Assembly: GCF_023476645.1 (NCBI RefSeq)
Contig: NZ_JAMCOJ010000009.1
Span: 1 to 64,000 of the forward strand
DNA from: Cellulophaga sp. 20_2_10
Lineage (GTDB): Bacteria > Bacteroidota > Bacteroidia > Flavobacteriales > Flavobacteriaceae
Length of the DNA: 64,000 nucleotides
Reading direction: 5' to 3'
The notes below the pieces were generated by a model, which was not told where the DNA came from, did not search any database, and saw only the letters and a program-made list of their open reading frames with translations. The translations under genes and the position numbers were made by a program. Positions 1 to 64,000 of the stretch are shown piece by piece; positions within the stretch are counted from its first letter, which is position 1; each line of letters starts with the position of its first letter.

Positions 1-31
1 TTGGAAATTATTTTTGCCAAAATGAGTAATC

Positions 32-1201
32 CTAACTTGTCGCTGGCTTGTACTCTTTCTTATCTATTACCATTTTAGCAATAATCTCTCTCAAGATTTC
101 ACTAGTACCACCACCAATTGGGCCTAGCCTACTATCTCTAAGCAATCTAGCCATAGGATAATCCTCCATATAACCATAACCTCCTAAAAACTGCAAACAG
201 TCATAAATAACTTCATCAGCCATTTTTGTAGACTTCAACTTAGATATAGTCGCTTCTTTAACAACATATTCTCCCTTGTTTAATCTATACGCTACAGAAT
301 AGTTATACTCTCTGCATATTTCCATATCTGCATATAGATCTGCATACTTATGTCTTAATGCCTGGTATTTGTCTATTGTTTTTCCAAACGTTGTACGCTC
401 AGACATATATTGACGTGCATAATCCAAAGCGTACTCCGCTCTAGCATGCGCATTAACACCCATTATTAATCGCTCTAAAGCAAAATGCTGCATTATATAA
501 GAGAAACCCTTATCTTCTTCACCCATTAAGTTAGACGCCGGTATCGTAACGTTATCAAATGCTATTTCTGCAGTATCAGAGGCTCTCCATCCTAATTTGT
601 TAAGCTTAGAAGCAGAAACACCTAAAGTATCTTTATCTACCATAAAGATACTAATCCCTTTATTTCCCAACTCAGGACTAGTCTTTGCTGCAACGACCAT
701 ATAATCACAATATACTCCGTTTGTAATAAATGTTTTAGAACCATTAATTACATATGTATCTCCTTTTTTAACAGCAGTTGTACGCATACCAGCAACATCA
801 CTACCTCCAAAAGGCTCTGTAACACATAAACAACCAATTTTTTCACCAGCTATACTAGGTGCCAAATAGTCCTGTTTAATAGCGTCATCTCCTTCTTTTG
901 TAACGTGTGTCATTGCCAAATAAGCATGTGCCCACATTGCAGCAGCAAAACCACCAGAATTAATTTTTTGTAATTCCTCTAAAAAGATAATTGTATAAAA
1001 AAGATCCAAATCTAATCCTCCGTACGCTTCTGGAGAAGCAAGACCAAAATAGCCCATATCCCCAAATTTTTTCCAGATAGAACGATCAATAGTTCCTGAT
1101 TCTTCCCACTTGTCTACATTAGGAACAACTTCCTTTTTTAAAAATTCTTTTAGACTTTCTCTAAATAACTGATGCTCTTCTGTGAAGTACATACCTTCCA
1201 T
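32..1201 (-). CDS. Acyl-CoA dehydrogenase (long-chain/isovaleryl-like)
   Basis: FAD-dependent acyl-CoA dehydrogenase catalysing the alpha-beta oxidation step of fatty-acid or branched-chain acyl-CoA breakdown in the cytoplasm. The 389 residues have normal family length, with the FAD-binding TEPFGGSD motif near residue 128 and the C-terminal GGYGYMEDYP and GGGTSEI motifs. The EGT glutamate that is the base in medium-chain enzymes is glycine here. The alternative base of the long-chain and isovaleryl types is present as Glu243 in ALERL, so the enzyme should be active and of that type. Met4 is an equally good start. It is the last gene of a minus-strand series after the HHH protein (7 bp gap). 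The exact substrate cannot be told. Confidence 0.93.
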   Translation of the reverse strand: MEGMYFTEEHQLFRESLKEFLKKEVVPNVDKWEESGTIDRSIWKKFGDMGYFGLASPEAYGGLDLDLFYTIIFLEELQKINSGGFAAAMWAHAYLAMTHVTKEGDDAIKQDYLAPSIAGEKIGCLCVTEPFGGSDVAGMRTTAVKKGDTYVINGSKTFITNGVYCDYMVVAAKTSPELGNKGISIFMVDKDTLGVSASKLNKLGWRASDTAEIAFDNVTIPASNLMGEEDKGFSYIMQHFALERLIMGVNAHARAEYALDYARQYMSERTTFGKTIDKYQALRHKYADLYADMEICREYNYSVAYRLNKGEYVVKEATISKLKSTKMADEVIYDCLQFLGGYGYMEDYPMARLLRDSRLGPIGGGTSEILREIIAKMVIDKKEYKPATS

Positions 1202-1208
1202 ACCTGTT

Positions 1209-2093
1209 TCATTTTTTATCGATGCTCAAATATAGTTTAATTCTATCAATCTTATTCGCAGGAAATCCTTCAATATTTGATAAATCAGCAAAAGAAGTGA
1301 AACCTCCGTTTTCCTGTCTATATTCAACCATGCGCTTAGCAAGATCATATCTAATATAAATTAATTTAGAAATCTCATACGCCGTAGCGCTATTAATATC
1401 AATTAATACAACCTTAGGCCTGCTTATAACCTTATAACGCTCTAAAAGACGCGCAACCACTTCCGGTGATAAACCATAAACATCTAACAACTGGTCATTT
1501 GCCAAAAAACCACCCAGCCTATCTCTAAATTTAATTATCCTTGCAGATAACTTTTCTCCGATTCCGTTTATTCCCTGAAGTTCTTCTGCTGTTGCGGTAT
1601 TAATATCTACAACATCATAAGCAACAGAGATTATTGGCTTTTTAACAAAACCAACACTCGCTTTCTTCTTATTCTTCTTGGTCCAATCTGGAAATTTAAA
1701 GTAGGGAGACAAAACGTCTAATAGCGAATCTGAGACTTTAGTAACTTCTTTAAAATCTGCCGTAGAGTTTACATATTTATTTAAAGCCCTATAATTATGC
1801 AATCGATCTATTTCCTCTGTAGACATACCTAATGTATACCCTTTATAATCCGAAATGTAATTTGGATTATAAGGATAGATTTTAAATGTGTTCTTTTCTA
1901 TAGATTGATTTTTTAAAGAGTCTATTTTAGTTTGAAGTTCGGTATTATGAGTTAAGTCATTTGTAGAAGATGCAAATACTCCATTACGAACCAAAAAATA
2001 AACAACTTGCAGAATTATGATAAATAACAATAAAAAGAAAATCCCACTTTGCTGTTCTTTACTGAACTGAAAGTGGGACTTAAACTTTTTCAT
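1209..2093 (-). CDS. ComEA-like helix-hairpin-helix protein, membrane anchored
   Basis: 294-residue protein with a short basic N-terminus, one membrane segment at about 17-36, a low-complexity linker, then two helix-hairpin-helix units at about 162-222 (INGIGEKLSARII) and 230-290 (IEGFPANKIDRIK). Tandem HHH units of the ComEA type bind DNA, and in known systems the membrane-anchored forms act at the cell surface in DNA uptake. That role is only an inference here because no other competence genes are nearby. It lies 10 bp downstream of the AGCS symporter and 7 bp upstream of the dehydrogenase, so co-transcription is likely. Confidence 0.82.
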   Translation of the reverse strand: MKKFKSHFQFSKEQQSGIFFLLLFIIILQVVYFLVRNGVFASSTNDLTHNTELQTKIDSLKNQSIEKNTFKIYPYNPNYISDYKGYTLGMSTEEIDRLHNYRALNKYVNSTADFKEVTKVSDSLLDVLSPYFKFPDWTKKNKKKASVGFVKKPIISVAYDVVDINTATAEELQGINGIGEKLSARIIKFRDRLGGFLANDQLLDVYGLSPEVVARLLERYKVISRPKVVLIDINSATAYEISKLIYIRYDLAKRMVEYRQENGGFTSFADLSNIEGFPANKIDRIKLYLSIDKK

Positions 2094-2103
2094 TATTTTA
2101 ATA

Positions 2104-4173
2104 TTACTTCTTTATCGTCTGCTTTGTATGCAGCTGACCAGATTTTAACTTCTTAAAGTATTCCGCTAAGTCTTTTTTAACTTCACCAGACATTATATAC
2201 AAACCTATTATATTAGGAAAGGACATCGCCAAGATCATCATATCTGAAAAATCTAATACAGCACCTAAACTAACAGAAGCACCTATTACAACAAATACCA
2301 AGAAGAACATTTTGTAAACAAACTCAGTTCTTTTACTTTTTCCAAATAAGTATGTCCAAGCACGCATACCGTAGTAAGACCAAGATATCATTGTAGAAAA
2401 AGCAAATAAGAAAACAGCCAATGCCAAAACATAAGGGAACCAAGAAATTTGACTACCAAAAGCATCTGATGTTAACTGCGCTCCAGCCATACCTTCTACC
2501 TCATGCATACCGGTAAATATTAATACCAATGCAGTTAATGTACAAACTACTACTGTATCTATAAACGGCTCTAAAAGCGCAACAAAACCTTCTGATGGAG
2601 GATTATTTGTTTTTGCTGTACTGTGTGCAATTGCAGCAGAACCAACACCAGCTTCGTTAGAGAATGCCGCTCTTTGGAAACCAACAACTAAAACACCTAC
2701 AATACCACCTTTTAAAGCAGACGGACTAAATGCACCATCTACAATTGCAGAAAATGCAGGGCCTATATTTTGTATATTCATTACAATAACTGCTAATGCA
2801 GCTACCACATAAATAGATGCCATAACTGGTACAATTTTACCTGTTACTTTGGCAATACTATTAATGCCTCCTATAATTACAACACCTACTAAAACTGCTG
2901 TTACTACACCAAACCAAAATCCGTTACCAGCAAGTGCAGGAAACTGACCTGCTAATTGCTCAAAAGATTGATTTGCCTGGAACATGTTACCACCTCCAAA
3001 AGAAGCTCCAACAGCTAATACTGCAAAACCTCCTGCAAGTACTTTACCTAATCCTTTCATATTTCTTTTCTCTAGACCATAACGCAAATAGTTCATTGGA
3101 CCACCAAACACTCTACCATCAGGTAAAATATCTCTGTATTTTACACCTAACGTACACTCTACAAATTTTGAAGACATTCCTAACAACCCACAAACGATCA
3201 TCCAAAAAGTAGCACCTGCACCACCTAATGACACAGCTACTGCCACACCCGCAATGTTCCCTAGACCAACAGTACCAGATACTGCTGTAGCCAACGCTTG
3301 AAAATGTGTTACTTGACCTGGAGCATCTGGATCATCATATTTACCTCTTGCAAGATCTAATGCATGTTTAAATCCACGAATATTGATAAAGCCCATTCTT
3401 ATTGTAAAGAAAGTTGCTCCTAACACCAACCAGATCACAATAAATGAAATTGGTTTAGTTAACGGATCTCCGTTTGGATGTGTTAAAACTACAGGATCAT
3501 CATAATTAATTTCGGCAAAGTAATGTGCACCTTGCTCTATAACGTGCTCTTTATTCTCTGAGTTATAGACAACCTTGCCCGCTGCTGTTAAATGGCTTAA
3601 TGTACCATTCGCTAAAGAAACTATGTTCTGGTCTTCACCTGCTGCGTTTGTAAGAACTGCTATATTCTCACCTTGCTTAACTTTTTCTCCATCTTTTTTA
3701 AGCCACGTTTTTAACGTAAACTTATCTTCTAATTCAGGAGACCAGTTAGGCACACCTATTCTTTTAGAATCTGCATATACTACAGGATCGTAAATACCTA
3801 TTGCTGCAAAAGGGTCCCAAAACAAAACAGACCCCAAAGCGCTTACTGCCGGAGTCATAGTACCGTTAAAAATTTCGGCAATTGCATCTGATTCTACCGT
3901 AAATACTTTGGTTACACTTTTTCCGTTAGAATCTGTAATTATACAGGTGTAAGGGATACCTTCTACTAAACCTGTTGCTTTATTTGAGCTTAAGGGAGTG
4001 TTTTGATTACTCCACTTATAGGTATAAGGGGCTTCTCCTCCACTTACCTCTAACTTAATCACTCCATCATTAATAGAATTTGAGGGATTAAAAACTTTTC
4101 CTTCTACGCTAAAGTCTTGAGCAAAAACAGACATAGACATAATAAAAGAAAGAAAATATAGGTATTTCTTCAT
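2104..4173 (-). CDS. AGCS sodium:alanine/glycine symporter with periplasmic SprB-like and lipoyl-like domains
   Basis: Sodium-coupled amino-acid carrier of the AGCS family; the inner-membrane core starts near residue 242 and carries the family signature around 294-312 ([17 protein letters not shown]). At 689 residues it is far longer than the usual 450-550. The extra N-terminus has a signal peptide (1-19), a SprB/PKD-like beta repeat at about 28-90 ([10 protein letters not shown]) and a biotinyl/lipoyl-like fold at about 150-222 ([16 protein letters not shown]) in which the usual lysine hairpin reads NAAGE, so it is probably not lipoylated. Family membership is secure; the role of the front domains is unknown. 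It heads a three-gene minus-strand series. Confidence 0.88.
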
Positions 4174-4254
4174 CGTTGATTGATTTTTTTGAGTTTGTTA
4201 GGGCAGCAATATCCAAAAAATAATCAACTCAATCAAGGAATTTTCATTAAATTA

Positions 4255-5268
4255 TCAATCAATATGGAAGATTTCATTCAATTTCATAATTTGCTCAGGT
4301 CTACCTAAAACAATAACCTTGCTTTTAGATTCTAATTGCAAATTAGCTTCTGGATTAATAATATATTCACCTTCGGGAGAAATGTAACCTATTATAGTAC
4401 ACCCCGTTCTTTTCCTTAAATCTAAATCTTTAATAGAATTACTTGTCGTATTGTCTGTTAAATCTTCTATTGCAATTTCTTCTAAGGTTGTGGTGTGTTT
4501 GCCTTCTGTAGACAGCTTATCTAAAAAACTAATTAAATCTGGCATTACAACTAAAGATGCCATATGGTCGCCACCAATTTTATCTGGCATTATAACTTTA
4601 TCTGCACCTGCTAGAATTAATTTACGTTCAGAATTCACCAAAGAAGCTCTACTTATTATAAACAGTTCTTTATTTAACTGCCTACTAGATAAAACTACAA
4701 ACAAGTTTGATGCATCATCTGGCATTGCCGTAATTAAATATTTTGCATTAGCAACTCCTGCCTCAATTAAAGACTCATCATCCGTAGCATCTCCTTCTAT
4801 AAAAAGCACATCTTCTTCATACTTTTCTATAACTTCTTTATCCTTTTCTATAACTACAAATGGTCTTTTATAACTACTAAGTCGTTCTGCTGCTTGCGCA
4901 CCGTTTCTTCCGTATCCACAGATAATAATATGACCAGACAAGTCTTTAATTTTATTTTTCACTCGTTTTTTCTTTAATAGTTGCACTGAATTTTTACCCA
5001 AAACATATTCCGTAACAACAGATATAGCGTAGGCGACAATAAAAACACTAGAGATTATAAAAAATATAGTAAAAATTTTAGATGCAGTATCTAATGGTTT
5101 AACCTCCGAAAAACCAACGGTAGCCATAGTGATAACAGTCATATAAACTGCCTCCATCCAACTGTAACCCGAAATATACCTATACCCTAAAATACCTATT
5201 GCCAAAATAGATACAATTAACAATTCTGCTAAGTATATTTTTGATCTGAATAATTTTAAAAGCTTCAC
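4255..5268 (-). CDS. Two-TM potassium channel with RCK (TrkA-N/TrkA-C) domains
   Basis: Inner-membrane ion channel, 337 residues. It has a first membrane segment at about 13-29, a pore loop at 40-56, a second membrane segment at about 65-90, a TrkA-N Rossmann domain (IICGYGRNG near 115) and a C-terminal TrkA-C domain from about 255, the MthK-like arrangement in which the RCK ring senses a ligand and gates the pore. The filter reads TVGFSE (residues 50-55) rather than TVGYGD, so the second filter glycine is serine. The reading was checked on the bases near 5100-5130. The gene is followed upstream by a PspC-like gene on the same strand after about 75 bp. Confidence 0.88.
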   Translation of the reverse strand: MKLLKLFRSKIYLAELLIVSILAIGILGYRYISGYSWMEAVYMTVITMATVGFSEVKPLDTASKIFTIFFIISSVFIVAYAISVVTEYVLGKNSVQLLKKKRVKNKIKDLSGHIIICGYGRNGAQAAERLSSYKRPFVVIEKDKEVIEKYEEDVLFIEGDATDDESLIEAGVANAKYLITAMPDDASNLFVVLSSRQLNKELFIISRASLVNSERKLILAGADKVIMPDKIGGDHMASLVVMPDLISFLDKLSTEGKHTTTLEEIAIEDLTDNTTSNSIKDLDLRKRTGCTIIGYISPEGEYIINPEANLQLESKSKVIVLGRPEQIMKLNEIFHID

Positions 5269-5342
5269 CTATAAATGGTATTTTAGTACTGATTAAAGCA
5301 TTTCTAGGAACAGAAACACGCTTTATAATAGCATATTAATTA

Positions 5343-5570
5343 TTACAAATCAAAGACTGAGGTTCTCTTGGTATACAGTAAATCCTTAATTTTTAACCAA
5401 AATGCTAAAAATAAATACAAAGCAAATCCAAATCCTAACGTGGCAAAAGTTAAGTAAATAAAAGAAGTACGCACTATCCTAGCCCTTATGCCAAAACGCT
5501 CTGCTATACGTCTACAAACCTCAAAACCGCGCTTTTGAAAATAGTATAAAATGTTATAGAAAAATTTCAT
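5343..5570 (-). CDS. PspC-domain small membrane protein
   Basis: 75-residue protein with a single hydrophobic segment (about 35-58) preceded by an arginine-rich amphipathic part containing CRRIAERFGIRARIVR, the pattern of PspC/phage-shock small membrane proteins. Members sit in the inner membrane and are linked to envelope stress responses, but stand-alone bacteroidetal copies have no proven function. It starts 9 bp after the DUF2851 stop codon, so the two are likely co-transcribed. Confidence 0.75.
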   Translation of the reverse strand: MKFFYNILYYFQKRGFEVCRRIAERFGIRARIVRTSFIYLTFATLGFGFALYLFLAFWLKIKDLLYTKRTSVFDL

Positions 5571-5579
5571 ACTATAAAA

Positions 5580-6863
5580 TTAACCATTTCTACTTAATAA
5601 ACTACTACCAACAACACATTGCAAGCATTTATTTTTTGAACAATACGCTTTATACAATTGTAAAACCGCCTGACTATCTTTTGCGTTCTCTACAGTAACT
5701 TTTATCGTTTTAAAGCCAGACACAACATTATTTTGCTCTTTAGCTAAAGTTGTACTCATTTCTAAAATAGTCTCATTGTCATCTTTACCCACATACTTAG
5801 AGTAACAAAAACGTAAAGGCAAAATAGTATTTATAACCAGTAAATCTATGAAGGATTTGGTTAGCTTCTTTTTACTTTTTTTTGATTCTTTAGCAAACGT
5901 AAAATGATTATCCCAATACGTACTCGCCATAACATTGCAAACAGTATATATTTCTGTTACACTTTTAGCCTGCATTAATTTAGCAAACAATGCTTGATGT
6001 TCTACATATAAAGCAGACAGCTGAGACAAACGGATGGTAGGGAAATTAGTAGGCCTTAATTTAAAAAAAGCAACGGAGACCTCATCATCAACAGTAAGGT
6101 TGAATTTATTCTGCAAAAAAGCATATTCTTTTTTTAATTCTAAATAATAGGTATCTAAAACTTCATCACTCTTTAACAAACCAGACATACCAAACAAAAG
6201 ACTTTCTGCCTGTAACGGTTTTACACATACTTTTTTGAAAATACTAAAATCTATGTTTTTTGCGAGTTGCAAAAATGAGTCTCCATTTATGGTCGAGCCA
6301 AAATTTTTCATCAACAAAACAAAAAGAACGTGTTCCCAATTGTTATTAGAATCTACTAAAAGTTGGTTTACAAGAACGGCTTTTTGTTCTAAGCGTTCAA
6401 AATACAAACGGTCTATCCAATTTTGCATTAAAAAAGAATCTACAGAAGCTATGTCTTTTTCGCAATTGATAAATTTTTGTTTCTCCGAAGAAAATAATTG
6501 GCTGTAATTCTCTAAAACATGTAAGGGAATGTAGTCTTTTAATACAAGCGTGGGAATCTCAGAATTATCTGGTCTAAAAACGGTTGCGTCATCTTCCCAA
6601 ACTACATGTAGTATTACATTATTATAATTTTTATCTTGCTCATGATTATGCGCATACCAATGAGACGCATTTAAATGCATTTCTACATTACCAGCCCACA
6701 ACTGGTCTCCTATTTTAACTTGAGCATTAAAAAAATCTGGCCCTTCGTTATAGTTATGCGTGCCAGCAGACACAATTGTTATGGCATCTCCGTGGGTTGT
6801 TTGCAAACCTTTTAACTGTAATTTTTTATATTTCCATATAAAATGTAAAAGGTCTTCGCGCAT
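5580..6863 (-). CDS. DUF2851 family protein
   Basis: 427-residue protein matching the DUF2851 family, which is widespread in Bacteroidota and of unknown function. Recognisable features are the N-terminal LLHFIWKYKKL, the GPDFFNAQVKIG and GNVEMHLNASHWYAH blocks, and a C-terminal cysteine cluster (CSKNKCLQC) about 15 residues before the end that could bind a metal. No signal peptide or membrane segment is visible, so it is probably cytoplasmic. It is upstream of the PspC-like gene with a 9 bp gap. The length is normal for the family. No function is assigned. Confidence 0.85.
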   Translation of the reverse strand: MREDLLHFIWKYKKLQLKGLQTTHGDAITIVSAGTHNYNEGPDFFNAQVKIGDQLWAGNVEMHLNASHWYAHNHEQDKNYNNVILHVVWEDDATVFRPDNSEIPTLVLKDYIPLHVLENYSQLFSSEKQKFINCEKDIASVDSFLMQNWIDRLYFERLEQKAVLVNQLLVDSNNNWEHVLFVLLMKNFGSTINGDSFLQLAKNIDFSIFKKVCVKPLQAESLLFGMSGLLKSDEVLDTYYLELKKEYAFLQNKFNLTVDDEVSVAFFKLRPTNFPTIRLSQLSALYVEHQALFAKLMQAKSVTEIYTVCNVMASTYWDNHFTFAKESKKSKKKLTKSFIDLLVINTILPLRFCYSKYVGKDDNETILEMSTTLAKEQNNVVSGFKTIKVTVENAKDSQAVLQLYKAYCSKNKCLQCVVGSSLLSRNG

Positions 6864-6921
6864 AACTATACTAAAGGTTGTTTGCTTACTAAAGTAAACA
6901 AAAAGAATTTTATATGTAACG

Positions 6922-7230
6922 TTACTCTTTTACATCACCTTCCCAGTTCATAAAACCGCCTTCTAAATTGTAAGCGTTTTCAAAACCAAGACTATTCATT
7001 ATAGCACAAGCCTGTCCACTACGGTTTCCAGATCTACAATACACGTAATAGGTCTTTGTTTTATCTAGCTTTTCTAATTCGTCTATGAAGCCCTGTCCTT
7101 TGTAAATATCAACATTTACAGCATTAGGTATGTACCCTTCTGCAATCTCATCTTCAGTCCTTACATCTAATATAAAAGCGTTAGCATCCTCTGCTAATTT
7201 TGCACTCCATTCTTCTTGTGTTAAATCCAT
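6922..7230 (-). CDS. Single-domain rhodanese-like protein
   Basis: 102-residue cytoplasmic rhodanese domain; the family carries persulfide sulfur on a cysteine. The active-site loop is CRSGNRS with Cys65, and LDVRTEDE marks the N-terminal conserved block. The start at 7230 faces the MarR gene at 7303, leaving a 72 bp divergent promoter region. The sulfur donor and acceptor cannot be inferred from context. Confidence 0.9.
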   Translation of the reverse strand: MDLTQEEWSAKLAEDANAFILDVRTEDEIAEGYIPNAVNVDIYKGQGFIDELEKLDKTKTYYVYCRSGNRSGQACAIMNSLGFENAYNLEGGFMNWEGDVKE

Positions 7231-7272
7231 CTTAAATATTTTTTTTCAAAAGTAATTAAAATAATTTTTACA

Positions 7273-7289
7273 TACATTTGTATATACAA
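7273..7289 (+). promoter_or_regulatory. marR -7 box overlapped by palindromic operator
   Basis: TACATTTG at 7273-7280 fits the Bacteroidota -7 consensus TAnnTTTG. A perfect 12-bp palindrome, TTGTATATACAA at 7278-7289, overlaps its end. A dyad in this position upstream of a MarR gene suggests autoregulation and perhaps control of the divergent rhodanese. No clear -33 TTG is seen. Confidence 0.5.
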
Positions 7290-7302
7290 TTATTGTAGCA
7301 AC

Positions 7303-7761
7303 ATGGATGTGAACAAAATTTTAAAATCGAATAAGCCTTTAGCACTAGAAAGCAAGACTATTATTCACTTAATGTTAGTACACCAAAGTATATCGGAACA
7401 TACAACAGAAGCTTTAAAACCTTTTGATGTTTCTATACAGCAGTTTAATGTTTTACGTATATTAAAAGGACAAAACGGAAAAGCCGCTAACCTTAGCACC
7501 TTAAACGATAGAATGGTGTCTAAAATGAGTAATACGACTAGATTGGTAGATAAACTAATTTTGAAAGATTTTGTAAAACGTACAGTTTGCGAGGAAAATA
7601 GGAGGAAAATTGAAATTTTTATCACTAAAAAAGGAAAAGAAGAGCTTTTAAAAATGAGCAACGCTATGCTTGTTATGGAAAAAGAACTTCTAAAAGATGT
7701 AGATACGGAAGACTTAATTACTTTAAATAAATTATTAGACAAATTAAACACAGACAAATAA
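7303..7761 (+). CDS. MarR family transcriptional regulator
   Basis: 152-residue winged-helix regulator. The helix-turn-helix lies at about 45-95 (FNVLRILKGQN, LSTLNDRMV, NTTRLVDKLILKDFVKR) with flanking dimerisation helices. MarR proteins bind palindromic DNA as dimers and are usually released by small ligands or oxidation. It is followed after 10 bp by a yceI-like gene, probably its main regulatory target. A 12-bp palindrome overlaps its own -7 box. The ligand is unknown. Start and length are normal for the family. Confidence 0.9.
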   Translation: MDVNKILKSNKPLALESKTIIHLMLVHQSISEHTTEALKPFDVSIQQFNVLRILKGQNGKAANLSTLNDRMVSKMSNTTRLVDKLILKDFVKRTVCEENRRKIEIFITKKGKEELLKMSNAMLVMEKELLKDVDTEDLITLNKLLDKLNTDK

Positions 7762-7771
7762 AACAACAATT

Positions 7772-8332
7772 ATGAAAAAATTATCAGTAAGTATTTTAGC
7801 ATTAGTTTTTTCTGTTGCAGCATTAACAGCTCAAGAGAAAAAAATTAACACAGAAACAAGTAGTATTACTTGGAAAGGATATAAAGTAACAGGTTCTCAT
7901 GAAGGTTCTTTAGAGTTTAAAGAAGGTTCTTTAGTTTTTAAGAACGATAAATTATCTGCAGGTGAATTTGTAGTAGACATGACTACATTAGCTGTTACAG
8001 ATTTAGAAGGCGGAATGAAAGGTAAATTAGAAGGCCACTTAAAGTCTGATGATTTCTTTAGCACTGAAAAAAATACAACTTCTAAATTAGTTTTTACCGT
8101 TGGTAAAGCTACAGGGAAAAATGCTTACGCAGCAAAAGGTAAATTAACTATAAAAGGTATTACTAAGCCAGTAGACTTTACAATATCTGTATACGGTAGT
8201 AAAGCAACAGCAAGCTTAAAAATAGACAGAACTGAGTTTAATATTAAATACCAGTCTGGTAGTTTCATAGAAAACTTAGGAGATAAAGCTATTTATGATG
8301 ATTTTGATCTTGTTGTAGATTTACAATTCTAA
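7772..8332 (+). CDS. YceI family periplasmic lipid-binding-like protein
   Basis: 186-residue exported protein: signal peptide at 1-20 ending in LTAQ, then the YceI lipocalin-like beta-barrel with SSITWKGYKVTGSHEG and the conserved GKLTIKGITKPVDF strand pair. YceI barrels bind long isoprenoid or amide lipids in the periplasm. It forms a two-gene unit with the MarR regulator and is closed by a strong terminator at 8354-8375. The ligand is not predictable. Confidence 0.92.
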   Translation: MKKLSVSILALVFSVAALTAQEKKINTETSSITWKGYKVTGSHEGSLEFKEGSLVFKNDKLSAGEFVVDMTTLAVTDLEGGMKGKLEGHLKSDDFFSTEKNTTSKLVFTVGKATGKNAYAAKGKLTIKGITKPVDFTISVYGSKATASLKIDRTEFNIKYQSGSFIENLGDKAIYDDFDLVVDLQF

Positions 8333-8353
8333 AACATACTTTAAGATTGTTTT

Positions 8354-8381
8354 AAACCTCACTTTTGTGAGGTTTTTTATT
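8354..8381 (+). terminator. Rho-independent terminator after yceI-like gene
   Basis: Nine-base-pair stem AAACCTCAC (8354-8362) with GTGAGGTTT (8367-8375) around a TTTT loop, followed by a T-rich run. It separates the marR-yceI unit from the trp promoter. Confidence 0.9.
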
Positions 8382-8397
8382 TTTTATGAAACTCTAG

Positions 8398-8428
8398 TTG
8401 GGTATTATAAAATTCCTTTATATATTTG
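8398..8428 (+). promoter_or_regulatory. trp operon promoter (TTG-N20-TATATTTG)
   Basis: TTG at 8398-8400 and TATATTTG at 8421-8428, 20 bp apart, match the Bacteroidota TTG-N19-21-TAnnTTTG promoter. In mapped bacteroidetal promoters transcription starts about 4-7 bp past the box, which here is at or next to the leader-peptide ATG at 8434. Confidence 0.75.
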
Positions 8429-8433
8429 ACCTA

Positions 8434-8487
8434 ATGAAAATAACAACTAACATATGGTGGTGGAACAACTTACGTCAAACGTCGTGA
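8434..8487 (+). CDS. trpL: trp operon leader peptide
   Basis: 17-codon ORF, MKITTNIWWWNNLRQTS, with three consecutive TGG codons at 8455-8463 and a TGA stop at 8485-8487. A run of Trp codons between a trp promoter and an intrinsic terminator is the standard layout of ribosome-mediated attenuation: ribosomes stall there when charged tRNA-Trp is scarce. The ATG is only 5 bp past the -7 box, so the mRNA may be leaderless or nearly so. The stop codon lies inside the left arm of the proposed antiterminator. Confidence 0.85.
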   Translation: MKITTNIWWWNNLRQTS

Positions 8488-8548
8488 GCAAAGCATCATT
8501 GTAATCATATACATAAAAGGCTTGTCTATCACGACAAGCCTTTTTTTT
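8481..8548 (+). promoter_or_regulatory. trp attenuator: antiterminator and terminator
   Basis: Terminator: 12-bp stem 8515-8526 with 8533-8544, core AGGCTTGTC/GACAAGCCT, hexaloop, run of eight T (8541-8548). Competing antiterminator seen in the bases: GTCGTGA (8481-8487) is the exact complement of TCACGAC (8529-8535), extended by AAGC (8491-8494) with GCTT (8520-8523); it uses both arms of the terminator. A ribosome stalled on the Trp codons leaves 8481-8494 free; one reaching the stop codon at 8485 covers it. A short ACGT-CAA-ACGT hairpin (8472-8482) may be the pause element. Confidence 0.82.
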
Positions 8549-8570
8549 ATTTAAAAATTTAAAGTTTAAG

Positions 8571-9968
8571 ATGAAATATAATCTAACATCACACTACAAA
8601 AAAATATTAGCAGACACTATTACACCTGTTAGTATGTACTTAAAAATTAGAGATAAGTTTCCTAATAGCATTTTATTAGAAAGTAGCGACTACCACGCCA
8701 ATAATAATAGTTTTTCTTATATCTGTTGCAATCCTATTGCTTCTATTAAAATAGAGAATGAAACAATCCTAGAAAGCTACCCAGATGGTACTAGTCAAAT
8801 TACTACTATAGATGAAACTGTAGATGTTGCCACTGTGCTACACAACTTTAGCACTAAGTTTAGCTCTAGCAATAACGACTTTAAGTTTATAAACAATGGT
8901 CTTTTTGGCTATATGGCTTACGATTCTGTTCGTTATTTTGAAGATGTAAACATTACCAAAAAAGACAACTCTGTTACTATACCAGATATGTATTATGCGG
9001 TATATAAAAATGTAATTGCTGTTGATCATTTTAAAAATGAAGCATACATATTTGCACATACTTATAACACAGAAAACAACATTCCAGAAATAGAACAATT
9101 ATTAAACGTAAGAGATTTTGCTACTTACAATTTTTCTAAAACAGGAGAAGCAACATCTAACTTAACAGATAACGATTTTTTAGAACAGGTAGATTTAGCT
9201 AAAAAACATTGCCAACGTGGAGACGTTTTTCAATTGGTATTGTCTAGAAGGTTCTCTCAAGAGTTTAAAGGGGACGAATTTAATGTATACCGTGCCTTAC
9301 GCTCTGTAAACCCATCTCCTTACCTATTTTATTTTGATTATGGTGATTTTAAAATATTTGGTAGTTCACCAGAAGCACAAATTATTGTAAAAGACGGCAA
9401 AGCAGAAATACACCCAATTGCTGGCACATTTAAACGTACTGGTAACGACGAAAAAGATGCTATTCTTGCTAAAGAATTAACAGAGGACGACAAAGAAAAT
9501 AGCGAACATGTAATGCTAGTAGACTTGGCTAGAAACGATTTAAGCAGAAATGGGAATACGGTTACTGTAGAAAACTACAGAGAGGTTCAGTTTTTCTCTC
9601 ATGTAATTCACTTAGTATCTAAAGTTACAGGAATAAAGAAAAAAAACATACCTACAATGAAAGTTGTTGCAGATACCTTCCCTGCAGGTACACTTAGTGG
9701 GGCGCCAAAACATATGGCTATGCAACTTATAGAAAAATACGAAAAAACTAGTCGTGGTTACTATGGTGGTGCAATTGGTTTTATGGATTTTAGCGGAAAT
9801 TTTAATCACGCTATAATGATTAGAACTTTTCTTAGTAAAAACCATCAACTACATTACCAAGCTGGTGCTGGTTTAGTTGCTGCATCTAATCCAAAAGACG
9901 AACTACAAGAAACATACAACAAATTAGGAGCACTAACCAAAGCTTTAGAAATAGCTGAGAATATTTAA
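8571..9968 (+). CDS. trpE: Anthranilate synthase component I
   Basis: Chorismate-using large subunit of anthranilate synthase, 465 residues, cytoplasmic; makes anthranilate with ammonia from TrpG. The tryptophan feedback-site motif LLES is at residues 35-38. The catalytic half has DVFQLVLSRRF, the PSPYLFY block, PIAGTFKRTGN, DLARNDLSRNG, the FPAGTLSGAPK motif and the C-terminal YQAGAGLVAAS. It is the first structural gene after the attenuator and is followed by trpG after 4 bp. Retention of the LLES motif implies allosteric control in addition to attenuation. Confidence 0.97.
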   Translation: MKYNLTSHYKKILADTITPVSMYLKIRDKFPNSILLESSDYHANNNSFSYICCNPIASIKIENETILESYPDGTSQITTIDETVDVATVLHNFSTKFSSSNNDFKFINNGLFGYMAYDSVRYFEDVNITKKDNSVTIPDMYYAVYKNVIAVDHFKNEAYIFAHTYNTENNIPEIEQLLNVRDFATYNFSKTGEATSNLTDNDFLEQVDLAKKHCQRGDVFQLVLSRRFSQEFKGDEFNVYRALRSVNPSPYLFYFDYGDFKIFGSSPEAQIIVKDGKAEIHPIAGTFKRTGNDEKDAILAKELTEDDKENSEHVMLVDLARNDLSRNGNTVTVENYREVQFFSHVIHLVSKVTGIKKKNIPTMKVVADTFPAGTLSGAPKHMAMQLIEKYEKTSRGYYGGAIGFMDFSGNFNHAIMIRTFLSKNHQLHYQAGAGLVAASNPKDELQETYNKLGALTKALEIAENI

Positions 9969-9972
9969 GACG

Positions 9973-10536
9973 ATGAAAAAAATACTAGTTATAGATAATT
10001 ACGACAGTTTTACATACAATTTAGTGCACTACCTAGAAGATTTGGATTGTGATGTTACTGTAAAACGAAATGACCAACTTACACTTGAAGAAGTAGATGC
10101 TTTTGAAAAAATAGTACTCTCTCCAGGTCCTGGCATTCCGGATGAAGCAGGATTATTAAAAGAAATTATTGCTACATATGCACCTACTAAAACTATTTTG
10201 GGTGTTTGCTTAGGACAACAAGCCATTGGTGAAGTTTTTGGAGGATCTTTAATAAACCTAGAGCAAGTTTACCACGGTATTGCGACTACTATTACGGTTA
10301 TTAAAGATGATGTCTTGTTTGCTGGTTTAGGCAAAGAATTAAAAGTTGGTCGTTACCATTCTTGGGTTGTTAATCCAGATTTACCAGAAGTTCTAGAAGC
10401 TACTTCTGTTGATGAAAACGGACAAATAATGTCTTTACGCCATAAGGTTTATGATGTTAACGCAGTACAGTTTCACCCAGAGTCTGTATTAACTCCAGAA
10501 GGCAAAAAAATGCTAAAAAATTGGGTAAATAAGTAA
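9973..10536 (+). CDS. trpG: Anthranilate synthase component II (glutamine amidotransferase)
   Basis: 187-residue class I glutamine amidotransferase supplying ammonia to TrpE. It shows the NYDSFTYNL N-terminus, the SPGPG oxyanion-loop motif, the nucleophile Cys79 in GVCLGQQAIGE and the His-Glu pair in VQFHPES near the C-terminus. Many organisms use one such subunit for both anthranilate and 4-amino-4-deoxychorismate synthesis; whether this one does so cannot be decided here. It begins 4 bp after trpE. Confidence 0.97.
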   Translation: MKKILVIDNYDSFTYNLVHYLEDLDCDVTVKRNDQLTLEEVDAFEKIVLSPGPGIPDEAGLLKEIIATYAPTKTILGVCLGQQAIGEVFGGSLINLEQVYHGIATTITVIKDDVLFAGLGKELKVGRYHSWVVNPDLPEVLEATSVDENGQIMSLRHKVYDVNAVQFHPESVLTPEGKKMLKNWVNK

Positions 10537-10582
10537 AATAGATCGATATCAAAAATTTACGTATTTATTAAAAATATTAAAG

Positions 10583-11575
10583 ATGAAAACAATATTAAAT
10601 AGATTAATTAATCACGAAATTCTTGGAAAAGAAGATGCCAAAAATGTATTAGTAAACATTGCTAAGGGTGATTATAACACAAGTCAGATTGCAGCTTTCT
10701 TAACTGTTTATATGATGCGTAGCGTTACTATTGAAGAGTTAGAAGGTTTTAGAGATGCATTGCTAGACCTTTGCTTAGCCGTAGATTTATCTGCATATAA
10801 TCCAGTAGATTTATGTGGTACTGGTGGCGATGGTAAAGACACTTTTAATATTTCTACACTTGCCTCTTTTGTTACTGCTGGCGCTGGCATTAAAGTTACC
10901 AAACATGGTAACTACGGTGTCTCTAGCAAATGTGGCAGTAGCAATGTAATGGAATCTTTAGGAATAAAATTTAGTAGCGATGCTGGTTTCTTAGAAAAAA
11001 CAATAGACCAAGCTGGTATTTGCGTATTACACGCTCCCCTTTTTCACCCAGCTATGAAAAATGTTGCACCAATACGTAAAGAGTTGGCTGTAAAAACATT
11101 CTTTAACATGTTAGGACCTATGGTAAACCCTGCCTTTCCTAAAAACCAAATGGTAGGTGTTTTCAATTTAGAGTTGGCTAGGATGTATGGGTATCTTTAT
11201 CAAAATACAGATAAAAACTTTACTGTTTTACACGCCTTAGATGGGTATGATGAAATTAGCTTAACAGGGAACACAAAGACAATCTCTCGTTTATCAGAAA
11301 GTATGCTTAAACCAGAAGATTTTGGAGTGCAGCAAATAAAACAATCAGATATTGTTGGCGGTGATACTATTGATGCTTCTGCTAAAATATTTGTAGACAT
11401 CTTAAGTGGTAAAGGCACAGAACCACAAAATAATGTTGTTTGTGCTAATGCAGGTATTGCAATTGCTACAGTAGAAAACATAAGCCCAAGAGAAGGCTTT
11501 TTAAAAGCACAAGAATCTTTGCGTAGCGGTAAAGGATTAGAAGCATTAAAAAAATTACAAAAGCTAAGTGCATAA
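10583..11575 (+). CDS. trpD: Anthranilate phosphoribosyltransferase
   Basis: 330-residue enzyme joining PRPP to anthranilate. It has the glycine-rich PRPP loop GTGGDG, the KHGNYGVSS substrate-binding segment, and LGPMVNPA, all diagnostic. The gene is 46 bp after trpG and abuts trpC directly (stop codon ends at 11575, trpC ATG starts at 11576). Besides the biosynthetic flow, it could reuse anthranilate released by the kynureninase encoded at 52584 if that enzyme cleaves kynurenine itself; this is inference. Confidence 0.97.
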   Translation: MKTILNRLINHEILGKEDAKNVLVNIAKGDYNTSQIAAFLTVYMMRSVTIEELEGFRDALLDLCLAVDLSAYNPVDLCGTGGDGKDTFNISTLASFVTAGAGIKVTKHGNYGVSSKCGSSNVMESLGIKFSSDAGFLEKTIDQAGICVLHAPLFHPAMKNVAPIRKELAVKTFFNMLGPMVNPAFPKNQMVGVFNLELARMYGYLYQNTDKNFTVLHALDGYDEISLTGNTKTISRLSESMLKPEDFGVQQIKQSDIVGGDTIDASAKIFVDILSGKGTEPQNNVVCANAGIAIATVENISPREGFLKAQESLRSGKGLEALKKLQKLSA

Positions 11576-12358
11576 ATGGATATCTTAGAAAAAATAGTAC
11601 GCGACAAACGCAAGGAGGTAGATTTAAGAAAATCACTTATTCCTGTTTCTCAATTAGAGGCTTCTGTTTTATTTAACAGACAAACAAGTTCTTTAGCTAC
11701 GGCATTAAAAAATAGTAGTTCTGGTATTATTGCCGAGCACAAAAGAAGGTCGCCTTCTAAAGCCGTAATAAATAACAGTCTGTCTGTGCAAGATGTAGCT
11801 ACAGGTTACCAAGGTGCAGGTGTTTGTGGTATGTCAGTTTTAACAGATGGCAAATATTTTGGTGGTTCTTTAGACGACTTACTAACCGCAAGAGCAGCTG
11901 TAAAAATGCCGCTATTGCGTAAAGAGTTTATTATAGATGAATATCAAATACTAGAAGCTAAAGCCTACGGTGCAGATGTTATTTTATTAATTGCAGCCAT
12001 ACTTACTAGAGACGAAATAAAACAGTTTTCTGAGTTTGCTAAAAGTTTAAATTTAGATGTTTTATTAGAGGTACACAACGAGGAAGAATTGCACAAATCT
12101 ATTATGCCTAGTTTAGATATGCTAGGTGTAAACAACCGTAACCTAAAAACATTTACAGTAAGTTTAGATACTAGTAAATCTTTATCTTCTTTAATACCAA
12201 ACGACTTTGTAAAGGTTTCTGAAAGTGGTATTAGCAGTATTGAAGCAATTAAAGAATTACAACCTTATGGTTACAAAGGTTTTTTAATAGGTGAAAATTT
12301 TATGAAAACTGATAATCCTGGCGATAGTGCTACCAATTTTATTACATCTTTATCCTAA
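11576..12358 (+). CDS. trpC: Indole-3-glycerol phosphate synthase
   Basis: 260-residue (beta-alpha)8 barrel closing the indole ring. Visible motifs are IIAEHKRRSPSK near residue 50, LLRKEFIIDEYQI, VLLEVHNEEEL, LGVNNRNLKTF and the phosphate-binding KVSESGIS. Its ATG follows the trpD stop with no gap and its stop overlaps the trpF start, which suggests translational coupling. It is a separate gene, not the TrpC-TrpF fusion of enteric bacteria. Confidence 0.97.
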   Translation: MDILEKIVRDKRKEVDLRKSLIPVSQLEASVLFNRQTSSLATALKNSSSGIIAEHKRRSPSKAVINNSLSVQDVATGYQGAGVCGMSVLTDGKYFGGSLDDLLTARAAVKMPLLRKEFIIDEYQILEAKAYGADVILLIAAILTRDEIKQFSEFAKSLNLDVLLEVHNEEELHKSIMPSLDMLGVNNRNLKTFTVSLDTSKSLSSLIPNDFVKVSESGISSIEAIKELQPYGYKGFLIGENFMKTDNPGDSATNFITSLS

Positions 12359-12999
12359 TGAAACTAAAAGTTTGTGGTATGAAGTACCTTGAAAATATGG
12401 AAGCCGTTGCTGCATTGCAACCAGACTATCTAGGTTTTATATTTTGGGAACCTTCTTCTCGATTTTTTAATGGCAAAATGGGTAACATTCCTAAAAACAT
12501 TAAAAAAGTTGGTGTTTTTGTTGATGCTGATTTGGATTATGTTGTAAATCGTATTAACGAGTATAATTTAGATGCCGTACAATTACACGGTAAAGAGTCT
12601 CCGGAGTTTTGTAAAGGATTACGAAATTCTAGCCTTGGATTAAAAGGGAAGCAACCGCAAATAATAAAAGTTTTTTCTATTAAAGATAGTTTTGACTTTA
12701 GCAGTCTTAGTCCTTTTGAAAAAGTGTGCGACTACTTTTTATTTGATACAAAAGGAAAATTGCCTGGTGGAAATGGATACACTTTTAACTGGTCTGTTTT
12801 AGAAAACTACCCATCTACCAAACCCTACTTTTTAAGTGGTGGTATTGGCATTAAGGATGTAGATAAGGTGAAAGACTTTTTAAAGACTACTGCTTCTAAA
12901 TACTGCGTTGCTTTAGATGTAAATAGCAGTTTTGAAATAGAACCAGGATTAAAGAATATTGAAAAATTAAACGAATTTAAAACAGCATTAAGTATCTAA
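12358..12999 (+). CDS. trpF: Phosphoribosylanthranilate isomerase
   Basis: 213-residue (beta-alpha)8 isomerase converting phosphoribosylanthranilate to CdRP. The catalytic cysteine lies in the N-terminal KVCGMK; VQLHGKES, FLFDTKGKLPGGNG and FLSGGIG are also seen. Its start overlaps the trpC stop by one base (TAATG). Slightly diverged insertions around residue 95-105 are within normal family variation. Confidence 0.96.
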   Translation: MKLKVCGMKYLENMEAVAALQPDYLGFIFWEPSSRFFNGKMGNIPKNIKKVGVFVDADLDYVVNRINEYNLDAVQLHGKESPEFCKGLRNSSLGLKGKQPQIIKVFSIKDSFDFSSLSPFEKVCDYFLFDTKGKLPGGNGYTFNWSVLENYPSTKPYFLSGGIGIKDVDKVKDFLKTTASKYCVALDVNSSFEIEPGLKNIEKLNEFKTALSI

Positions 13000-13030
13000 A
13001 TCAAGTGCTTAAAACTTAATACTAATTCAG

Positions 13031-14212
13031 ATGAATTATAATGTAACAGAAAAAGGATATTACGGAACATTTGGCGGTGCCTATATTCCAGAAATGTTAT
13101 ATCCTAACGTAGAAAATCTACGCCAAAATTACCTTAAAGTTATGGCAGAGCCAGACTTTAAAGCAGAGTTCGATCAGCTTTTAAAAGATTACGTAGGCAG
13201 GCCGTCTCCTTTGTACTTTGCAAAAAGATTGTCTGAGAAGTACAATACAAAAGTATACTTAAAAAGAGAAGATCTTAACCACACCGGTGCACACAAGATT
13301 AACAATACTATTGGTCAAATTTTAATGGCCAAAAAGTTAGGTAAACACCGTATTATTGCAGAGACTGGTGCTGGTCAGCATGGTGTTGCTACAGCTACTG
13401 TTTGTGCTCTAATGGGTATGGATTGCGTAGTGTATATGGGTGAAATTGATATTGCCCGCCAAGCACCAAACGTTGCTCGCATGAAAATGTTAGGCGCAGA
13501 GGTTAGACCTGCACTTTCTGGTAGTAAAACACTTAAAGATGCAACTAATGAGGCTATTCGCGATTGGATTAACAATCCTGTAGATACCCATTACATTATT
13601 GGTTCTGCTATTGGGCCACATCCTTATCCAGATATGGTTACTAGATTTCAATCGATTATATCAGAAGAAATAAAATGGCAGCTAAAAGAAAAAGAAGGTC
13701 GTGAAAATCCTGATTACGTAGTTGCATGTATTGGTGGTGGCAGTAATGCTGCTGGTGCTTATTATCACTTTTTACACGAAGAAGAAGTTGGCATTATTGC
13801 TGTAGAAGCTGCTGGTAAAGGCATTAATTCTGGAGAAAGTGCTGCTACGTCTGCACTTGGTAAAGAGGGTGTTATACACGGTTGTAAAACATTACTAATG
13901 CAAACGCAAGACGGACAAATTACAGAGCCCTACTCTATTTCTGCCGGCTTAGATTACCCTGGAGTTGGACCATTACACGCTCATTTATACAAAACAGGAA
14001 GAGGAGAGTTTTATTCCGCTACAGATGATGAGGCTATGCAATCTGGTTTAGAGTTAACAAAATTAGAAGGCATTATCCCAGCCATAGAAAGTAGCCACGC
14101 TCTAGCCATTTTTAAACATAAAACTTTTAAACCAGAGGATGTGGTTGTACTAAGTTTATCTGGTCGTGGTGATAAAGATTTAGATAATTATATTAAATAT
14201 TTCAACTTATAA
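13031..14212 (+). CDS. trpB: Tryptophan synthase beta chain
   Basis: 393-residue PLP enzyme condensing indole with serine. It has GGAYIPE near the N-terminus, the PLP lysine in HTGAHKINN, ETGAGQHGVA, the glycine-rich phosphate loop GGGSNAAG and the terminal SLSGRGDKD. It is the main TrpB1 type that pairs with TrpA (393 residues) rather than the longer TrpB2. trpA follows after 9 bp. Confidence 0.98.
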   Translation: MNYNVTEKGYYGTFGGAYIPEMLYPNVENLRQNYLKVMAEPDFKAEFDQLLKDYVGRPSPLYFAKRLSEKYNTKVYLKREDLNHTGAHKINNTIGQILMAKKLGKHRIIAETGAGQHGVATATVCALMGMDCVVYMGEIDIARQAPNVARMKMLGAEVRPALSGSKTLKDATNEAIRDWINNPVDTHYIIGSAIGPHPYPDMVTRFQSIISEEIKWQLKEKEGRENPDYVVACIGGGSNAAGAYYHFLHEEEVGIIAVEAAGKGINSGESAATSALGKEGVIHGCKTLLMQTQDGQITEPYSISAGLDYPGVGPLHAHLYKTGRGEFYSATDDEAMQSGLELTKLEGIIPAIESSHALAIFKHKTFKPEDVVVLSLSGRGDKDLDNYIKYFNL

Positions 14213-14221
14213 AATTGTATA

Positions 14222-14983
14222 ATGAATAGAATTAATCAAAAAATGCAAGAAGACAAAAAACTTCTTTCATTGTACTTTACAGCAGGTTACCCAGAGCTTA
14301 ACAATACAGTTAAAATAATTGAAGATTTAGAAGCTAGTGGTATAGATATGATTGAAATAGGATTGCCTTTTAGTGATCCGTTAGCAGATGGTCCAACCAT
14401 ACAGAATAGCTCTACTATTGCACTTAAAAATGGTATGACCACCAATTTACTTTTTGAGCAATTAAAAGATATACGCAAAACAGTTTCTATTCCTTTAATT
14501 GTAATGGGGTATTTTAACCCAATGTTACAATACGGCGTTGAAGCCTTTTGTGCAAAATGCGCAGAAGTTGGTATAGATGGTTTAATTATGCCAGATTTAC
14601 CTTTGGCTGTTTACCAAGATGAATACGAGTCTATTTTTAAAAAATACAACCTAAAAAACATCTTTTTAATTACACCACAAACTAGCGATGAGCGTATTAA
14701 ACAAATAGATGATGCATCTGACGCCTTTATTTATATGGTAAGTTCCGCTAGTGTTACAGGTTCTAAATCTGGTTTTGGAGATGAGCAAACTGCGTATTTT
14801 AAACGTATTGCTACTATGAAACTTAAAAACCCACAAGTAATAGGTTTCGGTATAAACAATAACGAAACATACACCCAAGCTACAGAAAGCGCAAAAGGTG
14901 CAATTATTGGCTCAGCCTTTATAAAACATCTTACAGAAAATGGTGTAAATACCATTAAAGAGTTTGTACAAAAAATAAGATAA
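14222..14983 (+). CDS. trpA: Tryptophan synthase alpha chain
   Basis: 253-residue barrel that cleaves indole-3-glycerol phosphate and passes indole to TrpB. The catalytic Glu and Asp lie in MIEIGLPFSDPLADGP; GLIMPDLPL and GFGINNNE are also diagnostic. It is the last gene of the complete trpEGDCFBA set and is followed by a terminator at 15072-15103. Confidence 0.97.
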   Translation: MNRINQKMQEDKKLLSLYFTAGYPELNNTVKIIEDLEASGIDMIEIGLPFSDPLADGPTIQNSSTIALKNGMTTNLLFEQLKDIRKTVSIPLIVMGYFNPMLQYGVEAFCAKCAEVGIDGLIMPDLPLAVYQDEYESIFKKYNLKNIFLITPQTSDERIKQIDDASDAFIYMVSSASVTGSKSGFGDEQTAYFKRIATMKLKNPQVIGFGINNNETYTQATESAKGAIIGSAFIKHLTENGVNTIKEFVQKIR

Positions 14984-15071
14984 GAACTTATTTTTAGATC
15001 ATAAAAAACTTTTAAAGAATTAAAAAAACAGCTACTTACAAGAGTGTTTCTTGTAAATTACTAAACCAAAC

Positions 15072-15105
15072 AAAAGCTATCTATTTATTTAGGTAGCTTT
15101 TTGTA
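15072..15105 (+). terminator. trp operon terminator
   Basis: Stem AAAAGCTATCTA (15072-15083) with TAGGTAGCTTTT (15090-15101), one G-T wobble, six-base loop, followed by a short T run. It lies about 90 bp after trpA. Confidence 0.8.
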
Positions 15106-15177
15106 TTTTTAGCACGTTAGTAATACTAATACTACATAGTTATTTTGTAATTTTACTACAGAAAAAACAATGAAATT

Positions 15178-16053
15178 TTGAGAAAAACAATAATATTAAT
15201 TATTATAATATTGTCATTTAGTTGTGGTAATAATAGAAATAAACATTTAGAAGTAAAAAAAGAAAATCAACAACTTAATGAAAAAAACGGAAAAATATAT
15301 TATGTACATTATAATTTAAATTCCAATTTTGAAATTATTTTTAATGGAGTTTCATTAGTAAGAAATAATAAAATTGGAGTTGTTGATAATTATCAATATC
15401 TCAATCCATATATAAATAAAAAGGGTGTTCAAACACTAAGTTTAAAAATAAAACCTCACGAAAAGGATGAATTATTAACAGAAAATTATCTCAAGAACAT
15501 AAGTATTGATATCTACTATTCTGAAAATGATGAAAATCCACCATTTAAATTAGTGAAAAAATGCGAGTTAAAATCGATTGAAAAACCAATAAAGATTTTT
15601 ATTGATTCTTGGACATTTGAAGCAAAGGTTCCATATAGCTTAGTTGGACTTGAAAATTCTCAATCTTTTTTAGATAAAGACCAAAATAAATTATTAGAAA
15701 AAGTAATTGAAAAATACTCTAATGTTAAAAACATTATTAATAATGGGGATGCTTTGAAATACTTAGAAGTTTATAAAAAATCTAGACAAAGAGAAATAAA
15801 TTCTATGTATTATGACGTAAATAAACAAAAAGAATATTTAAATAATATAGCAAAGAGAGTTCAAGCCTCAAAAGGGTTTATGCAGCCTATTTCTGATTAC
15901 AAACTTTTTATACATCCAAACGGTAAACTAGTCCAATTGGTTAATTCCAATGGTTCTACGCCTTTATATTCAATTGATGATAAAGGCAAAAGAAAATCTT
16001 ATGGATTAATACTTCATCAATTAAAAGGGGCAAATGAATTAGAAGTCTATTAA
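15178..16053 (+). CDS. Orphan lipoprotein of unknown function
   Basis: 291-residue protein with a lipoprotein signal: hydrophobic stretch then FSCGNN, with the lipidated cysteine at about residue 16. The rest is lysine- and asparagine-rich, with beta-type segments and a helical part near 160-220; I do not recognise the family. The likely start is TTG, because the nearby ATG at 15170 is in another frame and stops after three codons. The gene looks richer in A/T and in AAT/AAA codons than the neighbouring trp genes, which hints at recent acquisition or weak constraint. It is followed by a possible coding remnant. Confidence 0.65.
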   Translation: MRKTIILIIIILSFSCGNNRNKHLEVKKENQQLNEKNGKIYYVHYNLNSNFEIIFNGVSLVRNNKIGVVDNYQYLNPYINKKGVQTLSLKIKPHEKDELLTENYLKNISIDIYYSENDENPPFKLVKKCELKSIEKPIKIFIDSWTFEAKVPYSLVGLENSQSFLDKDQNKLLEKVIEKYSNVKNIINNGDALKYLEVYKKSRQREINSMYYDVNKQKEYLNNIAKRVQASKGFMQPISDYKLFIHPNGKLVQLVNSNGSTPLYSIDDKGKRKSYGLILHQLKGANELEVY

Positions 16054-16061
16054 ATGGTTAA

Positions 16062-16139
16062 AACGAAACATATTATGGCGAAAGTAATGGTGCTAAAGTG
16101 GGATGGGAATTAGAAGGACGCATTAAGGCAAAGAAATAA
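16062..16139 (+). pseudogene. Possible C-terminal gene remnant
   Basis: Open 25-codon stretch between two in-frame stops, ending in GAKVGWELEGRIKAKK and TAA. It has no start codon and looks like the tail of a longer protein. It is next to the orphan lipoprotein and could be the relic of a deleted neighbour. The parent family is not recognised; the match may be chance. Confidence 0.3.
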
Positions 16140-16226
16140 AACGAGAATACAAACAGCTAGCCAAAGAGTAAAACCTCAATTGTTACTTATTATTAATACC
16201 TCAACACCCCTATATAAGCGCATAAA

Positions 16227-16260
16227 AAAAGCTGTTTCATAATTGAAACAGCTTTTAGTT
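16227..16260. terminator. Bidirectional terminator between convergent genes
   Basis: Perfect 13-bp stem AAAAGCTGTTTCA (16227-16239) and TGAAACAGCTTTT (16244-16256) with a TAAT loop. A and T runs on both sides allow it to end the plus-strand lipoprotein unit and the minus-strand glycerophosphodiesterase unit. Confidence 0.85.
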
Positions 16261-16279
16261 TTTTGGTTATTTACGGTTA

Positions 16280-17215
16280 TTATTTTCTGTATTGTATTGC
16301 CTTGTTAGGGTAATCTGTAATTAAACCATCTACTCCCATTGCTAGTAGCTTTTCCATATCAGTCTCATTATTAACTGTCCAAGGAATAACTTTCATATTG
16401 TTTGAGTGAAGATCTGCTATTACTTCTTTAGTTAGCATACTATGCAACGGACTATAAATTTGTGGTACAAACCCTATTGCCTGCAAATTAGTTTTTACAT
16501 CGTCTTTATACACCAAAGCAGCCAATGTGTACTCTGGATAATTTTGATGTAAATATTGCAACACTCTAAAATCAAAACTTTGTAGTACTACATTTTCAAC
16601 AGCAATTTTATCTTTAATAGTTGCTATAACTAAATCAGAAAAATCTTTTGGGTTAGGATGATACAAGTCGTCGCCCTCTGGCAAACTCTTAATTTCTATA
16701 TTGTACTTAATTGGTGTAGCATTACCTGCTGTTAAAGAATCTGCAAGTTTAATAACATCTAACAATAAAGGTTTTGTTACGTACTGTTTTTGTTGCTCAG
16801 GAAAATTAACATTTCCCATACTACCACAATCGTATTTTTGAGTTTGCTTGTAGGTATGCTCATAAATATTTAACGCAACAGAATCGTTTTTAGCAATAGT
16901 TTTACCTGTAGAATCTTTACAAAAAAGCGGATTAAAATAAGGCTCGTGAGATACCAAAACTTGTTTATCTTTTGTTACTGCAAGGTCTAACTCAATAGTA
17001 TTTACACCAAGTTTTATTGCTGTTGTAAATGCTGGTATGCTATTCTCGGGCATTAAGCCTCTAGCACCACGGTGTCCTTCTAAATCAAAACTATAAGTCA
17101 CCACTGTTTCTTCAATCGGAGCAGCTTCTTCTTTTACTTCTTTCTTTTTATCGCTCTGCTTGCAAGCCATAAAACCTAGGCCTATAAGGCCGCAAATAGC
17201 TATTTTTAATTTCAT
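16280..17215 (-). CDS. Glycerophosphodiester phosphodiesterase lipoprotein
   Basis: 311-residue GDPD-family enzyme hydrolysing glycerophosphodiesters to glycerol-3-phosphate and an alcohol. A lipobox (GLGFMAC, Cys18) points to a periplasmic or outer-membrane lipoprotein. The catalytic start of the barrel, EGHRGARGLMPENSIPAF, supplies the His/Arg/Glu set; ELDLAVTKDKQVLVSHEP and the late IPWTVN and DGLITDYP motifs are also typical. Its ATG overlaps the stop of the hydrolase gene by 4 bp, so the two are translationally coupled downstream of a TonB receptor. Confidence 0.92.
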   Translation of the reverse strand: MKLKIAICGLIGLGFMACKQSDKKKEVKEEAAPIEETVVTYSFDLEGHRGARGLMPENSIPAFTTAIKLGVNTIELDLAVTKDKQVLVSHEPYFNPLFCKDSTGKTIAKNDSVALNIYEHTYKQTQKYDCGSMGNVNFPEQQKQYVTKPLLLDVIKLADSLTAGNATPIKYNIEIKSLPEGDDLYHPNPKDFSDLVIATIKDKIAVENVVLQSFDFRVLQYLHQNYPEYTLAALVYKDDVKTNLQAIGFVPQIYSPLHSMLTKEVIADLHSNNMKVIPWTVNNETDMEKLLAMGVDGLITDYPNKAIQYRK

Positions 17216-18165
17216 TTTATAATTTTGTTTAAAAATGCAACTGTATTTACATAAACACCTTGCCAGTCTTTAGACCTAATATCACTTGCAATTACGTGAT
17301 TTCCGCTTTCTGGAAAAGCTACCTTTATTTTATTTTCTTCTGGTGTACCAAGAGCGTCAAACATTACTTGCATTGCTGGTACAGAAACCACATTGTCTTG
17401 CTCTTCTTCATTTTTATAATAATACCCTAAAAAAACAGGACAAGTAACTTTAGAAAAAGTCGCTGTTGTCATTGTATTTGTTAGCATTGTAATTAAAGAA
17501 ACATAACCATTTATGTGGTAGTTAGTAGACCAATATTTCGCTTCTAATTCCGGACGTTCTTGCACTTGCATTGTGCCTCCTAAAACTTTCATAAACTGCT
17601 CTCTACCTCCTGGCTTTATTATAGATTTCATTGCAGGATTAAGTAAATCTATAAACGGAGAATATAAAACCAACGCTTTAATATCTTTATCTTCTGCTGC
17701 TATTGCTAAGCTTAATGTACCACCGGTAGATGTACTAATTACAATAACCTCTTCGCCTATTTGCTTTCCATATTCTATAGCCTTCTTTGCAGAAGCAATG
17801 TAATTTTCTGGAGTCAAATTCTCGAACGTATTATCTCTATAAATTCCGTGCTCTTCTAAACGAGCCATATATGTATTTGCTTTAAAGTTTGCCGAAAGCT
17901 GAGACATTACGGGCTCACCTTCTGCACTACTAGCACCAAAACCATGTAAATACACAAAAGCAATAGGTGATTTTTTATACTTATAATCGTCTGCCCAAAT
18001 GATACGTGCTTCGTTATCTGCCTTAATTCCGACTACATTACTCTCCGCTACTTGTATATTTTTCTCTAACTCTTTTAAACTTTGCATTTTCACTGCTTTT
18101 TGTGCGGTTACAAAAGAAGCAATTACTAGAAACAAAGAAAGGATATATGTCTTTTTATTTTTCAT
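17212..18165 (-). CDS. Secreted alpha/beta hydrolase
   Basis: 317-residue exported hydrolase: signal peptide to about residue 21 (VTAQ), oxyanion region YLHGFGASSAEG, and the nucleophile elbow STSTGG at about 145-150. The late SGNHVI supplies the likely catalytic histidine. Carboxylesterase, lipase or lysophospholipase activity is plausible; the substrate is not determinable. It overlaps the GDPD gene by 4 bp and lies 24 bp after the TonB receptor, which suggests a three-gene import-and-hydrolysis unit. Confidence 0.85.
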   Translation of the reverse strand: MKNKKTYILSLFLVIASFVTAQKAVKMQSLKELEKNIQVAESNVVGIKADNEARIIWADDYKYKKSPIAFVYLHGFGASSAEGEPVMSQLSANFKANTYMARLEEHGIYRDNTFENLTPENYIASAKKAIEYGKQIGEEVIVISTSTGGTLSLAIAAEDKDIKALVLYSPFIDLLNPAMKSIIKPGGREQFMKVLGGTMQVQERPELEAKYWSTNYHINGYVSLITMLTNTMTTATFSKVTCPVFLGYYYKNEEEQDNVVSVPAMQVMFDALGTPEENKIKVAFPESGNHVIASDIRSKDWQGVYVNTVAFLNKIIK

Positions 18166-18189
18166 TTTATTGTTTTTTAATAATTTATC

Positions 18190-20691
18190 TTAAAACTTTA
18201 CAGACAATTGCAGTCCATAAAATGCCGGAGGACCTGCAATAAATGTAGGAATACCAAAAGCACCTCCTGTATTACCAGCATCTATAATAAATTCCTCATC
18301 TAAAACATTAGTTGCAAATAAACTAATCTCGTACCTATCTTCTATAGTAACGCCTGTTCTAATATTTAACAATCCATAACCGTCTTGAGATATGTTCGGT
18401 AAATTAGTTTCCTCAAAAAACACTTTAGACTTATATGTATATGTTGGTCTTAAAAATACAGCTACTTTTTCACTTAAAGTAGGATTGATATTAAATCCTA
18501 CTGAAAAAGAGTGCTCTGGTGTTAACCTAAATGTATTACCTGCCAATTGTTGTGCATTTCCGTCTGAATCTTTAGCATCAAAAGAAGCATCTATATACCC
18601 ATAATTAGCAAAGAAAGAGCTACTTTTTGCAAATTGATATTGCATCGCTGCTTCAAAACCAAAAGCTGTAGCACTACCACTATCGTTAGGAAGTATAACC
18701 AAACCATCTGTTTCATCTAGACGTGCAATTGTTGTTTGAAAATTATTGTAATCGTAATAATATCCATTAATATCAAACTGTAATTTATTATCTAACAGTA
18801 ATGATTTTAATCCCAACTCATAAGACCAAACAGTTTCGTCTGACAATACATTTACTTCTGTAGCCGATACATTAATTACATTTGGTCTTCTACCGCGTGC
18901 AACATTACCAAAAACAGTTACCACATCACTTAAATCATAATTTACAGCAAACCTACCTACTGCAGATGTAAAAGTTTCACTTGCCGAAATTCTACCGTTT
19001 GTTGGTGTAAATAAGTTGTTAGGGAAAGCGCCTAAAAAGTTACCTAACAATCCTGGGGTATCTGCATTTATAACCTCTAAACCAGCATTACTATTTTCTA
19101 AGGTTGCTCTTAACCCTAATGTAAAAGTTAATTTATCTGTAACATCATAAGATGCATCTGCAAAAATATCTCCTGAATAATTTTCGCCATAGTTAATAGA
19201 GTTTTCTTTATTAATAGACAATAAAGGAGCGCCAGCCAATGGTCCAAAACTAGCCGGGTCATTAGGTAGGTTAGGAAACAATGTTGGTATACCGTTTACA
19301 ACCAAAGCATCTGTAGCGACTAAAAGAACAAAGTAACTTTGCTCATTCACCTCAAAAGGAACTGCTTGCGAGCCATTCTCATAAAAGAAATTAGCTCCAA
19401 AGAAACCAGAAAACTTATCATCATTATCAAAATTAAATCGTACTTCTTGACTAAATTGTTCGCCTTCTGCAATCTCTCTAAAAAATAAAACTGGTGCTGC
19501 AGTACCGTCTGCATCAAAAGCTTCATCAGAGTCAAATTTTCTGTAAGCTGTAGTAGCTGTTAAATCCCAATTATCATTTAAATTAGATTTTAAAATACCT
19601 GTTATACCATATACTTTACGGTTTAATCCTAATTCTTTACCGCGCTCTAAATCTGCAAAAGAGTTCGGATTTAAATCTCCTCCTAAAGGTGCAAATGTTC
19701 CACTTTTAAAAGACGTTCCTGGAGGCGTGTCTTGCTGCCAGTTTCCAATTAAATCTAAGGTCGTATTATCATTAATCATATATTTTAAAGAGCCTCTAAG
19801 TGCTAAAGTTTCTTTACCGTTAAGGTCTCCGCCAGAAAGGTTTTCTATATACCCATCTCTTCTATTATAAATGGCAGCAAAACGAGCAAATAACTTATCT
19901 TTTACTATTGGTGTATTTACAAAGCCATTTACTAAAAACTGATTGTAATTACCAACACCCGTTTTTAAAGACGCAGAAGTCTCGTTCTTTGCCTTTTTTT
20001 GTATAATATGCATTGCACCAATTTGTGCTCCTCTACCAAAAAGAGTTCCTTGCGGGCCTTTTAGCACCTCTACTCGTTCAATATCAAACAACTCTACAAC
20101 AGAACCACGAGATTTACTAATGGATACTCCGTCTTGAAAAACAGAAACTCTTGGCTCTACTCTAGAGTCACCACTATCACTAGTAATACCTCTTACCACA
20201 ATACCTGGGTTGTTTACACTTTGAATTTGGATTTGTAAACCTGGCACATAATCTGAAAAAGTATCGTACTCAAACGTGCCTTGGTTGTTAATAAACTCAC
20301 TACCGTAAGATGTTATAGCAATTGGTACATCTTTATTTAATTGTTCTCTTTTTTGTGCTGTAACCACCAAACCGTCTAATTGAAAAGAAGGCTCTTTTAA
20401 ATTAAAGTTTACCCTAGTCTGTGGTGTAGAAATATCTACCGTTTTTTTTATGCTCTTGTATCCTAAATAAGATACTGTAACCGTATACGTTTTATAACTT
20501 AAGTCATCAATTTTGTATAAGCCAGATTCATCTGTAACTGCACCCCTAGAAATGCTTTGTATAATAACATTGGCTCCAATTACAGGAGTCCCTGTTTCAT
20601 CTACTACTTGTCCGTTAAGACTCCCTTTGTTTTGTGCAGCAACAGTACATACTGTTAGTAATAATAAAATTAAATAGTACTTCTTTTTCAT
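18190..20691 (-). CDS. TonB-dependent outer-membrane receptor
   Basis: 833-residue receptor with signal peptide (1-19), carboxypeptidase-regulatory-like domain (about 23-105), plug domain from about 112 to 235 (VFQDGVSISKSRG, VEVLKGPQGTLFGRGA) and a 22-strand barrel ending in the outer-membrane signal LQLSVKF. The plug motif PQGTLFGRGA is typical of small-molecule or siderophore receptors rather than SusC; no SusD partner is present. It heads a unit with a secreted hydrolase and a glycerophosphodiesterase, so import of a phosphodiester or lipid-derived substrate is possible but unproven. A TAGTTTTG box lies upstream. Confidence 0.93.
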   Translation of the reverse strand: MKKKYYLILLLLTVCTVAAQNKGSLNGQVVDETGTPVIGANVIIQSISRGAVTDESGLYKIDDLSYKTYTVTVSYLGYKSIKKTVDISTPQTRVNFNLKEPSFQLDGLVVTAQKREQLNKDVPIAITSYGSEFINNQGTFEYDTFSDYVPGLQIQIQSVNNPGIVVRGITSDSGDSRVEPRVSVFQDGVSISKSRGSVVELFDIERVEVLKGPQGTLFGRGAQIGAMHIIQKKAKNETSASLKTGVGNYNQFLVNGFVNTPIVKDKLFARFAAIYNRRDGYIENLSGGDLNGKETLALRGSLKYMINDNTTLDLIGNWQQDTPPGTSFKSGTFAPLGGDLNPNSFADLERGKELGLNRKVYGITGILKSNLNDNWDLTATTAYRKFDSDEAFDADGTAAPVLFFREIAEGEQFSQEVRFNFDNDDKFSGFFGANFFYENGSQAVPFEVNEQSYFVLLVATDALVVNGIPTLFPNLPNDPASFGPLAGAPLLSINKENSINYGENYSGDIFADASYDVTDKLTFTLGLRATLENSNAGLEVINADTPGLLGNFLGAFPNNLFTPTNGRISASETFTSAVGRFAVNYDLSDVVTVFGNVARGRRPNVINVSATEVNVLSDETVWSYELGLKSLLLDNKLQFDINGYYYDYNNFQTTIARLDETDGLVILPNDSGSATAFGFEAAMQYQFAKSSSFFANYGYIDASFDAKDSDGNAQQLAGNTFRLTPEHSFSVGFNINPTLSEKVAVFLRPTYTYKSKVFFEETNLPNISQDGYGLLNIRTGVTIEDRYEISLFATNVLDEEFIIDAGNTGGAFGIPTFIAGPPAFYGLQLSVKF

Positions 20692-21062
20692 CGTGTTTTT
20701 TTAAGTTGCCCAAAACTATGTAGCTACTGTTAAGCTAAAAGTCTCGCTACTTTATAATAATGTTAGGCAAACATTAACACGTATTACGTAAGCATTAATA
20801 CGGAGATCCTTTTGTTAAGCGAAGTTTAAAATAATTACTTAAACAACTACTTGTCAGCCTACTAACACAAAAAACAATTAAACAGAATAATTGCGCAGAT
20901 ATTTAATTTAAACAATAAAAAAGTACTTGTAGTATTCTTTTTTTTAGTGCGATGAAAATCTAAGAACAAAACCAATCTTAAAATTTTCATAAAATTAAAT
21001 TAAACAAACGTTTAATTTAAACATTTGTTTAATTTTACAGCCTCAAAATTAACAATCATCAC
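20692..21062. promoter_or_regulatory. Divergent intergenic region with promoters and TetR operator
   Basis: 371 bp between the minus-strand TonB receptor and the plus-strand TetR gene. Toward the receptor there is a TAGTTTTG -7 candidate (minus strand, 20711-20718) 20 bp before its ATG, with no clear -33 TTG. Toward tetR there are two palindromic boxes at 21000-21032. Nothing coding is seen in the remaining AT-rich middle. Confidence 0.5.
21000..21032 (+). promoter_or_regulatory. Double palindromic operator for the TetR/efflux operon
   Basis: Two 16-bp palindromes of the form TTAAAC-N4-GTTTAA, at 21000-21015 and 21017-21032, separated by one base (17 bp centre to centre). They sit 30 bp upstream of the TetR start, the usual place for an autoregulatory operator, and could bind two dimers side by side. 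Confidence 0.7.
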
Positions 21063-21698
21063 ATGGAGTGGAATGATAAACAGAAAAAAATACTTGATAT
21101 AGCTGAAGAATTATTTGCAATAAATGGTTTTGATGGTACTTCTATTAGACAAATATCAAAGGCTGCCGATATAAATGTAGCAATGATCTCCTATTACTTT
21201 GGTTCTAAACAAAAGTTATTACAAGCAATTGTAGCGTATAGAAACACTGGTTTTAGAGAAGAGTTTGAAGATATAATTGTTACAGAATTAAGCTACCTAG
21301 AAAAGTTAGATCAAATAGTTTCCTTAGTAATTAGTAGAATACACAAGAACAGAAGAATTTATAAAATTATTCACTTTCTACATAGTAACAATGAACATAA
21401 TTTTGATTTTGAAATCTATAATGCCCAGAAAAAAGAAAATTTTAAAACATTAAAAGACTTTATAACTAATGGGCAAAAAGAAGGTTCGTTTGTAGAAGGT
21501 GTAGATTATTTACTCTTTGCAAGTAATCTAAGAGGAGCATACTTTAGTTTATACTTTAACAAATCTCTTTTTATGTCCGTCTTAGATCTTAAAGATGATA
21601 CTGGTTTTGAAAAATACATATTTTCTAATTTAATACCACACGTACAAAGAACAGCTAGAGCCGTATTAACCTATAATCCAAAAAAAAATAAAAAATAA
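21063..21698 (+). CDS. TetR family transcriptional regulator
   Basis: 211-residue regulator: N-terminal helix-turn-helix at about 12-58 (ILDIAEELFAINGFDGTSI, INVAMISYYFGSKQKLL) followed by a helical ligand-binding domain. It is the first gene of an operon with outer-membrane, adaptor and MFS efflux genes and faces a two-box palindromic operator, so it is the probable repressor of the pump, relieved by a pump substrate. Its inducer is unknown. Confidence 0.93.
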   Translation: MEWNDKQKKILDIAEELFAINGFDGTSIRQISKAADINVAMISYYFGSKQKLLQAIVAYRNTGFREEFEDIIVTELSYLEKLDQIVSLVISRIHKNRRIYKIIHFLHSNNEHNFDFEIYNAQKKENFKTLKDFITNGQKEGSFVEGVDYLLFASNLRGAYFSLYFNKSLFMSVLDLKDDTGFEKYIFSNLIPHVQRTARAVLTYNPKKNKK

Positions 21699-21737
21699 AA
21701 TCTTATCCATTTAATACATCTAATAAATACTAAAAAA

Positions 21738-23057
21738 ATGAAAACCCCAATAGTTTTAATGCTATTATTTGTTTTAACAATTAGTAATATAACTGCTCAA
21801 GAAAAAACAAATTTAACGCTACAAGAGGCTGTAAAACTTGCCACTACAAAAAGTAATATCTCCAAAATTGCTGATACAAAAGTAAACACAGCAAAAGAAG
21901 AATTAACATCTATAAAAAACAATAGGTACCCCGACTTTAATATCTCTGGGCAGTATTCTTATTTAACAAGTCCCAATATAGATTTAAAGTTAAATACTGG
22001 CAGTGGTGATGGTACAACAACAGAAGCACCAGATGTAAACTCTTTTGCTCTAGGACAAGCAAACATAACCCTACCCCTATTCTCTGGCTTTAAAATTAAA
22101 AATAGTATCTCTGCTGGTGAAAATCACTACAATTCTACTATTTACCAAGCAAAAAACACCAAAGAAGTGGCCACTTTAAATACCATTAATGCGTATGCCA
22201 ACCTATATATGGCAAAACAAAATGTAGCATTAATAAAAGAAAATTTAGCCCAGGTGCAGCAAAGAGTTAAGGACTTTAGTCAAATGGAGAAAAATGGATT
22301 ACTAGCTAAAAACGATTTACTAAAAGCTACTATACAACAATCTAATATTGAAATTTCTTTAGAAAATGCAAAAAAAGATGTTCGCATTCTTAATTACAGG
22401 TTAGCGACCAATTTAAAGTTACCCGAAAATACGGTAATTGAATTAAATGATGCTGATTTTGATACACGTACTATTACTAATAAAAATATTGAAGAAGAAA
22501 GTTTAGAAGAGCGTAATGACATACAAGCGTTACAGTTTGAAGAAATGGCGGCTAAAAATCAAATAAAAGTAGCCAAAGCAAACTATTACCCTTCCATTGG
22601 TTTAGTTAGTGGCTATACAGCTTTAGACCTAAATAACGCCTTAACAATTACAAATGCCATAAATATTGGTGTAAGTGTATCCTACAACGTTTCTGATATT
22701 TTTAAAAACAAAAGTAAAGTAAAAGCAGCAGAAAGTAGAGCTAAAGAAGTTGCTTATACTTTGGATATGGCTCTAGATAACAATAAGGTACAGTTAGCAA
22801 GTACAAAGGAAGAATACCTTTTAGCGCTTCATAAATTTACGGTATACACTACATCTGTAGCGCAAGCTGTAGAAAACTACCGAATTGTTAAAGACAAATA
22901 TGATAATGGACTGGTAGACACAAACGATTTGTTAGAAGCAGATGTAGAACAGCTTCAAGCTAAAATTAATCTTGCTTTTTCAAAAGCCGAAATAACTAAA
23001 AAATATTACGAATTACTTGCTGCAAAAGGGCAGTTAGCAAACAAATTTTCTATTTAA
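21738..23057 (+). CDS. TolC-like outer membrane efflux protein
   Basis: 439-residue outer-membrane factor with a signal peptide (to about 20, ITAQ) and two repeats of long coiled helices separated by beta segments, the usual OEP duplication (ALGQANITLPLFSGF; DTNDLLEADVEQLQAKINL). Trimers form the exit duct of tripartite pumps. It is placed 39 bp after tetR and 15 bp before the HlyD-type adaptor. Confidence 0.93.
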   Translation: MKTPIVLMLLFVLTISNITAQEKTNLTLQEAVKLATTKSNISKIADTKVNTAKEELTSIKNNRYPDFNISGQYSYLTSPNIDLKLNTGSGDGTTTEAPDVNSFALGQANITLPLFSGFKIKNSISAGENHYNSTIYQAKNTKEVATLNTINAYANLYMAKQNVALIKENLAQVQQRVKDFSQMEKNGLLAKNDLLKATIQQSNIEISLENAKKDVRILNYRLATNLKLPENTVIELNDADFDTRTITNKNIEEESLEERNDIQALQFEEMAAKNQIKVAKANYYPSIGLVSGYTALDLNNALTITNAINIGVSVSYNVSDIFKNKSKVKAAESRAKEVAYTLDMALDNNKVQLASTKEEYLLALHKFTVYTTSVAQAVENYRIVKDKYDNGLVDTNDLLEADVEQLQAKINLAFSKAEITKKYYELLAAKGQLANKFSI

Positions 23058-23072
23058 TAATACATAAACCCC

Positions 23073-24155
23073 ATGGAAAAAAATAAAAAAACAAACAATA
23101 AGTTTATCATCATAGTATCAGTTTTAGTAACTATTGGTGTTGTTTACGGGCTATATAAGTATATACATTCACTTTCTCATGAAGAAACGGATGATGCACA
23201 AATCTCTGCAAATATGAGTCCTATTATACCTCATGTTAGTGGTTACATTAAAAAGGTTTATGTAAATGATCATCAAAAAGTAAAAAAAGGAGATACACTT
23301 TTTATAATAGACAATAGAGATTACAAAGTACAATTAGAGCAAGCCAAAGCTGGTTTAGCGGCTGCCGAAAGTCAGCTTACTGTATCTAAAGCTAGTATTG
23401 GATCTTCAGTAGCCAATGCAGCAGCATCTAACTCACAGGTTAATTCTGTTAAAGGAAATATAGAAAGTGCAAAAGTTAGACTTTGGAGAGCAAAAAACGA
23501 CTTTGAACGTTACAAAAACTTATACGAAAATCATTCTATTACAACGCAACAATACGAGCAGGCACTAGCTGCAAAACAAGAAGCTGAAAGTCAGTTAAAC
23601 GTTTTAGAAAATCAACAAAAAGCATCCGCTAGCCAACATAATGCTGCTGTATCACAAACAGAAATTACAAAAAAACAAACCAATGTTGCAGAGGCTAATA
23701 TAAAAAGTGCTGAAGCAGTTTTAGACGCTGCAAAATTAAATATGGCATATACGATTGTTACTGCTCCTATAGACGGACAATTATCTGAGGTAAATTTACA
23801 ACCTGGTCAATTTGTATCACAAGGTCAGTCTTTAATTTATTTGGTACAAACAGCAGAAAAATGGGTGATTGCCAATTTTAAAGAAACCCAACTAGAAAAA
23901 ATGGAATTAGGTCAAAAAGTATCTATAGAAGTAGATGCATACCCAAATGAAGAGTTTTTAGGTAAAATAACTGCTTTTTCACCAGCTACTGGTGCTCGTT
24001 TTTCATTATTACCACCAGATAATGCTACAGGTAACTTTGTAAAAACAGTACAAAGGTTACCAGTTAAAATTGATTTTTCTTCTGACAATGAAGCTCACAA
24101 ACTTTCTAAACTACGTTCTGGGATGAACGTTCTTGTAGATGTTCATTTAGATTAA
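23073..24155 (+). CDS. HlyD/EmrA-type membrane fusion protein
   Basis: 360-residue periplasmic adaptor anchored by one N-terminal membrane segment (about 11-28). The lipoyl halves flank an alanine/glutamine-rich coiled-coil hairpin (about 85-220) and are followed by a beta-barrel (VIANFKETQLEKM). TDDAQISANMSPIIPHVSGYI at the first half is the EmrA-type signature (seen here from residue 39). It links the EmrB-type transporter to the TolC-like duct and is encoded 2 bp before emrB. Confidence 0.94.
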   Translation: MEKNKKTNNKFIIIVSVLVTIGVVYGLYKYIHSLSHEETDDAQISANMSPIIPHVSGYIKKVYVNDHQKVKKGDTLFIIDNRDYKVQLEQAKAGLAAAESQLTVSKASIGSSVANAAASNSQVNSVKGNIESAKVRLWRAKNDFERYKNLYENHSITTQQYEQALAAKQEAESQLNVLENQQKASASQHNAAVSQTEITKKQTNVAEANIKSAEAVLDAAKLNMAYTIVTAPIDGQLSEVNLQPGQFVSQGQSLIYLVQTAEKWVIANFKETQLEKMELGQKVSIEVDAYPNEEFLGKITAFSPATGARFSLLPPDNATGNFVKTVQRLPVKIDFSSDNEAHKLSKLRSGMNVLVDVHLD

Positions 24156-24157
24156 TT

Positions 24158-25738
24158 ATGCAAGAAGTAGACGAAAACAGCCTAGTTGAATACGGCTACA
24201 GAAGGGTAATTATTACCATTACTGCGGTATTATGTGCTTTATTAGAAATAGTAGATACTACTATAGTAAACGTAGCATTAAATGATATGCGCGGTAGTCT
24301 TGGCGCTACATTAACAGATGTGGCCTGGGTAGTAACGGCTTACGCTATTGCTAATGTTATTATTATACCAATGACTAGTTGGCTGGCCAAGCAATTTGGT
24401 CGTAGAAATTACTTTGCCGTTTCTATAATCATATTTACGGTGGCCTCTTTTTTATGTGGTAATGCTACAAATATTTGGGAACTGGTTGCCTTTAGGTTTA
24501 TACAAGGCTTGGGTGGTGGTGCTTTACTAGTAACTGCACAAACTATTATTACAGAAAGTTACCCTGCTGCAAAAAGAGGTATGGCACAAGCCATTTATGG
24601 TATGGGTATTATTGTTGGCCCTACTTTAGGTCCGCCTTTAGGTGGTTATTTGGTAGATAATTTTTCTTGGCCTTATATCTTTTACATTAATATTCCATTA
24701 GGTATTATAGCCGTATTCTTAACCATATTTTATGTGAAAAGTCCTAAATACGGAGAAAAATTAAAAGCTAACCAGGTAGATTGGTGGGGTATTATTTTAC
24801 TTGCTACGTTTATAGGTTCTTTACAATTTGTGTTAGAACATGGTCAACAAGATGACTGGTTCCAAGATCCTATAATTGTAACACTAACGGTATCTGCCTT
24901 TTTTGGTTTTATATTATTTATATGGCGACAATTAGTATATAAACATCCAATAGTTAATTTAAAGGCTTTAAAAGATAGCAACTTAAGAGTTGGTACTATT
25001 ATGACGTTTATTTTAGGTTTTGGACTCTATGGCTCTACTTTTATTATTCCAATTTATACGCAGTCTATACTTGGTTGGACAGCAACAGATGCCGGACTAT
25101 TATTAATTCCGAGTTCTATAACTACAGGTATAATGATGCCAATTGTAGGTAAATTAATAGAACGCGGCATCTCTCAAAAATATCTTGTAGCACTGGGTTT
25201 CACCATCTTTTTTGCTTACAGTTTTTGGATGCATCTACTAATTACACCAGACACCAGTTCCGAGGCTATGTTTTGGCCACTAGTAACCAGAGGTATTGGC
25301 TTAGGACTATTATTTGTGCCTATTACAACCTTATCTTTATCTACATTAAAAGGAAAAGATATTGGAGATGGCGCTGCTTTTACAGGAATGATGAGACAAT
25401 TAGGAGGTTCTTTTGGTATTGCTATAATTACTACAATGCTGTCTAGATTAAACCAACAACACCGCGTAGATCTTATTCCTAATATTAGTTCTATAGCAAC
25501 CAACGTACAAGAACGTATTGCGACTTACAAACAGCTATTTATATCAAAAGGATTTAGTCCTGATGAGGCTTTATCTAGAGCTTATGCTTTAATAGATGGT
25601 TCTGTTAATAAACAAGCTGCAATTTTATCTTATATGGATATATTTTTATACCTGGGCGTACTTTTTCTTATCTGTGTTCCTTTTGTATTGCTAATTAAAA
25701 AAGGTGCAGGTAAGGTTGATGCTTCTGCAATGCATTAA
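24158..25738 (+). CDS. EmrB/QacA-type MFS drug exporter (DHA2)
   Basis: 526-residue 14-helix proton antiporter of the DHA2 family. Motif C (GPTLGPPLGGYL) and motif A (WLAKQFGRRNYF) are clear, and IVDTTIVNVAL in helix 1 is the EmrB signature. Together with the adaptor and TolC-like protein it forms a complete tripartite exporter for hydrophobic drugs, bile-like acids or fatty acids; the real substrate is unknown. A 19-bp perfect hairpin ends the operon. Confidence 0.95.
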   Translation: MQEVDENSLVEYGYRRVIITITAVLCALLEIVDTTIVNVALNDMRGSLGATLTDVAWVVTAYAIANVIIIPMTSWLAKQFGRRNYFAVSIIIFTVASFLCGNATNIWELVAFRFIQGLGGGALLVTAQTIITESYPAAKRGMAQAIYGMGIIVGPTLGPPLGGYLVDNFSWPYIFYINIPLGIIAVFLTIFYVKSPKYGEKLKANQVDWWGIILLATFIGSLQFVLEHGQQDDWFQDPIIVTLTVSAFFGFILFIWRQLVYKHPIVNLKALKDSNLRVGTIMTFILGFGLYGSTFIIPIYTQSILGWTATDAGLLLIPSSITTGIMMPIVGKLIERGISQKYLVALGFTIFFAYSFWMHLLITPDTSSEAMFWPLVTRGIGLGLLFVPITTLSLSTLKGKDIGDGAAFTGMMRQLGGSFGIAIITTMLSRLNQQHRVDLIPNISSIATNVQERIATYKQLFISKGFSPDEALSRAYALIDGSVNKQAAILSYMDIFLYLGVLFLICVPFVLLIKKGAGKVDASAMH

Positions 25739-25744
25739 ATAAAA

Positions 25745-25790
25745 AAATCTTCAACACAACTAGCTATATATCTAGTTGTGTTGAAGATTT
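25745..25790. terminator. 19-bp perfect inverted-repeat terminator
   Basis: Perfect 19-bp arms at 25745-25763 and 25772-25790 with an 8-base loop, placed between convergent genes (the efflux operon and the ABC-F gene). AAA and TTT ends at the arms allow use on both strands. It is unusually long for a simple terminator. Confidence 0.85.
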
Positions 25791-25814
25791 AATAATTACC
25801 TCAAAAATTTATTT

Positions 25815-27452
25815 TTACTTTTTTAGGTCGATATCTTTTATATTTTTAATCTTATTACGTTCTAAAAAAGCATCAATAGTTTCAAAATGCTCTATAACAC
25901 GTTGATCTTTAAATTCAAACACTTTTTCTGCCAAACCTTGTAAAAAATCACGGTCGTGAGATACTAGTATTAATGTACCATCAAAATCTAGTAACGCTTC
26001 TTTTAAAACATCTTTAGACTTTAAATCTAAGTGATTTGTAGGCTCATCTAATATTAAAAGGTTTACAGGCTCTAACAATAGTTTTACCATTGCTAGTCTG
26101 GTTTTTTCTCCACCAGATAATACGCTTACTTTTTTATCTACATCATCGCCTTTAAACATAAAACGACCCAAGATATTTTTTATTTGCGTACGCACATCTC
26201 CTTTTGCTACCTCATCTACGGTTTGAAAAATAGTTAAATCTGGGTCTAGCAATGATGCTTGGTTCTGGGCAAAATAACCTACTTGTACATTATGACCTAA
26301 ACTACATTTACCATCGTATTCAATTTCTCCTAAGATAGATTTTATCATAGTAGATTTACCTTCACCGTTTCTACCAACAAAAGAGACCTTTTCTCCTCTA
26401 GAGATAGACATATTGGCATTTTTAAATACGGTATGATCTCCGTAAGTTTTGGTTAAATCTTCAACCGAAATTGGATAATCTCCAGAACGTTGTGCTGCCG
26501 GAAACGATAATCTTAAGGCTGAGTTATCTACCTCATCAATCTCAATAATATCCAATTTTTCTAACATACGTTCTCTAGAGGTAACCTGATTTGTTTTGGA
26601 ATACGTTCCTTTAAATCGCTCTATAAAACGCATATTGTCCTCTATAAACTTCTGCTGTTCTTCGTAGGCTTTAATTTGATGCGCTCTACGGTCTTCTCTT
26701 AATTGTAAGTAATGTGTATAATTTGCTTTGTAGTCGTAAATTTTACCCATAGTAACCTCTATAGTTCTGTTGGTAATATTATCTATAAATGCTCTATCAT
26801 GCGATATTACCATTACAGCTTTTGCTTTGTTTACCAAAAAGTCTTCTAACCAAATTACAGACTCTATATCGATGTGGTTTGTTGGCTCATCTAACAAAAT
26901 TAAATCAGGTTTTTGCAGTAGTATTTTAGCTAGCTCAATACGCATACGCCAACCGCCACTAAACTCACTCGTAAGTCTATTAAAATCTTCTGATCTAAAA
27001 CCTAAGCCTTTTAATGCTTTTTCTACCTCAGCATCATAATTTACATCTTCTAAAGCGTAATATTGCTCCCCAAGCTCAGATACCTCTTCTATAATTTTCA
27101 TATAGGCATCACTCTCATAATCTGTTCTTGTTTCTAGCTCCTTGTTTAAAAAAGCCATACGATCTCTCATTGTAAAAACGTGACTAAAAGCTTTAGACGC
27201 TTCTTCTACTACTGTGCAATTATCTTCCGCTAACAAATGCTGTGGCAAATAAGCAATTACAGTGTCTTTAGGGCAACTAACTTTACCCTTGGTTGCCTTT
27301 TGTTTTCCGGCAACAATTTTCATCATTGTAGATTTACCAGCACCATTTTTACCCATAAGTGCTATTTTGTCATTTTCATTAATAACAAAATTTACACCAC
27401 TAAATAAGGTTGTTCCGCTAAATTCTACTGCAATATTATCTACTGTAATCAT
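25815..27452 (-). CDS. ABC-F family ATPase (YbiT-like)
   Basis: 545-residue soluble protein with two ABC domains and no membrane segments. Walker A motifs are GKNGAGKST near 33 and GRNGEGKST near 355; signatures are FSGGWRMR and LSGGEKTR; both Walker B regions read LDEPTNH. A basic interdomain linker of about 80 residues (RFKGTYSKTNQVTSRERM) is the part that enters the ribosomal E site in known ABC-F proteins. The expected role is relief of stalled ribosomes or translation regulation; nothing in the context points to antibiotic resistance. Confidence 0.94.
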   Translation of the reverse strand: MITVDNIAVEFSGTTLFSGVNFVINENDKIALMGKNGAGKSTMMKIVAGKQKATKGKVSCPKDTVIAYLPQHLLAEDNCTVVEEASKAFSHVFTMRDRMAFLNKELETRTDYESDAYMKIIEEVSELGEQYYALEDVNYDAEVEKALKGLGFRSEDFNRLTSEFSGGWRMRIELAKILLQKPDLILLDEPTNHIDIESVIWLEDFLVNKAKAVMVISHDRAFIDNITNRTIEVTMGKIYDYKANYTHYLQLREDRRAHQIKAYEEQQKFIEDNMRFIERFKGTYSKTNQVTSRERMLEKLDIIEIDEVDNSALRLSFPAAQRSGDYPISVEDLTKTYGDHTVFKNANMSISRGEKVSFVGRNGEGKSTMIKSILGEIEYDGKCSLGHNVQVGYFAQNQASLLDPDLTIFQTVDEVAKGDVRTQIKNILGRFMFKGDDVDKKVSVLSGGEKTRLAMVKLLLEPVNLLILDEPTNHLDLKSKDVLKEALLDFDGTLILVSHDRDFLQGLAEKVFEFKDQRVIEHFETIDAFLERNKIKNIKDIDLKK

Positions 27453-27634
27453 CTGTATATTTTAAAGACTGCAAAACTAACAAAAAGTAAAGGATGTAAT
27501 ACGTGGTTTAAATAGTTTAGTGAAAAAAAATTAAAAAACCATTTAACACTCATTAACAAAGACTTACAAGTCTATTAACTAAAACATTACGAGTTATCTT
27601 GTATCTTGAAGATGAACCTAAAAAAAGAAATGAT
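27453..27634. other. Upstream region of a small plus-strand transcript
   Basis: Intergenic DNA between the ABC-F start and a 46-codon ORF. It holds an AT-rich stretch and a TTGTATCTTG element near 27598 that only loosely resembles the -7 consensus. No RNA gene was recognised. Confidence 0.3.
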
Positions 27635-27775
27635 ATGGGAATTATTGATGATAAGAGATTAAAAAGAAAAGTAAAACAAACAAATCCTACAAATCCCACA
27701 GGGAATACTACTATAAACACGAATACGTTCGACATTGACTCTGAAACCATTAAGGGTCAGCAAAATAAAAAATAA
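27635..27775 (+). CDS. Small hypothetical protein, 46 residues
   Basis: 46-codon ORF: basic start (MGIIDDKRLKRKVKQ), a Thr/Asn-rich middle and a Lys-rich end. I do not recognise a family. It is supported by position: a strong plus-strand terminator follows 20 bp later (27796-27830), and no other gene upstream on this strand could use it because the neighbour before it is transcribed leftward. An alternative is that the transcript is a small RNA and the ORF is incidental. Confidence 0.45.
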   Translation: MGIIDDKRLKRKVKQTNPTNPTGNTTINTNTFDIDSETIKGQQNKK

Positions 27776-27795
27776 CCCCACAAGCTTTTATATGC

Positions 27796-27837
27796 AAAAG
27801 CCCTGAAATTATTATAATTTCAGGGCTTTTCTTTTTA
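27796..27837 (+). terminator. Strong plus-strand terminator of a small transcription unit
   Basis: Sixteen-base-pair perfect stem (27796-27811 with 27815-27830, core GCCCTGAAAT) with a TTA loop, followed by CTTTTT. It implies plus-strand transcription starting between 27453 and 27796. Confidence 0.85.
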
Positions 27838-27867
27838 TCAACTTAACAATTTCATAATTTTTAATTT

Positions 27868-27899
27868 TTGTATACAATTTAAAAGTAATTGTATACTTG
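27868..27899 (+). promoter_or_regulatory. Promoter of outer-membrane barrel gene with TTGTATAC repeats
   Basis: TTG (27868-27870), 21 bp, then TATACTTG (27892-27899), one mismatch from TAnnTTTG. TTGTATAC occurs twice (27868-27875 and 27889-27896), the first as part of the palindrome TTGTATACAA, so a regulator may bind here. Confidence 0.5.
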
Positions 27900-27948
27900 C
27901 AATAAATTCCTACAAGAGGCGTTTTATTTCGATAACTAAAAATAAATA

Positions 27949-28740
27949 ATGAAAAAACAAATCTTACTACTTACTACGTTCTTATCTGTTACGTGTTTTA
28001 CGTATGCACAAGAATTAGAACCTACCGAACAAACCAACAATGAAGAACAGTCTATTTTAGAGTATCAAGACAAAAAAAACATTGCAAAACTTAGTGTAAC
28101 AAGTTTAGTTTTTAGAAACTTTCAATTTCAATATGAACGAGTTTTAAACAAAACTTTTTCTGTAGCCTTATCTTATGGTACAATACCTGAAGGTGGTATT
28201 CCTTTTGGAAGTTCTTTTGTTGATGAAGATGATGATGATGACTTAGCAAATATTGTACACGATGGCAAAATGAGCTACTCTAGTTTTACACCAGAAGTAC
28301 GTATTTACACTGGAAAAAAAGGATATGGAAAAGGGTTTTATATAGCTCCATTTTTTAGAGCTTCTAAATACACTTTTAAAAACATAAACTTTAGCTATGA
28401 TTTAGATGGCGGAGGAACCGAGTCTTTAAGTACTAGTGGTACTATAAAAGGAAACACTTTTGGTTTGTTATTTGGATCTCAGTTTAACTTAGGAAGCAAC
28501 CTTGTTTTAGACTGGTGGATTGCTGGTCCACATATTGGAACTAGCAACGGAAATTTAAAAGGTGTTTCTTCTAGATTATTATCTCAGAACGAGCAAAATG
28601 CCTTATTAGAAACTTTAGAAGATACTGATATTCCTTTAGTAGATACGGAGTATAAAGTTGATGCTAATGGTGCTGAAATAGATTTAGATGGTCCTTGGGC
28701 TGGTGTACGTGCTGGTTTAAGTATTGGATATAGATTTTAG
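27949..28740 (+). CDS. Outer-membrane beta-barrel protein (DUF3575-like)
   Basis: 263-residue exported protein. The signal peptide ends near residue 20 (TYAQ); a short acidic linker follows, then alternating amphipathic strands (QFQYERVLNKTFSVALSYG, FYIAPFFRASKY, AGVRAGLSIGYRF) ending in phenylalanine, as expected for a small 8-stranded barrel. An acidic patch (EDDDDDL) around residue 93-98 probably lies in a loop. Similar Bacteroidota proteins are annotated DUF3575 or porin-family; function is unknown. A terminator follows at 28760. Confidence 0.75.
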   Translation: MKKQILLLTTFLSVTCFTYAQELEPTEQTNNEEQSILEYQDKKNIAKLSVTSLVFRNFQFQYERVLNKTFSVALSYGTIPEGGIPFGSSFVDEDDDDDLANIVHDGKMSYSSFTPEVRIYTGKKGYGKGFYIAPFFRASKYTFKNINFSYDLDGGGTESLSTSGTIKGNTFGLLFGSQFNLGSNLVLDWWIAGPHIGTSNGNLKGVSSRLLSQNEQNALLETLEDTDIPLVDTEYKVDANGAEIDLDGPWAGVRAGLSIGYRF

Positions 28741-28759
28741 ATCTTAACTTACAGATTAG

Positions 28760-28800
28760 AAAACCCCTAAAACCAAAATGGTTTTAGGGGTTTTCCTTTT
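28760..28800 (+). terminator. Terminator after outer-membrane barrel gene
   Basis: Fifteen-base-pair perfect stem AAAACCCCTAAAACC (28760-28774) and GGTTTTAGGGGTTTT (28780-28794), loop AAAAT, then a T-rich run. Confidence 0.88.
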
Positions 28801-28803
28801 TAC

Positions 28804-28836
28804 AAAAAAAGTACAACCAATTACGATTGTACTTTT
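28804..28836 (-). terminator. Minus-strand terminator after TonB receptor
   Basis: AAAAGTACAA (28807-28816) pairs with TTGTACTTTT (28827-28836). Read on the minus strand it ends in seven T, appropriate for the receptor ending at 28862. Confidence 0.75.
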
Positions 28837-28861
28837 CTCATTATAAACTTAAACTAACTTA

Positions 28862-31246
28862 TTAAAATCTGTAAGTTAGTACTCCTGCAAAATTTCTTGG
28901 ATCTGTTTGGTTAATGTAACGTGTTCTGTATGCATTGTAACCTACTTTATCAAACATATTGTTTACTAAAAAACGTAAGCTCCACTGACTGTTAAGTTCA
29001 TAAGAAACTTGTGCGTTTGTTTGTGTGTAAGACGCCACATAAAAAGGTTTTTGGTTTGGCACAATACCTTCATGTGTTACAGCACCTGCACTCCAGTCGT
29101 TAATTGGTCTTTCTCCTGTATAGTACACTCCTGCTCCTACAGACAAACCTTTTAATTTTTGTTTAAAGCTATAGTTTGCATACACATTAAAAGTATGTTT
29201 TGGTGTATTTAAAGGTGCAGATCCATATACATAAGAAGTGTGCTCTTTGTACTGCGCATCTATATAACTATATCCTGTTATTACTTCTAGGTTATCCAAA
29301 ATACGACCACTTAATTCTACCTCTATACCTTTACGCTCATCATTACCTCCTTTTTGGTAAAAACCAGTAGCAACCCAGTTTTCATCATAAACAGGTAGAT
29401 TAATATTTTTATTATTAATTTTAAAATAAGTGAAATTAAAACGCAAACGGCTGTCTAACCAATTTGTTTTTATACCAGCTTCTAACTGATCGAAACGTTC
29501 ATTACCTAACTGATTTCCGTTTACATCTAATCTTGTACCTGTTCTAGGGTAAGAGCTATTTGTGTATGATGCAAAAACATTTACATTCTCTATTGGAGTA
29601 ATAATTAGTCCGGCTAACGGATTAAAAGCATCACTCTCTGTTGTTTCTGTAGCTGCATCTGTTAAAGTTTTACTGTAACGTATACCTATAAAAGATTTTA
29701 ACCATTTGTTATATGTAATAACGTCTTGCGCAACTACACCTAAAGATCTAGATTCTGACTCTCCCAAGTTTACATCTCCAAAACCTAAATCTGCTGGTAA
29801 TGTTGATGAGTTAGCAGATGGATTAAAAACGTCTACAATATCTAAATTTGCCCCACTTTGACTAGTTGTACTATATGCACTTGTTCTGTAGTCAAAACCA
29901 ACTTGGAAAGTGTGTGCTATTTTTCCTGTTTGTACTTCATCACCAATTAAATCTATTTGCAATACACTGTTTTTATCATTACGAGTAGAAATAGCATAAC
30001 CACGGTTTCTTTGATTGTATACAGGATTGTCATCTACGTCTGTAATAACATTACCCAAACTAGCTCCTTTATCGTCTAAATCTAATGTAGAAGAAAAGTA
30101 AGCTGCTTTAATAGTTAATTTATCATTTATCTCTCTATCAAAACGAAGAGAATAAGTTGCGTTTTTTGTTAGTGCTTTATCATTAGCATACCCTAAAAAT
30201 ATATTATCTGGCAAATCGTAAATTGCATTTACATCATTCTCACCTAAATTTACAGTACCAACATCTGGAGTTCTACTGTCATCTAGGTAATCCATTTCTG
30301 CTGTAATAGTAGTTTTATCATCTATTCTCCATTCTAAAGACGGATTGATGTAAAAACGGTCTGACGATACGCCCTTTCTATAACTATCAGATCTTTCTAG
30401 AGCACCATTAATTCTAAATGCTAAATTTTTAGCATTATCTAAAGGTCCGTACACATCAAAAGTAGCACGAGTTTGTCCAAAACTGCCAACACGTAGAGAT
30501 GCAGAACCACCAGAATAGTACTTTGGTGTTTTAGTAACAATATTAATTACACCTCCTGGACTACCCAAATCTGTAGCAACACCCTGAGTAATAGATGCAG
30601 CACCTTTTAAAACCTGAATATTATCTACACCTTGCATATCTGTTAATATACCCTGACCTCTAAAATCTGAGTGTACACGTACTCCATTTTTTAATATAGG
30701 AATACCTCTAAAACCACGAGAAGACATACTCTCTCTTTTATTACCATAAGTAGCAAAAGTATATACACCAGGTACGTTTTTAGTTGCATCAGAAATTGTA
30801 AGGTTTCCTTGTTGCTCTATTAATTTATCAGAAATAATAGAAATACTCTGTATTTGCTCGTAAGGCGCCAGTGGCAAACGTGTTAATGCTTCTATTTTAT
30901 CTGGATGCTCAAATCGGTTGCCAAAAACTTCAACCTCATCTAGCTTTAAGTTATCTACCAACTTAAAAGTAAGTTTTAGTATTTCATTTTCTATTATTGA
31001 TACTTCCTTAACAACACCATAATAACCAACATAAGATACTTTTACATTGTAGGTACCTTCTTTTAAATTAGAAATGGTGAAAAAACCGCTTTCATCAGTT
31101 GTTGTTCCAATTTTTGTCCCCGACAAAAATACATTGGCATAGCTCACTGGTTCATTGTTAGCATCTGTAACATAACCCTCTATTTGTGACTGAGCAAAAG
31201 ACAACTGAATTGCCAATACAAATAGCAGACATAATTTCTTATACAT
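28862..31246 (-). CDS. TonB-dependent siderophore-type receptor
   Basis: 794-residue outer-membrane receptor: signal peptide (to about 18), carboxypeptidase-regulatory-like domain (about 20-105), plug (about 115-240, with VPGVYTFATYGNKRESMSSRGF and VLKGAASITQG) and a barrel ending in GVLTYRF. The plug wording and the C-terminal TDPRNFAG match ferric-siderophore receptors of the FhuA/FecA-like group. A promoter with TTG-N19-TACATTTG lies upstream; I see no convincing Fur box. It is monocistronic. Confidence 0.92.
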   Translation of the reverse strand: MYKKLCLLFVLAIQLSFAQSQIEGYVTDANNEPVSYANVFLSGTKIGTTTDESGFFTISNLKEGTYNVKVSYVGYYGVVKEVSIIENEILKLTFKLVDNLKLDEVEVFGNRFEHPDKIEALTRLPLAPYEQIQSISIISDKLIEQQGNLTISDATKNVPGVYTFATYGNKRESMSSRGFRGIPILKNGVRVHSDFRGQGILTDMQGVDNIQVLKGAASITQGVATDLGSPGGVINIVTKTPKYYSGGSASLRVGSFGQTRATFDVYGPLDNAKNLAFRINGALERSDSYRKGVSSDRFYINPSLEWRIDDKTTITAEMDYLDDSRTPDVGTVNLGENDVNAIYDLPDNIFLGYANDKALTKNATYSLRFDREINDKLTIKAAYFSSTLDLDDKGASLGNVITDVDDNPVYNQRNRGYAISTRNDKNSVLQIDLIGDEVQTGKIAHTFQVGFDYRTSAYSTTSQSGANLDIVDVFNPSANSSTLPADLGFGDVNLGESESRSLGVVAQDVITYNKWLKSFIGIRYSKTLTDAATETTESDAFNPLAGLIITPIENVNVFASYTNSSYPRTGTRLDVNGNQLGNERFDQLEAGIKTNWLDSRLRFNFTYFKINNKNINLPVYDENWVATGFYQKGGNDERKGIEVELSGRILDNLEVITGYSYIDAQYKEHTSYVYGSAPLNTPKHTFNVYANYSFKQKLKGLSVGAGVYYTGERPINDWSAGAVTHEGIVPNQKPFYVASYTQTNAQVSYELNSQWSLRFLVNNMFDKVGYNAYRTRYINQTDPRNFAGVLTYRF

Positions 31247-31279
31247 AATTCTTATTTAGATTTATTTAAAATAAAGGAG

Positions 31280-31309
31280 CAAATGTAAAACCCAAAATAA
31301 TAACAACAA
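31280..31309 (-). promoter_or_regulatory. Promoter of siderophore-type receptor gene
   Basis: On the minus strand TTG (31307-31309), 19 bp, then TACATTTG (31280-31287), matching the Bacteroidota consensus exactly. The start codon is 33 bp further on. An AT dyad (TTTATTTAAAATAAA, around 31261-31275) lies in the expected 5' untranslated region. Confidence 0.65.
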
Positions 31310-31517
31310 AACTATTTAGACTAAATATAAACAAAAAGATAAATAATTCTATAACTTATTATTTTCCAATCTTTTAACAGATACACAAACAGTAAACAAA
31401 GGTTCGTTTAGCAATTAACATTTTGTAATAAAAGATTAGAATGAAGAAGAAAATCATTTTATTTTGATTCATCATTAATGGAAAAACCAAAACTAACATT
31501 GAAGAAAACGCACAAAA
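31310..31517. other. Intergenic region without recognised features
   Basis: AT-rich DNA between the receptor promoter and the pyruvate carboxylase terminator. Only very short ORFs without coding signs (for example 29 codons from 31480, which runs through the terminator hairpin) are present. Confidence 0.4.
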
Positions 31518-31553
31518 AAACACCATTCCTCTACAATAAGAAGAATGGTGTTT
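31514..31553 (-). terminator. Terminator after pyruvate carboxylase gene
   Basis: AAACACCATTC (31518-31528) pairs with GAATGGTGTTT (31543-31553). On the minus strand the stem is followed by seven T. Confidence 0.85.
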
Positions 31554-31580
31554 ACTATTTTAAATAGTTGGTATATAGCG

Positions 31581-34500
31581 CTATTTAAGCACCAATACTA
31601 AATCATCAGAATTTACTAAAGAACCTCCAGATAATTGTATTTTATCTACAACACCTTCCGCTGTTGCAGTTACGGTAGTTTCCATTTTCATAGCTTCAAT
31701 TATAAACAAAGGCTGATTCTTTTTAACTGCTTCCCCTTTTTTAACCAAAACATTAGATAATAAGCCTTGCAACGGCGCTCCTATTTCTTTACCATTTTCT
31801 TTATCTGCTTTTATGTTCTGGGCCTTAACAACTTTTATTGCTTTATCCTTAACCATTACATTACGTAACTGTCCGTTAATTTTAAAGAAGATGCTAACAT
31901 ATCCGTTTTCGTCTGGCTCACCTTTTAGCATTAGCGATACTAGTACGTTTTTACCACGATCTAACTCTACTATAATTTCTTCGCCAACATCCATACCATA
32001 AAAGAAATTCTTTGTTGGTATATTCATAACATTACCATACTTAACGTGGTTGGTATACGCGTCTGTAAATACTTTTGGATATAGTTTGTAAGATAAGAAA
32101 TCTGTAATCTCTAAATCTCTACCCATACCCTTGGCAAATTTTCGTTTAAAAGACTTAAATTCTTTTTCAAAATCTATAGGTTCTAAATGTGCATTTGGCC
32201 TGTCTGTATAAGCTACTTGATCTTTTAATATTATCTTTTGTAGTTCTTTAGGAAATCCGCCCACAGGTTGTCCTAAGTCGCCCTTAAAAAAACTAATGAC
32301 CGACTGAGGAAAAGAAATTGAATCTCCCTTTTCTAAAACATCTTGTACAGTTAAACTATTGCTAATCATATACTGCGCCATATCACCTACTACTTTAGAG
32401 CTAGGTGTTACTTTAATAATATCTCCAAAAAGTTGATTTACCTCTCCGTACATTTTTGTTACCTCTGGGAACTTATCTTCTAAACCAAGTGCAATTGCCT
32501 GTCCTTTTAAGTTAGAATATTGTCCACCTGGAATCTCGTGTTTGTACACTTCTCCTGTGCCAGATTTTAATCCAGACTCAAACGTGTAATAGTAATTACG
32601 TACGGTTTCCCAGTAATTAGAGTATTCTGCAAGTTTATCTGTGTTTAATTTATTTTCTCTTTCGTGAAAACGTAACATTTCTACAAGAGAATTAAAATTT
32701 GGTTGTGATGTTAAGCCAGACAATCCGCCAAGTGCTACATCTACAACATCTACACCTGCTTCTATGGCTTTTAAATACATTGCTCCTTGTATAGAAGATG
32801 TATCATGCGTATGCAAATGTATGGGTATGTTTATTTCTGATTTTAAGGCTGATATAAGCTCAAAGGCAGCATTTGGTTTTAATAAACCAGCCATATCTTT
32901 TACTCCTAAAATATGTGCACCTGCATTTTCTATATCCTTTGCGAGTTGAATGTAATATTTAAGATCATATTTTGTTTTCTTAGGATCTAAAATATCACCC
33001 GTATAACAAAGAGAACCTTCTGCTAAACCACCTGTTCTTTTACGAACATGCTCTATAGTTGGCGCAATAGATTTCATCCAGTTTAAAGAATCAAAAATAC
33101 GGAATACATCTACCCCTGTTTCCCAAGATTTTTCTACAAATTTTTCAATTAAATTATCTGGATAGGCAGTATAGCCAACACCGTTAGAACCACGCAGAAG
33201 CATTTGTAACAATACATTTGGCATCGATTTACGCAATAGCGCTAAACGTTCCCAAGGATTTTCTTGTAAAAAACGCAAGCAAACATCAAACGTTGCACCT
33301 CCCCAAACTTCCATACTAAATATTTCCGGAAAATTTTTTGCATACCCTTCAGAGACCTTAAGCATATCTGTAGTTCGCATACGAGTTGCCAATAAACTTT
33401 GGTGCCCATCTCGCATTGTAGTATCTGTAAAATGTACTTTTTTCTCCTTCTTTAACCACGAAGCAAAGCCTTCTGGGCCTAGCTCTGTTAACAAGTCTTT
33501 AGTTCCTTTAGGAAAAGGACCTCTTTTATCAAAAGAAGGTACTTTTGGTTTAGAAAAAACGTGATTAGGATCTTTCTTTTTTACATCCGGATTACCATTT
33601 ACTATAGTTTCCCCAAGATATTCTATTAATTTATTAGCACGATTTCTTGGCTCTACAAACTCGAACAAAGAAGGTTCGTTTTTAATAAAATTAACTGTAA
33701 CCTTACCGTCTCTAAATGTTTGGTGTTTTAAAATATTATCTAAAAACGCCATGTTACTTTCTACACCTCTAATACGAAACTCTGCTAATGCTCTTCGCAT
33801 TTTACGACAAGAACCATCTAAAGTTCTACTAATTGCAGAAACCTTTACCAACATAGAATCAAAAAACGGCGAAATACGCACACCTTGATAAATACTACCA
33901 GCATCTAATCTAATACCAAAACCAGAAGCACTTCTATAGGTAGTAACCACGCCATAATCTGGCTTAAAATCATTTGCAGGATCTTCTGTTGTAATTCTAC
34001 ACTGCAAAGCATAACCAGTAATTTTTACAGATTCTTGATCTTGAATTTTTATTTGCTGATCAGATAGTTTGTAACCACCTGCAATAAACAGTTGTGCTTT
34101 TACCAAATCTATATTGGTAATCATTTCGGTTACCGTATGCTCTACTTGTATTCTTGGATTTACTTCTATAAAGTAAATACTACCATCATCATCTACCAAG
34201 AACTCTACGGTCCCTATATTATTATAATTTACAGCTTTACAAATATCTAACGCATATTTATACAAACTATCTCTAGTTTCTTGCGGTAGGCCAATAGATG
34301 GAGCAAATTCTATTACTTTTTGATAGCGTCTTTGTACAGAGCAATCTCGCTCGTACAAATGCACCATGTTACCATGCATATCTGCAACAATTTGCACTTC
34401 TATATGTTTTGGGTTTTCTACAAATTTTTCAAGAAAAACGGTATCATCCCCAAAGGCATTTAAAGATTCTCTTCTAGCTTCAGGGAAAGCCTTTTCTAGT

Positions 34501-35033
34501 TCTTCTTCGGTACGTATAACTCGCATACCACGACCACCACCACCAGAAGCAGCTTTTAGCATTAACGGGTATCCTATACGTTTTGCTTCATCTATAGCAA
34601 TACGAACATCTACAAGATCTTTATCACTACTTTGTATAATTGGGATATTATTAGCAACCGCAACTTCCTTAGCCGTTATTTTATCGCCTAAAGATTTTAA
34701 TACGGATACCTTAGGGCCAACAAAAATTATATCATTGTCTGCACATTTCTGCGCAAATTCTGCATTCTCTGATAAAAACCCATAACCAGGATGTATCGCA
34801 TCTACATCATTATCTTTTGCTACCTGTATTATAGCATCTATATTTAAATACGGTTTTAAAGGTTCATGATCTTCTCCAATTTGGTAACATTCATCTGCCT
34901 TATATCTGTGCAAAGAGTAACGATCTTCATAGGTATATATACCAACGGTCTTAATACCTATTTCTACACATGCTCTAAAAATACGGATTGCAATCTCCCC
35001 TCTATTTGCAACTAAAACCTTGTTAATTTTCAT
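31581..35033 (-). CDS. pyc: Pyruvate carboxylase
   Basis: 1150-residue single-chain biotin enzyme making oxaloacetate from pyruvate and bicarbonate (anaplerosis). Domains in order: biotin carboxylase (1 to about 455; GGGGRGMR ATP loop, EVNPRIQVEHTVTE), carboxyltransferase (about 535-830; DTTMRDGHQSLLATR and metal-binding HLHTHDT), allosteric linker, and biotin carrier at the C-terminus with the biotin lysine Lys1116 in EAMKMET. All key residues are present and the length is typical of the alpha4 type. BirA at 44103 would attach the biotin. It is monocistronic with its own terminator. Confidence 0.98.
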   Translation of the reverse strand: MKINKVLVANRGEIAIRIFRACVEIGIKTVGIYTYEDRYSLHRYKADECYQIGEDHEPLKPYLNIDAIIQVAKDNDVDAIHPGYGFLSENAEFAQKCADNDIIFVGPKVSVLKSLGDKITAKEVAVANNIPIIQSSDKDLVDVRIAIDEAKRIGYPLMLKAASGGGGRGMRVIRTEEELEKAFPEARRESLNAFGDDTVFLEKFVENPKHIEVQIVADMHGNMVHLYERDCSVQRRYQKVIEFAPSIGLPQETRDSLYKYALDICKAVNYNNIGTVEFLVDDDGSIYFIEVNPRIQVEHTVTEMITNIDLVKAQLFIAGGYKLSDQQIKIQDQESVKITGYALQCRITTEDPANDFKPDYGVVTTYRSASGFGIRLDAGSIYQGVRISPFFDSMLVKVSAISRTLDGSCRKMRRALAEFRIRGVESNMAFLDNILKHQTFRDGKVTVNFIKNEPSLFEFVEPRNRANKLIEYLGETIVNGNPDVKKKDPNHVFSKPKVPSFDKRGPFPKGTKDLLTELGPEGFASWLKKEKKVHFTDTTMRDGHQSLLATRMRTTDMLKVSEGYAKNFPEIFSMEVWGGATFDVCLRFLQENPWERLALLRKSMPNVLLQMLLRGSNGVGYTAYPDNLIEKFVEKSWETGVDVFRIFDSLNWMKSIAPTIEHVRKRTGGLAEGSLCYTGDILDPKKTKYDLKYYIQLAKDIENAGAHILGVKDMAGLLKPNAAFELISALKSEINIPIHLHTHDTSSIQGAMYLKAIEAGVDVVDVALGGLSGLTSQPNFNSLVEMLRFHERENKLNTDKLAEYSNYWETVRNYYYTFESGLKSGTGEVYKHEIPGGQYSNLKGQAIALGLEDKFPEVTKMYGEVNQLFGDIIKVTPSSKVVGDMAQYMISNSLTVQDVLEKGDSISFPQSVISFFKGDLGQPVGGFPKELQKIILKDQVAYTDRPNAHLEPIDFEKEFKSFKRKFAKGMGRDLEITDFLSYKLYPKVFTDAYTNHVKYGNVMNIPTKNFFYGMDVGEEIIVELDRGKNVLVSLMLKGEPDENGYVSIFFKINGQLRNVMVKDKAIKVVKAQNIKADKENGKEIGAPLQGLLSNVLVKKGEAVKKNQPLFIIEAMKMETTVTATAEGVVDKIQLSGGSLVNSDDLVLVLK

Positions 35034-35299
35034 TTACTCTATTTTTGTTAGTATTTACTACCAAGATGCAATTATTTTGCCAAATTAAATGCTAATCAAC
35101 AATATCAATTAACATAATTACCTCTTTTTATTCTACTTCTCAAAGGTACTTCATTTAACCGTTTTTATCAATATTAAAATTTTACAAAACAACCTTATTT
35201 CGTATCATATTGTTACTATTTTACCTATATTACATTTATTTAATAAGTAATTTAAGTATATTACTAGACATTCAATTTTTAAAACATCAAGAAATAAGC
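35034..35299. other. Intergenic region upstream of the THX gene
   Basis: AT-rich DNA that should contain the promoter of the leftward pyc gene, although no full TTG/TAnnTTTG pair is evident there. No ORF, repeat or RNA gene was recognised. Confidence 0.35.
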
Positions 35300-35330
35300 T
35301 TGACATTGATCTTAAAAATTATTACCTTTT
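35300..35330 (+). promoter_or_regulatory. Promoter of ribosomal protein THX gene
   Basis: TTG (35300-35302), 20 bp, TACCTTTT (35323-35330; one mismatch from TAnnTTTG). The start codon is 18 bp downstream. Confidence 0.55.
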
Positions 35331-35348
35331 AGGAAAATTATATGATAT

Positions 35349-35477
35349 ATGGGAAAAGGAGATATAAAATCGAAGAGAGGGAAAATCATAAACGGCACGT
35401 ATGGAGCCAAAAGGAAGCGAAAAATTAAAAGAAAACCCACTTTACAAGAAAAGATTAATCCAGAAAAAAAGAAATAA
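35349..35477 (+). CDS. 30S ribosomal protein THX
   Basis: 42-residue, very basic protein (MGKGDIKSKRGKIINGTYGA) matching the bacteroidetal THX (bTHX) family: the MGKGDxKxxRGKI start and the G-T/S-Y/F-G turn are diagnostic. In Thermus the protein sits in a cavity at the top of the 30S head and stabilises the subunit. This copy is longer than the common 25-35 residues because of an extra Lys-rich tail (residues 26-42). Its small size makes it easy to miss; a promoter lies immediately upstream. Confidence 0.88.
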   Translation: MGKGDIKSKRGKIINGTYGAKRKRKIKRKPTLQEKINPEKKK

Positions 35478-35644
35478 AACCAACCATTTTATGCTTTTTA
35501 TCTAAAAAACCAACCACTTAAACCGATAAAAATAGGTTCTACACCACAAATTTGACTGTGTTTACCACATTCCTTTTTAATTAACCTAAAAATAGACCAA
35601 GTTTGTACTACCAAATTGCAAACATAACCAACTCCCCAAACACT

Positions 35645-36187
35645 ATGCTTAAAAGTACTTTTGTTATTTTTTCTCTTCTAATAACTAATACGTTTACAAA
35701 TACATCTAGTTGTGACAATGCTTATTCTGCAACTTCTTACGCACTTAACTACGCAAAAAAGTCTTTGAAAGCGGATAATTTTGATCATCAAAAATTTTAT
35801 GCCAATAAAGCATATACTGCTCTAGAGAAGAGTAATAAGCTTATGAAGCAATGTGATTGCCTTAAAGCTAAAACTACTGTCTTAAGCGGTTTAGAAAATA
35901 TAGATAAAGCTAGCAAGCCTAAAGATTGGGACTTAGGAAGACATTATGCTAAACTAGCACTTATAGATGTAGAAGATACAATTACGGCTTTAGATGTTTT
36001 TACGCAAAATGGCATAAACACAGTTTCTTCAGTAGCCGAACTAAAAGACAACTCTTTATTATTAGAAGCTGTTGAGCTAGAGAAGCAACGTGTAAGTCTA
36101 GAAGCTGAAATAGAAAAGCTAATTAGTAAAAAAAGAGTTTTAGCTATTAGAATTGCTGAAAACATACAAAAACAAAGACAAAACTAA
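35645..36187 (+). CDS. Exported helical protein of unknown function
   Basis: 180 residues from the chosen ATG at 35645, which begins a good signal peptide (MLKSTFVIFSLLITNTF); the upstream in-frame start at 35603 would put 14 polar residues before it. The mature part has a cysteine at its beginning and a CDC pair near residue 69, alpha-helical repeats rich in Ala/Lys/Leu, and a final coiled coil (about 137-178; VELEKQRVSLEAEIEKLISK). I do not recognise a named family. It converges with a small lipoprotein gene 5 bp away. Confidence 0.7.
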   Translation: MLKSTFVIFSLLITNTFTNTSSCDNAYSATSYALNYAKKSLKADNFDHQKFYANKAYTALEKSNKLMKQCDCLKAKTTVLSGLENIDKASKPKDWDLGRHYAKLALIDVEDTITALDVFTQNGINTVSSVAELKDNSLLLEAVELEKQRVSLEAEIEKLISKKRVLAIRIAENIQKQRQN

Positions 36188-36192
36188 TTTAC

Positions 36193-36567
36193 TTAGTCTA
36201 CCACTAAGGTAAGTTCTACGCCATTACTTTCTTCTATAATATTTAACTCGTACGTGTAAAAACCTAAAGGCAAAGGTGTCTCACCCACATAATCTATAGG
36301 TTGTAATGTATATGTTTGTCCGTCTGCCTCTATTATGATAGATGCATAATTATAGGCCGTCTCATATTCTAAATACTCAGAAAAAGCATCAGGTGCAATA
36401 GCTGTATGTTGCATATCTGCTTCTCCTACTTGTACTGTATCATAAGTTAAACTACTCGTGTTTTTTATTCTAATATTTACGGCTTCAAGATTATCATCTC
36501 TATCGTCACAACTAAAACAAAAGCTCAACAATAAAATTACAATAGGTAAAAACAGTTTATTTTTCAT
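36193..36567 (-). CDS. Small lipoprotein of unknown function
   Basis: Lipoprotein of 124 residues from the preferred ATG at 36567 (the ATG at 36576 adds three residues). The signal has a hydrophobic core and lipobox FCFSC followed by DDRDD. The acidic residues right after the lipidated cysteine resemble the bacteroidetal lipoprotein export signal that takes proteins to the surface (inference). The mature part is all-beta in appearance (VNIRIKNTSSLTYDTVQVG); no family recognised. Confidence 0.72.
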   Translation of the reverse strand: MKNKLFLPIVILLLSFCFSCDDRDDNLEAVNIRIKNTSSLTYDTVQVGEADMQHTAIAPDAFSEYLEYETAYNYASIIIEADGQTYTLQPIDYVGETPLPLGFYTYELNIIEESNGVELTLVVD

Positions 36568-36617
36568 AGCACACATATTTAATTGTATACTATAAAAACG
36601 ATGTTTTACACATATTA

Positions 36618-37379
36618 TTATCTAATAAAAACCGGCATATTTTCTTTTTCCGTATACTCTTGGCTATAAGCATAGCCATCTATAGTAAACTTCTTAATAT
36701 CGTCTAAAGTTTCTGCATTGGTATCTATAATATAACGCACCATAGAACCTCTAGCTTTTTTAGCGTAAAAACTAATTACCTTTAACTTATCATTCTTCCA
36801 ATCTTTAAAAATGGGAGTAACAATAGGTGACTTTAAACTTTTCTTGTCTACCGCACCAAAATACTCGTTACTGGCTAGATTTACAAAAACCTCATTTTCT
36901 TTAAGTTCTGAGTTTAGTGAAGCTGTTACATCTTTTTTCCAGAACTCGTGTAAGTTCTTATTGTTACCTACAGGCATTTTTGTTCCCATTTCTAAACGGT
37001 AAGCCATCATCAAATCTAAAGGCTTAAGAATGCCATACAAACCAGATAAGATTCTTAGTTTATCTTGCAAAGCTCCAAGCTTAGCTTCTGATAAAGAATA
37101 TGCATCTAAGCCCTGGTACACATCACCATTAAAAGCAAAAACAGCTGGTCTCGCATTTTTTGTAGTAAACGGTATAGTAAAATCTTGATTGCGTTGCCAG
37201 TTTAATTGCGCTAGATTATCTGAAATACTCATAAGCTGAGATATTGCTTTTGGCGATTTCATTTTAAGAACCTCATTTAGCTTTTTAGCTTGTTTTAAAA
37301 ACTGAGGTTCTGTAAATTTTTTAGTTGGCAACTTGGTTTCAAAATCTAATGACTTTGCTGGCGAAATAACAATCTTCAT
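36618..37379 (-). CDS. yaaA: Peroxide stress protein YaaA
   Basis: 253-residue member of the YaaA/UPF0246 family. Diagnostic segments: MKIVISPAKSLD at the N-terminus, FNGDVYQGLDA near residue 80, LSGLYGILKPLD, and FYAKKARGSMVRYII. In E. coli YaaA lowers intracellular free iron and protects against hydrogen peroxide; the fold binds DNA. The length is normal. It seems monocistronic, between a small lipoprotein and rluD. Confidence 0.95.
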   Translation of the reverse strand: MKIVISPAKSLDFETKLPTKKFTEPQFLKQAKKLNEVLKMKSPKAISQLMSISDNLAQLNWQRNQDFTIPFTTKNARPAVFAFNGDVYQGLDAYSLSEAKLGALQDKLRILSGLYGILKPLDLMMAYRLEMGTKMPVGNNKNLHEFWKKDVTASLNSELKENEVFVNLASNEYFGAVDKKSLKSPIVTPIFKDWKNDKLKVISFYAKKARGSMVRYIIDTNAETLDDIKKFTIDGYAYSQEYTEKENMPVFIR

Positions 37380-37474
37380 CTTTTATTTAATTTGATATAA
37401 AATTAAGAATCCTTTTTACAATTTCACCTATACTCTAAAAGAGTTTTTAAATACCACTATTGCAAAAACTAATG

Positions 37475-38503
37475 CTATTGAGCGTGCTTAGCGTAATGCC
37501 TCCACTTCTCTATAACACTTGCCATATCTTCTGGTATTTCTGAGTTAAATCGCATTAATTCTTTAGTAACAGGATGCACAAAACCAAGAGTTTTAGCGTG
37601 TAATGCTTGTCTTGGTAATATTTTAAACGCATTATCTACAAACTGTTTGTATTTTGTAAATGTTGTGCCTTTTAAAATACGTTCTCCTCCATAGCGCTCA
37701 TCATTAAATAATGTATGCCCTATATATTTCATATGCACTCTAATCTGGTGCGTTCTACCTGTTTCTAATTTACAAGAAACTACAGTAACATACCCCAAAC
37801 GCTCTATTACTTTATAATGCGTTACCGCTTCTTTCCCCTCGTCTCCTTCAGGAAAAACATGCATTTGCAATCTGTTTTTTGGATGACGACCTAAATGACC
37901 TTCTATAGTACCTTCATCATCCTCTACATTACCCCAAACAATAGCAATATATTCTCTTTCTGATGTTTTATCAAAAAACTGCTTAGACAAGAAAGTCATA
38001 GCCGCTTCTGTTTTAGCAACTACTAAAAGTCCAGATGTATCTTTATCTATTCTATGCACCAACCCTGGTCTATCACTTGTATTGTTAGGCAACTCGTCCT
38101 TACAATGGTGCAATAATGCATTTATTAAGGTTCCAGAATAATTCCCATGACCTGGATGCACAACCATTCCTGGTTCTTTGTTTACTACCAAAAGAACATC
38201 ATCCTCATAGACAATATCTAAAGGTATATCTTCTGGCTGTAATAAAAACTCGTATGGTGGATGCGTAAACATAACGCGTATCTCATCACCTGCTTTTACT
38301 TTATAATTTTGCTTTACCACCACATTATTTACCCAAATGTGACCGTCTTTTGCTGCTTTTTGTATTTGACTACGTGTTGCGTTTTCAATAAAATTCATTA
38401 AAAACTTATCTATACGTAGCGGCTCTTGGCCTTTAGAAGCTATTACCTTATGATGTTCATAAAGTTCCTCCTCATTGGCTTGTGGTCCAAATTCTTCACT
38501 CAT
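37475..38503 (-). CDS. rluD: RluD-family 23S rRNA pseudouridine synthase
   Basis: 342-residue RluA/RluD-type pseudouridine synthase with an N-terminal S4 RNA-binding domain (about 27-85, RIDKFLMNFIENATRSQIQ) and the catalytic core with HRIDKDTSGLLVVAKT, whose aspartate is catalytic. The RTHQIRVHMKYIGH motif is also present. The S4-plus-RluD layout and length suggest the 23S helix 69 enzyme. The PASTA gene lies 24 bp upstream on the same strand. Confidence 0.94.
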   Translation of the reverse strand: MSEEFGPQANEEELYEHHKVIASKGQEPLRIDKFLMNFIENATRSQIQKAAKDGHIWVNNVVVKQNYKVKAGDEIRVMFTHPPYEFLLQPEDIPLDIVYEDDVLLVVNKEPGMVVHPGHGNYSGTLINALLHHCKDELPNNTSDRPGLVHRIDKDTSGLLVVAKTEAAMTFLSKQFFDKTSEREYIAIVWGNVEDDEGTIEGHLGRHPKNRLQMHVFPEGDEGKEAVTHYKVIERLGYVTVVSCKLETGRTHQIRVHMKYIGHTLFNDERYGGERILKGTTFTKYKQFVDNAFKILPRQALHAKTLGFVHPVTKELMRFNSEIPEDMASVIEKWRHYAKHAQ

Positions 38504-38527
38504 AAAATATGTAGCTTACTGTTGTTA

Positions 38528-39082
38528 TTAGTGGTTACCGTTACCACAAACCAATTCAACCTTAGATGTTTTTGGTAATTTTTCTCCGGCTTTAATTTCT
38601 TTTCCTTTGTACTTAATTTTAAGTACCATATCCTCGCCAATATTATCTACATAAGATACTTTTTGTACATCTAAACCAACAGCACGTAACATAGATGTTG
38701 CGTTTCTCTTCGTTTTTTGTATAACCTGTGGCACAGATACTTTTTTGTATCCAGAAGGATTTACTGTGAAATATATTTTTCTATTCTTTTTTACTTTGTT
38801 TCCTGCTGGTGGATTTTGCTCTATAATAGAAAACCTTGGGAAGTTTGGATTGTAATTAGCAGAATCTAAAACCTGAGATCGCAATCCAACTTTATCTATT
38901 TCGTGTTTCATTTGTGAAACTGCCATTCTAGAAAAATCTGGCACTTCTACAAACTCACCATGATTTGTAGTTGATTTTAACCATTGTAAAACTCCAAAAA
39001 CCAATAATACGACCACTACCAAGGCAATACCAAGTTGAATAATTAATGTTTTACTTTTTAAAAAGTTGAAAAAATTTCGCAT
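38528..39082 (-). CDS. Membrane-anchored PASTA-domain protein
   Basis: 184 residues from the ATG at 39082; an ORF extension to 39205 would overlap ddl and pass through a TATATTTG box (39101-39108), so the shorter start is preferred. There is a short cytoplasmic tail, one membrane segment (about 12-32) and two to three PASTA units (VPDFSRMAVSQM, VPQVIQKTKRNA). PASTA domains bind peptidoglycan precursors or cell-division proteins. There is no kinase or transpeptidase part. Divergent to ddl with about 100 bp between them and followed by rluD. Confidence 0.88.
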   Translation of the reverse strand: MRNFFNFLKSKTLIIQLGIALVVVVLLVFGVLQWLKSTTNHGEFVEVPDFSRMAVSQMKHEIDKVGLRSQVLDSANYNPNFPRFSIIEQNPPAGNKVKKNRKIYFTVNPSGYKKVSVPQVIQKTKRNATSMLRAVGLDVQKVSYVDNIGEDMVLKIKYKGKEIKAGEKLPKTSKVELVCGNGNH

Positions 39083-39100
39083 AACTATAATAATATCGCA

Positions 39101-39108
39101 CAAATATA
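39101..39108 (-). promoter_or_regulatory. -7 box upstream of PASTA gene
   Basis: TATATTTG on the minus strand matches TAnnTTTG and lies 19 bp before the ATG at 39082, which supports that start. No clear -33 TTG was found. Confidence 0.5.
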
Positions 39109-39182
39109 TAAAACCCAATGCTTTTTTCTTTAATTTAAAAAAATGATATTTGTTATTACCATTTAAGATTTCTATAAATACC

Positions 39183-40157
39183 ATGAAAAAAAATATTGCC
39201 ATCATTATGGGAGGCTACTCCAAGGAGTACAAAATATCCCTAAAAAGCGGAAACGTTGTCTACAAACACCTAGACACCAGCAAGTTTAACACGTACAGAA
39301 TTCACATTCTAAAAGATAAATGGGTTTATGTAGATGCAAACGATCAAGAGAGCCCTGTAGATAAAAGTGACTTTTCTATTATAGAAAATAATGAAAAAAT
39401 AAATTTTGATTGTGTTTTTAATGCAATTCACGGTACACCAGGAGAAGATGGTTACTTACAAGCCTATTTTAATTTAGTGGGTATAACCCAAACTGCCTGC
39501 GATTTTTATCAAGCTGCGCTTACATTTAATAAGAGAGACTTACTTAGCGTCCTAAAACCTTATGGTATTAAATCTGCAGATTCTTATTACCTTAATAAAG
39601 GGGATACCGTAAATGAAGGTGAAATTATAAATAAAGTTGGTTTACCATGTTTTGTAAAAGCGAATAAGGCAGGTAGTAGCTTTGGTATTTCTAAGGTTCA
39701 TAAAAAGGAAGACTTAGCAAAAGCTATAGAAAATGCTTATTTAGCCGATGATGAAATTATTATTGAAGCTTTTTTAGATGGCACAGAAGTATCTGTAGGT
39801 GTAATTATGTACAACGGAAAACCTACCGTTTTACCAATTACAGAAATAACTACAGAGAACGACTTTTTTGACTACGAAGCTAAGTACGAGGGCAAATCAC
39901 AAGAGATTACTCCTGCAAGAATTTCTAAAGAACAAGAAGAGAAAGTAAGCGAGATAGCTGCAAGAGTTTATAAAATTTTAAAAATGAAAGGATACTCCAG
40001 AAGCGAATTTATTTTTGTAGATAATGAACCTTTTATGCTAGAAATGAATACAACTCCTGGATTAACAGAAGAAAGTATTTTGCCACAACAAGCTGCTGTT
40101 GCAGGAATATCTCTTTCTGAGTTATTTGAAAGTGCTATAATAGAGGCTTTAAAATAA
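39183..40157 (+). CDS. ddl: D-alanine--D-alanine ligase
   Basis: 324 residues from the ATG at 39183 (MKKNIAIIMGGYSKEY); the upstream in-frame start at 39150 adds a non-conserved extension. ATP-grasp ligase making D-Ala-D-Ala for peptidoglycan. Visible: the N-terminal GGYSKEYKISLKSG, NAIHGTPGEDG, KANKAGSSFGISKV, and the metal-binding EMNTTPGLTEES. Family length is normal. Divergent from a PASTA protein and closed by a terminator before coaD. Confidence 0.96.
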   Translation: MKKNIAIIMGGYSKEYKISLKSGNVVYKHLDTSKFNTYRIHILKDKWVYVDANDQESPVDKSDFSIIENNEKINFDCVFNAIHGTPGEDGYLQAYFNLVGITQTACDFYQAALTFNKRDLLSVLKPYGIKSADSYYLNKGDTVNEGEIINKVGLPCFVKANKAGSSFGISKVHKKEDLAKAIENAYLADDEIIIEAFLDGTEVSVGVIMYNGKPTVLPITEITTENDFFDYEAKYEGKSQEITPARISKEQEEKVSEIAARVYKILKMKGYSRSEFIFVDNEPFMLEMNTTPGLTEESILPQQAAVAGISLSELFESAIIEALK

Positions 40158-40174
40158 TTTAGTTCTTTACTAGG

Positions 40175-40208
40175 GTGTATTAGAGTATGTAATACACTTA
40201 TTTTTTTT
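40175..40208 (+). terminator. Terminator between ddl and coaD
   Basis: GTGTATTA (40175-40182) pairs with TAATACAC (40190-40197), loop of seven, followed by TTA and eight T (40201-40208). It ends only 20 bp before the coaD ATG, so coaD must use readthrough or a promoter inside this stretch. Confidence 0.75.
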
Positions 40209-40228
40209 ACAAAATAAAACACAATTAT

Positions 40229-40684
40229 ATGAAACGTGCCATATTCCCCGGATCTTTTGACCCACTTACATTAGGACACACAGATATTATTAATAGAGGT
40301 ATTACTCTTTTTGATGAAGTAATTATCGCCATTGGTATTAATGCTGAAAAAAACTATATGTTTACTCTAGAACAGCGTATGCATTTTATTACCGAAGCTT
40401 TTAAAAACGAGCCAAAAATAAAAGTAATGACCTACAAGGGCCTTACCGTAGACTTCTGTAAAGAAGTAGATGCTCACTTTATTTTACGTGGATTACGTAA
40501 CCCGGGTGATTTTGAATTTGAAAAAGCTATTGCACACACAAACAGAAAGTTATCAGAAATTGAAACCGTATTTTTACTAACTTCATCTGGCAAGTCTTAC
40601 ATTAGCTCTTCTATTGTACGCGATGTAATTAGAAACAATGGTGATTATACTAGCTTGGTACCAGACACAGTTAGAGTTTCATAA
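40229..40684 (+). CDS. coaD: Phosphopantetheine adenylyltransferase
   Basis: 151-residue nucleotidyltransferase for the penultimate step of coenzyme A synthesis. It shows the FPGSFDPLTLGH (T/HxGH) nucleotide motif and the late ISSSIVRD. LRGLRNPGDFEFE binds substrate. The length is typical of the hexameric bacterial enzyme. Confidence 0.97.
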   Translation: MKRAIFPGSFDPLTLGHTDIINRGITLFDEVIIAIGINAEKNYMFTLEQRMHFITEAFKNEPKIKVMTYKGLTVDFCKEVDAHFILRGLRNPGDFEFEKAIAHTNRKLSEIETVFLLTSSGKSYISSSIVRDVIRNNGDYTSLVPDTVRVS

Positions 40685-40726
40685 ACACAAACCAATTGTA
40701 TTTTAACAAAATTGAAAACTACCAAA

Positions 40727-42472
40727 ATGAAAAAAATTATAGGTCTTTTTAGTCTATTATGCATAATTGCTTGTAGCGAAAAACCAGAAGACAAAGAAAA
40801 AGATTTTCAAACTTTTTTTGAAACCAGCAACGGACTAGAAACTCCTACATACACAGAAGTTATTGACTTTTACATTAAACTTGCTAAAGAGTTTCCGCAA
40901 ATAAATGTGCTTACTATTGGGGAAACAGATAGCGGCCTGCCATTGCATTTGGTAACCTATAATCCAGATGGTGAATTTAACTTTAACAAGCTAGAAGACA
41001 AAACCGTAATTTTAATAAACAACGGCATACACCCAGGAGAGAGTGATGGTATTGATGCTACTATGCTTTTGTTTAGAGATTTAGTGGTAAACAAAATTGG
41101 AGCACCAAGAAATACGGTACTAACTACTATTTCTATTTATAACGTTGGCGGTGCATTAAATCGTAATTCAACGTCTAGAACCAACCAAAATGGCCCTAAA
41201 GAATATGGATTTAGAGGTAATGCGCAAAATTATGATCTAAATAGAGATTTTATAAAGAACGATACCAAAAACGCAAGATCTTTTGCTGAGATCTTCCACT
41301 TAACAAAACCAGAAATCTTTATAGACAACCACGTTAGTAATGGTGCAGATTACCAGTACTCTTTAACGCACCTCTTTACACAACACAATAAATTGGGTGG
41401 CGATTTAGGGAACTATTTACATACAGAAATGATGCCTACACTAGAAACATCATTAGAAGAAATAAACTGGCCAATTACGCCCTACGTTAACGTTTTTAAT
41501 ACTGTTCCTGAAAAAGGATTTTCTCAATTTATGGATTACCCCAGATACTCTACCGGCTACACAACTCTATGGAATACCTTAGGTTTAATGGTAGAAACGC
41601 ATATGCTTAAACCTTATAAAAAACGAGTTATGGGGACGTACTATCTAATGCAGAAAATGATAGACATATCTGAAAAAGATGGTGAAAAAATTAAAGAATT
41701 AAGAGCTAATGCTTTCGCAGCAGATCAAGAAAAAGCAACTTACCCTATACAATACACCATAGACACTACTAAAACATCTACTTTAAACTTTAAAGGGTAT
41801 GAGGCAGATTTTATAGAGAGTGAAGTTACTGGACTTACTAGACTAAAGTACGACAGGTCTAGACCGTTTACAAAAAAGGTAGAATACAAAAATTACATAA
41901 AGCCTACTAAATTTGTTACCATACCAGAAGCATACATTATTCCTAAAGGATGGAAAAAAGTGATTCCGTTTTTAGAGGTTAACAAAATAAATTATACCCA
42001 ACTAGAAAAAGACACCGTTATAAACGTAGCATCTTACAGAATTAAAGATTACCAAACGCGTAAATCTGCTTATGAAGGTCACTACCCTCATAACAACACA
42101 ACTGTTACTAGCAGTATGCAAAATGTACAATTTTTAAAGGGCGATTATTATGTACCTACAAACCAACCAGGTTTACGTTACATATTAGAAACACTAGAGC
42201 CAGAAGCTATTGACTCATTTTTTAATTGGAACTTTTTTGACACAATTCTACAACAGAAAGAAGGCTTTTCTCCTTATGTTTTTGAAGACGTTGCTGCACA
42301 GCTATTAAAAAATAACCCTGCTCTTAAAGCAGAATTTGATCTTAAAAAATCTGAAGACGAAAGTTTTGCTAGTAGCTGGTACGCACAGTTAGATTGGCTG
42401 CACAAAAAATCTCCTAATTATGAAAAAGCACACTTACAATATCCTATATACAGAGTATTGAAGAGTAACTAA
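40727..42472 (+). CDS. M14-family zinc carboxypeptidase lipoprotein
   Basis: 581 residues from the ATG at 40727; the ORF can be extended to a TTG at 40712 but the ATG begins a clean lipoprotein signal with lipobox CIIAC. M14 metallopeptidase: zinc ligands in NNGIHPGESDG (His and Glu) and the later FIDNHVSNGADY histidine region. It probably trims peptides at the cell surface or in the periplasm. The second half (about 350-581) is a poorly characterised extension. Its stop codon abuts that of the convergent NUDIX gene with no gap. Confidence 0.9.
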   Translation: MKKIIGLFSLLCIIACSEKPEDKEKDFQTFFETSNGLETPTYTEVIDFYIKLAKEFPQINVLTIGETDSGLPLHLVTYNPDGEFNFNKLEDKTVILINNGIHPGESDGIDATMLLFRDLVVNKIGAPRNTVLTTISIYNVGGALNRNSTSRTNQNGPKEYGFRGNAQNYDLNRDFIKNDTKNARSFAEIFHLTKPEIFIDNHVSNGADYQYSLTHLFTQHNKLGGDLGNYLHTEMMPTLETSLEEINWPITPYVNVFNTVPEKGFSQFMDYPRYSTGYTTLWNTLGLMVETHMLKPYKKRVMGTYYLMQKMIDISEKDGEKIKELRANAFAADQEKATYPIQYTIDTTKTSTLNFKGYEADFIESEVTGLTRLKYDRSRPFTKKVEYKNYIKPTKFVTIPEAYIIPKGWKKVIPFLEVNKINYTQLEKDTVINVASYRIKDYQTRKSAYEGHYPHNNTTVTSSMQNVQFLKGDYYVPTNQPGLRYILETLEPEAIDSFFNWNFFDTILQQKEGFSPYVFEDVAAQLLKNNPALKAEFDLKKSEDESFASSWYAQLDWLHKKSPNYEKAHLQYPIYRVLKSN

Positions 42473-42483
42473 TTACTCTTCAA
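42458..42483. repeat. Inverted repeat containing both convergent stop codons
   Basis: Perfect 11-bp arms TTGAAGAGTAA (42458-42468) and TTACTCTTCAA (42473-42483) with a CTAA loop. The M14 stop (42470-42472) and the NUDIX stop (complement of 42473-42475) are inside it. No T run follows, so it is not a canonical terminator. Confidence 0.7.
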
Positions 42484-43060
42484 ACAAAATTTTAATGTTA
42501 GCATAAGAATTCTCTAAGGCCTTGGCAATTTTCCCAGGGCCTTTCCATTTCACCTTCTCTATACCCTCCTCTTTTTGTCCAGTAAGCTCTCCTTCATAAG
42601 AGGTATTCATAGCAAACCAATGCACCTCCTTTAGTTTATATTTACCATTACGCTTAAAAATATGGTAGGTAATTTTTAACAAGTTTTCAATTTTTAAGCC
42701 TTGCACACCCGTCTCCTCCTCTACTTCTCTAATAGCGCAATCCTCAATAGTTTCGCCTTTATCTAGTTTTCCTTTAGGCAAATCCCACTTATCATTTCTA
42801 TAAATAAAAAGTACTTTACCCGCATCATTTGTTACCACGCCACCGCCAGCAACAACAATAGGAATATTCTTGGCAAATTTCTTTAAAATCTCCTCTTTAT
42901 TAGGATGATAGATGTATGCCTTAGGCAATTTATTCTTAGACAAGGCTTTTATAGCCTCATTAATTGCCTCCCCATTTAATAAAAAATATTTATTATCTGC
43001 GATATCTGACAGTTTATTTGTCAAAATCAAGGGCAATTCATTCACAAAAACTTTATACAT
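42473..43060 (-). CDS. NUDIX hydrolase
   Basis: 195 residues from the ATG at 43060, preferred over 43087, which lies inside pyrE. The Nudix box is GKLDKGETIEDCAIREVEEETG (motif GX5EX7REUXEEXGU, seen near residues 120-142) with the preceding KWDLPKG. It hydrolyses a nucleoside diphosphate linked to some other group; substrate unknown. An N-terminal segment of about 85 residues (MYKVFVNELPLIL) precedes the Nudix fold and is typical of this flavobacterial group. Divergent from pyrE with only 7 bp between start codons. Confidence 0.92.
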   Translation of the reverse strand: MYKVFVNELPLILTNKLSDIADNKYFLLNGEAINEAIKALSKNKLPKAYIYHPNKEEILKKFAKNIPIVVAGGGVVTNDAGKVLFIYRNDKWDLPKGKLDKGETIEDCAIREVEEETGVQGLKIENLLKITYHIFKRNGKYKLKEVHWFAMNTSYEGELTGQKEEGIEKVKWKGPGKIAKALENSYANIKILFEE

Positions 43061-43063
43061 TTG
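43056..43063 (+). promoter_or_regulatory. pyrE -7 box next to the start codon
   Basis: TACATTTG matches TAnnTTTG and ends 4 bp before the pyrE ATG at 43068. Expected transcription start is at or just before the ATG, so the mRNA may be leaderless. The box also covers the first codon of the divergent NUDIX gene. No -33 TTG is seen at normal spacing. Confidence 0.5.
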
Positions 43064-43067
43064 CGGT

Positions 43068-43712
43068 ATGGTTTTAAATAAAGACACTGCAAAAAAAACA
43101 GCCGAACTTCTATTGCAAATTAATGCAATTAAGTTGAAACCAGAAAATCCTTTTACATGGGCTTCTGGATGGCAATCTCCAATCTATTGTGATAATAGAA
43201 TTATTCTGTCATATCCTATTATTCGCAACTACGTTCGCGAAGAAATGGCTAAACAGGTAGAAGCTCTATACGGCAAACCAGATGTTATTGCTGGTGTAGC
43301 TACTGGTGCCATTGGTATTGGTATGCTTGTTGCAGAGTATTTAGGACTTCCGTTTGTATACGTTAGACCAGAAGCAAAATCGCACGGCAGACAAAACCAA
43401 ATAGAAGGCCATCTATCTCCGAACCAAAACGTTGTGGTAATAGAAGATCTAATTAGCACAGGAAAAAGTAGTTTAAATGCTGTAAAGGCTCTTAAAGAAG
43501 CTGGCGCCAACATTAAAGGCATGGTTGCCATTTTTACTTACGGTTTTGATGTTGCTGAAGAAAATTTTAAAAGCGAAGATATAGAATTACATACATTAAG
43601 TGACTACCCTAACTTAATACAACAGGCGTCTGACACTAACTATGTTCAAGAAAAACAATTAAACACACTACTGCAATGGAAAAGTAATCCAGCAGTATGG
43701 AAACCAGAATAA
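43068..43712 (+). CDS. pyrE: Orotate phosphoribosyltransferase
   Basis: 214 residues from the ATG at 43068 (MVLNKDTAKKTAELL); the longer ORF upstream is only antisense to the NUDIX gene. Converts orotate and PRPP to OMP in pyrimidine synthesis. FTWASGWQSPIYCDNR is the substrate loop, YVRPEAKSHGRQNQIEG the flexible catalytic loop, and VVVIEDLISTGKS the PRPP-binding motif. An SRPBCC gene follows after one base. Confidence 0.96.
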   Translation: MVLNKDTAKKTAELLLQINAIKLKPENPFTWASGWQSPIYCDNRIILSYPIIRNYVREEMAKQVEALYGKPDVIAGVATGAIGIGMLVAEYLGLPFVYVRPEAKSHGRQNQIEGHLSPNQNVVVIEDLISTGKSSLNAVKALKEAGANIKGMVAIFTYGFDVAEENFKSEDIELHTLSDYPNLIQQASDTNYVQEKQLNTLLQWKSNPAVWKPE

Positions 43713-43713
43713 T

Positions 43714-44106
43714 ATGCATATAGAAGCACCAAAAAAAACAGTAGCTAAAAGCGATAAAGAGGTTTTTGATTTCTTAATTGATATTAAAAATTTTGAAAAA
43801 CTAATGCCAGATAACATTAGTAAGTTTGAAGTATTAAGTGAAGATAAATTTCTTTTTGCCCTTAAGGGGATGCCAGAAATCGTTTTAAAATTAAAAGAAC
43901 AATATCCTAACAATAAAATAATATTAGGAGCTGCTAGCGAAAAATTACCTTTTACATTAACAGCAGACATTACTAGTCTTTCCGCAACAGAAACTGAAGT
44001 TACTTTAAGTTTTGAAGGCGAATTTAACGCTATGATGGCAATGATGATCAAAGGCCCTATCACTAAATTTATAGATACATTATCAGAAAACCTACAGGTT
44101 ATCTAA
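43714..44106 (+). CDS. SRPBCC (START-like) fold protein
   Basis: 130-residue protein with the SRPBCC layout: an N-terminal strand, VFDFLIDIKNFEKLMPDNI helices, and later antiparallel strands with a long C-terminal helix. The fold binds hydrophobic ligands; no function is known for this flavobacterial orphan group. It begins one base after pyrE, so co-translation with PyrE is likely, and it overlaps the convergent birA by 4 bp. Confidence 0.85.
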   Translation: MHIEAPKKTVAKSDKEVFDFLIDIKNFEKLMPDNISKFEVLSEDKFLFALKGMPEIVLKLKEQYPNNKIILGAASEKLPFTLTADITSLSATETEVTLSFEGEFNAMMAMMIKGPITKFIDTLSENLQVI

Positions 44107-44834
44107 TATAACAACTGTATTTCTTTTAAGTTATATTCTTTAAAAATATTATCCTCTAGTAGAACTATTAGTTTTCCGCTAGAGGATACTCCTTTTATAA
44201 AGCCCATAAACAACTCTCCTGCATTATCTTTAAATGTTGATGGCTTATTTACTCTAAACATAATTTCTTGGTACAAGGCTCTTAATGCATCAGGATTCTC
44301 CAAAAAATCTTTTGTTACGTATTTTTTTAATTTCTGAAGTATACTATTTAAAACTTCATCCAAATTAAAAGTTTCTCCTTTTAATAATTTTAAAGAGGAG
44401 ACATTTGGCAAATTATTGAACAATAATTGATTTACATTTAGCCCTATCCCTATAATTGAAGATTGTATTTTACTGCCAATCAATATATTTTCAATTAAAA
44501 TACCACAAATTTTAGAGTTAGCTGACAGAATGTCGTTTGGCCACTTTACAGCCAAACTAGGTATATTTAACTGTTGCAGAGCTTCGTACATCGCCAAAGA
44601 AACACACATATTTAACAAAAACTGATCTGCAACCTCCAAACCTCCTCCCTTCTTCAATACACTAAAAGTCAAGTTTTTACCGGGCTCAGCCAACCATTGC
44701 GTACCCATTTGCCCACGTCCTTGCAATTGATTTTCGGTCACAACTACAGTAAAATCGTCTACATTAGCAGAGACAATTAACTGCTTTAAATACTCGTTTG
44801 TAGAGTTGGTGGCATTAAGTTTGATTATGTGCAT
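44103..44834 (-). CDS. birA: Biotin--[acetyl-CoA-carboxylase] ligase
   Basis: 243-residue biotin protein ligase without the N-terminal DNA-binding domain of the E. coli repressor, so it is catalytic only. Motifs: TNEYLKQL at the start, QLQGRGQMGTQW (GRGxxG biotinyl-AMP loop), LAVKWPND, KICGILIE and GIGLNVNQ. It would biotinylate Lys1116 of the pyruvate carboxylase encoded at 31581. It converges with the SRPBCC gene and is divergent from rsfS. Confidence 0.95.
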   Translation of the reverse strand: MHIIKLNATNSTNEYLKQLIVSANVDDFTVVVTENQLQGRGQMGTQWLAEPGKNLTFSVLKKGGGLEVADQFLLNMCVSLAMYEALQQLNIPSLAVKWPNDILSANSKICGILIENILIGSKIQSSIIGIGLNVNQLLFNNLPNVSSLKLLKGETFNLDEVLNSILQKLKKYVTKDFLENPDALRALYQEIMFRVNKPSTFKDNAGELFMGFIKGVSSSGKLIVLLEDNIFKEYNLKEIQLLY

Positions 44835-44900
44835 ATGTGGATTATTATAATATTCTGCAATCTTATGTTAAAAACAATAGTTAAAAAAACAAAAAAACAA

Positions 44901-44908
44901 TAACTTTG
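44901..44908 (+). promoter_or_regulatory. rsfS-ftsH promoter -7 box
   Basis: TAACTTTG matches TAnnTTTG; the ATG is 19 bp downstream. No clear -33 TTG at the right distance. Confidence 0.45.
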
Positions 44909-44927
44909 TATAATCTAAAATTTTTGA

Positions 44928-45305
44928 ATGCAAAAAAATACAACTAGTGCAGACGAACTAATCGCTTTAATTTTACAAGGGATTGATGATGTTAAAGGGC
45001 ACGATATAAATTTACTTGATCTTAGGGATATAGACAACACTGTTTGCGACTATTTTATAGTTTGCAATGGTACCTCTAATACGCATGTTAATGCAATAGT
45101 AGGTTCAGTACAAAAAACCGTTAGTAAAGCAATTCACGACAAACCTTGGCACGTAGAAGGATCAGACAATTCTGAGTGGGTTTTACTTGACTACATAAAT
45201 GTTGTAGTACACGTTTTCCAAAAACAAATAAGAGAGTTCTATGATATAGAAGGACTTTGGGGAGACGCAAAAATTACCGCAATAGAAAGTAGTTTTAACC
45301 AGTAA
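44928..45305 (+). CDS. rsfS: Ribosomal silencing factor RsfS
   Basis: 125-residue RsfS/Iojap protein that binds uL14 on the 50S subunit and blocks subunit joining in starvation. It has the conserved VCDYFIVCNGTSNTHVNAI block and the PWHVEG and WVLLDYINVVVHVF segments. It is followed by ftsH after 9 bp, an arrangement common in Bacteroidota. Confidence 0.95.
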   Translation: MQKNTTSADELIALILQGIDDVKGHDINLLDLRDIDNTVCDYFIVCNGTSNTHVNAIVGSVQKTVSKAIHDKPWHVEGSDNSEWVLLDYINVVVHVFQKQIREFYDIEGLWGDAKITAIESSFNQ

Positions 45306-45314
45306 AAAAAAATA

Positions 45315-47297
45315 ATGGCAAAAGATAATAGCACAAAACCTACTAAACCTAAATTCAACTCTTGGTGGATCTACGGTATTTTAGTAGTCTTAATCATAGG
45401 ATTTCAGTTTTTAAGCAGTGATGGTTTATCATCAACTAGCAAAAAAACCACATCAGAACTATTAGAATACATCAAAAATGGAGATGTAAACAAGGTTATT
45501 GTAATTACGAATGCTAAGTATGCTAAAGTATACCTTACTAAAGAAGCATTAGAAAAAGATACCCACAAAACTGTTGCTAAACCTAGTTTTTCTCTAAACC
45601 CTACAGAATCTCCTAGTTACATTGTGAACTATGGTGATTTACAGAATTTTGAGAACGAGTTAAAGAAAGTAAAAAGTGAAAATAGCTTAGATACCAAAAT
45701 AGAATATGGTACTGAGTCTAACACGTTTGAAAATCTTTTATTTACGCTATTGCCATTTGTACTAATCATAGGTATCTGGATATTTATGATGCGTAGAATG
45801 TCTGGTGGTGGCGCTGGTGGTGGCGGTGGCCAAATATTTAACATTGGTAAATCTAAAGCCAAGTTATTTGACGAAAAAACAGATACACGTACTTCTTTTA
45901 AAGATGTTGCTGGTTTAGAAGGTGCAAAAGAAGAAATAGAAGAAATTGTTGAGTTCTTAAAAAACCCAGAAAAATATACATCTTTAGGTGGTAAAATACC
46001 TAAAGGAGCTTTATTAGTAGGCCCTCCAGGTACGGGTAAAACATTACTTGCTAAGGCAGTTGCTGGTGAAGCTAAGGTTCCTTTCTTCTCTTTATCTGGT
46101 TCTGACTTTGTAGAGATGTTTGTAGGTGTTGGTGCTTCTAGAGTACGTGACTTATTTAAACAAGCAAAAGATAAATCTCCTGCAATTATTTTTATAGATG
46201 AAATAGATGCTATTGGTAGAGCTCGTGGCAAAAACAACGCTACAGGATCTAACGACGAAAGAGAAAACACATTAAATCAATTGCTAACAGAGATGGATGG
46301 TTTTGGAACCAACACTAATGTTATTGTTTTGGCTGCCACTAACCGTGCAGATGTTTTAGATAAGGCATTAATGAGAGCTGGTCGTTTTGACAGACAAATT
46401 TATGTAGACCTACCAGACATTAGAGAACGTAAAGAAATTTTTGAAGTACATGTGAAGCCAATTAAAACAGCTGAAACATTAGATTTAGATTTTTTAGCAA
46501 AACAAACTCCTGGTTTTTCCGGAGCAGATATAGCTAACGTTTGTAATGAAGCGGCATTAATTGCTGCTCGTAAAGAGAAAAAATCTGTAAACAAACAAGA
46601 TTTCTTAGATGCCGTTGACAGAATTGTTGGTGGTCTTGAAAAGAAAAATAAAATAATTACCCCTAAAGAAAAGAAAACTATTGCTTATCATGAAGCTGGT
46701 CATGCAACCGTAAGTTGGATGCTAGAACACGCTGCGCCATTAGTAAAAGTTACTATTGTACCTAGAGGACAGTCTTTAGGAGCAGCTTGGTACTTACCAG
46801 AAGAGCGTCAAATTGTTCATACAGAACAAATGTTAGACGAAATGTGTGCTACCCTTGGTGGCCGTGCTGCAGAGAAAGTTATTTTTGATAAAATCTCTAC
46901 TGGTGCACTAAGTGACTTAGAAAAAGTGACGAAGCAAGCAAGAGGTATGGTTACTGTTTATGGTTTAAATGACAAAATAGGAAACCTTACGTATTACGAT
47001 TCTTCAGGACAAGATTCTTATGGTTTCTCTAAGCCTTACAGTGAAGAAACTGCTCGTGTTATTGATGAAGAGATTTCTAAGTTAATTGAAGAGCAATACG
47101 TAAGAGCTATTGAGCTTTTAGACAATAACAAAGACAAGCTTACAGAACTAGCTGAACGTTTACTAGAAAAAGAGGTTATCTTTAAAGATGATTTAGAAAA
47201 GATTTTTGGAAAAAGACCTTTTGATAAAGACGTTAGAGAAAACGCTGAAGAAGAAGCTAAGAAAGACGCAGCTGCTAATTCTTCTGAGGAAGAATAG
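45315..47297 (+). CDS. ftsH: ATP-dependent zinc metalloprotease FtsH
   Basis: 660-residue inner-membrane AAA+ protease. Membrane segments at about 17-34 and 141-159 flank a periplasmic domain; a glycine-rich linker (164-173) follows. Walker A GPPGTGKT is at 236-243, Walker [14 protein letters not shown] near 293, and the zinc motif HEAGH at 459-463. It degrades unassembled membrane proteins and selected regulators. The acidic, Ala-rich tail is ordinary. It is in an operon with rsfS upstream and probably the LUD gene downstream. Confidence 0.98.
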
Positions 47298-47328
47298 TAC
47301 ATATAGATTACAAATTTTAAAGATTTTA

Positions 47329-47937
47329 ATGAGCATATTTGGTAAACTTTTTGGAGGTAGTAAAAAAAAGAGTTCTGATGTACCCGCAGAAAACCGCGGA
47401 GTGCATATGCCAGAACTAGACTTACCTATAGACGAAAAGTTTACCATCTATTTTAAAAAGAATGGCGGTAAATTTATCTATTGCGATTCTGAAGATGAAG
47501 TTTCATTAGCTCTAAAAAACATAGTAGAAGAAAATAACTGGCAAGACAGTTCTTTTTTTCATTTAGATGATAGATTAGAAAGAAAATTTGCAAGTGAGCA
47601 TTTAAAATTTTCTAAATCTGCACAACAAAGCACCGTGTTTTTTACAACTTGCGAGCATCTTATTGCTCAAAATGGTTCAATCTTAATTTCTTCTAATCAA
47701 TTAAAAGAAAGAAAAATGAACGAACTTCCTGATAATTTTATTGTTTACGCAACTACCAGTCAGCTTACACCAAGTTTAGGTGACGGTTTAAAAAGCATAA
47801 AAAGTAAGTACCAAGGAAGCATCCCTGCCAATATTACAACCATAAAACACTTTCAATCTAACATAAAAGAAGAAGATTTTTTATCTTATGGTAGTACATC
47901 TAAGAACTTATATCTTATCTTAATGGAAGATTTATAA
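47329..47937 (+). CDS. LUD domain protein (LutC/YkgG-like)
   Basis: 202 residues from the ATG at 47329 (MSIFGKLFGGSKKK); an in-frame start at 47206 would overlap ftsH by about 90 bp and adds a nonsensical basic stretch. The LUD fold (about 60-202) includes STVFFTTCEHLIAQNGSILIS and VIYATTSQL-like strands. LUD proteins such as LutC take part in lactate utilisation, but the LutA/LutB partners are absent and this short flavobacterial type has no known role. It lies 31 bp after ftsH and 2 bp before cdsA. Confidence 0.82.
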   Translation: MSIFGKLFGGSKKKSSDVPAENRGVHMPELDLPIDEKFTIYFKKNGGKFIYCDSEDEVSLALKNIVEENNWQDSSFFHLDDRLERKFASEHLKFSKSAQQSTVFFTTCEHLIAQNGSILISSNQLKERKMNELPDNFIVYATTSQLTPSLGDGLKSIKSKYQGSIPANITTIKHFQSNIKEEDFLSYGSTSKNLYLILMEDL

Positions 47938-47939
47938 GT

Positions 47940-48743
47940 ATGAAAGAGATCTTAAAAAGGGGAATAACAGGTATTGTTTACGTATTACTTTTATTATCGG
48001 CTGTATTCTTAAATTCAGATGCATTCGATTTTTTATTTATGGCTTTTGGCTTAGCTTGTTTGTTTGAGTACAAACGTATTGTTAAACTAAAAGGCTATTA
48101 TGTATTTGTAGCATACCTAGCCTTATGGTGGGCCTATATTTACCTTATTAAAAGTGATTGGATTATAAACGTACTCCTTATTGCTACGCTACTTATAGAC
48201 TTCTTTTTACTTTATTTCTTATTTTCCAAAAAAGAAATAAGCTTTAAACCTTTTCATAAATTTTTAATCGCACTATTTTTTCTAGGAGGCGGTTGTATTT
48301 TTTTAACTATGATACCTTATAGAGGTGGTGGCTTTGAAAAAATATTAATTATGGGAATTTTTATTTTGATCTGGGTAAACGATAGTTTTGCTTATTTAGT
48401 AGGCCGTAAATTAGGGCGTACAAAACTTTTTCCATCAGTATCACCAAAAAAAACAATAGAAGGCGCAGCAGGAGGTTTAATTTTTGCTTTAATTGCTGCA
48501 TATATTATTTCTATATTTGAAACAAACTTAAGTATTATACAATGGTTTATATTAGCCACTGTAATTGTAGTAACAGGGAATTTAGGCGATTTAATAGAGT
48601 CTAAATTCAAAAGAAAAGCTAACGTAAAAGATAGCGGAGCAATTTTACCAGGGCACGGAGGCATTTGGGACCGTTTAGACAGCCTTGTTTTTGCTGCACC
48701 ATTTGCATTTTTAACTTTAATTATATTTTCACATGTTTCATAA
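47940..48743 (+). CDS. cdsA: Phosphatidate cytidylyltransferase
   Basis: 267-residue integral membrane enzyme that makes CDP-diacylglycerol, the branch-point lipid precursor. Several membrane helices are visible, with the C-terminal signature region: SPKKTIEGAAGG, GDLIESKFKRKANVKDSG and LPGHGGIWDRLDS. Its end overlaps the psd start by 11 bp, so the two lipid enzymes are coupled. Confidence 0.96.
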   Translation: MKEILKRGITGIVYVLLLLSAVFLNSDAFDFLFMAFGLACLFEYKRIVKLKGYYVFVAYLALWWAYIYLIKSDWIINVLLIATLLIDFFLLYFLFSKKEISFKPFHKFLIALFFLGGGCIFLTMIPYRGGGFEKILIMGIFILIWVNDSFAYLVGRKLGRTKLFPSVSPKKTIEGAAGGLIFALIAAYIISIFETNLSIIQWFILATVIVVTGNLGDLIESKFKRKANVKDSGAILPGHGGIWDRLDSLVFAAPFAFLTLIIFSHVS

Positions 48744-49398
48744 AGAGGGACAAAAAATTATCATTATTACATTTATATTAGTAACCGCTGCCGTAATAGC
48801 TGCCGATTACTTTGTAACCCTAAATTGGCTAAAACTAGCTTTACAACTTACTGCTTTAGTATTCTTAATATTGATATTACAATTTTTTAGAAACCCTAAA
48901 AGAAAAGTAGTAAAAAGCTTTGATGACATTCTTGCTCCTGTAGATGGCAAAGTTGTAGTTATTGAAGAAGTTGAAGAACCAGAATATTTTAAAGGAAAAC
49001 GTAAACAAATTTCTATTTTTATGTCTCCTATAAATGTACACGTTACAAGATACGCCGCTTCTGGCTCTGTAAAGTACTCTAAATATCACCCAGGTAAATA
49101 TTTAGTTGCATGGCACCCTAAAGCAAGTACGGAGAACGAACGTACAACGGTTGTTATTAACACTCCAAAGTTTGGAGACATCTTATACAGACAAATTGCT
49201 GGTGCATTAGCAAAAAGGATTGTAAATTACGCTAAAGTTGGCGATAGTGTTCACCAAGGTGAAGATGCCGGTTTTATAAAATTTGGATCTAGAGTAGATA
49301 TTTACCTACCTTTAGATACTGTTGTAACCGTAAAACTTAACCAAAAAGTAACTGGCGCTAAAACTTGTATTGCAACCTTACCTAATAAAGATGACTAA
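48733..49398 (+). CDS. psd: Phosphatidylserine decarboxylase (short type)
   Basis: 221-residue pyruvoyl enzyme of the short PSD type, producing phosphatidylethanolamine. Two N-terminal hydrophobic stretches (about 8-50) anchor it. Self-cleavage should occur at Gly185-Ser186 in KFGSRVDIYLP, the serine becoming the pyruvoyl group. FMSPINVHVTRYA and APVDGKVV are conserved. It overlaps cdsA by 11 bp and the ACBP gene by 8 bp. Confidence 0.95.
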   Translation: MFHKEGQKIIIITFILVTAAVIAADYFVTLNWLKLALQLTALVFLILILQFFRNPKRKVVKSFDDILAPVDGKVVVIEEVEEPEYFKGKRKQISIFMSPINVHVTRYAASGSVKYSKYHPGKYLVAWHPKASTENERTTVVINTPKFGDILYRQIAGALAKRIVNYAKVGDSVHQGEDAGFIKFGSRVDIYLPLDTVVTVKLNQKVTGAKTCIATLPNKDD

Positions 49399-49660
49399 TG
49401 ATAAGCTACATAAAGAGTTTCTAGAATCTGTGGAATATGTAAACAATTACGTAAACCCTTTGCCTGCAGACTTACTTTTAAAATTATATGCATACTACCG
49501 TATTGCACATAAGAACTTTGACAATCCCGGCAGTACAACACCACTTATAAATGCTTTTAAAGCTAATGCCTTAATACAAGCCAAAAACCAAAGCACAGAT
49601 GAGGCCATGCAAAACTATATAGACCTGGTTGATAAGGAAATTAGAAGCAACAAGAACTAA
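49391..49660 (+). CDS. Acyl-CoA-binding protein
   Basis: 89 residues from the ATG at 49391 (MTNDKLHKEF); an in-frame start at 49370 adds seven residues deep inside psd. It is a four-helix ACBP that binds long-chain acyl-CoA: YVNNYVNPLPADLLLKLYAYYR matches the family's LY-x-x-YKQ-type ligand region, and the late Lys-rich helices are conserved. ACBPs are mostly eukaryotic but common in Bacteroidota. Being in a cdsA-psd unit fits a role in delivering acyl-CoA for membrane lipids. Confidence 0.92.
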   Translation: MTNDKLHKEFLESVEYVNNYVNPLPADLLLKLYAYYRIAHKNFDNPGSTTPLINAFKANALIQAKNQSTDEAMQNYIDLVDKEIRSNKN

Positions 49661-49680
49661 AGACGTATAATACTATATAA

Positions 49681-49711
49681 AAAAAGACCGCTTTTAAAGC
49701 GGTCTTTTTTT
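49681..49711. terminator. Bidirectional terminator between ACBP and kynurenine monooxygenase genes
   Basis: AAAAAGACCGCTT (49681-49693) pairs with AAGCGGTCTTTTT (49697-49709), three-base loop, A run before and T run after, so it can serve both convergent transcripts. Confidence 0.9.
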
Positions 49712-49714
49712 ATT

Positions 49715-51055
49715 CTATAATAGTTCAATTATTTTTTGCACAACAGTATCGCTATCCCAATTCTCTTCTATATTAGGTAGCTTCATTATTTGCTGCATAA
49801 TAGCTTCTTGCTCGTCTCCTAAAGCTAAAGCTTCTGCATAAGGTCTATTACTAAAAGTTACTCTAGAGTACACTGGTAGCCATTTTTCTGGGTAGGCTGT
49901 TGCAAATTTTTTCTCAATTTTTTTCTGTATCAGAAATAAAGGATCAGCAGTTTTGCTACTCATCTCTACAAAATTTCTATAACTAAGCTCTGCTATAGCA
50001 TCTGCATTAGGCTTGCGTTCTTTTTGATACTCTTCAAAAGCTAGCTTCCAATTATCTGGGTATTTTTCTAACATATTTGTTAGCACAAAAATATCTTCAA
50101 AACCAGCGTTCATTCCTTGACCATAAAAAGGAACTATTGCGTGTGCAGAATCACCAACCAAAGCTGCTTTATCCCAGTATGTCCAAGGAAAACATTTCAT
50201 TGTTACCATTGCACTTGTTGGATTTTTAAAGAAATCATCAATAAGGTTATCTAAGTCTAACATAACATTGGGAAAATGTGTAGAGAAGAACTCCCTAGCT
50301 TGTTCCTTTGTGTTTATACTTTCAAATGACGTATCTCCTTCAAAAGGCATAAAAAGCGTACAGGTAAAGCTCCCATCTATATTAGGCATTGCTATAAGCA
50401 TAAACTTACCACGCGGCCATATATGAAAAGAATGTTTATCTAACTTATGTGTACCATCTTCATTAGGGAGAATAGACAACTCCTTGTAACCTACTTTTAT
50501 AAATTCTTGCGAATAATCAAAGCCACTACGTCTTTGCATTTTATGACGTACTCTAGAAAAAGCACCATCACATCCAAAAACACAGTCGAACTTATACTCT
50601 TCCCAGACTCCTTTTTCAGATTCCCCTGTAAATATTTTTGCTTCAGGCAAATCTACATCCCATACTTTTTCAGAAAAACGAAACTCTGTCCCTTCGGCTT
50701 CTGCCAAATCTATCATTTTCCTATTTAAAAGTCCTCTAGAAGTAGACCAAATAGCTTCCTCTTCTTTACCATATTTTTGAAAATACAAAGGCACGCCATC
50801 TACGTGCATTGCCCTTTGGTACAATGGTATTGCTATTTTTTTAATTTCATCTTCTAAACCTACCTGCTTTAGAGCGTTCCAACCTCTATTACTCATTGCT
50901 AAGTTTATAGAGCGCCCAGAAAACTCTACGGTACGTATATCTGGTCTTCTGTCAAAAACAGTAACCTTATGCCCTTCTTTTCTTAAGTAAATGGCCAATA
51001 AAGAACCTACTAATCCGGAGCCGACTATGGCAATGTCTTTTGGAGATTGTGACAT
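49715..51055 (-). CDS. kmo: Kynurenine 3-monooxygenase
   Basis: 446-residue FAD enzyme hydroxylating L-kynurenine to 3-hydroxykynurenine. FAD motifs are GSGLVGSLLAIYLRKEG near residue 12 and ALVGDSAHAIVPFYGQGMNAGFED near 300, the latter typical of KMO. INLAMSNRGWNAL binds the substrate or flavin. With kynureninase (52584) it gives 3-hydroxyanthranilate, the route to quinolinate and NAD in several Bacteroidota. The rest of the pathway (dioxygenases, formamidase) is not in this window. Confidence 0.94.
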   Translation of the reverse strand: MSQSPKDIAIVGSGLVGSLLAIYLRKEGHKVTVFDRRPDIRTVEFSGRSINLAMSNRGWNALKQVGLEDEIKKIAIPLYQRAMHVDGVPLYFQKYGKEEEAIWSTSRGLLNRKMIDLAEAEGTEFRFSEKVWDVDLPEAKIFTGESEKGVWEEYKFDCVFGCDGAFSRVRHKMQRRSGFDYSQEFIKVGYKELSILPNEDGTHKLDKHSFHIWPRGKFMLIAMPNIDGSFTCTLFMPFEGDTSFESINTKEQAREFFSTHFPNVMLDLDNLIDDFFKNPTSAMVTMKCFPWTYWDKAALVGDSAHAIVPFYGQGMNAGFEDIFVLTNMLEKYPDNWKLAFEEYQKERKPNADAIAELSYRNFVEMSSKTADPLFLIQKKIEKKFATAYPEKWLPVYSRVTFSNRPYAEALALGDEQEAIMQQIMKLPNIEENWDSDTVVQKIIELL

Positions 51056-51167
51056 ATTTTATGTGTGTAAAGAAATTAAGCAAAATGTTAAAATTATACT
51101 AGAAAGACATCTAAATACAGCCTAATACTCGTATATATTACACATCCGCGTTATGCGTCTATATATA

Positions 51168-51207
51168 AAAAAGTCCTTCACAATTTTATTTTTATGAAGG
51201 ACTTTTT
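51168..51207 (-). terminator. Terminator after ClpP paralogue
   Basis: AAAAAGTCCTTCA (51168-51180) pairs with TGAAGGACTTTTT (51195-51207); on the minus strand a T run ends it. Confidence 0.85.
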
Positions 51208-51220
51208 CTTTTAACAAATC

Positions 51221-51769
51221 TTATTCTAATATTCCGTCTACTATTCCGTAGGCTACAGATTCTTCTGCGTTCATCCAGTAATCTCTATCAAAATCTTTCA
51301 TTACTTTTTCAAAATCTTGACCACAATTATCTGCTAAGATTTGTGCACTTAATTCTCTGGTTTTTATAATTTCTTCTGCTTGTATTTGTATGTTAGATGC
51401 CTGACCTCTTGCTCCTCCACTTGGTTGGTGAATCATTACTTGAGCGTGTGGTTGTATAAAACGTCTTCCTTTAGCACCTACAGATAACAATATAGAACCC
51501 ATAGAAGCTGCCAAACCAGAACAAACTGTAGAAACAGGACTTTTTAAAGACTTAATAGTATCATAAATAGCAAAACCTGAAGTTACATAACCTCCTGGGC
51601 TGTTTATAACAAACTGAATTTCTTCACTTCCCTGTAAATCTAAATACAACAAACGATCTATAACGTGCTTTGCAGAGTCATCATCTACCATACCCCATAA
51701 AAACACTTTTCTTTCATTCAACAACTTTTCATCAATTGCTTCTTGAACTTTACCTTTTTTTGAACTCAT
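51221..51769 (-). CDS. ClpP-family serine protease paralogue
   Basis: 182-residue ClpP-type subunit with a complete triad: Ser89 in SGLAASMGS, His114 in VMIHQPSGG, and Asp163 in FDRDYWM. The N-terminus (KLLNERKVFLWGMV) lacks the usual YDIYSRLL axial-loop segment of the housekeeping ClpP, so this is probably a second, divergent paralogue. No Clp ATPase is adjacent. It is monocistronic and lies between kmo and a lipoprotein gene. Confidence 0.88.
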   Translation of the reverse strand: MSSKKGKVQEAIDEKLLNERKVFLWGMVDDDSAKHVIDRLLYLDLQGSEEIQFVINSPGGYVTSGFAIYDTIKSLKSPVSTVCSGLAASMGSILLSVGAKGRRFIQPHAQVMIHQPSGGARGQASNIQIQAEEIIKTRELSAQILADNCGQDFEKVMKDFDRDYWMNAEESVAYGIVDGILE

Positions 51770-51860
51770 TGCCTATTTTATTTACATCAAAAATAATCAA
51801 TTTATTTATAAAGTACGCAGCTACATTTCATCAATCTAAAAAACATACTACAAAACACAG

Positions 51861-51868
51861 TATCTTTG
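51861..51868 (+). promoter_or_regulatory. -7 box of lipoprotein gene
   Basis: TATCTTTG, exact match to TAnnTTTG, 16 bp before the ATG at 51885. No -33 TTG nearby. Confidence 0.45.
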
Positions 51869-51884
51869 TTAAAAATTAAACTTT

Positions 51885-52583
51885 ATGCGTAAAATATTCA
51901 CTTTTATTTTAGTTGCCTCTCTGCTTACCTCTTGTAAAGAAACTAAAAAAGAGGACACTACAACACCTACAAAAACACAAGAACCAGCAAAAAAAGAGCT
52001 TACTATATTAGACAGCGTAGCTAATGCTCACGGTTTTGAAAACTGGAAAAACATTACACAATTACAATTTACCTTTAATGTAGACCGAGACGGCAACCAT
52101 TTTGAGCGTACTTGGAACTGGCGCACAAAAAGCAATGATGTTTTAGCAATGACTGCCCAGGATACCCTTGCTTACAATAGAGCTAGTATGGATTCTATTG
52201 CTAAAAAAACAAATGCTGGTTTTATAAATGACAAATATTGGTTATTAGCTCCTTTTAACCTGGTTTGGGATAAGGACAATATTACATTTACCACAGCTAA
52301 AAATACAGAAGCTCCAATTAGCAAAAAGTCAATGCAAAAATTAACGATTGTATATGGCAACAATGGTGGTTACACTCCAGGAGATGCGTACGATTTTTAT
52401 TTTGAAGACGATTACTTACTTAAAGAATGGGTTTACAGAAAAGAAAATGCTGCAGAACCATCTATGAGTACTACTTGGGAAAATTACACAGAACAAAACG
52501 GATTAAAAATTGCCTTAGACCATAAGAATGCCGAAGGCAATTTTAAATTATATTTTACAGATGTAAAAAGTATTCGCAAGTAA
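51885..52583 (+). CDS. Lipoprotein, possibly LolA-like fold
   Basis: 232-residue lipoprotein: signal peptide with lipobox LLTSC, a Thr/Lys-rich linker (about 20-45), then a beta-rich domain with ENWKNITQLQFTFN and a C-terminal NGLKIALDHKNAEGNFKLYF. The strand pattern recalls LolA/LppX-type carriers, but this is inferred from appearance. Its stop codon directly abuts the kynU stop. Confidence 0.75.
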   Translation: MRKIFTFILVASLLTSCKETKKEDTTTPTKTQEPAKKELTILDSVANAHGFENWKNITQLQFTFNVDRDGNHFERTWNWRTKSNDVLAMTAQDTLAYNRASMDSIAKKTNAGFINDKYWLLAPFNLVWDKDNITFTTAKNTEAPISKKSMQKLTIVYGNNGGYTPGDAYDFYFEDDYLLKEWVYRKENAAEPSMSTTWENYTEQNGLKIALDHKNAEGNFKLYFTDVKSIRK

Positions 52584-53858
52584 CTATTGCTTTTGCAAAA
52601 TACCCTCTTTTAAAATTTGTCCAAAACGGTACATATCTTCAAAAGAACAGTAAAATGGTGCAGGAGCTAAACGTATTACGTTTGGCTCTCTCCAATCTGT
52701 TATTACTCCGTTTTTCATTAAGTAATTAAACAATTCTTTTCCTTGGCCGTGTAATAACACAGACAATTGTGTACCTCTTTCTTTAGGTGTAATTACCTCA
52801 AAACTGGCTGCCTCTACCTCTTTATCTATTTCTTGTAACACAAACTCTAAGTAGCTAACAATTATATCTCTTTTCTTAATTAAAGCAGGCATACCAACCT
52901 CTGCAAACATTTCTAAAGATGCTAAATATGGTGCCATTGCCAATACTGGAGGATTACTTACTTGCCAAGAATCTGCTGTGTAACTAGATTCAAATTCTGG
53001 TTTCATTAAAAAACGAGTCTCTTTCTTAGAACCCCACCAACCTTCTAGTCTAGGAATAGTATCGTCTGCCAAATGTTGTTCGTTTACATATATACCAGAT
53101 GCATTTCCTGGCCCACTATTTATATATTTATAACTACACCAAGATGCAAAATCTACATTCCACTCATTTAATTTAAGTTCTACATTACCTGCTCCGTGCG
53201 CTAAATCCCAACCTACAAAAGCACCAGCATCTTGTCCTGCTTTTGTTATTGTCTGCATATCAAAAACCTGGCCGTTGTAATAGTTTACCCCACCAATTAA
53301 AACTAATGCAAGCTCATCTCCTACTTCGTTAATTTTTGCAACAATGTCTTCTGTACGCCAAAAATGCTCTCCGTCTCTTTTTTTAACCTCAACAATAGTA
53401 TCCTTAGGATCGTAACCGTGAAACTTAACCTGACTAGTTAACATATACTGGTCTGATGGAAACGCTTTTTCTTCGCAAATAATTTTAAATCGTTTTGCTG
53501 TTGGTCTATAAAAAGAAGCCATTAAAAAATGTAAGTTTACGGTTAACGTATTCATTACACTCACTTCTTTTGTTTTTGCTCCTAACAATGCTGCCATTGG
53601 TGGCGCTAAACGTTCGTGATAGTCCCACCATGATTTTTCCGCATAAAAATGGCCCTCTACACCTAACTGCGCCCAATCTTGCATTACATCGTCTACAAAC
53701 TTTTGCGCTGTCTTTGGTTGTAAGCCTAAAGAGTTTCCTGTAAAATAAATAGCATCCTTACCATTAATTTTAGGAAAATAAAACTGATCTCTATATCCTT
53801 TTAATGCATCATTAGCATCTAACTCTTTAGCAAACTCTAAGGTATTTTTAAACTGCAT
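52584..53858 (-). CDS. kynU: Kynureninase
   Basis: 424-residue PLP enzyme cleaving (3-hydroxy)kynurenine to (3-hydroxy)anthranilate and alanine. The PLP lysine lies in CSYKYINSGPG; GNSLGLQP, VGWDLAHGAGNVEL and RLEGWWG are typical. With KMO it supplies 3-hydroxyanthranilate for NAD synthesis; with kynurenine itself it would give anthranilate, which the trp operon enzymes could reuse. It converges with the lipoprotein gene with no gap. Confidence 0.96.
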   Translation of the reverse strand: MQFKNTLEFAKELDANDALKGYRDQFYFPKINGKDAIYFTGNSLGLQPKTAQKFVDDVMQDWAQLGVEGHFYAEKSWWDYHERLAPPMAALLGAKTKEVSVMNTLTVNLHFLMASFYRPTAKRFKIICEEKAFPSDQYMLTSQVKFHGYDPKDTIVEVKKRDGEHFWRTEDIVAKINEVGDELALVLIGGVNYYNGQVFDMQTITKAGQDAGAFVGWDLAHGAGNVELKLNEWNVDFASWCSYKYINSGPGNASGIYVNEQHLADDTIPRLEGWWGSKKETRFLMKPEFESSYTADSWQVSNPPVLAMAPYLASLEMFAEVGMPALIKKRDIIVSYLEFVLQEIDKEVEAASFEVITPKERGTQLSVLLHGQGKELFNYLMKNGVITDWREPNVIRLAPAPFYCSFEDMYRFGQILKEGILQKQ

Positions 53859-53897
53859 CTATTTAAATTTTATTCAAAAATAAGAAATCAAAATAAC

Positions 53898-53905
53898 TAT
53901 TTTTG
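53898..53905 (+). promoter_or_regulatory. -7 box of O-methyltransferase gene
   Basis: TATTTTTG matches TAnnTTTG, 13 bp before the ATG at 53919. No -33 TTG found. Confidence 0.45.
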
Positions 53906-53918
53906 CAAAAACTTTTTT

Positions 53919-54560
53919 ATGCATTTTTTATCGTCCGTACTAGAAAACTATATTGCCAATAACTCCGAGAATGAACCTGAAGTTTTAAAAGAGCTTACCA
54001 GAGAAACACATTTAAAGGTTATACAACCTAGAATGCTTACGGGGCATTTTCAAGGCCGTGTACTTAGTATGCTATCTAAAATTATATCACCAATACATAT
54101 TTTAGAAATTGGCACGTATACTGGGTATTCTGCTATTTGTTTAGCTGAAGGACTGCGAAAAAATGGAAAACTACACACTATAGATGTGAACGAAGAACTG
54201 AGCCATATACAACGAAAGTATTTTGAGAAAAGTGGTTTTGCTGATAAGATTGATGCACACGTTGGCGATGCTTTGGATATTATACCAAAATTAGATGTTA
54301 CTTTTGATTTGGTTTTTATTGACGCCGAAAAAAGAAGTTATCCTGCTTATTTTGAAGCTGCTCTTAAAAAAACAAGACCTGGAGGCATTATTTTGTCAGA
54401 CAATGTACTTTGGTCTGGTAAGGTTATAGAGCCATTAAACCCTAAAGATGTTGCGACTAAAGTATTACTAGACTATAACAAAAATTTAAAAGATGATCCT
54501 AGGGTAGAAACTGTTTTACTGCCAATTAGAGACGGACTTACGTTAAGTAGGGTGCTGTAA
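53919..54560 (+). CDS. Class I SAM-dependent O-methyltransferase
   Basis: 213-residue catechol/caffeoyl-CoA-type O-methyltransferase. The SAM motif I is LEIGTYTGYSAICLAEGL; later VFIDAEKRSYPAYFE and GGIILSDNVLWSGKV carry the metal-binding Asp/Asn set. It acts on small phenolic substrates, unknown here. Divergent from kynU, which could hint at a link to 3-hydroxyanthranilate-like compounds, though this is speculative. It overlaps the PAP2 gene tail to tail by 23 bp. Confidence 0.92.
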   Translation: MHFLSSVLENYIANNSENEPEVLKELTRETHLKVIQPRMLTGHFQGRVLSMLSKIISPIHILEIGTYTGYSAICLAEGLRKNGKLHTIDVNEELSHIQRKYFEKSGFADKIDAHVGDALDIIPKLDVTFDLVFIDAEKRSYPAYFEAALKKTRPGGIILSDNVLWSGKVIEPLNPKDVATKVLLDYNKNLKDDPRVETVLLPIRDGLTLSRVL

Positions 54561-55098
54561 CCTTTTTACTAATCTTATACAATACAAAAGCAGAAATTAT
54601 ACCTACCAATGCCCCAACAGTAATATCTAAGGGGTAATGCACACCAACGTATATTCTACTTGTACAAAATAGTATTGGCCATAGATAAGCTAAATAAATC
54701 CACTTGTATTTATTGCGCAAAACAAGAACCACAATTGTTGTTAAAGAAAATGATGAAGATGCGTGTCCAGAGAAAAAACTGTACCCTTTAGCCTTTACCA
54801 CTACGCGTATAAGATCTCCTAAAGCAGTATCGCTACTTGGCCTTACTCTAGCCACAAAATCTTTAGTTAAATTGGTTAGCAACATTACAAAAAGAAAAAC
54901 AGCAACTATAGTAAAAAAATCTACTAAAGCTTGTTTCTTGGGTCGCTTGTAAAAAACTAGAATAAGAAAAAAAACATAAATAGGAATCCAAGTTGTTATA
55001 TTGGTTACTATAGACCAAAAATAATCATACTCTTCTAAACCAAGATTGTTTAAATAGATAAAAGTATCCTTATCCCATTGCAAGAGTTTATCTAACAT
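54538..55098 (-). CDS. PAP2-family phosphatase
   Basis: 186-residue membrane phosphatase with six likely membrane helices. The three PAP2 motifs are KDFVARVRPSS (KXXXXXXRP-type), YSFFSGHASSS (PSGH-type) and SRIYVGVHYPLDI (SRXXXXXHXXXD). Such enzymes dephosphorylate undecaprenyl pyrophosphate, phosphatidic acid or similar lipids. It lies 4 bp downstream of tatA, so they are likely co-transcribed. Confidence 0.92.
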   Translation of the reverse strand: MLDKLLQWDKDTFIYLNNLGLEEYDYFWSIVTNITTWIPIYVFFLILVFYKRPKKQALVDFFTIVAVFLFVMLLTNLTKDFVARVRPSSDTALGDLIRVVVKAKGYSFFSGHASSSFSLTTIVVLVLRNKYKWIYLAYLWPILFCTSRIYVGVHYPLDITVGALVGIISAFVLYKISKKVTAPYLT

Positions 55099-55102
55099 AA
55101 AA

Positions 55103-55384
55103 TTACTTTCTCTTAATTACGCCAGTAATGTCTTTTACATCTTCCTTTACCTTAGTAACACTGTCTTTAATGTCTTTGGTAAAGCTAGTATCTATACCTT
55201 GCTTTTCTGCGCTTTTAGTAATTTCTTGTTTAATATCTTCGGTAGCATCTTTAAGTTGACGCATACCTTTACCCAAGCCCTTTGCGATATCAGGAACTTT
55301 ATCTGCACCAAAGACCATCACTACGATAAACATAATGAAAAAAATTTCGCCTCCGCTAATAAATAAGATAAACGTTGAATACAT
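55103..55384 (-). CDS. tatA: Sec-independent translocase subunit TatA
   Basis: 93 residues from the ATG at 55384 (MYSTFILFISGGEIFF); the in-frame start at 55450 would cross a terminator stem and is rejected. A single short hydrophobic helix is followed by the FGADKVPDIAKGLGKGMRQ amphipathic hinge typical of TatA/TatB. The charged tail ends in Lys. It forms the pore ring of the twin-arginine translocase. TatC is not in the window. Confidence 0.93.
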   Translation of the reverse strand: MYSTFILFISGGEIFFIMFIVVMVFGADKVPDIAKGLGKGMRQLKDATEDIKQEITKSAEKQGIDTSFTKDIKDSVTKVKEDVKDITGVIKRK

Positions 55385-55422
55385 ACTACAAATATAATCA
55401 GAAGTTTGATTGCACCATAAAA

Positions 55423-55470
55423 AAAGTCCCACATCTTGAATAATTAACAAGTGTGGGACTTTCTATTTTT
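55423..55470 (-). terminator. Terminator after M1 peptidase gene
   Basis: AAAGTCCCACA (55423-55433) pairs with TGTGGGACTTT (55452-55462), extended by CTTG/CAAG. On the minus strand the stem is followed by a T run. It separates the peptidase unit from tatA. Confidence 0.85.
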
Positions 55471-55482
55471 TTAGGAATGAAA

Positions 55483-57798
55483 CTATTGCTTCACATTTCC
55501 TTTAAATTTATCAAAACCTGACTTCACCTCTTTAGCTGGCCAAGAGTTGTTTGATGTATCAATATCAGCAGTTTCTGCTTTAGGATCAACAACTATACCT
55601 ACTAATTCTTTCTGAGAAGAGATTACTTTTTTAATCTCTTTATCACTCATTCTCCAAACTTCCGCTGGGTAAGTAACATTTTCTTTAGAACCGTCTGCAT
55701 AACTATATTCTACTATTAAAGGCATTGGTATACCACCTGGCTTGTTAAAAGTAACTTCGTAAAAGAATTTTGGTTCTTTTACAGCTGCTCTTTCTGCTGC
55801 AGTTAAGTTATCCATCATGTATTCTTTTAATGTTTTAGAAACATCAGATGGGTTTTTACCTTTTAAGTTAGCGTCATAATCATCACCATCCATATCAGCT
55901 AAGAAAACTAATGGTGGCAAGTCACTTAATTTTAAGTTTCTTTGCTCCATTACATCTCTAATTTGCTTTGGCGGGTTGTTAGACACTTGGTATTTTTTAA
56001 CTTCTTTAACTCCCATATCTACATAATCTGTAGTATAGAACCAACCTCTCCAGAAATAATCTAAATCTACTGCAGATGCATCTTCCATAGTACGGAAGAA
56101 ATCTTCTGGTGTTGGGTGTTTAAACATCCAACGGTGAGAATATGTTTTAAATGCATGATCAAATAACTCTTTTCCCATAACAGTCTCTCTTAAAATATTT
56201 AAGGCTGTTGCAGGTTTACCGTAAGCGTTAGATCCTAATTGGAAAACATTTTCTGGGTTAGACATTATAGGAGTCATAAAATTCTGATCTCCTGCCATGT
56301 AAGGTACTATTTTAGCAGGCTCACCTCTTTGAGATGGGTATTTAGCATTTGGAGCAATTGCTTCTGGAAATTCTTCTCCAAATTCTTGCTCTGCCATATA
56401 CTGCATAAAAGTATCTAAACCTTCATCCATCCAACCCCACTGACGTTCGTCAGAGTTTACAATCATAGGGAAAAAGTTATGACCAACTTCATGGATAATT
56501 ACGCTAATCATTCCGTATTTAGTTCTATCAGCATACGAACCATCTTCATTTGGTCTTCCGTAATTCCAGCAAATCATTGGGTATTCCATACCTTGTTGTT
56601 TTGCGTGTACAGAGATCGCTTTAGGATAAGGATAATCAAAAGTATGACTAGAGTAAGAACGTAATGTATGTGCTACTGCTTTAGTAGAATACTCTTCCCA
56701 TAATGGGTTACCTTCTTTTGGGTATAAAGAAACTGCCATTGCTGTTTTACCACTTGGCAATTTAACATTTTGCATATCCCAGATAAATTTACGTGATGTT
56801 GCAAAACCGTAATCTCTTACGTTCTTTGCTATAAATTTCCACGTTTTCTTGTCTTTAGAGAAACCTTTTTCTGCAGCTTCTGCTTCTTTTTGTGTCACTA
56901 TAACTACTGGCTTATCAAAAGACTTAACAGCCTTTTCATAACGCTTCATCATATCTTTAGAGAATACCTCTTTTCTGTTCTGTAATTCCCCTGTTCCATC
57001 TAATACGTGATCTGCAGGTACTGTAATGTTTACTTCGTAATCTCCAAAAGGTAAAGCAAACTCGCCACTACCCCAGAACTGATGGTTTTGCCATCCTTCT
57101 ACATCACTATAAACTGCCATTCTTGGGAAGAACTGAGCAATTACATATGCTTTGTTACCGTCTTTAGGAAAAGACTCGTATCCAGATCTTGCTCTACTTA
57201 CTGTATGGTCTGGTATGTTGTACCACCATTTAATAGAAAAAGAGATTTGATCTTGACTTTTTAATGCTGTAGGCAAATCTACACGCATCATAGTTTGGTT
57301 AATTGTATAAGGTAAATCTTTACCGTTTGAACCTTTTACATGCTGAATTTTAAATCCACCATCAAATTCTGCACCTTTCATATGCGCTCCTGCAAATTGA
57401 CCTACTGGCACTGCACCTTGTAAAGCAGAACTGTTTCTTAACGCAGACTTATTTCCTTTTTCACGTACGTTCTGATCTAACTGAACCCATAAAAATTCTA
57501 AATCGTCTGGAGAATTGTTGATGTAAGTAATTGTTTCTTCACCGTATATTTTTGAGTCTTTATCATCCAACTCAATATCCATTTTATAATTGGCTTGTTG
57601 TTGGTAATATGCTGGTCCCGGAGCTCCAGATGCAGACCTATATGCGTTAGGAGTAGAAAACTCTTGGTACATTTGTCTAAATTTGCTCTGGTTGGTATGG
57701 CCAGCTTGTCTTTCTGTTTGTTCTTGTTCTTGTGCTTGCACCATTACAGTGGCAAACATAAATAGAACAGCAGCTAAATAGTAGTTAATTTTGTTCAT
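55483..57798 (-). CDS. M1-family metallopeptidase
   Basis: 771-residue exported aminopeptidase-type enzyme. Signal peptide ends near residue 22 (VQAQ). Zinc motif HEVGH at 436-440 with the third ligand Glu459 in MDEGLDTF, giving HExxH-x18-E. The usual GxMEN exopeptidase motif is replaced by QGMEYPMI near 402, as in the bacteroidetal branch of M1. The C-terminal part (about 590-771) is beta-rich and of unknown role. It lies 59 bp or more downstream of the DUF6702 gene, a pairing common in Bacteroidota. Confidence 0.93.
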   Translation of the reverse strand: MNKINYYLAAVLFMFATVMVQAQEQEQTERQAGHTNQSKFRQMYQEFSTPNAYRSASGAPGPAYYQQQANYKMDIELDDKDSKIYGEETITYINNSPDDLEFLWVQLDQNVREKGNKSALRNSSALQGAVPVGQFAGAHMKGAEFDGGFKIQHVKGSNGKDLPYTINQTMMRVDLPTALKSQDQISFSIKWWYNIPDHTVSRARSGYESFPKDGNKAYVIAQFFPRMAVYSDVEGWQNHQFWGSGEFALPFGDYEVNITVPADHVLDGTGELQNRKEVFSKDMMKRYEKAVKSFDKPVVIVTQKEAEAAEKGFSKDKKTWKFIAKNVRDYGFATSRKFIWDMQNVKLPSGKTAMAVSLYPKEGNPLWEEYSTKAVAHTLRSYSSHTFDYPYPKAISVHAKQQGMEYPMICWNYGRPNEDGSYADRTKYGMISVIIHEVGHNFFPMIVNSDERQWGWMDEGLDTFMQYMAEQEFGEEFPEAIAPNAKYPSQRGEPAKIVPYMAGDQNFMTPIMSNPENVFQLGSNAYGKPATALNILRETVMGKELFDHAFKTYSHRWMFKHPTPEDFFRTMEDASAVDLDYFWRGWFYTTDYVDMGVKEVKKYQVSNNPPKQIRDVMEQRNLKLSDLPPLVFLADMDGDDYDANLKGKNPSDVSKTLKEYMMDNLTAAERAAVKEPKFFYEVTFNKPGGIPMPLIVEYSYADGSKENVTYPAEVWRMSDKEIKKVISSQKELVGIVVDPKAETADIDTSNNSWPAKEVKSGFDKFKGNVKQ

Positions 57799-57857
57799 TT
57801 TCTATGGTTTTATGTAGGCGAAAATTAACACTTTTTTAGCGATTTGTTAAAGCAACT

Positions 57858-58358
57858 CTAAAACTTTAACATTCCTTTATTATTTCCACGCGTTAGAACA
57901 ACACTTTTCTTAATTTTTGGAAACTTAAAATGTACTATGTTTTTTTGTTCTTCATATATATCAGTCAGTATGGTACTTTCTGCTTCAATAGATCTAAGTT
58001 CTTCTAATTTAACATTTTGAACCTCTAAGTATATTATTATATTATCTACATCGTATTCTCTACCTATATAATTAACGGCAACTTCTTTTCCGTTTAAAGA
58101 AATATGGAATTTTTGTTTTACATATTTCTTTATATAATCTTCAGCTTGTTTGTTCTCGTTTTTAGTAGCTAAATTAGATTTTATGTCATACCGTTGTTTT
58201 AACAACTCATCAAAATCATCTATAAAAACTCTAGATGTTATTTGTAATGTATGTTCTTTATCAGAATAGTTAACACTAGTTACGCTTACATAGTATTTAT
58301 GTAATGCAACAAAAGCAAAAAGGGGCAACACTAATAATAAGAATCTTTTTTTAAACAT
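57858..58358 (-). CDS. DUF6702 family protein
   Basis: 166 residues from the ATG at 58358 (MFKKRFLLLVLPLFAF), preferred because a TATATTTG promoter box at 58401-58408 overlaps the longer ORF start at 58403. An N-terminal signal or anchor (about 5-22) is followed by HKYYVSVTSVNYSDKEHTLQITSRVFIDD, a segment typical of DUF6702 (seen at residues 24-52). The family is of unknown function and is usually next to M1 peptidases, as here. Confidence 0.85.
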   Translation of the reverse strand: MFKKRFLLLVLPLFAFVALHKYYVSVTSVNYSDKEHTLQITSRVFIDDFDELLKQRYDIKSNLATKNENKQAEDYIKKYVKQKFHISLNGKEVAVNYIGREYDVDNIIIYLEVQNVKLEELRSIEAESTILTDIYEEQKNIVHFKFPKIKKSVVLTRGNNKGMLKF

Positions 58359-58400
58359 AATATGTAATTTATAGTCACCAAAAGTACGCAATTGGCGTGC

Positions 58401-58408
58401 CAAATATA
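58401..58408 (-). promoter_or_regulatory. -7 box of DUF6702-M1 peptidase unit
   Basis: TATATTTG on the minus strand, exact match to TAnnTTTG, 42 bp before the DUF6702 ATG at 58358. No clear -33 TTG. Confidence 0.5.
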
Positions 58409-58487
58409 TGGTGTAGTTTATTTATTTAATTTGATTTAATACCTATTTTTTTGTTTTAAACTCCACACTTCTTTCGCGCAAATACCC

Positions 58488-59187
58488 CTATATTTTTAGT
58501 TGGTCTTTGGTATTTATTACAACCTGAAAATCATCTCTATACTCACAGTACAACATAAACAAATCTATATTGTCTTTTTCTATCTCTAATTCATTTACAA
58601 ATAAAGAATCTGCATAAAATCTTTTAACACGCATTGTACGGGCGTACCTATAGTTACGTTTTACTCTTTCTTTTAATCGTTTGGTCTCTCCGTTTAATGC
58701 ATTTATTAACGATAAAATTGGTCCGCCAGACATTGATGAATACAATTCGCGTTCATCAGATGTAAGTGCTTTTACATTTTGATTAGGCAACCCCAATGAC
58801 CTACCATCAACAACGGGTTCTAAAGTCAAACTATTTAAGTCTGTAGCTATATTACCAGATAAATAAAATGGCTTTACTACTACCTCTTTTAACTCTGTTA
58901 ATGCTACTTCTAAAGCTACAACCCAATTATTCTGTTGTAAAATAGCAGTAGTAATTACTATTTTTTTATTTGCAAACTGTACTGCAGAAAACTCAATAGT
59001 ATCTTTTTCTTGCGCCGGAATAGAAAAATACCCGTTTAAATTTGTAATTGTAGCTTTATTACTCGTAAACACCAACAACTTCTTCTGTTGTGCTCGTTAC
59101 CGTACCTTCTATATCTATACTTTTATTTTGCGCTACACCAGCCTGCACAAATAAGACTACCATTAACAAACAAAATAGTTTTTGCAT
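58488..59187 (-). pseudogene. Frameshifted sixth paralogue of the carboxypeptidase-regulatory-like array
   Basis: Reading from the ATG at 59187 gives a signal peptide and the family start (ending EEVVGVYE) that runs into TAA at 59059-59061. The rest of the family sequence continues in another frame (TSNKATITNLNGYFSIP...), open to 58488. Alignment to the neighbours puts the shift just after VGVY, at about 59062-59066, equal to one extra or two missing bases. The downstream 196 codons are otherwise intact (SLGLPNQNVKALTSDEREL, FMLYCEYRDDF), so the lesion is recent, a sequencing error or recoding. It starts one base after the stop of the next paralogue. Confidence 0.8.
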
Positions 59188-59188
59188 A

Positions 59189-59920
59189 TTATTTTTTTTC
59201 TTTTAAAAATGACTTAGCCTTCATTTTAAAGAATGCTTTTACAAACACATCGTTGGGTTGCGACATAAAAGCATCAAAATCCTCATCTTGTTCACAATAC
59301 AATACAAATTCTTGAAGTTTTGCTTCTGGTATTTTTAGCTTAGTAAGAGTTATAGAATCCAAATACTTCTGCTGCATTTTTTGGCCTGTTGTATAGCGTT
59401 TATCTCTTGCTACACGCTCTTTTAACATTTTTGTACGGCCGCTTAAGTAATTTATAACTGGGTCTAATGAATTTTTAATCCCATCAAAAGACATAGTTGT
59501 GCCAGAAATCAACTCCCTTTCTGCTAATTCTAATGTTTTTACGTTTGCATGAACTAAACCTAAGCTCATTGCGGTTACTTGCGTTCTTTGGTCCAGAACA
59601 ACCTCGTCTAACTCCTCTAAGGTTTCGTCTAAATTAATAATGTAACTTTTAAGATCTAATATTTTTTGTGTGATAATAATCTGCTTATTTTTAAACTGCA
59701 CGGCAGAAAACTCTATCGTATCTTTTAAACGAACTGGAATAGAAAAAGAACCATTTTCATTTGTTACAGCACCTTTATTGTTTGTTCTATTTAAAACATA
59801 CACACCAACAACTTCTTGAACAGTACTACTTACAGCACCCTTTAATTGTACAACCTTATCTTGTGCAGTAGTGAACTGAGTAACCAGAACTAAAAACAAG
59901 AAAAATTGCAATTTCTTCAT
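59189..59920 (-). CDS. Secreted carboxypeptidase-regulatory-like protein, array copy 5
   Basis: 243 residues: signal peptide to Gln19, beta-sandwich resembling CarboxypepD_reg-like domains (about 22-110; GVYVLNRTNNKGAVT, DTIEFSAVQFKNKQI, LEELDEVVL), a short linker with MSLGLVHANVKTL, and a helical C-terminal part (about 150-235) with SGRTKMLKERVARDKRY and FVLYCEQDEDF. Family function is unknown. The start is 2 bp after the previous stop; all copies are probably on one transcript. Closest to copies 3 and 4. Confidence 0.85.
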   Translation of the reverse strand: MKKLQFFLFLVLVTQFTTAQDKVVQLKGAVSSTVQEVVGVYVLNRTNNKGAVTNENGSFSIPVRLKDTIEFSAVQFKNKQIIITQKILDLKSYIINLDETLEELDEVVLDQRTQVTAMSLGLVHANVKTLELAERELISGTTMSFDGIKNSLDPVINYLSGRTKMLKERVARDKRYTTGQKMQQKYLDSITLTKLKIPEAKLQEFVLYCEQDEDFDAFMSQPNDVFVKAFFKMKAKSFLKEKK

Positions 59921-59922
59921 TT

Positions 59923-60657
59923 TTACTCTTCCTTAAATTTTAAAAACAACTCACTTTTCTGTCGTAAAAAATCCCAAACCACAAGTTCATTTTTCGCTTT
60001 AAAAATGCCATCAAATCTTTTATCATACTCGCAATACAACATAAACTCATCTATGCGATCTATAGGAATATCTAAACTTTTTGAAAAAATTGAATCTACA
60101 TAACTACTTCGCAACTCCTTACTGTGCGCATAACTTTGGTCTCTAGAAGCACGTTCTTTTAACATTTTAGTACGACCGCTTAAAAAGTTTAAAAAAGGAT
60201 CTATACCAACCTTATTATTCGTGATCCATTTAGTAGCCGTAACAACTTCTCTTTCTGCCAGTGGCAAGGTTTTTACATCTGCATTTGGCAAGCCTAAACT
60301 TTTAGCCGTTATAAATGTTCTGTTATCCAAAACAACCTCATCTAACTCCTCTAAGGTTTCGTCTAAATTAATAATGTAACTTTTAAGATCTAGTATTTTT
60401 TGGGTGATGATAATCTCCCTATTTTTAAACTGTACAGCAGAAAACAATAAGGTATCTTGCAAAGCTACTTTTAGGGTAAAATATCCTTTAGGATCCGTAA
60501 TAGTTGCCTTTTTCGCAGATTTATTTAAGACATAGACACCCACAACTTCTTGCTCTTTACTAACTACGCGCCCTTCTAATGTTTCTACTTTTTGCTCTTG
60601 TGCTATAGCAAGCTGAGTTAGCACTATAAAAAACAATAAAAGTTGAAAACGCGTCAT
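59923..60657 (-). CDS. Secreted carboxypeptidase-regulatory-like protein, array copy 4
   Basis: 244 residues with the same layout as its neighbours: signal peptide to Gln20, regulatory-like beta domain ending in ELDEVVLDNRTF, AKSLGLPNADVKTL, then the helical C-terminal half with LSGRTKMLKERASRDQSYA, IPIDRIDEFMLYCEYD and VVWDFLRQKSELFL. It shares two identical DNA tracts with copy 3 (60323-60408 with 61054-61139, and 59951-59994 with 60688-60731), a sign of gene conversion or very recent duplication. Gaps to neighbours are 2 bp. Confidence 0.86.
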   Translation of the reverse strand: MTRFQLLLFFIVLTQLAIAQEQKVETLEGRVVSKEQEVVGVYVLNKSAKKATITDPKGYFTLKVALQDTLLFSAVQFKNREIIITQKILDLKSYIINLDETLEELDEVVLDNRTFITAKSLGLPNADVKTLPLAEREVVTATKWITNNKVGIDPFLNFLSGRTKMLKERASRDQSYAHSKELRSSYVDSIFSKSLDIPIDRIDEFMLYCEYDKRFDGIFKAKNELVVWDFLRQKSELFLKFKEE

Positions 60658-60659
60658 CC

Positions 60660-61385
60660 TTAATCTTCTTTAAAATTTAAAAATAATTCACTTTTCTGTC
60701 GTAAAAAATCCCAAACCACAAGTTCATTTTTAGTATTTGATATCCCTTTAAATCTTGGGTCGTACTCACAATACAACATAAACTCATCTATCCTATCTAC
60801 TGGTATTTTTAAATTATTAAAGAATATAGAATCTACGTATCTTGAACGCAACTCTTTACTACGCGCATAAAGATCATCTCTTTTTATACGGTCTTTAAGC
60901 ATTTTAGTACGCCCACTTAAAAAGTTTATTAAGGGATCTAAACTCATATAATTGTCACCATTATTGGCCGAAAATAATTCTCTTTCCGCCAAAGGCAATA
61001 CTTCTACATCTGCATTTGGCAAACCCAAACTTTTAGCCGTTATAAATGTTCTATTATCCAAAACAACCTCATCTAACTCCTCTAAGGTTTCGTCTAAATT
61101 AATAATGTAACTTTTAAGATCTAGTATTTTTTGGGTGATACTAATCTCCCTATTTTTAAACTGTATTGCAGAAAATTCTATAGTATCTTGTAAGCGAACT
61201 GGAATAGAAAAACTTCCGCTTTTGGTTGTAATTGTTCCTTTTTTAGTTGATTTATTTAAAACATATACGCCAAGTACTTCTTGCTCCTGGGCTACAACAA
61301 TTCCTTTTAACTGCACTATTTTTTCTTGTGCCGTGCTTACTTGCGTTAGCACAGTTAAAAACAAAAAAAAGTACAATTTTCTCAT
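60660..61385 (-). CDS. Secreted carboxypeptidase-regulatory-like protein, array copy 3
   Basis: 241 residues: signal peptide to Gln20; beta domain about 22-110 (GVYVLNKSTKKGTIT, IPVRLQDTIEFSAIQF, LEELDEVVL at 101-109); SLGLPNADVEVLPLAERE at 119-136; helical part 150-240 with SGRTKMLKDRIKRDDLYA and IPVDRIDEFMLYCEYD. The DEVVL segment resembles the end of the N-terminal extension of SusC-like receptors, but no plug or barrel follows. Function is unknown. Gaps to neighbours are 2 bp. Confidence 0.86.
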   Translation of the reverse strand: MRKLYFFLFLTVLTQVSTAQEKIVQLKGIVVAQEQEVLGVYVLNKSTKKGTITTKSGSFSIPVRLQDTIEFSAIQFKNREISITQKILDLKSYIINLDETLEELDEVVLDNRTFITAKSLGLPNADVEVLPLAERELFSANNGDNYMSLDPLINFLSGRTKMLKDRIKRDDLYARSKELRSRYVDSIFFNNLKIPVDRIDEFMLYCEYDPRFKGISNTKNELVVWDFLRQKSELFLNFKED

Positions 61386-61387
61386 CG

Positions 61388-62143
61388 TTATTTTCCCTCT
61401 ATTGTATTTTTATCTTCCTTTAAAAAGACCAAGCTTTTACGTACTAAAAAGTCCCAAATAATAAAATCGTTTTTTTCTCTAGCAAGCGAATTAAACTCGG
61501 GATCTAGCTCGCAATACAATATAAATTCTTCTATACGATCTTTAGGTATGTTTAAATCTTTTATAAAAACAGAATCTGCATAAGAATTTCGCATTTCCTG
61601 ACTACGGGCATAGCGCTGGTCTCTTGCAACACGCTTTTTAAGCATTTTAGTACGACCATTAATTGCGTTTAAAAGCTTGTTCATATTTATGCTTAAACCA
61701 CCAAACATAGGTCCGTGGTCTGCATCATGTAACAAACGTTCGCTCTGCGGCAATACAATAGCATCTGCATTTGGCAAGCCCAAACTTTTTGCAGACACAA
61801 AGGTTCTTTGGTCTAAAACAACCTCGTTTAGTTCCTCTAAAGTTTCTTCTAAAACTATAATGTTGTTTTTACTTTCCAACATTTTTCTGGTTACTATAAT
61901 ATCTTTTTTCTTAAACTGTACAGCAGAAAAAATTATAGTATCCGTCTCATTGGCCGGCATAACAAAAAAACCATTAGCATTGGCTATTGTAGCCTGTCCG
62001 CTAGTTGTGTTTATTACATATACACCAATCACTTCTTCTGCGGTACTCATAATAGTACCTTTTACAGCCTTATAAAGAACAACCTGCCCGTTTGCAAAGA
62101 AACAGGCGCTTATAAAGATTAAAAAAAGTAGATTTTTCTTCAA
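61388..62143 (-). CDS. Secreted carboxypeptidase-regulatory-like protein, array copy 2
   Basis: 251 residues. Signal peptide to about 19 (FANGQ), the beta domain (GVYVINTTSGQATIA, MPANETDTIIFSAVQF, LEELNEVVLDQRTF), AKSLGLPNADAIVLPQSER, then the helical half with NGRTKMLKKRVARDQRYARSQEM and IPKDRIEEFILYCELD, and a slightly longer Lys-rich end. More diverged at DNA level than copies 3-5. It is 3 bp after copy 1 and 2 bp before copy 3. Confidence 0.86.
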   Translation of the reverse strand: MKKNLLFLIFISACFFANGQVVLYKAVKGTIMSTAEEVIGVYVINTTSGQATIANANGFFVMPANETDTIIFSAVQFKKKDIIVTRKMLESKNNIIVLEETLEELNEVVLDQRTFVSAKSLGLPNADAIVLPQSERLLHDADHGPMFGGLSINMNKLLNAINGRTKMLKKRVARDQRYARSQEMRNSYADSVFIKDLNIPKDRIEEFILYCELDPEFNSLAREKNDFIIWDFLVRKSLVFLKEDKNTIEGK

Positions 62144-62146
62144 CCG

Positions 62147-62887
62147 TTATAGTTTTTTATATTCCTTACTATGGGTTACAAGAAAATCTATAAGCTGAAA
62201 TTCGTTAGACTTTTTTAATAAAGTTTGCGATGGTATTTTATCATCACAATACTGTAAAAAATTATCTATTTTATCTTGAGCTATTCCTAAATCGGTTACA
62301 AAAAAGTCATCTTCGTATACCTGTCTTAAAACCCTACTTATCTTAATTTCTGGTACTTTTGCTTTTTCATCTTTTTTCTTTTTAGACTTTGTTAAGGCCT
62401 TAAAAAGATTTATAAAATTAATCCCATTTTGCAACCCTCCGTTTTGAATATCACTATTTGCAACGTTATTTACAATGGTAGTACGGTCTACATCATACTC
62501 TACCTGCTTAAACTCTTCGTTCTTAAGCTCTATAAACTTCTCTTGATCTTCTGGACTTACAACAACCTCATCTAATTCTGTAACTTTTTCGTTTACATCT
62601 ATAATCAAACGATTTTTCTTTAAAATAGCCTCAGTAATAAATACTATTTTAATTTTATAATTCATAGCTGTAAAAGCCAATTGGTCACCTAGTTTTACGT
62701 TTATAGTAAAATCACCATCTTGATCTGTAACTACAGCATCTTCTGCTGTAACATTTATAACATCTAAATCTGGTACATTTATATCTCTATAGATAACAGT
62801 ACCGCGCAATAGTGTGCGCTCTGCATCTTGCGCAAAAACTGTAACAGTGATTAGTAAAAAAAATAATGCGAGTAAATTGTTTTTCAT
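62147..62887 (-). CDS. Secreted carboxypeptidase-regulatory-like protein, array copy 1 (most diverged)
   Basis: 246 residues and the first gene of the operon. Signal peptide to about 20 (VFAQ), beta domain with VPDLDVINVTAEDAVVTDQ and LAFTAMNYKIKIVFI, VTELDEVVVSPEDQEKF, then a helical half with KSKKKKDEKAK and LGIAQDKIDNFLQYCDD. The SLGLPNAD and SGRTKMLK motifs of the other copies are missing, so this is a distinct subfamily. A promoter and a 5' stem-loop lie just upstream. Confidence 0.83.
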   Translation of the reverse strand: MKNNLLALFFLLITVTVFAQDAERTLLRGTVIYRDINVPDLDVINVTAEDAVVTDQDGDFTINVKLGDQLAFTAMNYKIKIVFITEAILKKNRLIIDVNEKVTELDEVVVSPEDQEKFIELKNEEFKQVEYDVDRTTIVNNVANSDIQNGGLQNGINFINLFKALTKSKKKKDEKAKVPEIKISRVLRQVYEDDFFVTDLGIAQDKIDNFLQYCDDKIPSQTLLKKSNEFQLIDFLVTHSKEYKKL

Positions 62888-62901
62888 AGTGGTTAGTTTT
62901 T

Positions 62902-62933
62902 AGTGCTTAGAAAATTATTTTCTAAGTATCACT
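62902..62933 (-). promoter_or_regulatory. Stem-loop at the predicted 5' end of the array transcript
   Basis: CTTAGAAAA (62906-62914) pairs with TTTTCTAAG (62918-62926), loop TTA; the outer AGTG (62902-62905) pairs with CACT (62930-62933) across a TAT bulge. The predicted transcription start (about 62928-62931) puts the hairpin at the very 5' end of the mRNA, where such stems can slow decay. Confidence 0.55.
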
Positions 62934-62963
62934 TAAATATAATGAAATGCAATTTACATTCAA
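62934..62963 (-). promoter_or_regulatory. Promoter of the six-paralogue operon
   Basis: On the minus strand TTG (62961-62963), 19 bp, then TATATTTA (62934-62941), one mismatch from TAnnTTTG. It is the only promoter-like pair before the first copy; gaps between later copies are 1-3 bp. Confidence 0.6.
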
Positions 62964-63036
62964 AAAAAATAGAGTACCATTAAACTTTTGTTAATTTGTA
63001 AAATTGAATTTTAAGAATCTTTTAAAAATATAATGC

Positions 63037-63729
63037 ATGAAAAAGTTATTATTAGCCAGTACATCTACCCTTTTTGGAGAACGCTATTTAGAATACATAT
63101 TACCAGACGTTGCTTTATTTTTTAAAGATATAGATACTGTAACTTTTATACCTTTTGCCAGACCAGGCGGCATAAGTCACGACGACTACACAGAAATTGC
63201 AACTAAAGCATTTGCTAAAATTAATAAAAAAGTAATAGGACTACACACCTACAAAAACCATAAAGATGGTATAGACCAAGCGCAAGCTTTTTTCTGTGGT
63301 GGCGGCAATACATTTGTTTTAGTACAAGAACTATACAGCCAAGATGCCATGCCGTATTTAAAAGAAAGTATTGCAAACGGCAAACCATATATGGGTACAA
63401 GTGCAGGTAGTAATATTGCTGGTATTACTATGAAAACAACTAATGACATGCCTATTGTGTATCCTCCTAGTTTTGATACTATGCACCTGGTAAACTTTAA
63501 CATTAACGCCCATTACCTAGATCCAGACCCAAATAGTAAGCACAATGGCGAAACCAGAGAAACTAGACTAAAAGAATTCCATGCATATAACACTACACCC
63601 GTAGTTGGTTTAAGAGAAGGTAGTTTTTTACTTGTAACAGCCAATACAATAGAACTTAAAGGCGAGCATACCGCACGTATTTTTGAAGCAAATAAAATAC
63701 CATACGAAAGCAAAACCATAGATTTTTAA
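63037..63729 (+). CDS. pepE: Dipeptidase E (peptidase family S51)
   Basis: 230-residue cytoplasmic serine peptidase hydrolysing Asp-Xaa dipeptides. The nucleophile is in MGTSAGSNIAG near residue 130, with FCGGGNTF as the oxyanion region and NINAHYLDPDP supplying the histidine. FIPFARPGGISHDDY is conserved in the family. Length is normal. It is divergent from the paralogue array with 149 bp between them. Confidence 0.94.
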   Translation: MKKLLLASTSTLFGERYLEYILPDVALFFKDIDTVTFIPFARPGGISHDDYTEIATKAFAKINKKVIGLHTYKNHKDGIDQAQAFFCGGGNTFVLVQELYSQDAMPYLKESIANGKPYMGTSAGSNIAGITMKTTNDMPIVYPPSFDTMHLVNFNINAHYLDPDPNSKHNGETRETRLKEFHAYNTTPVVGLREGSFLLVTANTIELKGEHTARIFEANKIPYESKTIDF

Positions 63730-63859
63730 AATACGAACGTACCATAGGTGTTATTTAACGGATACCAATTACATTTTAACCACTGTTTTAGGTGAATACA
63801 TTTCTTTATTTTATTTTTGTTTGCAATGCGTAATTGCATTTTTAAAACACCCCTATCGT
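63730..63859 (+). promoter_or_regulatory. Intergenic region with -7 box
   Basis: 130 bp between pepE and the next gene. TATTTTTG at 63812-63819 matches TAnnTTTG, about 40 bp before the ATG at 63860. No convincing -33 TTG is present. Confidence 0.4.
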
Positions 63860-64000
63860 ATGAAAAAATTAGTTTTTGGATTATTTTTAAGTACCTGCCT
63901 GTTTACCAGCCTACAAGCACAAGTTAAAATTGGCGAAAATCCACAAAACCTAGACGCTAACTCAGTTTTAGAATTAGAAAGCACTACTAAAGCTTTGGTA
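63860..64000 (+). CDS. Secreted protein, N-terminal fragment cut by the window edge
   Basis: First 47 codons only. A signal peptide (MKKLVFGLFLSTCLFTSLQAQ, cleavage near residue 20-21) is followed by VKIGENPQNLDANSVLELES and TTKALV. This start (IGxNPxxIxxxSxLELEST-K-LxLPR) is typical of long bacteroidetal exported proteins with tail-fibre-like or repeat-rich bodies. The real product is beyond the window. Confidence 0.7.
   Translation, partial: MKKLVFGLFLSTCLFTSLQAQVKIGENPQNLDANSVLELESTTKALV

Follow-up and report, generated by a model that had tools for sequence, protein, structure and literature searches.

A Bacteroid-trp leader upstream of the trp operon of Cellulophaga sp. 20_2_10: a probable ribosome-mediated attenuator with a candidate loop-directed antiterminator and a predicted leaderless start

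The window analyzed here, a stretch of 64,000 nucleotides from Cellulophaga sp. 20_2_10, carries upstream of its tryptophan synthesis genes a member of the Bacteroid-trp family (RF01692) that very probably works by ribosome-mediated transcription attenuation. This reading is built on the parts of the element, their conservation and covariation, their spacing and their predicted folds, from which we infer ribosome stalling, folding kinetics and regulation by tryptophan. The element is already catalogued as a regular RF01692 member and the finding is mainly one of confirmation, but the Rfam model is devoid of two of the details described below, an antiterminator helix and a predicted start at the tip of the transcript. 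Together with possible alternative layouts in other lineages, the antiterminator and the predicted leaderless leader of the window's clade add testable detail on a large and little-studied family.

The leader element and its genomic setting

The first-pass annotation of this DNA had described a leader ORF with adjacent Trp codons, a 7-base complement extended by AAGC and GCUU, and a 12-bp terminator followed by eight T, and every one of its coordinates was confirmed. The parts of the element and the genes downstream are the following:

8434-8487, + strand: trp leader peptide ORF of 17 codons, MKITTNIWWWNNLRQTS, with start ATG at 8434 and stop UGA at 8485-8487
8455-8463, + strand: three Trp codons (TGG x3) read from the sequence, the proposed stall site
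8469-8474, + strand: arm 1 of the protector hairpin, CUUACG, which hides arm 2 according to the minimum free energy fold and covariation
8481-8487, + strand: arm 2, GTCGTGA, the 5' strand of the antiterminator as judged from covariation, spacing and folds
8482-8487, + strand: core of arm 2, UCGUGA, which includes the leader stop codon
8491-8494, + strand: AAGC, a possible antiterminator extension with GCTT at 8520-8523 in the predicted fold, without covariation support
8515-8548, + strand: intrinsic terminator, with a 12-bp stem (8515-8526/8533-8544), a 6-nt loop and T8 at 8541-8548
8529-8535, + strand: antiterminator 3' strand TCACGAC, the exact reverse complement of GTCGTGA at 8481-8487, identified through covariation
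8571-9968, + strand: trpE, the first gene 3' of the leader (Pfam Anth_synt_I_N and Chorismate_bind)
9973-14983, + strand: trpG, trpD, trpC, trpF, trpB and trpA, named from their ORFs and Pfam domains

The antiterminator 3' strand is made up of the last four nucleotides of the terminator loop and the first three of the terminator 3' arm. The leader directly precedes an operon in the order trpE-G-D-C-F-B-A, with 83 nt between the leader stop codon and trpE, and is itself preceded by a YceI-like gene, a terminator-like site and a MarR-type gene, as assigned by Pfam domains and a terminator scan. That scan, covering positions 8300-8650, returned two sites where shuffles averaged 0.0, the second one being the upstream site at 8354-8375. 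The leader region is unusually stable when folded (8434-8555; minimum free energy z = -5.05), with none of 200 dinucleotide shuffles as good, and the duplex between arm 2 and the terminator is worth -16.0 kcal/mol where shuffles average -8.9, with one shuffle in 100 doing as well. A search for His-codon leaders in the same genome gave 113 candidate matches.

Family identity and distribution

The RF01692 model matches positions 8414-8526 over its whole length (model positions 1-131 of 131) with 61.6 bits against a gathering cut-off of 49, and it is the sole Rfam family above cut-off in a scan of the whole window, where the RF00513 Trp_leader model remained sub-threshold (20.6 bits against a cut-off of 41). 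The features that define membership in RF01692, namely the score, trp synthesis genes downstream and a short ORF with consecutive Trp codons, are all present. The window shares with the model a leader ORF, a protector hairpin, a terminator 5' arm and a location 5' of trp genes, but the model stops at GGCUUGUC (8526) and hence short of both the terminator 3' arm and the antiterminator 3' strand. A single RF01692 element occurs in the window's own genome. Under strict filters, at the cost of weak matches, 208 of the 299 genomes surveyed in the same taxonomic family (own genome included) gave a match and the other 91 gave none; under these filters, matches also came from 47 of 296 genomes sampled from the order and from 42 of 395 sampled from the phylum, these samples overlapping.

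Bacteroid-trp was named by Weinberg et al. 2010 (PMC2864571), where Table 1 assigns it to the Bacteroidetes and enters a 'y' both for RNA and for cis-regulatory function. A passage of PMC6414381 notes its resemblance to the E. coli leader in Flavobacterium psychrophilum, and a passage of PMC9723704 mentions strong clues to leader peptide attenuation 5' of amino-acid operons in that species. In the open-licence literature, RF01692 was found only in the 2010 paper, and no study devoted to the Bacteroid-trp attenuator was found among open-licence work on attenuation in the Bacteroidetes.

Comparative set

For comparative analysis we assembled 193 loci, including the window. Four repeats were removed and one locus (L131) failed the final leader-and-terminator finder, the terminator part of which had been loosened to admit weak T runs, leaving 188 loci; read by eye and left out of all counts, L131 presents WWW and AGUGAG, and UUCACU in its terminator loop. 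The loci were chosen as Rfam hits, stronger ones first, and conservation within the model (Trp codons, arm 2 and terminator 5' arm) is therefore partly selected, while the terminator loop and 3' arm, including UCACGAC, lie outside it. A leader ORF with two or three adjacent Trp codons 5' of a terminator was identified, partly by virtue of this selection, in 188 of 189 loci; the adjacent Trp codons number three in 182 of the 188 and two in the remaining 6, and the leader start codon is ATG in 183, TTG in 3 and GTG in 2. A TrpE match is present in all of the first 149 loci. Four of the 193 loci (L178, L180, L181 and L182) carry a Bacteroid-trp element with no TrpE match in the stretch examined.

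Conservation and covariation of the antiterminator

The covariation alignment comprises 187 distinct rows, and its 200 shuffle controls ignore relatedness among them. The antiterminator core, UCGUGA:UCACGA (pairs of 8482-8487), shows standard pairing in 1092 of 1122 cells (97%). Across all seven pairs of the arm, 89.9% of cells are paired as compared to 88.7% in shuffles, and 16 cells, distributed over five pairs, present two-sided changes against a shuffle mean of 1.8; none of the 200 shuffles reaches either value. Sliding the partner strand by one or two columns reduces pairing to 9-48%. The -2 slide still yields 14 two-sided cells, as against 16 in register, yet only 36% of its cells pair; the two-sided count is thus weak evidence when taken alone and would not be decisive for the antiterminator. 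The clearest case of co-change is that of two loci from one genus, L101 and L149, in which arm and loop have become UCGCAA and UUGCGA. Co-varying pairs in relatives had been named beforehand as a check on the antiterminator pairing, and two-sided changes were indeed seen there.

Beyond the core, conservation is uneven. Among the 147 loci of the initial 149 that had the core terminator, TCACGAC is exact in 136; 45 of the 147 have the complete 7-base complement and 95 have six of its seven bases, the first base being the most variable. The full 7-bp arm was accordingly rejected as a family feature. Of the antiterminator as originally annotated, the core finds comparative support; the G8481:C8535 pair, with standard pairing in 85 of the 187 rows, does not, nor does the AAGC:GCUU extension, which pairs about as often as in shuffles (71.0 versus 70.3%, with 9 of 200 shuffles as high). 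The outer part of the protector hairpin (8453-8462 with 8494-8503) was discarded on similar figures (57.2 versus 56.6%, with 17 of 200 shuffles as high). Protector arm 1 (8469-8474) is paired in 64.2% of cells against 58.9% in shuffles, with 77 two-sided cells against 31.5, and the terminator stem is paired in 98.4% of cells, with two-sided changes at 9 of its 12 pairs. When loci were analyzed individually, no more than 5 of 100 dinucleotide shuffles of the arm region equalled the duplex between arm and terminator in 144 of the 188, and no more than 10 of 100 did so in 168.

Stop codon, spacing and ribosome geometry

The core could be recognized by pattern in 183 of the 188 loci, the exceptions being L116, L179, L183, L184 and L185, and in 174 of these 183 it starts 17-19 nt past the last Trp codon. 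Where the core is translated, each of the three frames is represented (105, 35 and 9 loci), the spacing being kept whichever the frame, and its letters thus look to be kept for the RNA and not for the peptide. In 110 of the 183 loci the leader stop codon and the core overlap; in 34 the stop codon comes first and in 39 the core does, so a stop codon within the arm was rejected as a requirement. The first-pass annotation had been right to place the stop codon within the antiterminator arm of the window, but had regarded this arrangement as peculiar to the sequence at hand, when it is that of RF01692 and the overlap is the usual state in the family.

The footprint of a ribosome extends from about 18 nt upstream to about 12 nt downstream of the first base of its A-site codon. 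Applying this footprint by position only, a ribosome at the stop codon would cover the core in 180 of 183 loci, and a ribosome whose A site holds the last Trp codon would leave the core free in 182 of 183. The ribosome geometry proposed for the window in the earlier annotation consequently fits nearly all of its relatives, and it is this coverage of the core by a ribosome at the stop codon that, judging from positions, appears to be the feature kept.

Folding order and proposed mechanism

Predicted folds place the choice between the two structures within a narrow interval of transcription. If folding excludes 8434-8474, the antiterminator probability is 0.99 with transcription at 8535 or 8538, 0.14 at 8541 and 0.0 at 8544. 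The terminator reaches 0.97 if everything up to 8498 is left out and 0.96 if nothing is, and in an untranslated leader with transcription at 8535 the antiterminator probability is 0.10. At equilibrium the terminator (-17.2 kcal/mol) outcompetes the antiterminator (-12.6 kcal/mol) and wins from 8541 onwards. Antitermination must therefore be kinetic, and the antiterminator would have about six bases of transcription without a strong competitor.

In the proposed mechanism, scarcity of charged tRNA-Trp would stall the ribosome at 8455-8463, covering arm 1 and leaving arm 2 (8481-8487) free to pair with the emerging terminator loop and upper 3' arm (8529-8535); this pairing would delay nucleation of the terminator and allow RNA polymerase to read into trpE. 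With enough tryptophan, the ribosome would reach the UGA at 8485-8487 and cover arm 2, and the terminator would form. It would also form in the absence of translation, with the protector hairpin holding arm 2. Sequence, folds and covariation agree on a terminator and an antiterminator that are mutually exclusive, as in ribosome-mediated trp attenuators, and the attenuation already suggested for this leader finds support both in the covariation among relatives and in the positions available to the ribosome.

The window shares with the enterobacterial trp leader (RF00513) a leader peptide with Trp codons and the 1:2, 2:3 and 3:4 alternative pairings known from E. coli. It differs in presenting three Trp codons, whereas E. 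coli has two, and in the target of its antiterminator core, which is the loop and 3' arm of the terminator instead of the terminator 5' arm.

Alternative explanations

The reading that bears most directly on the antiterminator is that it might be a by-product, with UCGUGA kept for the protector hairpin, as drawn in the Rfam model. The protector strand at 8469-8474 does covary with arm 2, position 8481 varies regardless of 8535 and the sliding control weakens the two-sided count. Nevertheless, TCACGAC is almost invariant among the loci with a core terminator even though its loop part is needless for either the protector or the terminator stem, and in L101 and L149 it has changed in step with arm 2, all of which makes a mere by-product very unlikely. 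That the leader acts instead at the level of translation, with the leader ribosome passing on to trpE, is highly improbable. Re-initiation at leader ORFs has been proposed, in a passage of PMC4833913, with a peak at 11-14 bp in the Bacteroidetes, but the leader stop codon stands 83 nt before trpE, and the interval contains a strong terminator with its T run, in which 9 of the 12 stem pairs have two-sided changes among relatives. As for a ligand- or protein-binding leader, be it a riboswitch or TRAP-like, in which the short ORF would be incidental, no support for it was found in the window, where the trp peptide leader is the sole Rfam family above cut-off; with adjacent Trp codons in 188 of 189 loci and a conserved distance between these codons and the arm, it is scarcely credible.

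Promoter and predicted leaderless start

Transcription of the leader in the window would begin at the AUG or one base ahead of it, as predicted from the following elements:

8398-8401, + strand: -33 promoter box TTGG (TTTG in the consensus of 28 loci), 19 nt before the -7 box
8421-8428, + strand: -7 promoter box TATATTTG (Bacteroidetes consensus TAnnTTTG)
8433, or 8434 (the A of the leader AUG), + strand: predicted transcription start, derived from the box position, with a 5' UTR of 0-1 nt

A passage of PMC9723704 places the promoter box at -12 to -5; given the gap of 5 nt between box and start codon, transcription would begin at 8433, the base preceding the AUG. Sigma-70-like sites were set aside, as the Bacteroidetes are said to lack those boxes in a passage of PMC7366714. 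In 180 of the 188 loci a TAnnTTTG motif lies no more than 60 nt 5' of the leader start; among background windows further upstream, 28 of 561 contain it. The gap between the -7 box and the start codon is exactly 5 nt in 28 of the 188 loci, the window among them, and 16-20 nt in 84, the rest being spread; the 28 gap-5 loci also present position-specific conservation of a TTTG-like box, at positions -36 to -33 relative to the start codon. In a tree of TrpE built from 184 loci, the 24 rows closest to and including the window comprise 19 with a gap of 5, 3 with a gap of 7-8 and 2 without the motif, and the gap classes require at least 20 changes over the whole tree. The 5-nt gap is not quite the mark of one clade only, given that 9 of the 28 loci are placed elsewhere than among the near kin of the window, L179, L183 and L184 even in another family. 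A leaderless start as a genome-wide habit found no support, TAnnTTTG-N5-ATG being present 98 times and its reversed control 115 times, and a passage of PMC9723704 puts leaderless mRNAs at only 5.5% in F. psychrophilum.

The leaderless trp leader of the window is thus a prediction from its promoter box, and a variant with precedent, since the trp leader of Sinorhizobium meliloti starts with its own ATG: in a passage of PMC7298713 the trpL transcript, encoding a Trp leader peptide 5' of trpE as in the window, begins with the trpL ATG and can act as a leaderless mRNA. That system belongs to another phylum and has a different sequence, and its start is reported there from earlier work, whereas that of the window is predicted from its promoter box. 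On the whole, though with considerable reserve, we lean towards a leaderless trp attenuator, found in the window's clade and scattered outside it, with a loop-directed kinetic antiterminator, in a family that has moved between loop-directed and classic layouts. In such an attenuator, the arrangement TTTG-N19-TATATTTG-N5-AUG would keep a constant 5-nt distance between promoter and leader start codon, and the ribosome would load on the 5' end of the RNA emerging from the polymerase, in a group reported to be without Shine-Dalgarno sequences. Arm 2 would then be directed against the apical loop and upper 3' arm of the terminator and block its nucleation kinetically; in the classic layout it would pair with the terminator 5' arm, and the family may have switched between the two.

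Outlying lineages

Several lineages depart from the common core. In five loci of other families (L150, L155, L173, L178 and L182), arms close to GUCGU(A/G)AG pair with differing loops, the loop of L178 being CUUUACGGC and the pairing of L155 containing one mismatch; between 1 and 14 of 100 shuffles are as good as these duplexes. A second group (L098, L117, L140, L188 and L191) has its core shifted by two bases, GUGAG(A/G) with UCUCAC/U, and L186 and L187 share the shifted core with one wobble pair more; shuffles as good again number 1-14 of 100 in this GUGAG group. Arm 2 seems to pair with the terminator 5' arm instead in L179 and L183, from another family of the order, and mainly to do so in L180 and L181, from the class; L184 carries the leader of L179. 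The corresponding shuffles as good are 0-1 of 100 for L180 and L181, 7 for L183 and 19 for L179, with 16 for L185. Some outlying lineages therefore seem to pair arm 2 with the 5' side of the terminator, in a different layout, with duplexes that are weak against shuffles in L179 and L183. In several outlying loci, L098, L123, L178, L179 and L185, the duplex does not rise clearly above shuffles (14-19 of 100 as good). Over roughly positions 100-360 of its locus, L185 further presents a tandem trp attenuator 5' of a trpE-like gene, with two WWW leader peptides arranged in series and a terminator for each.
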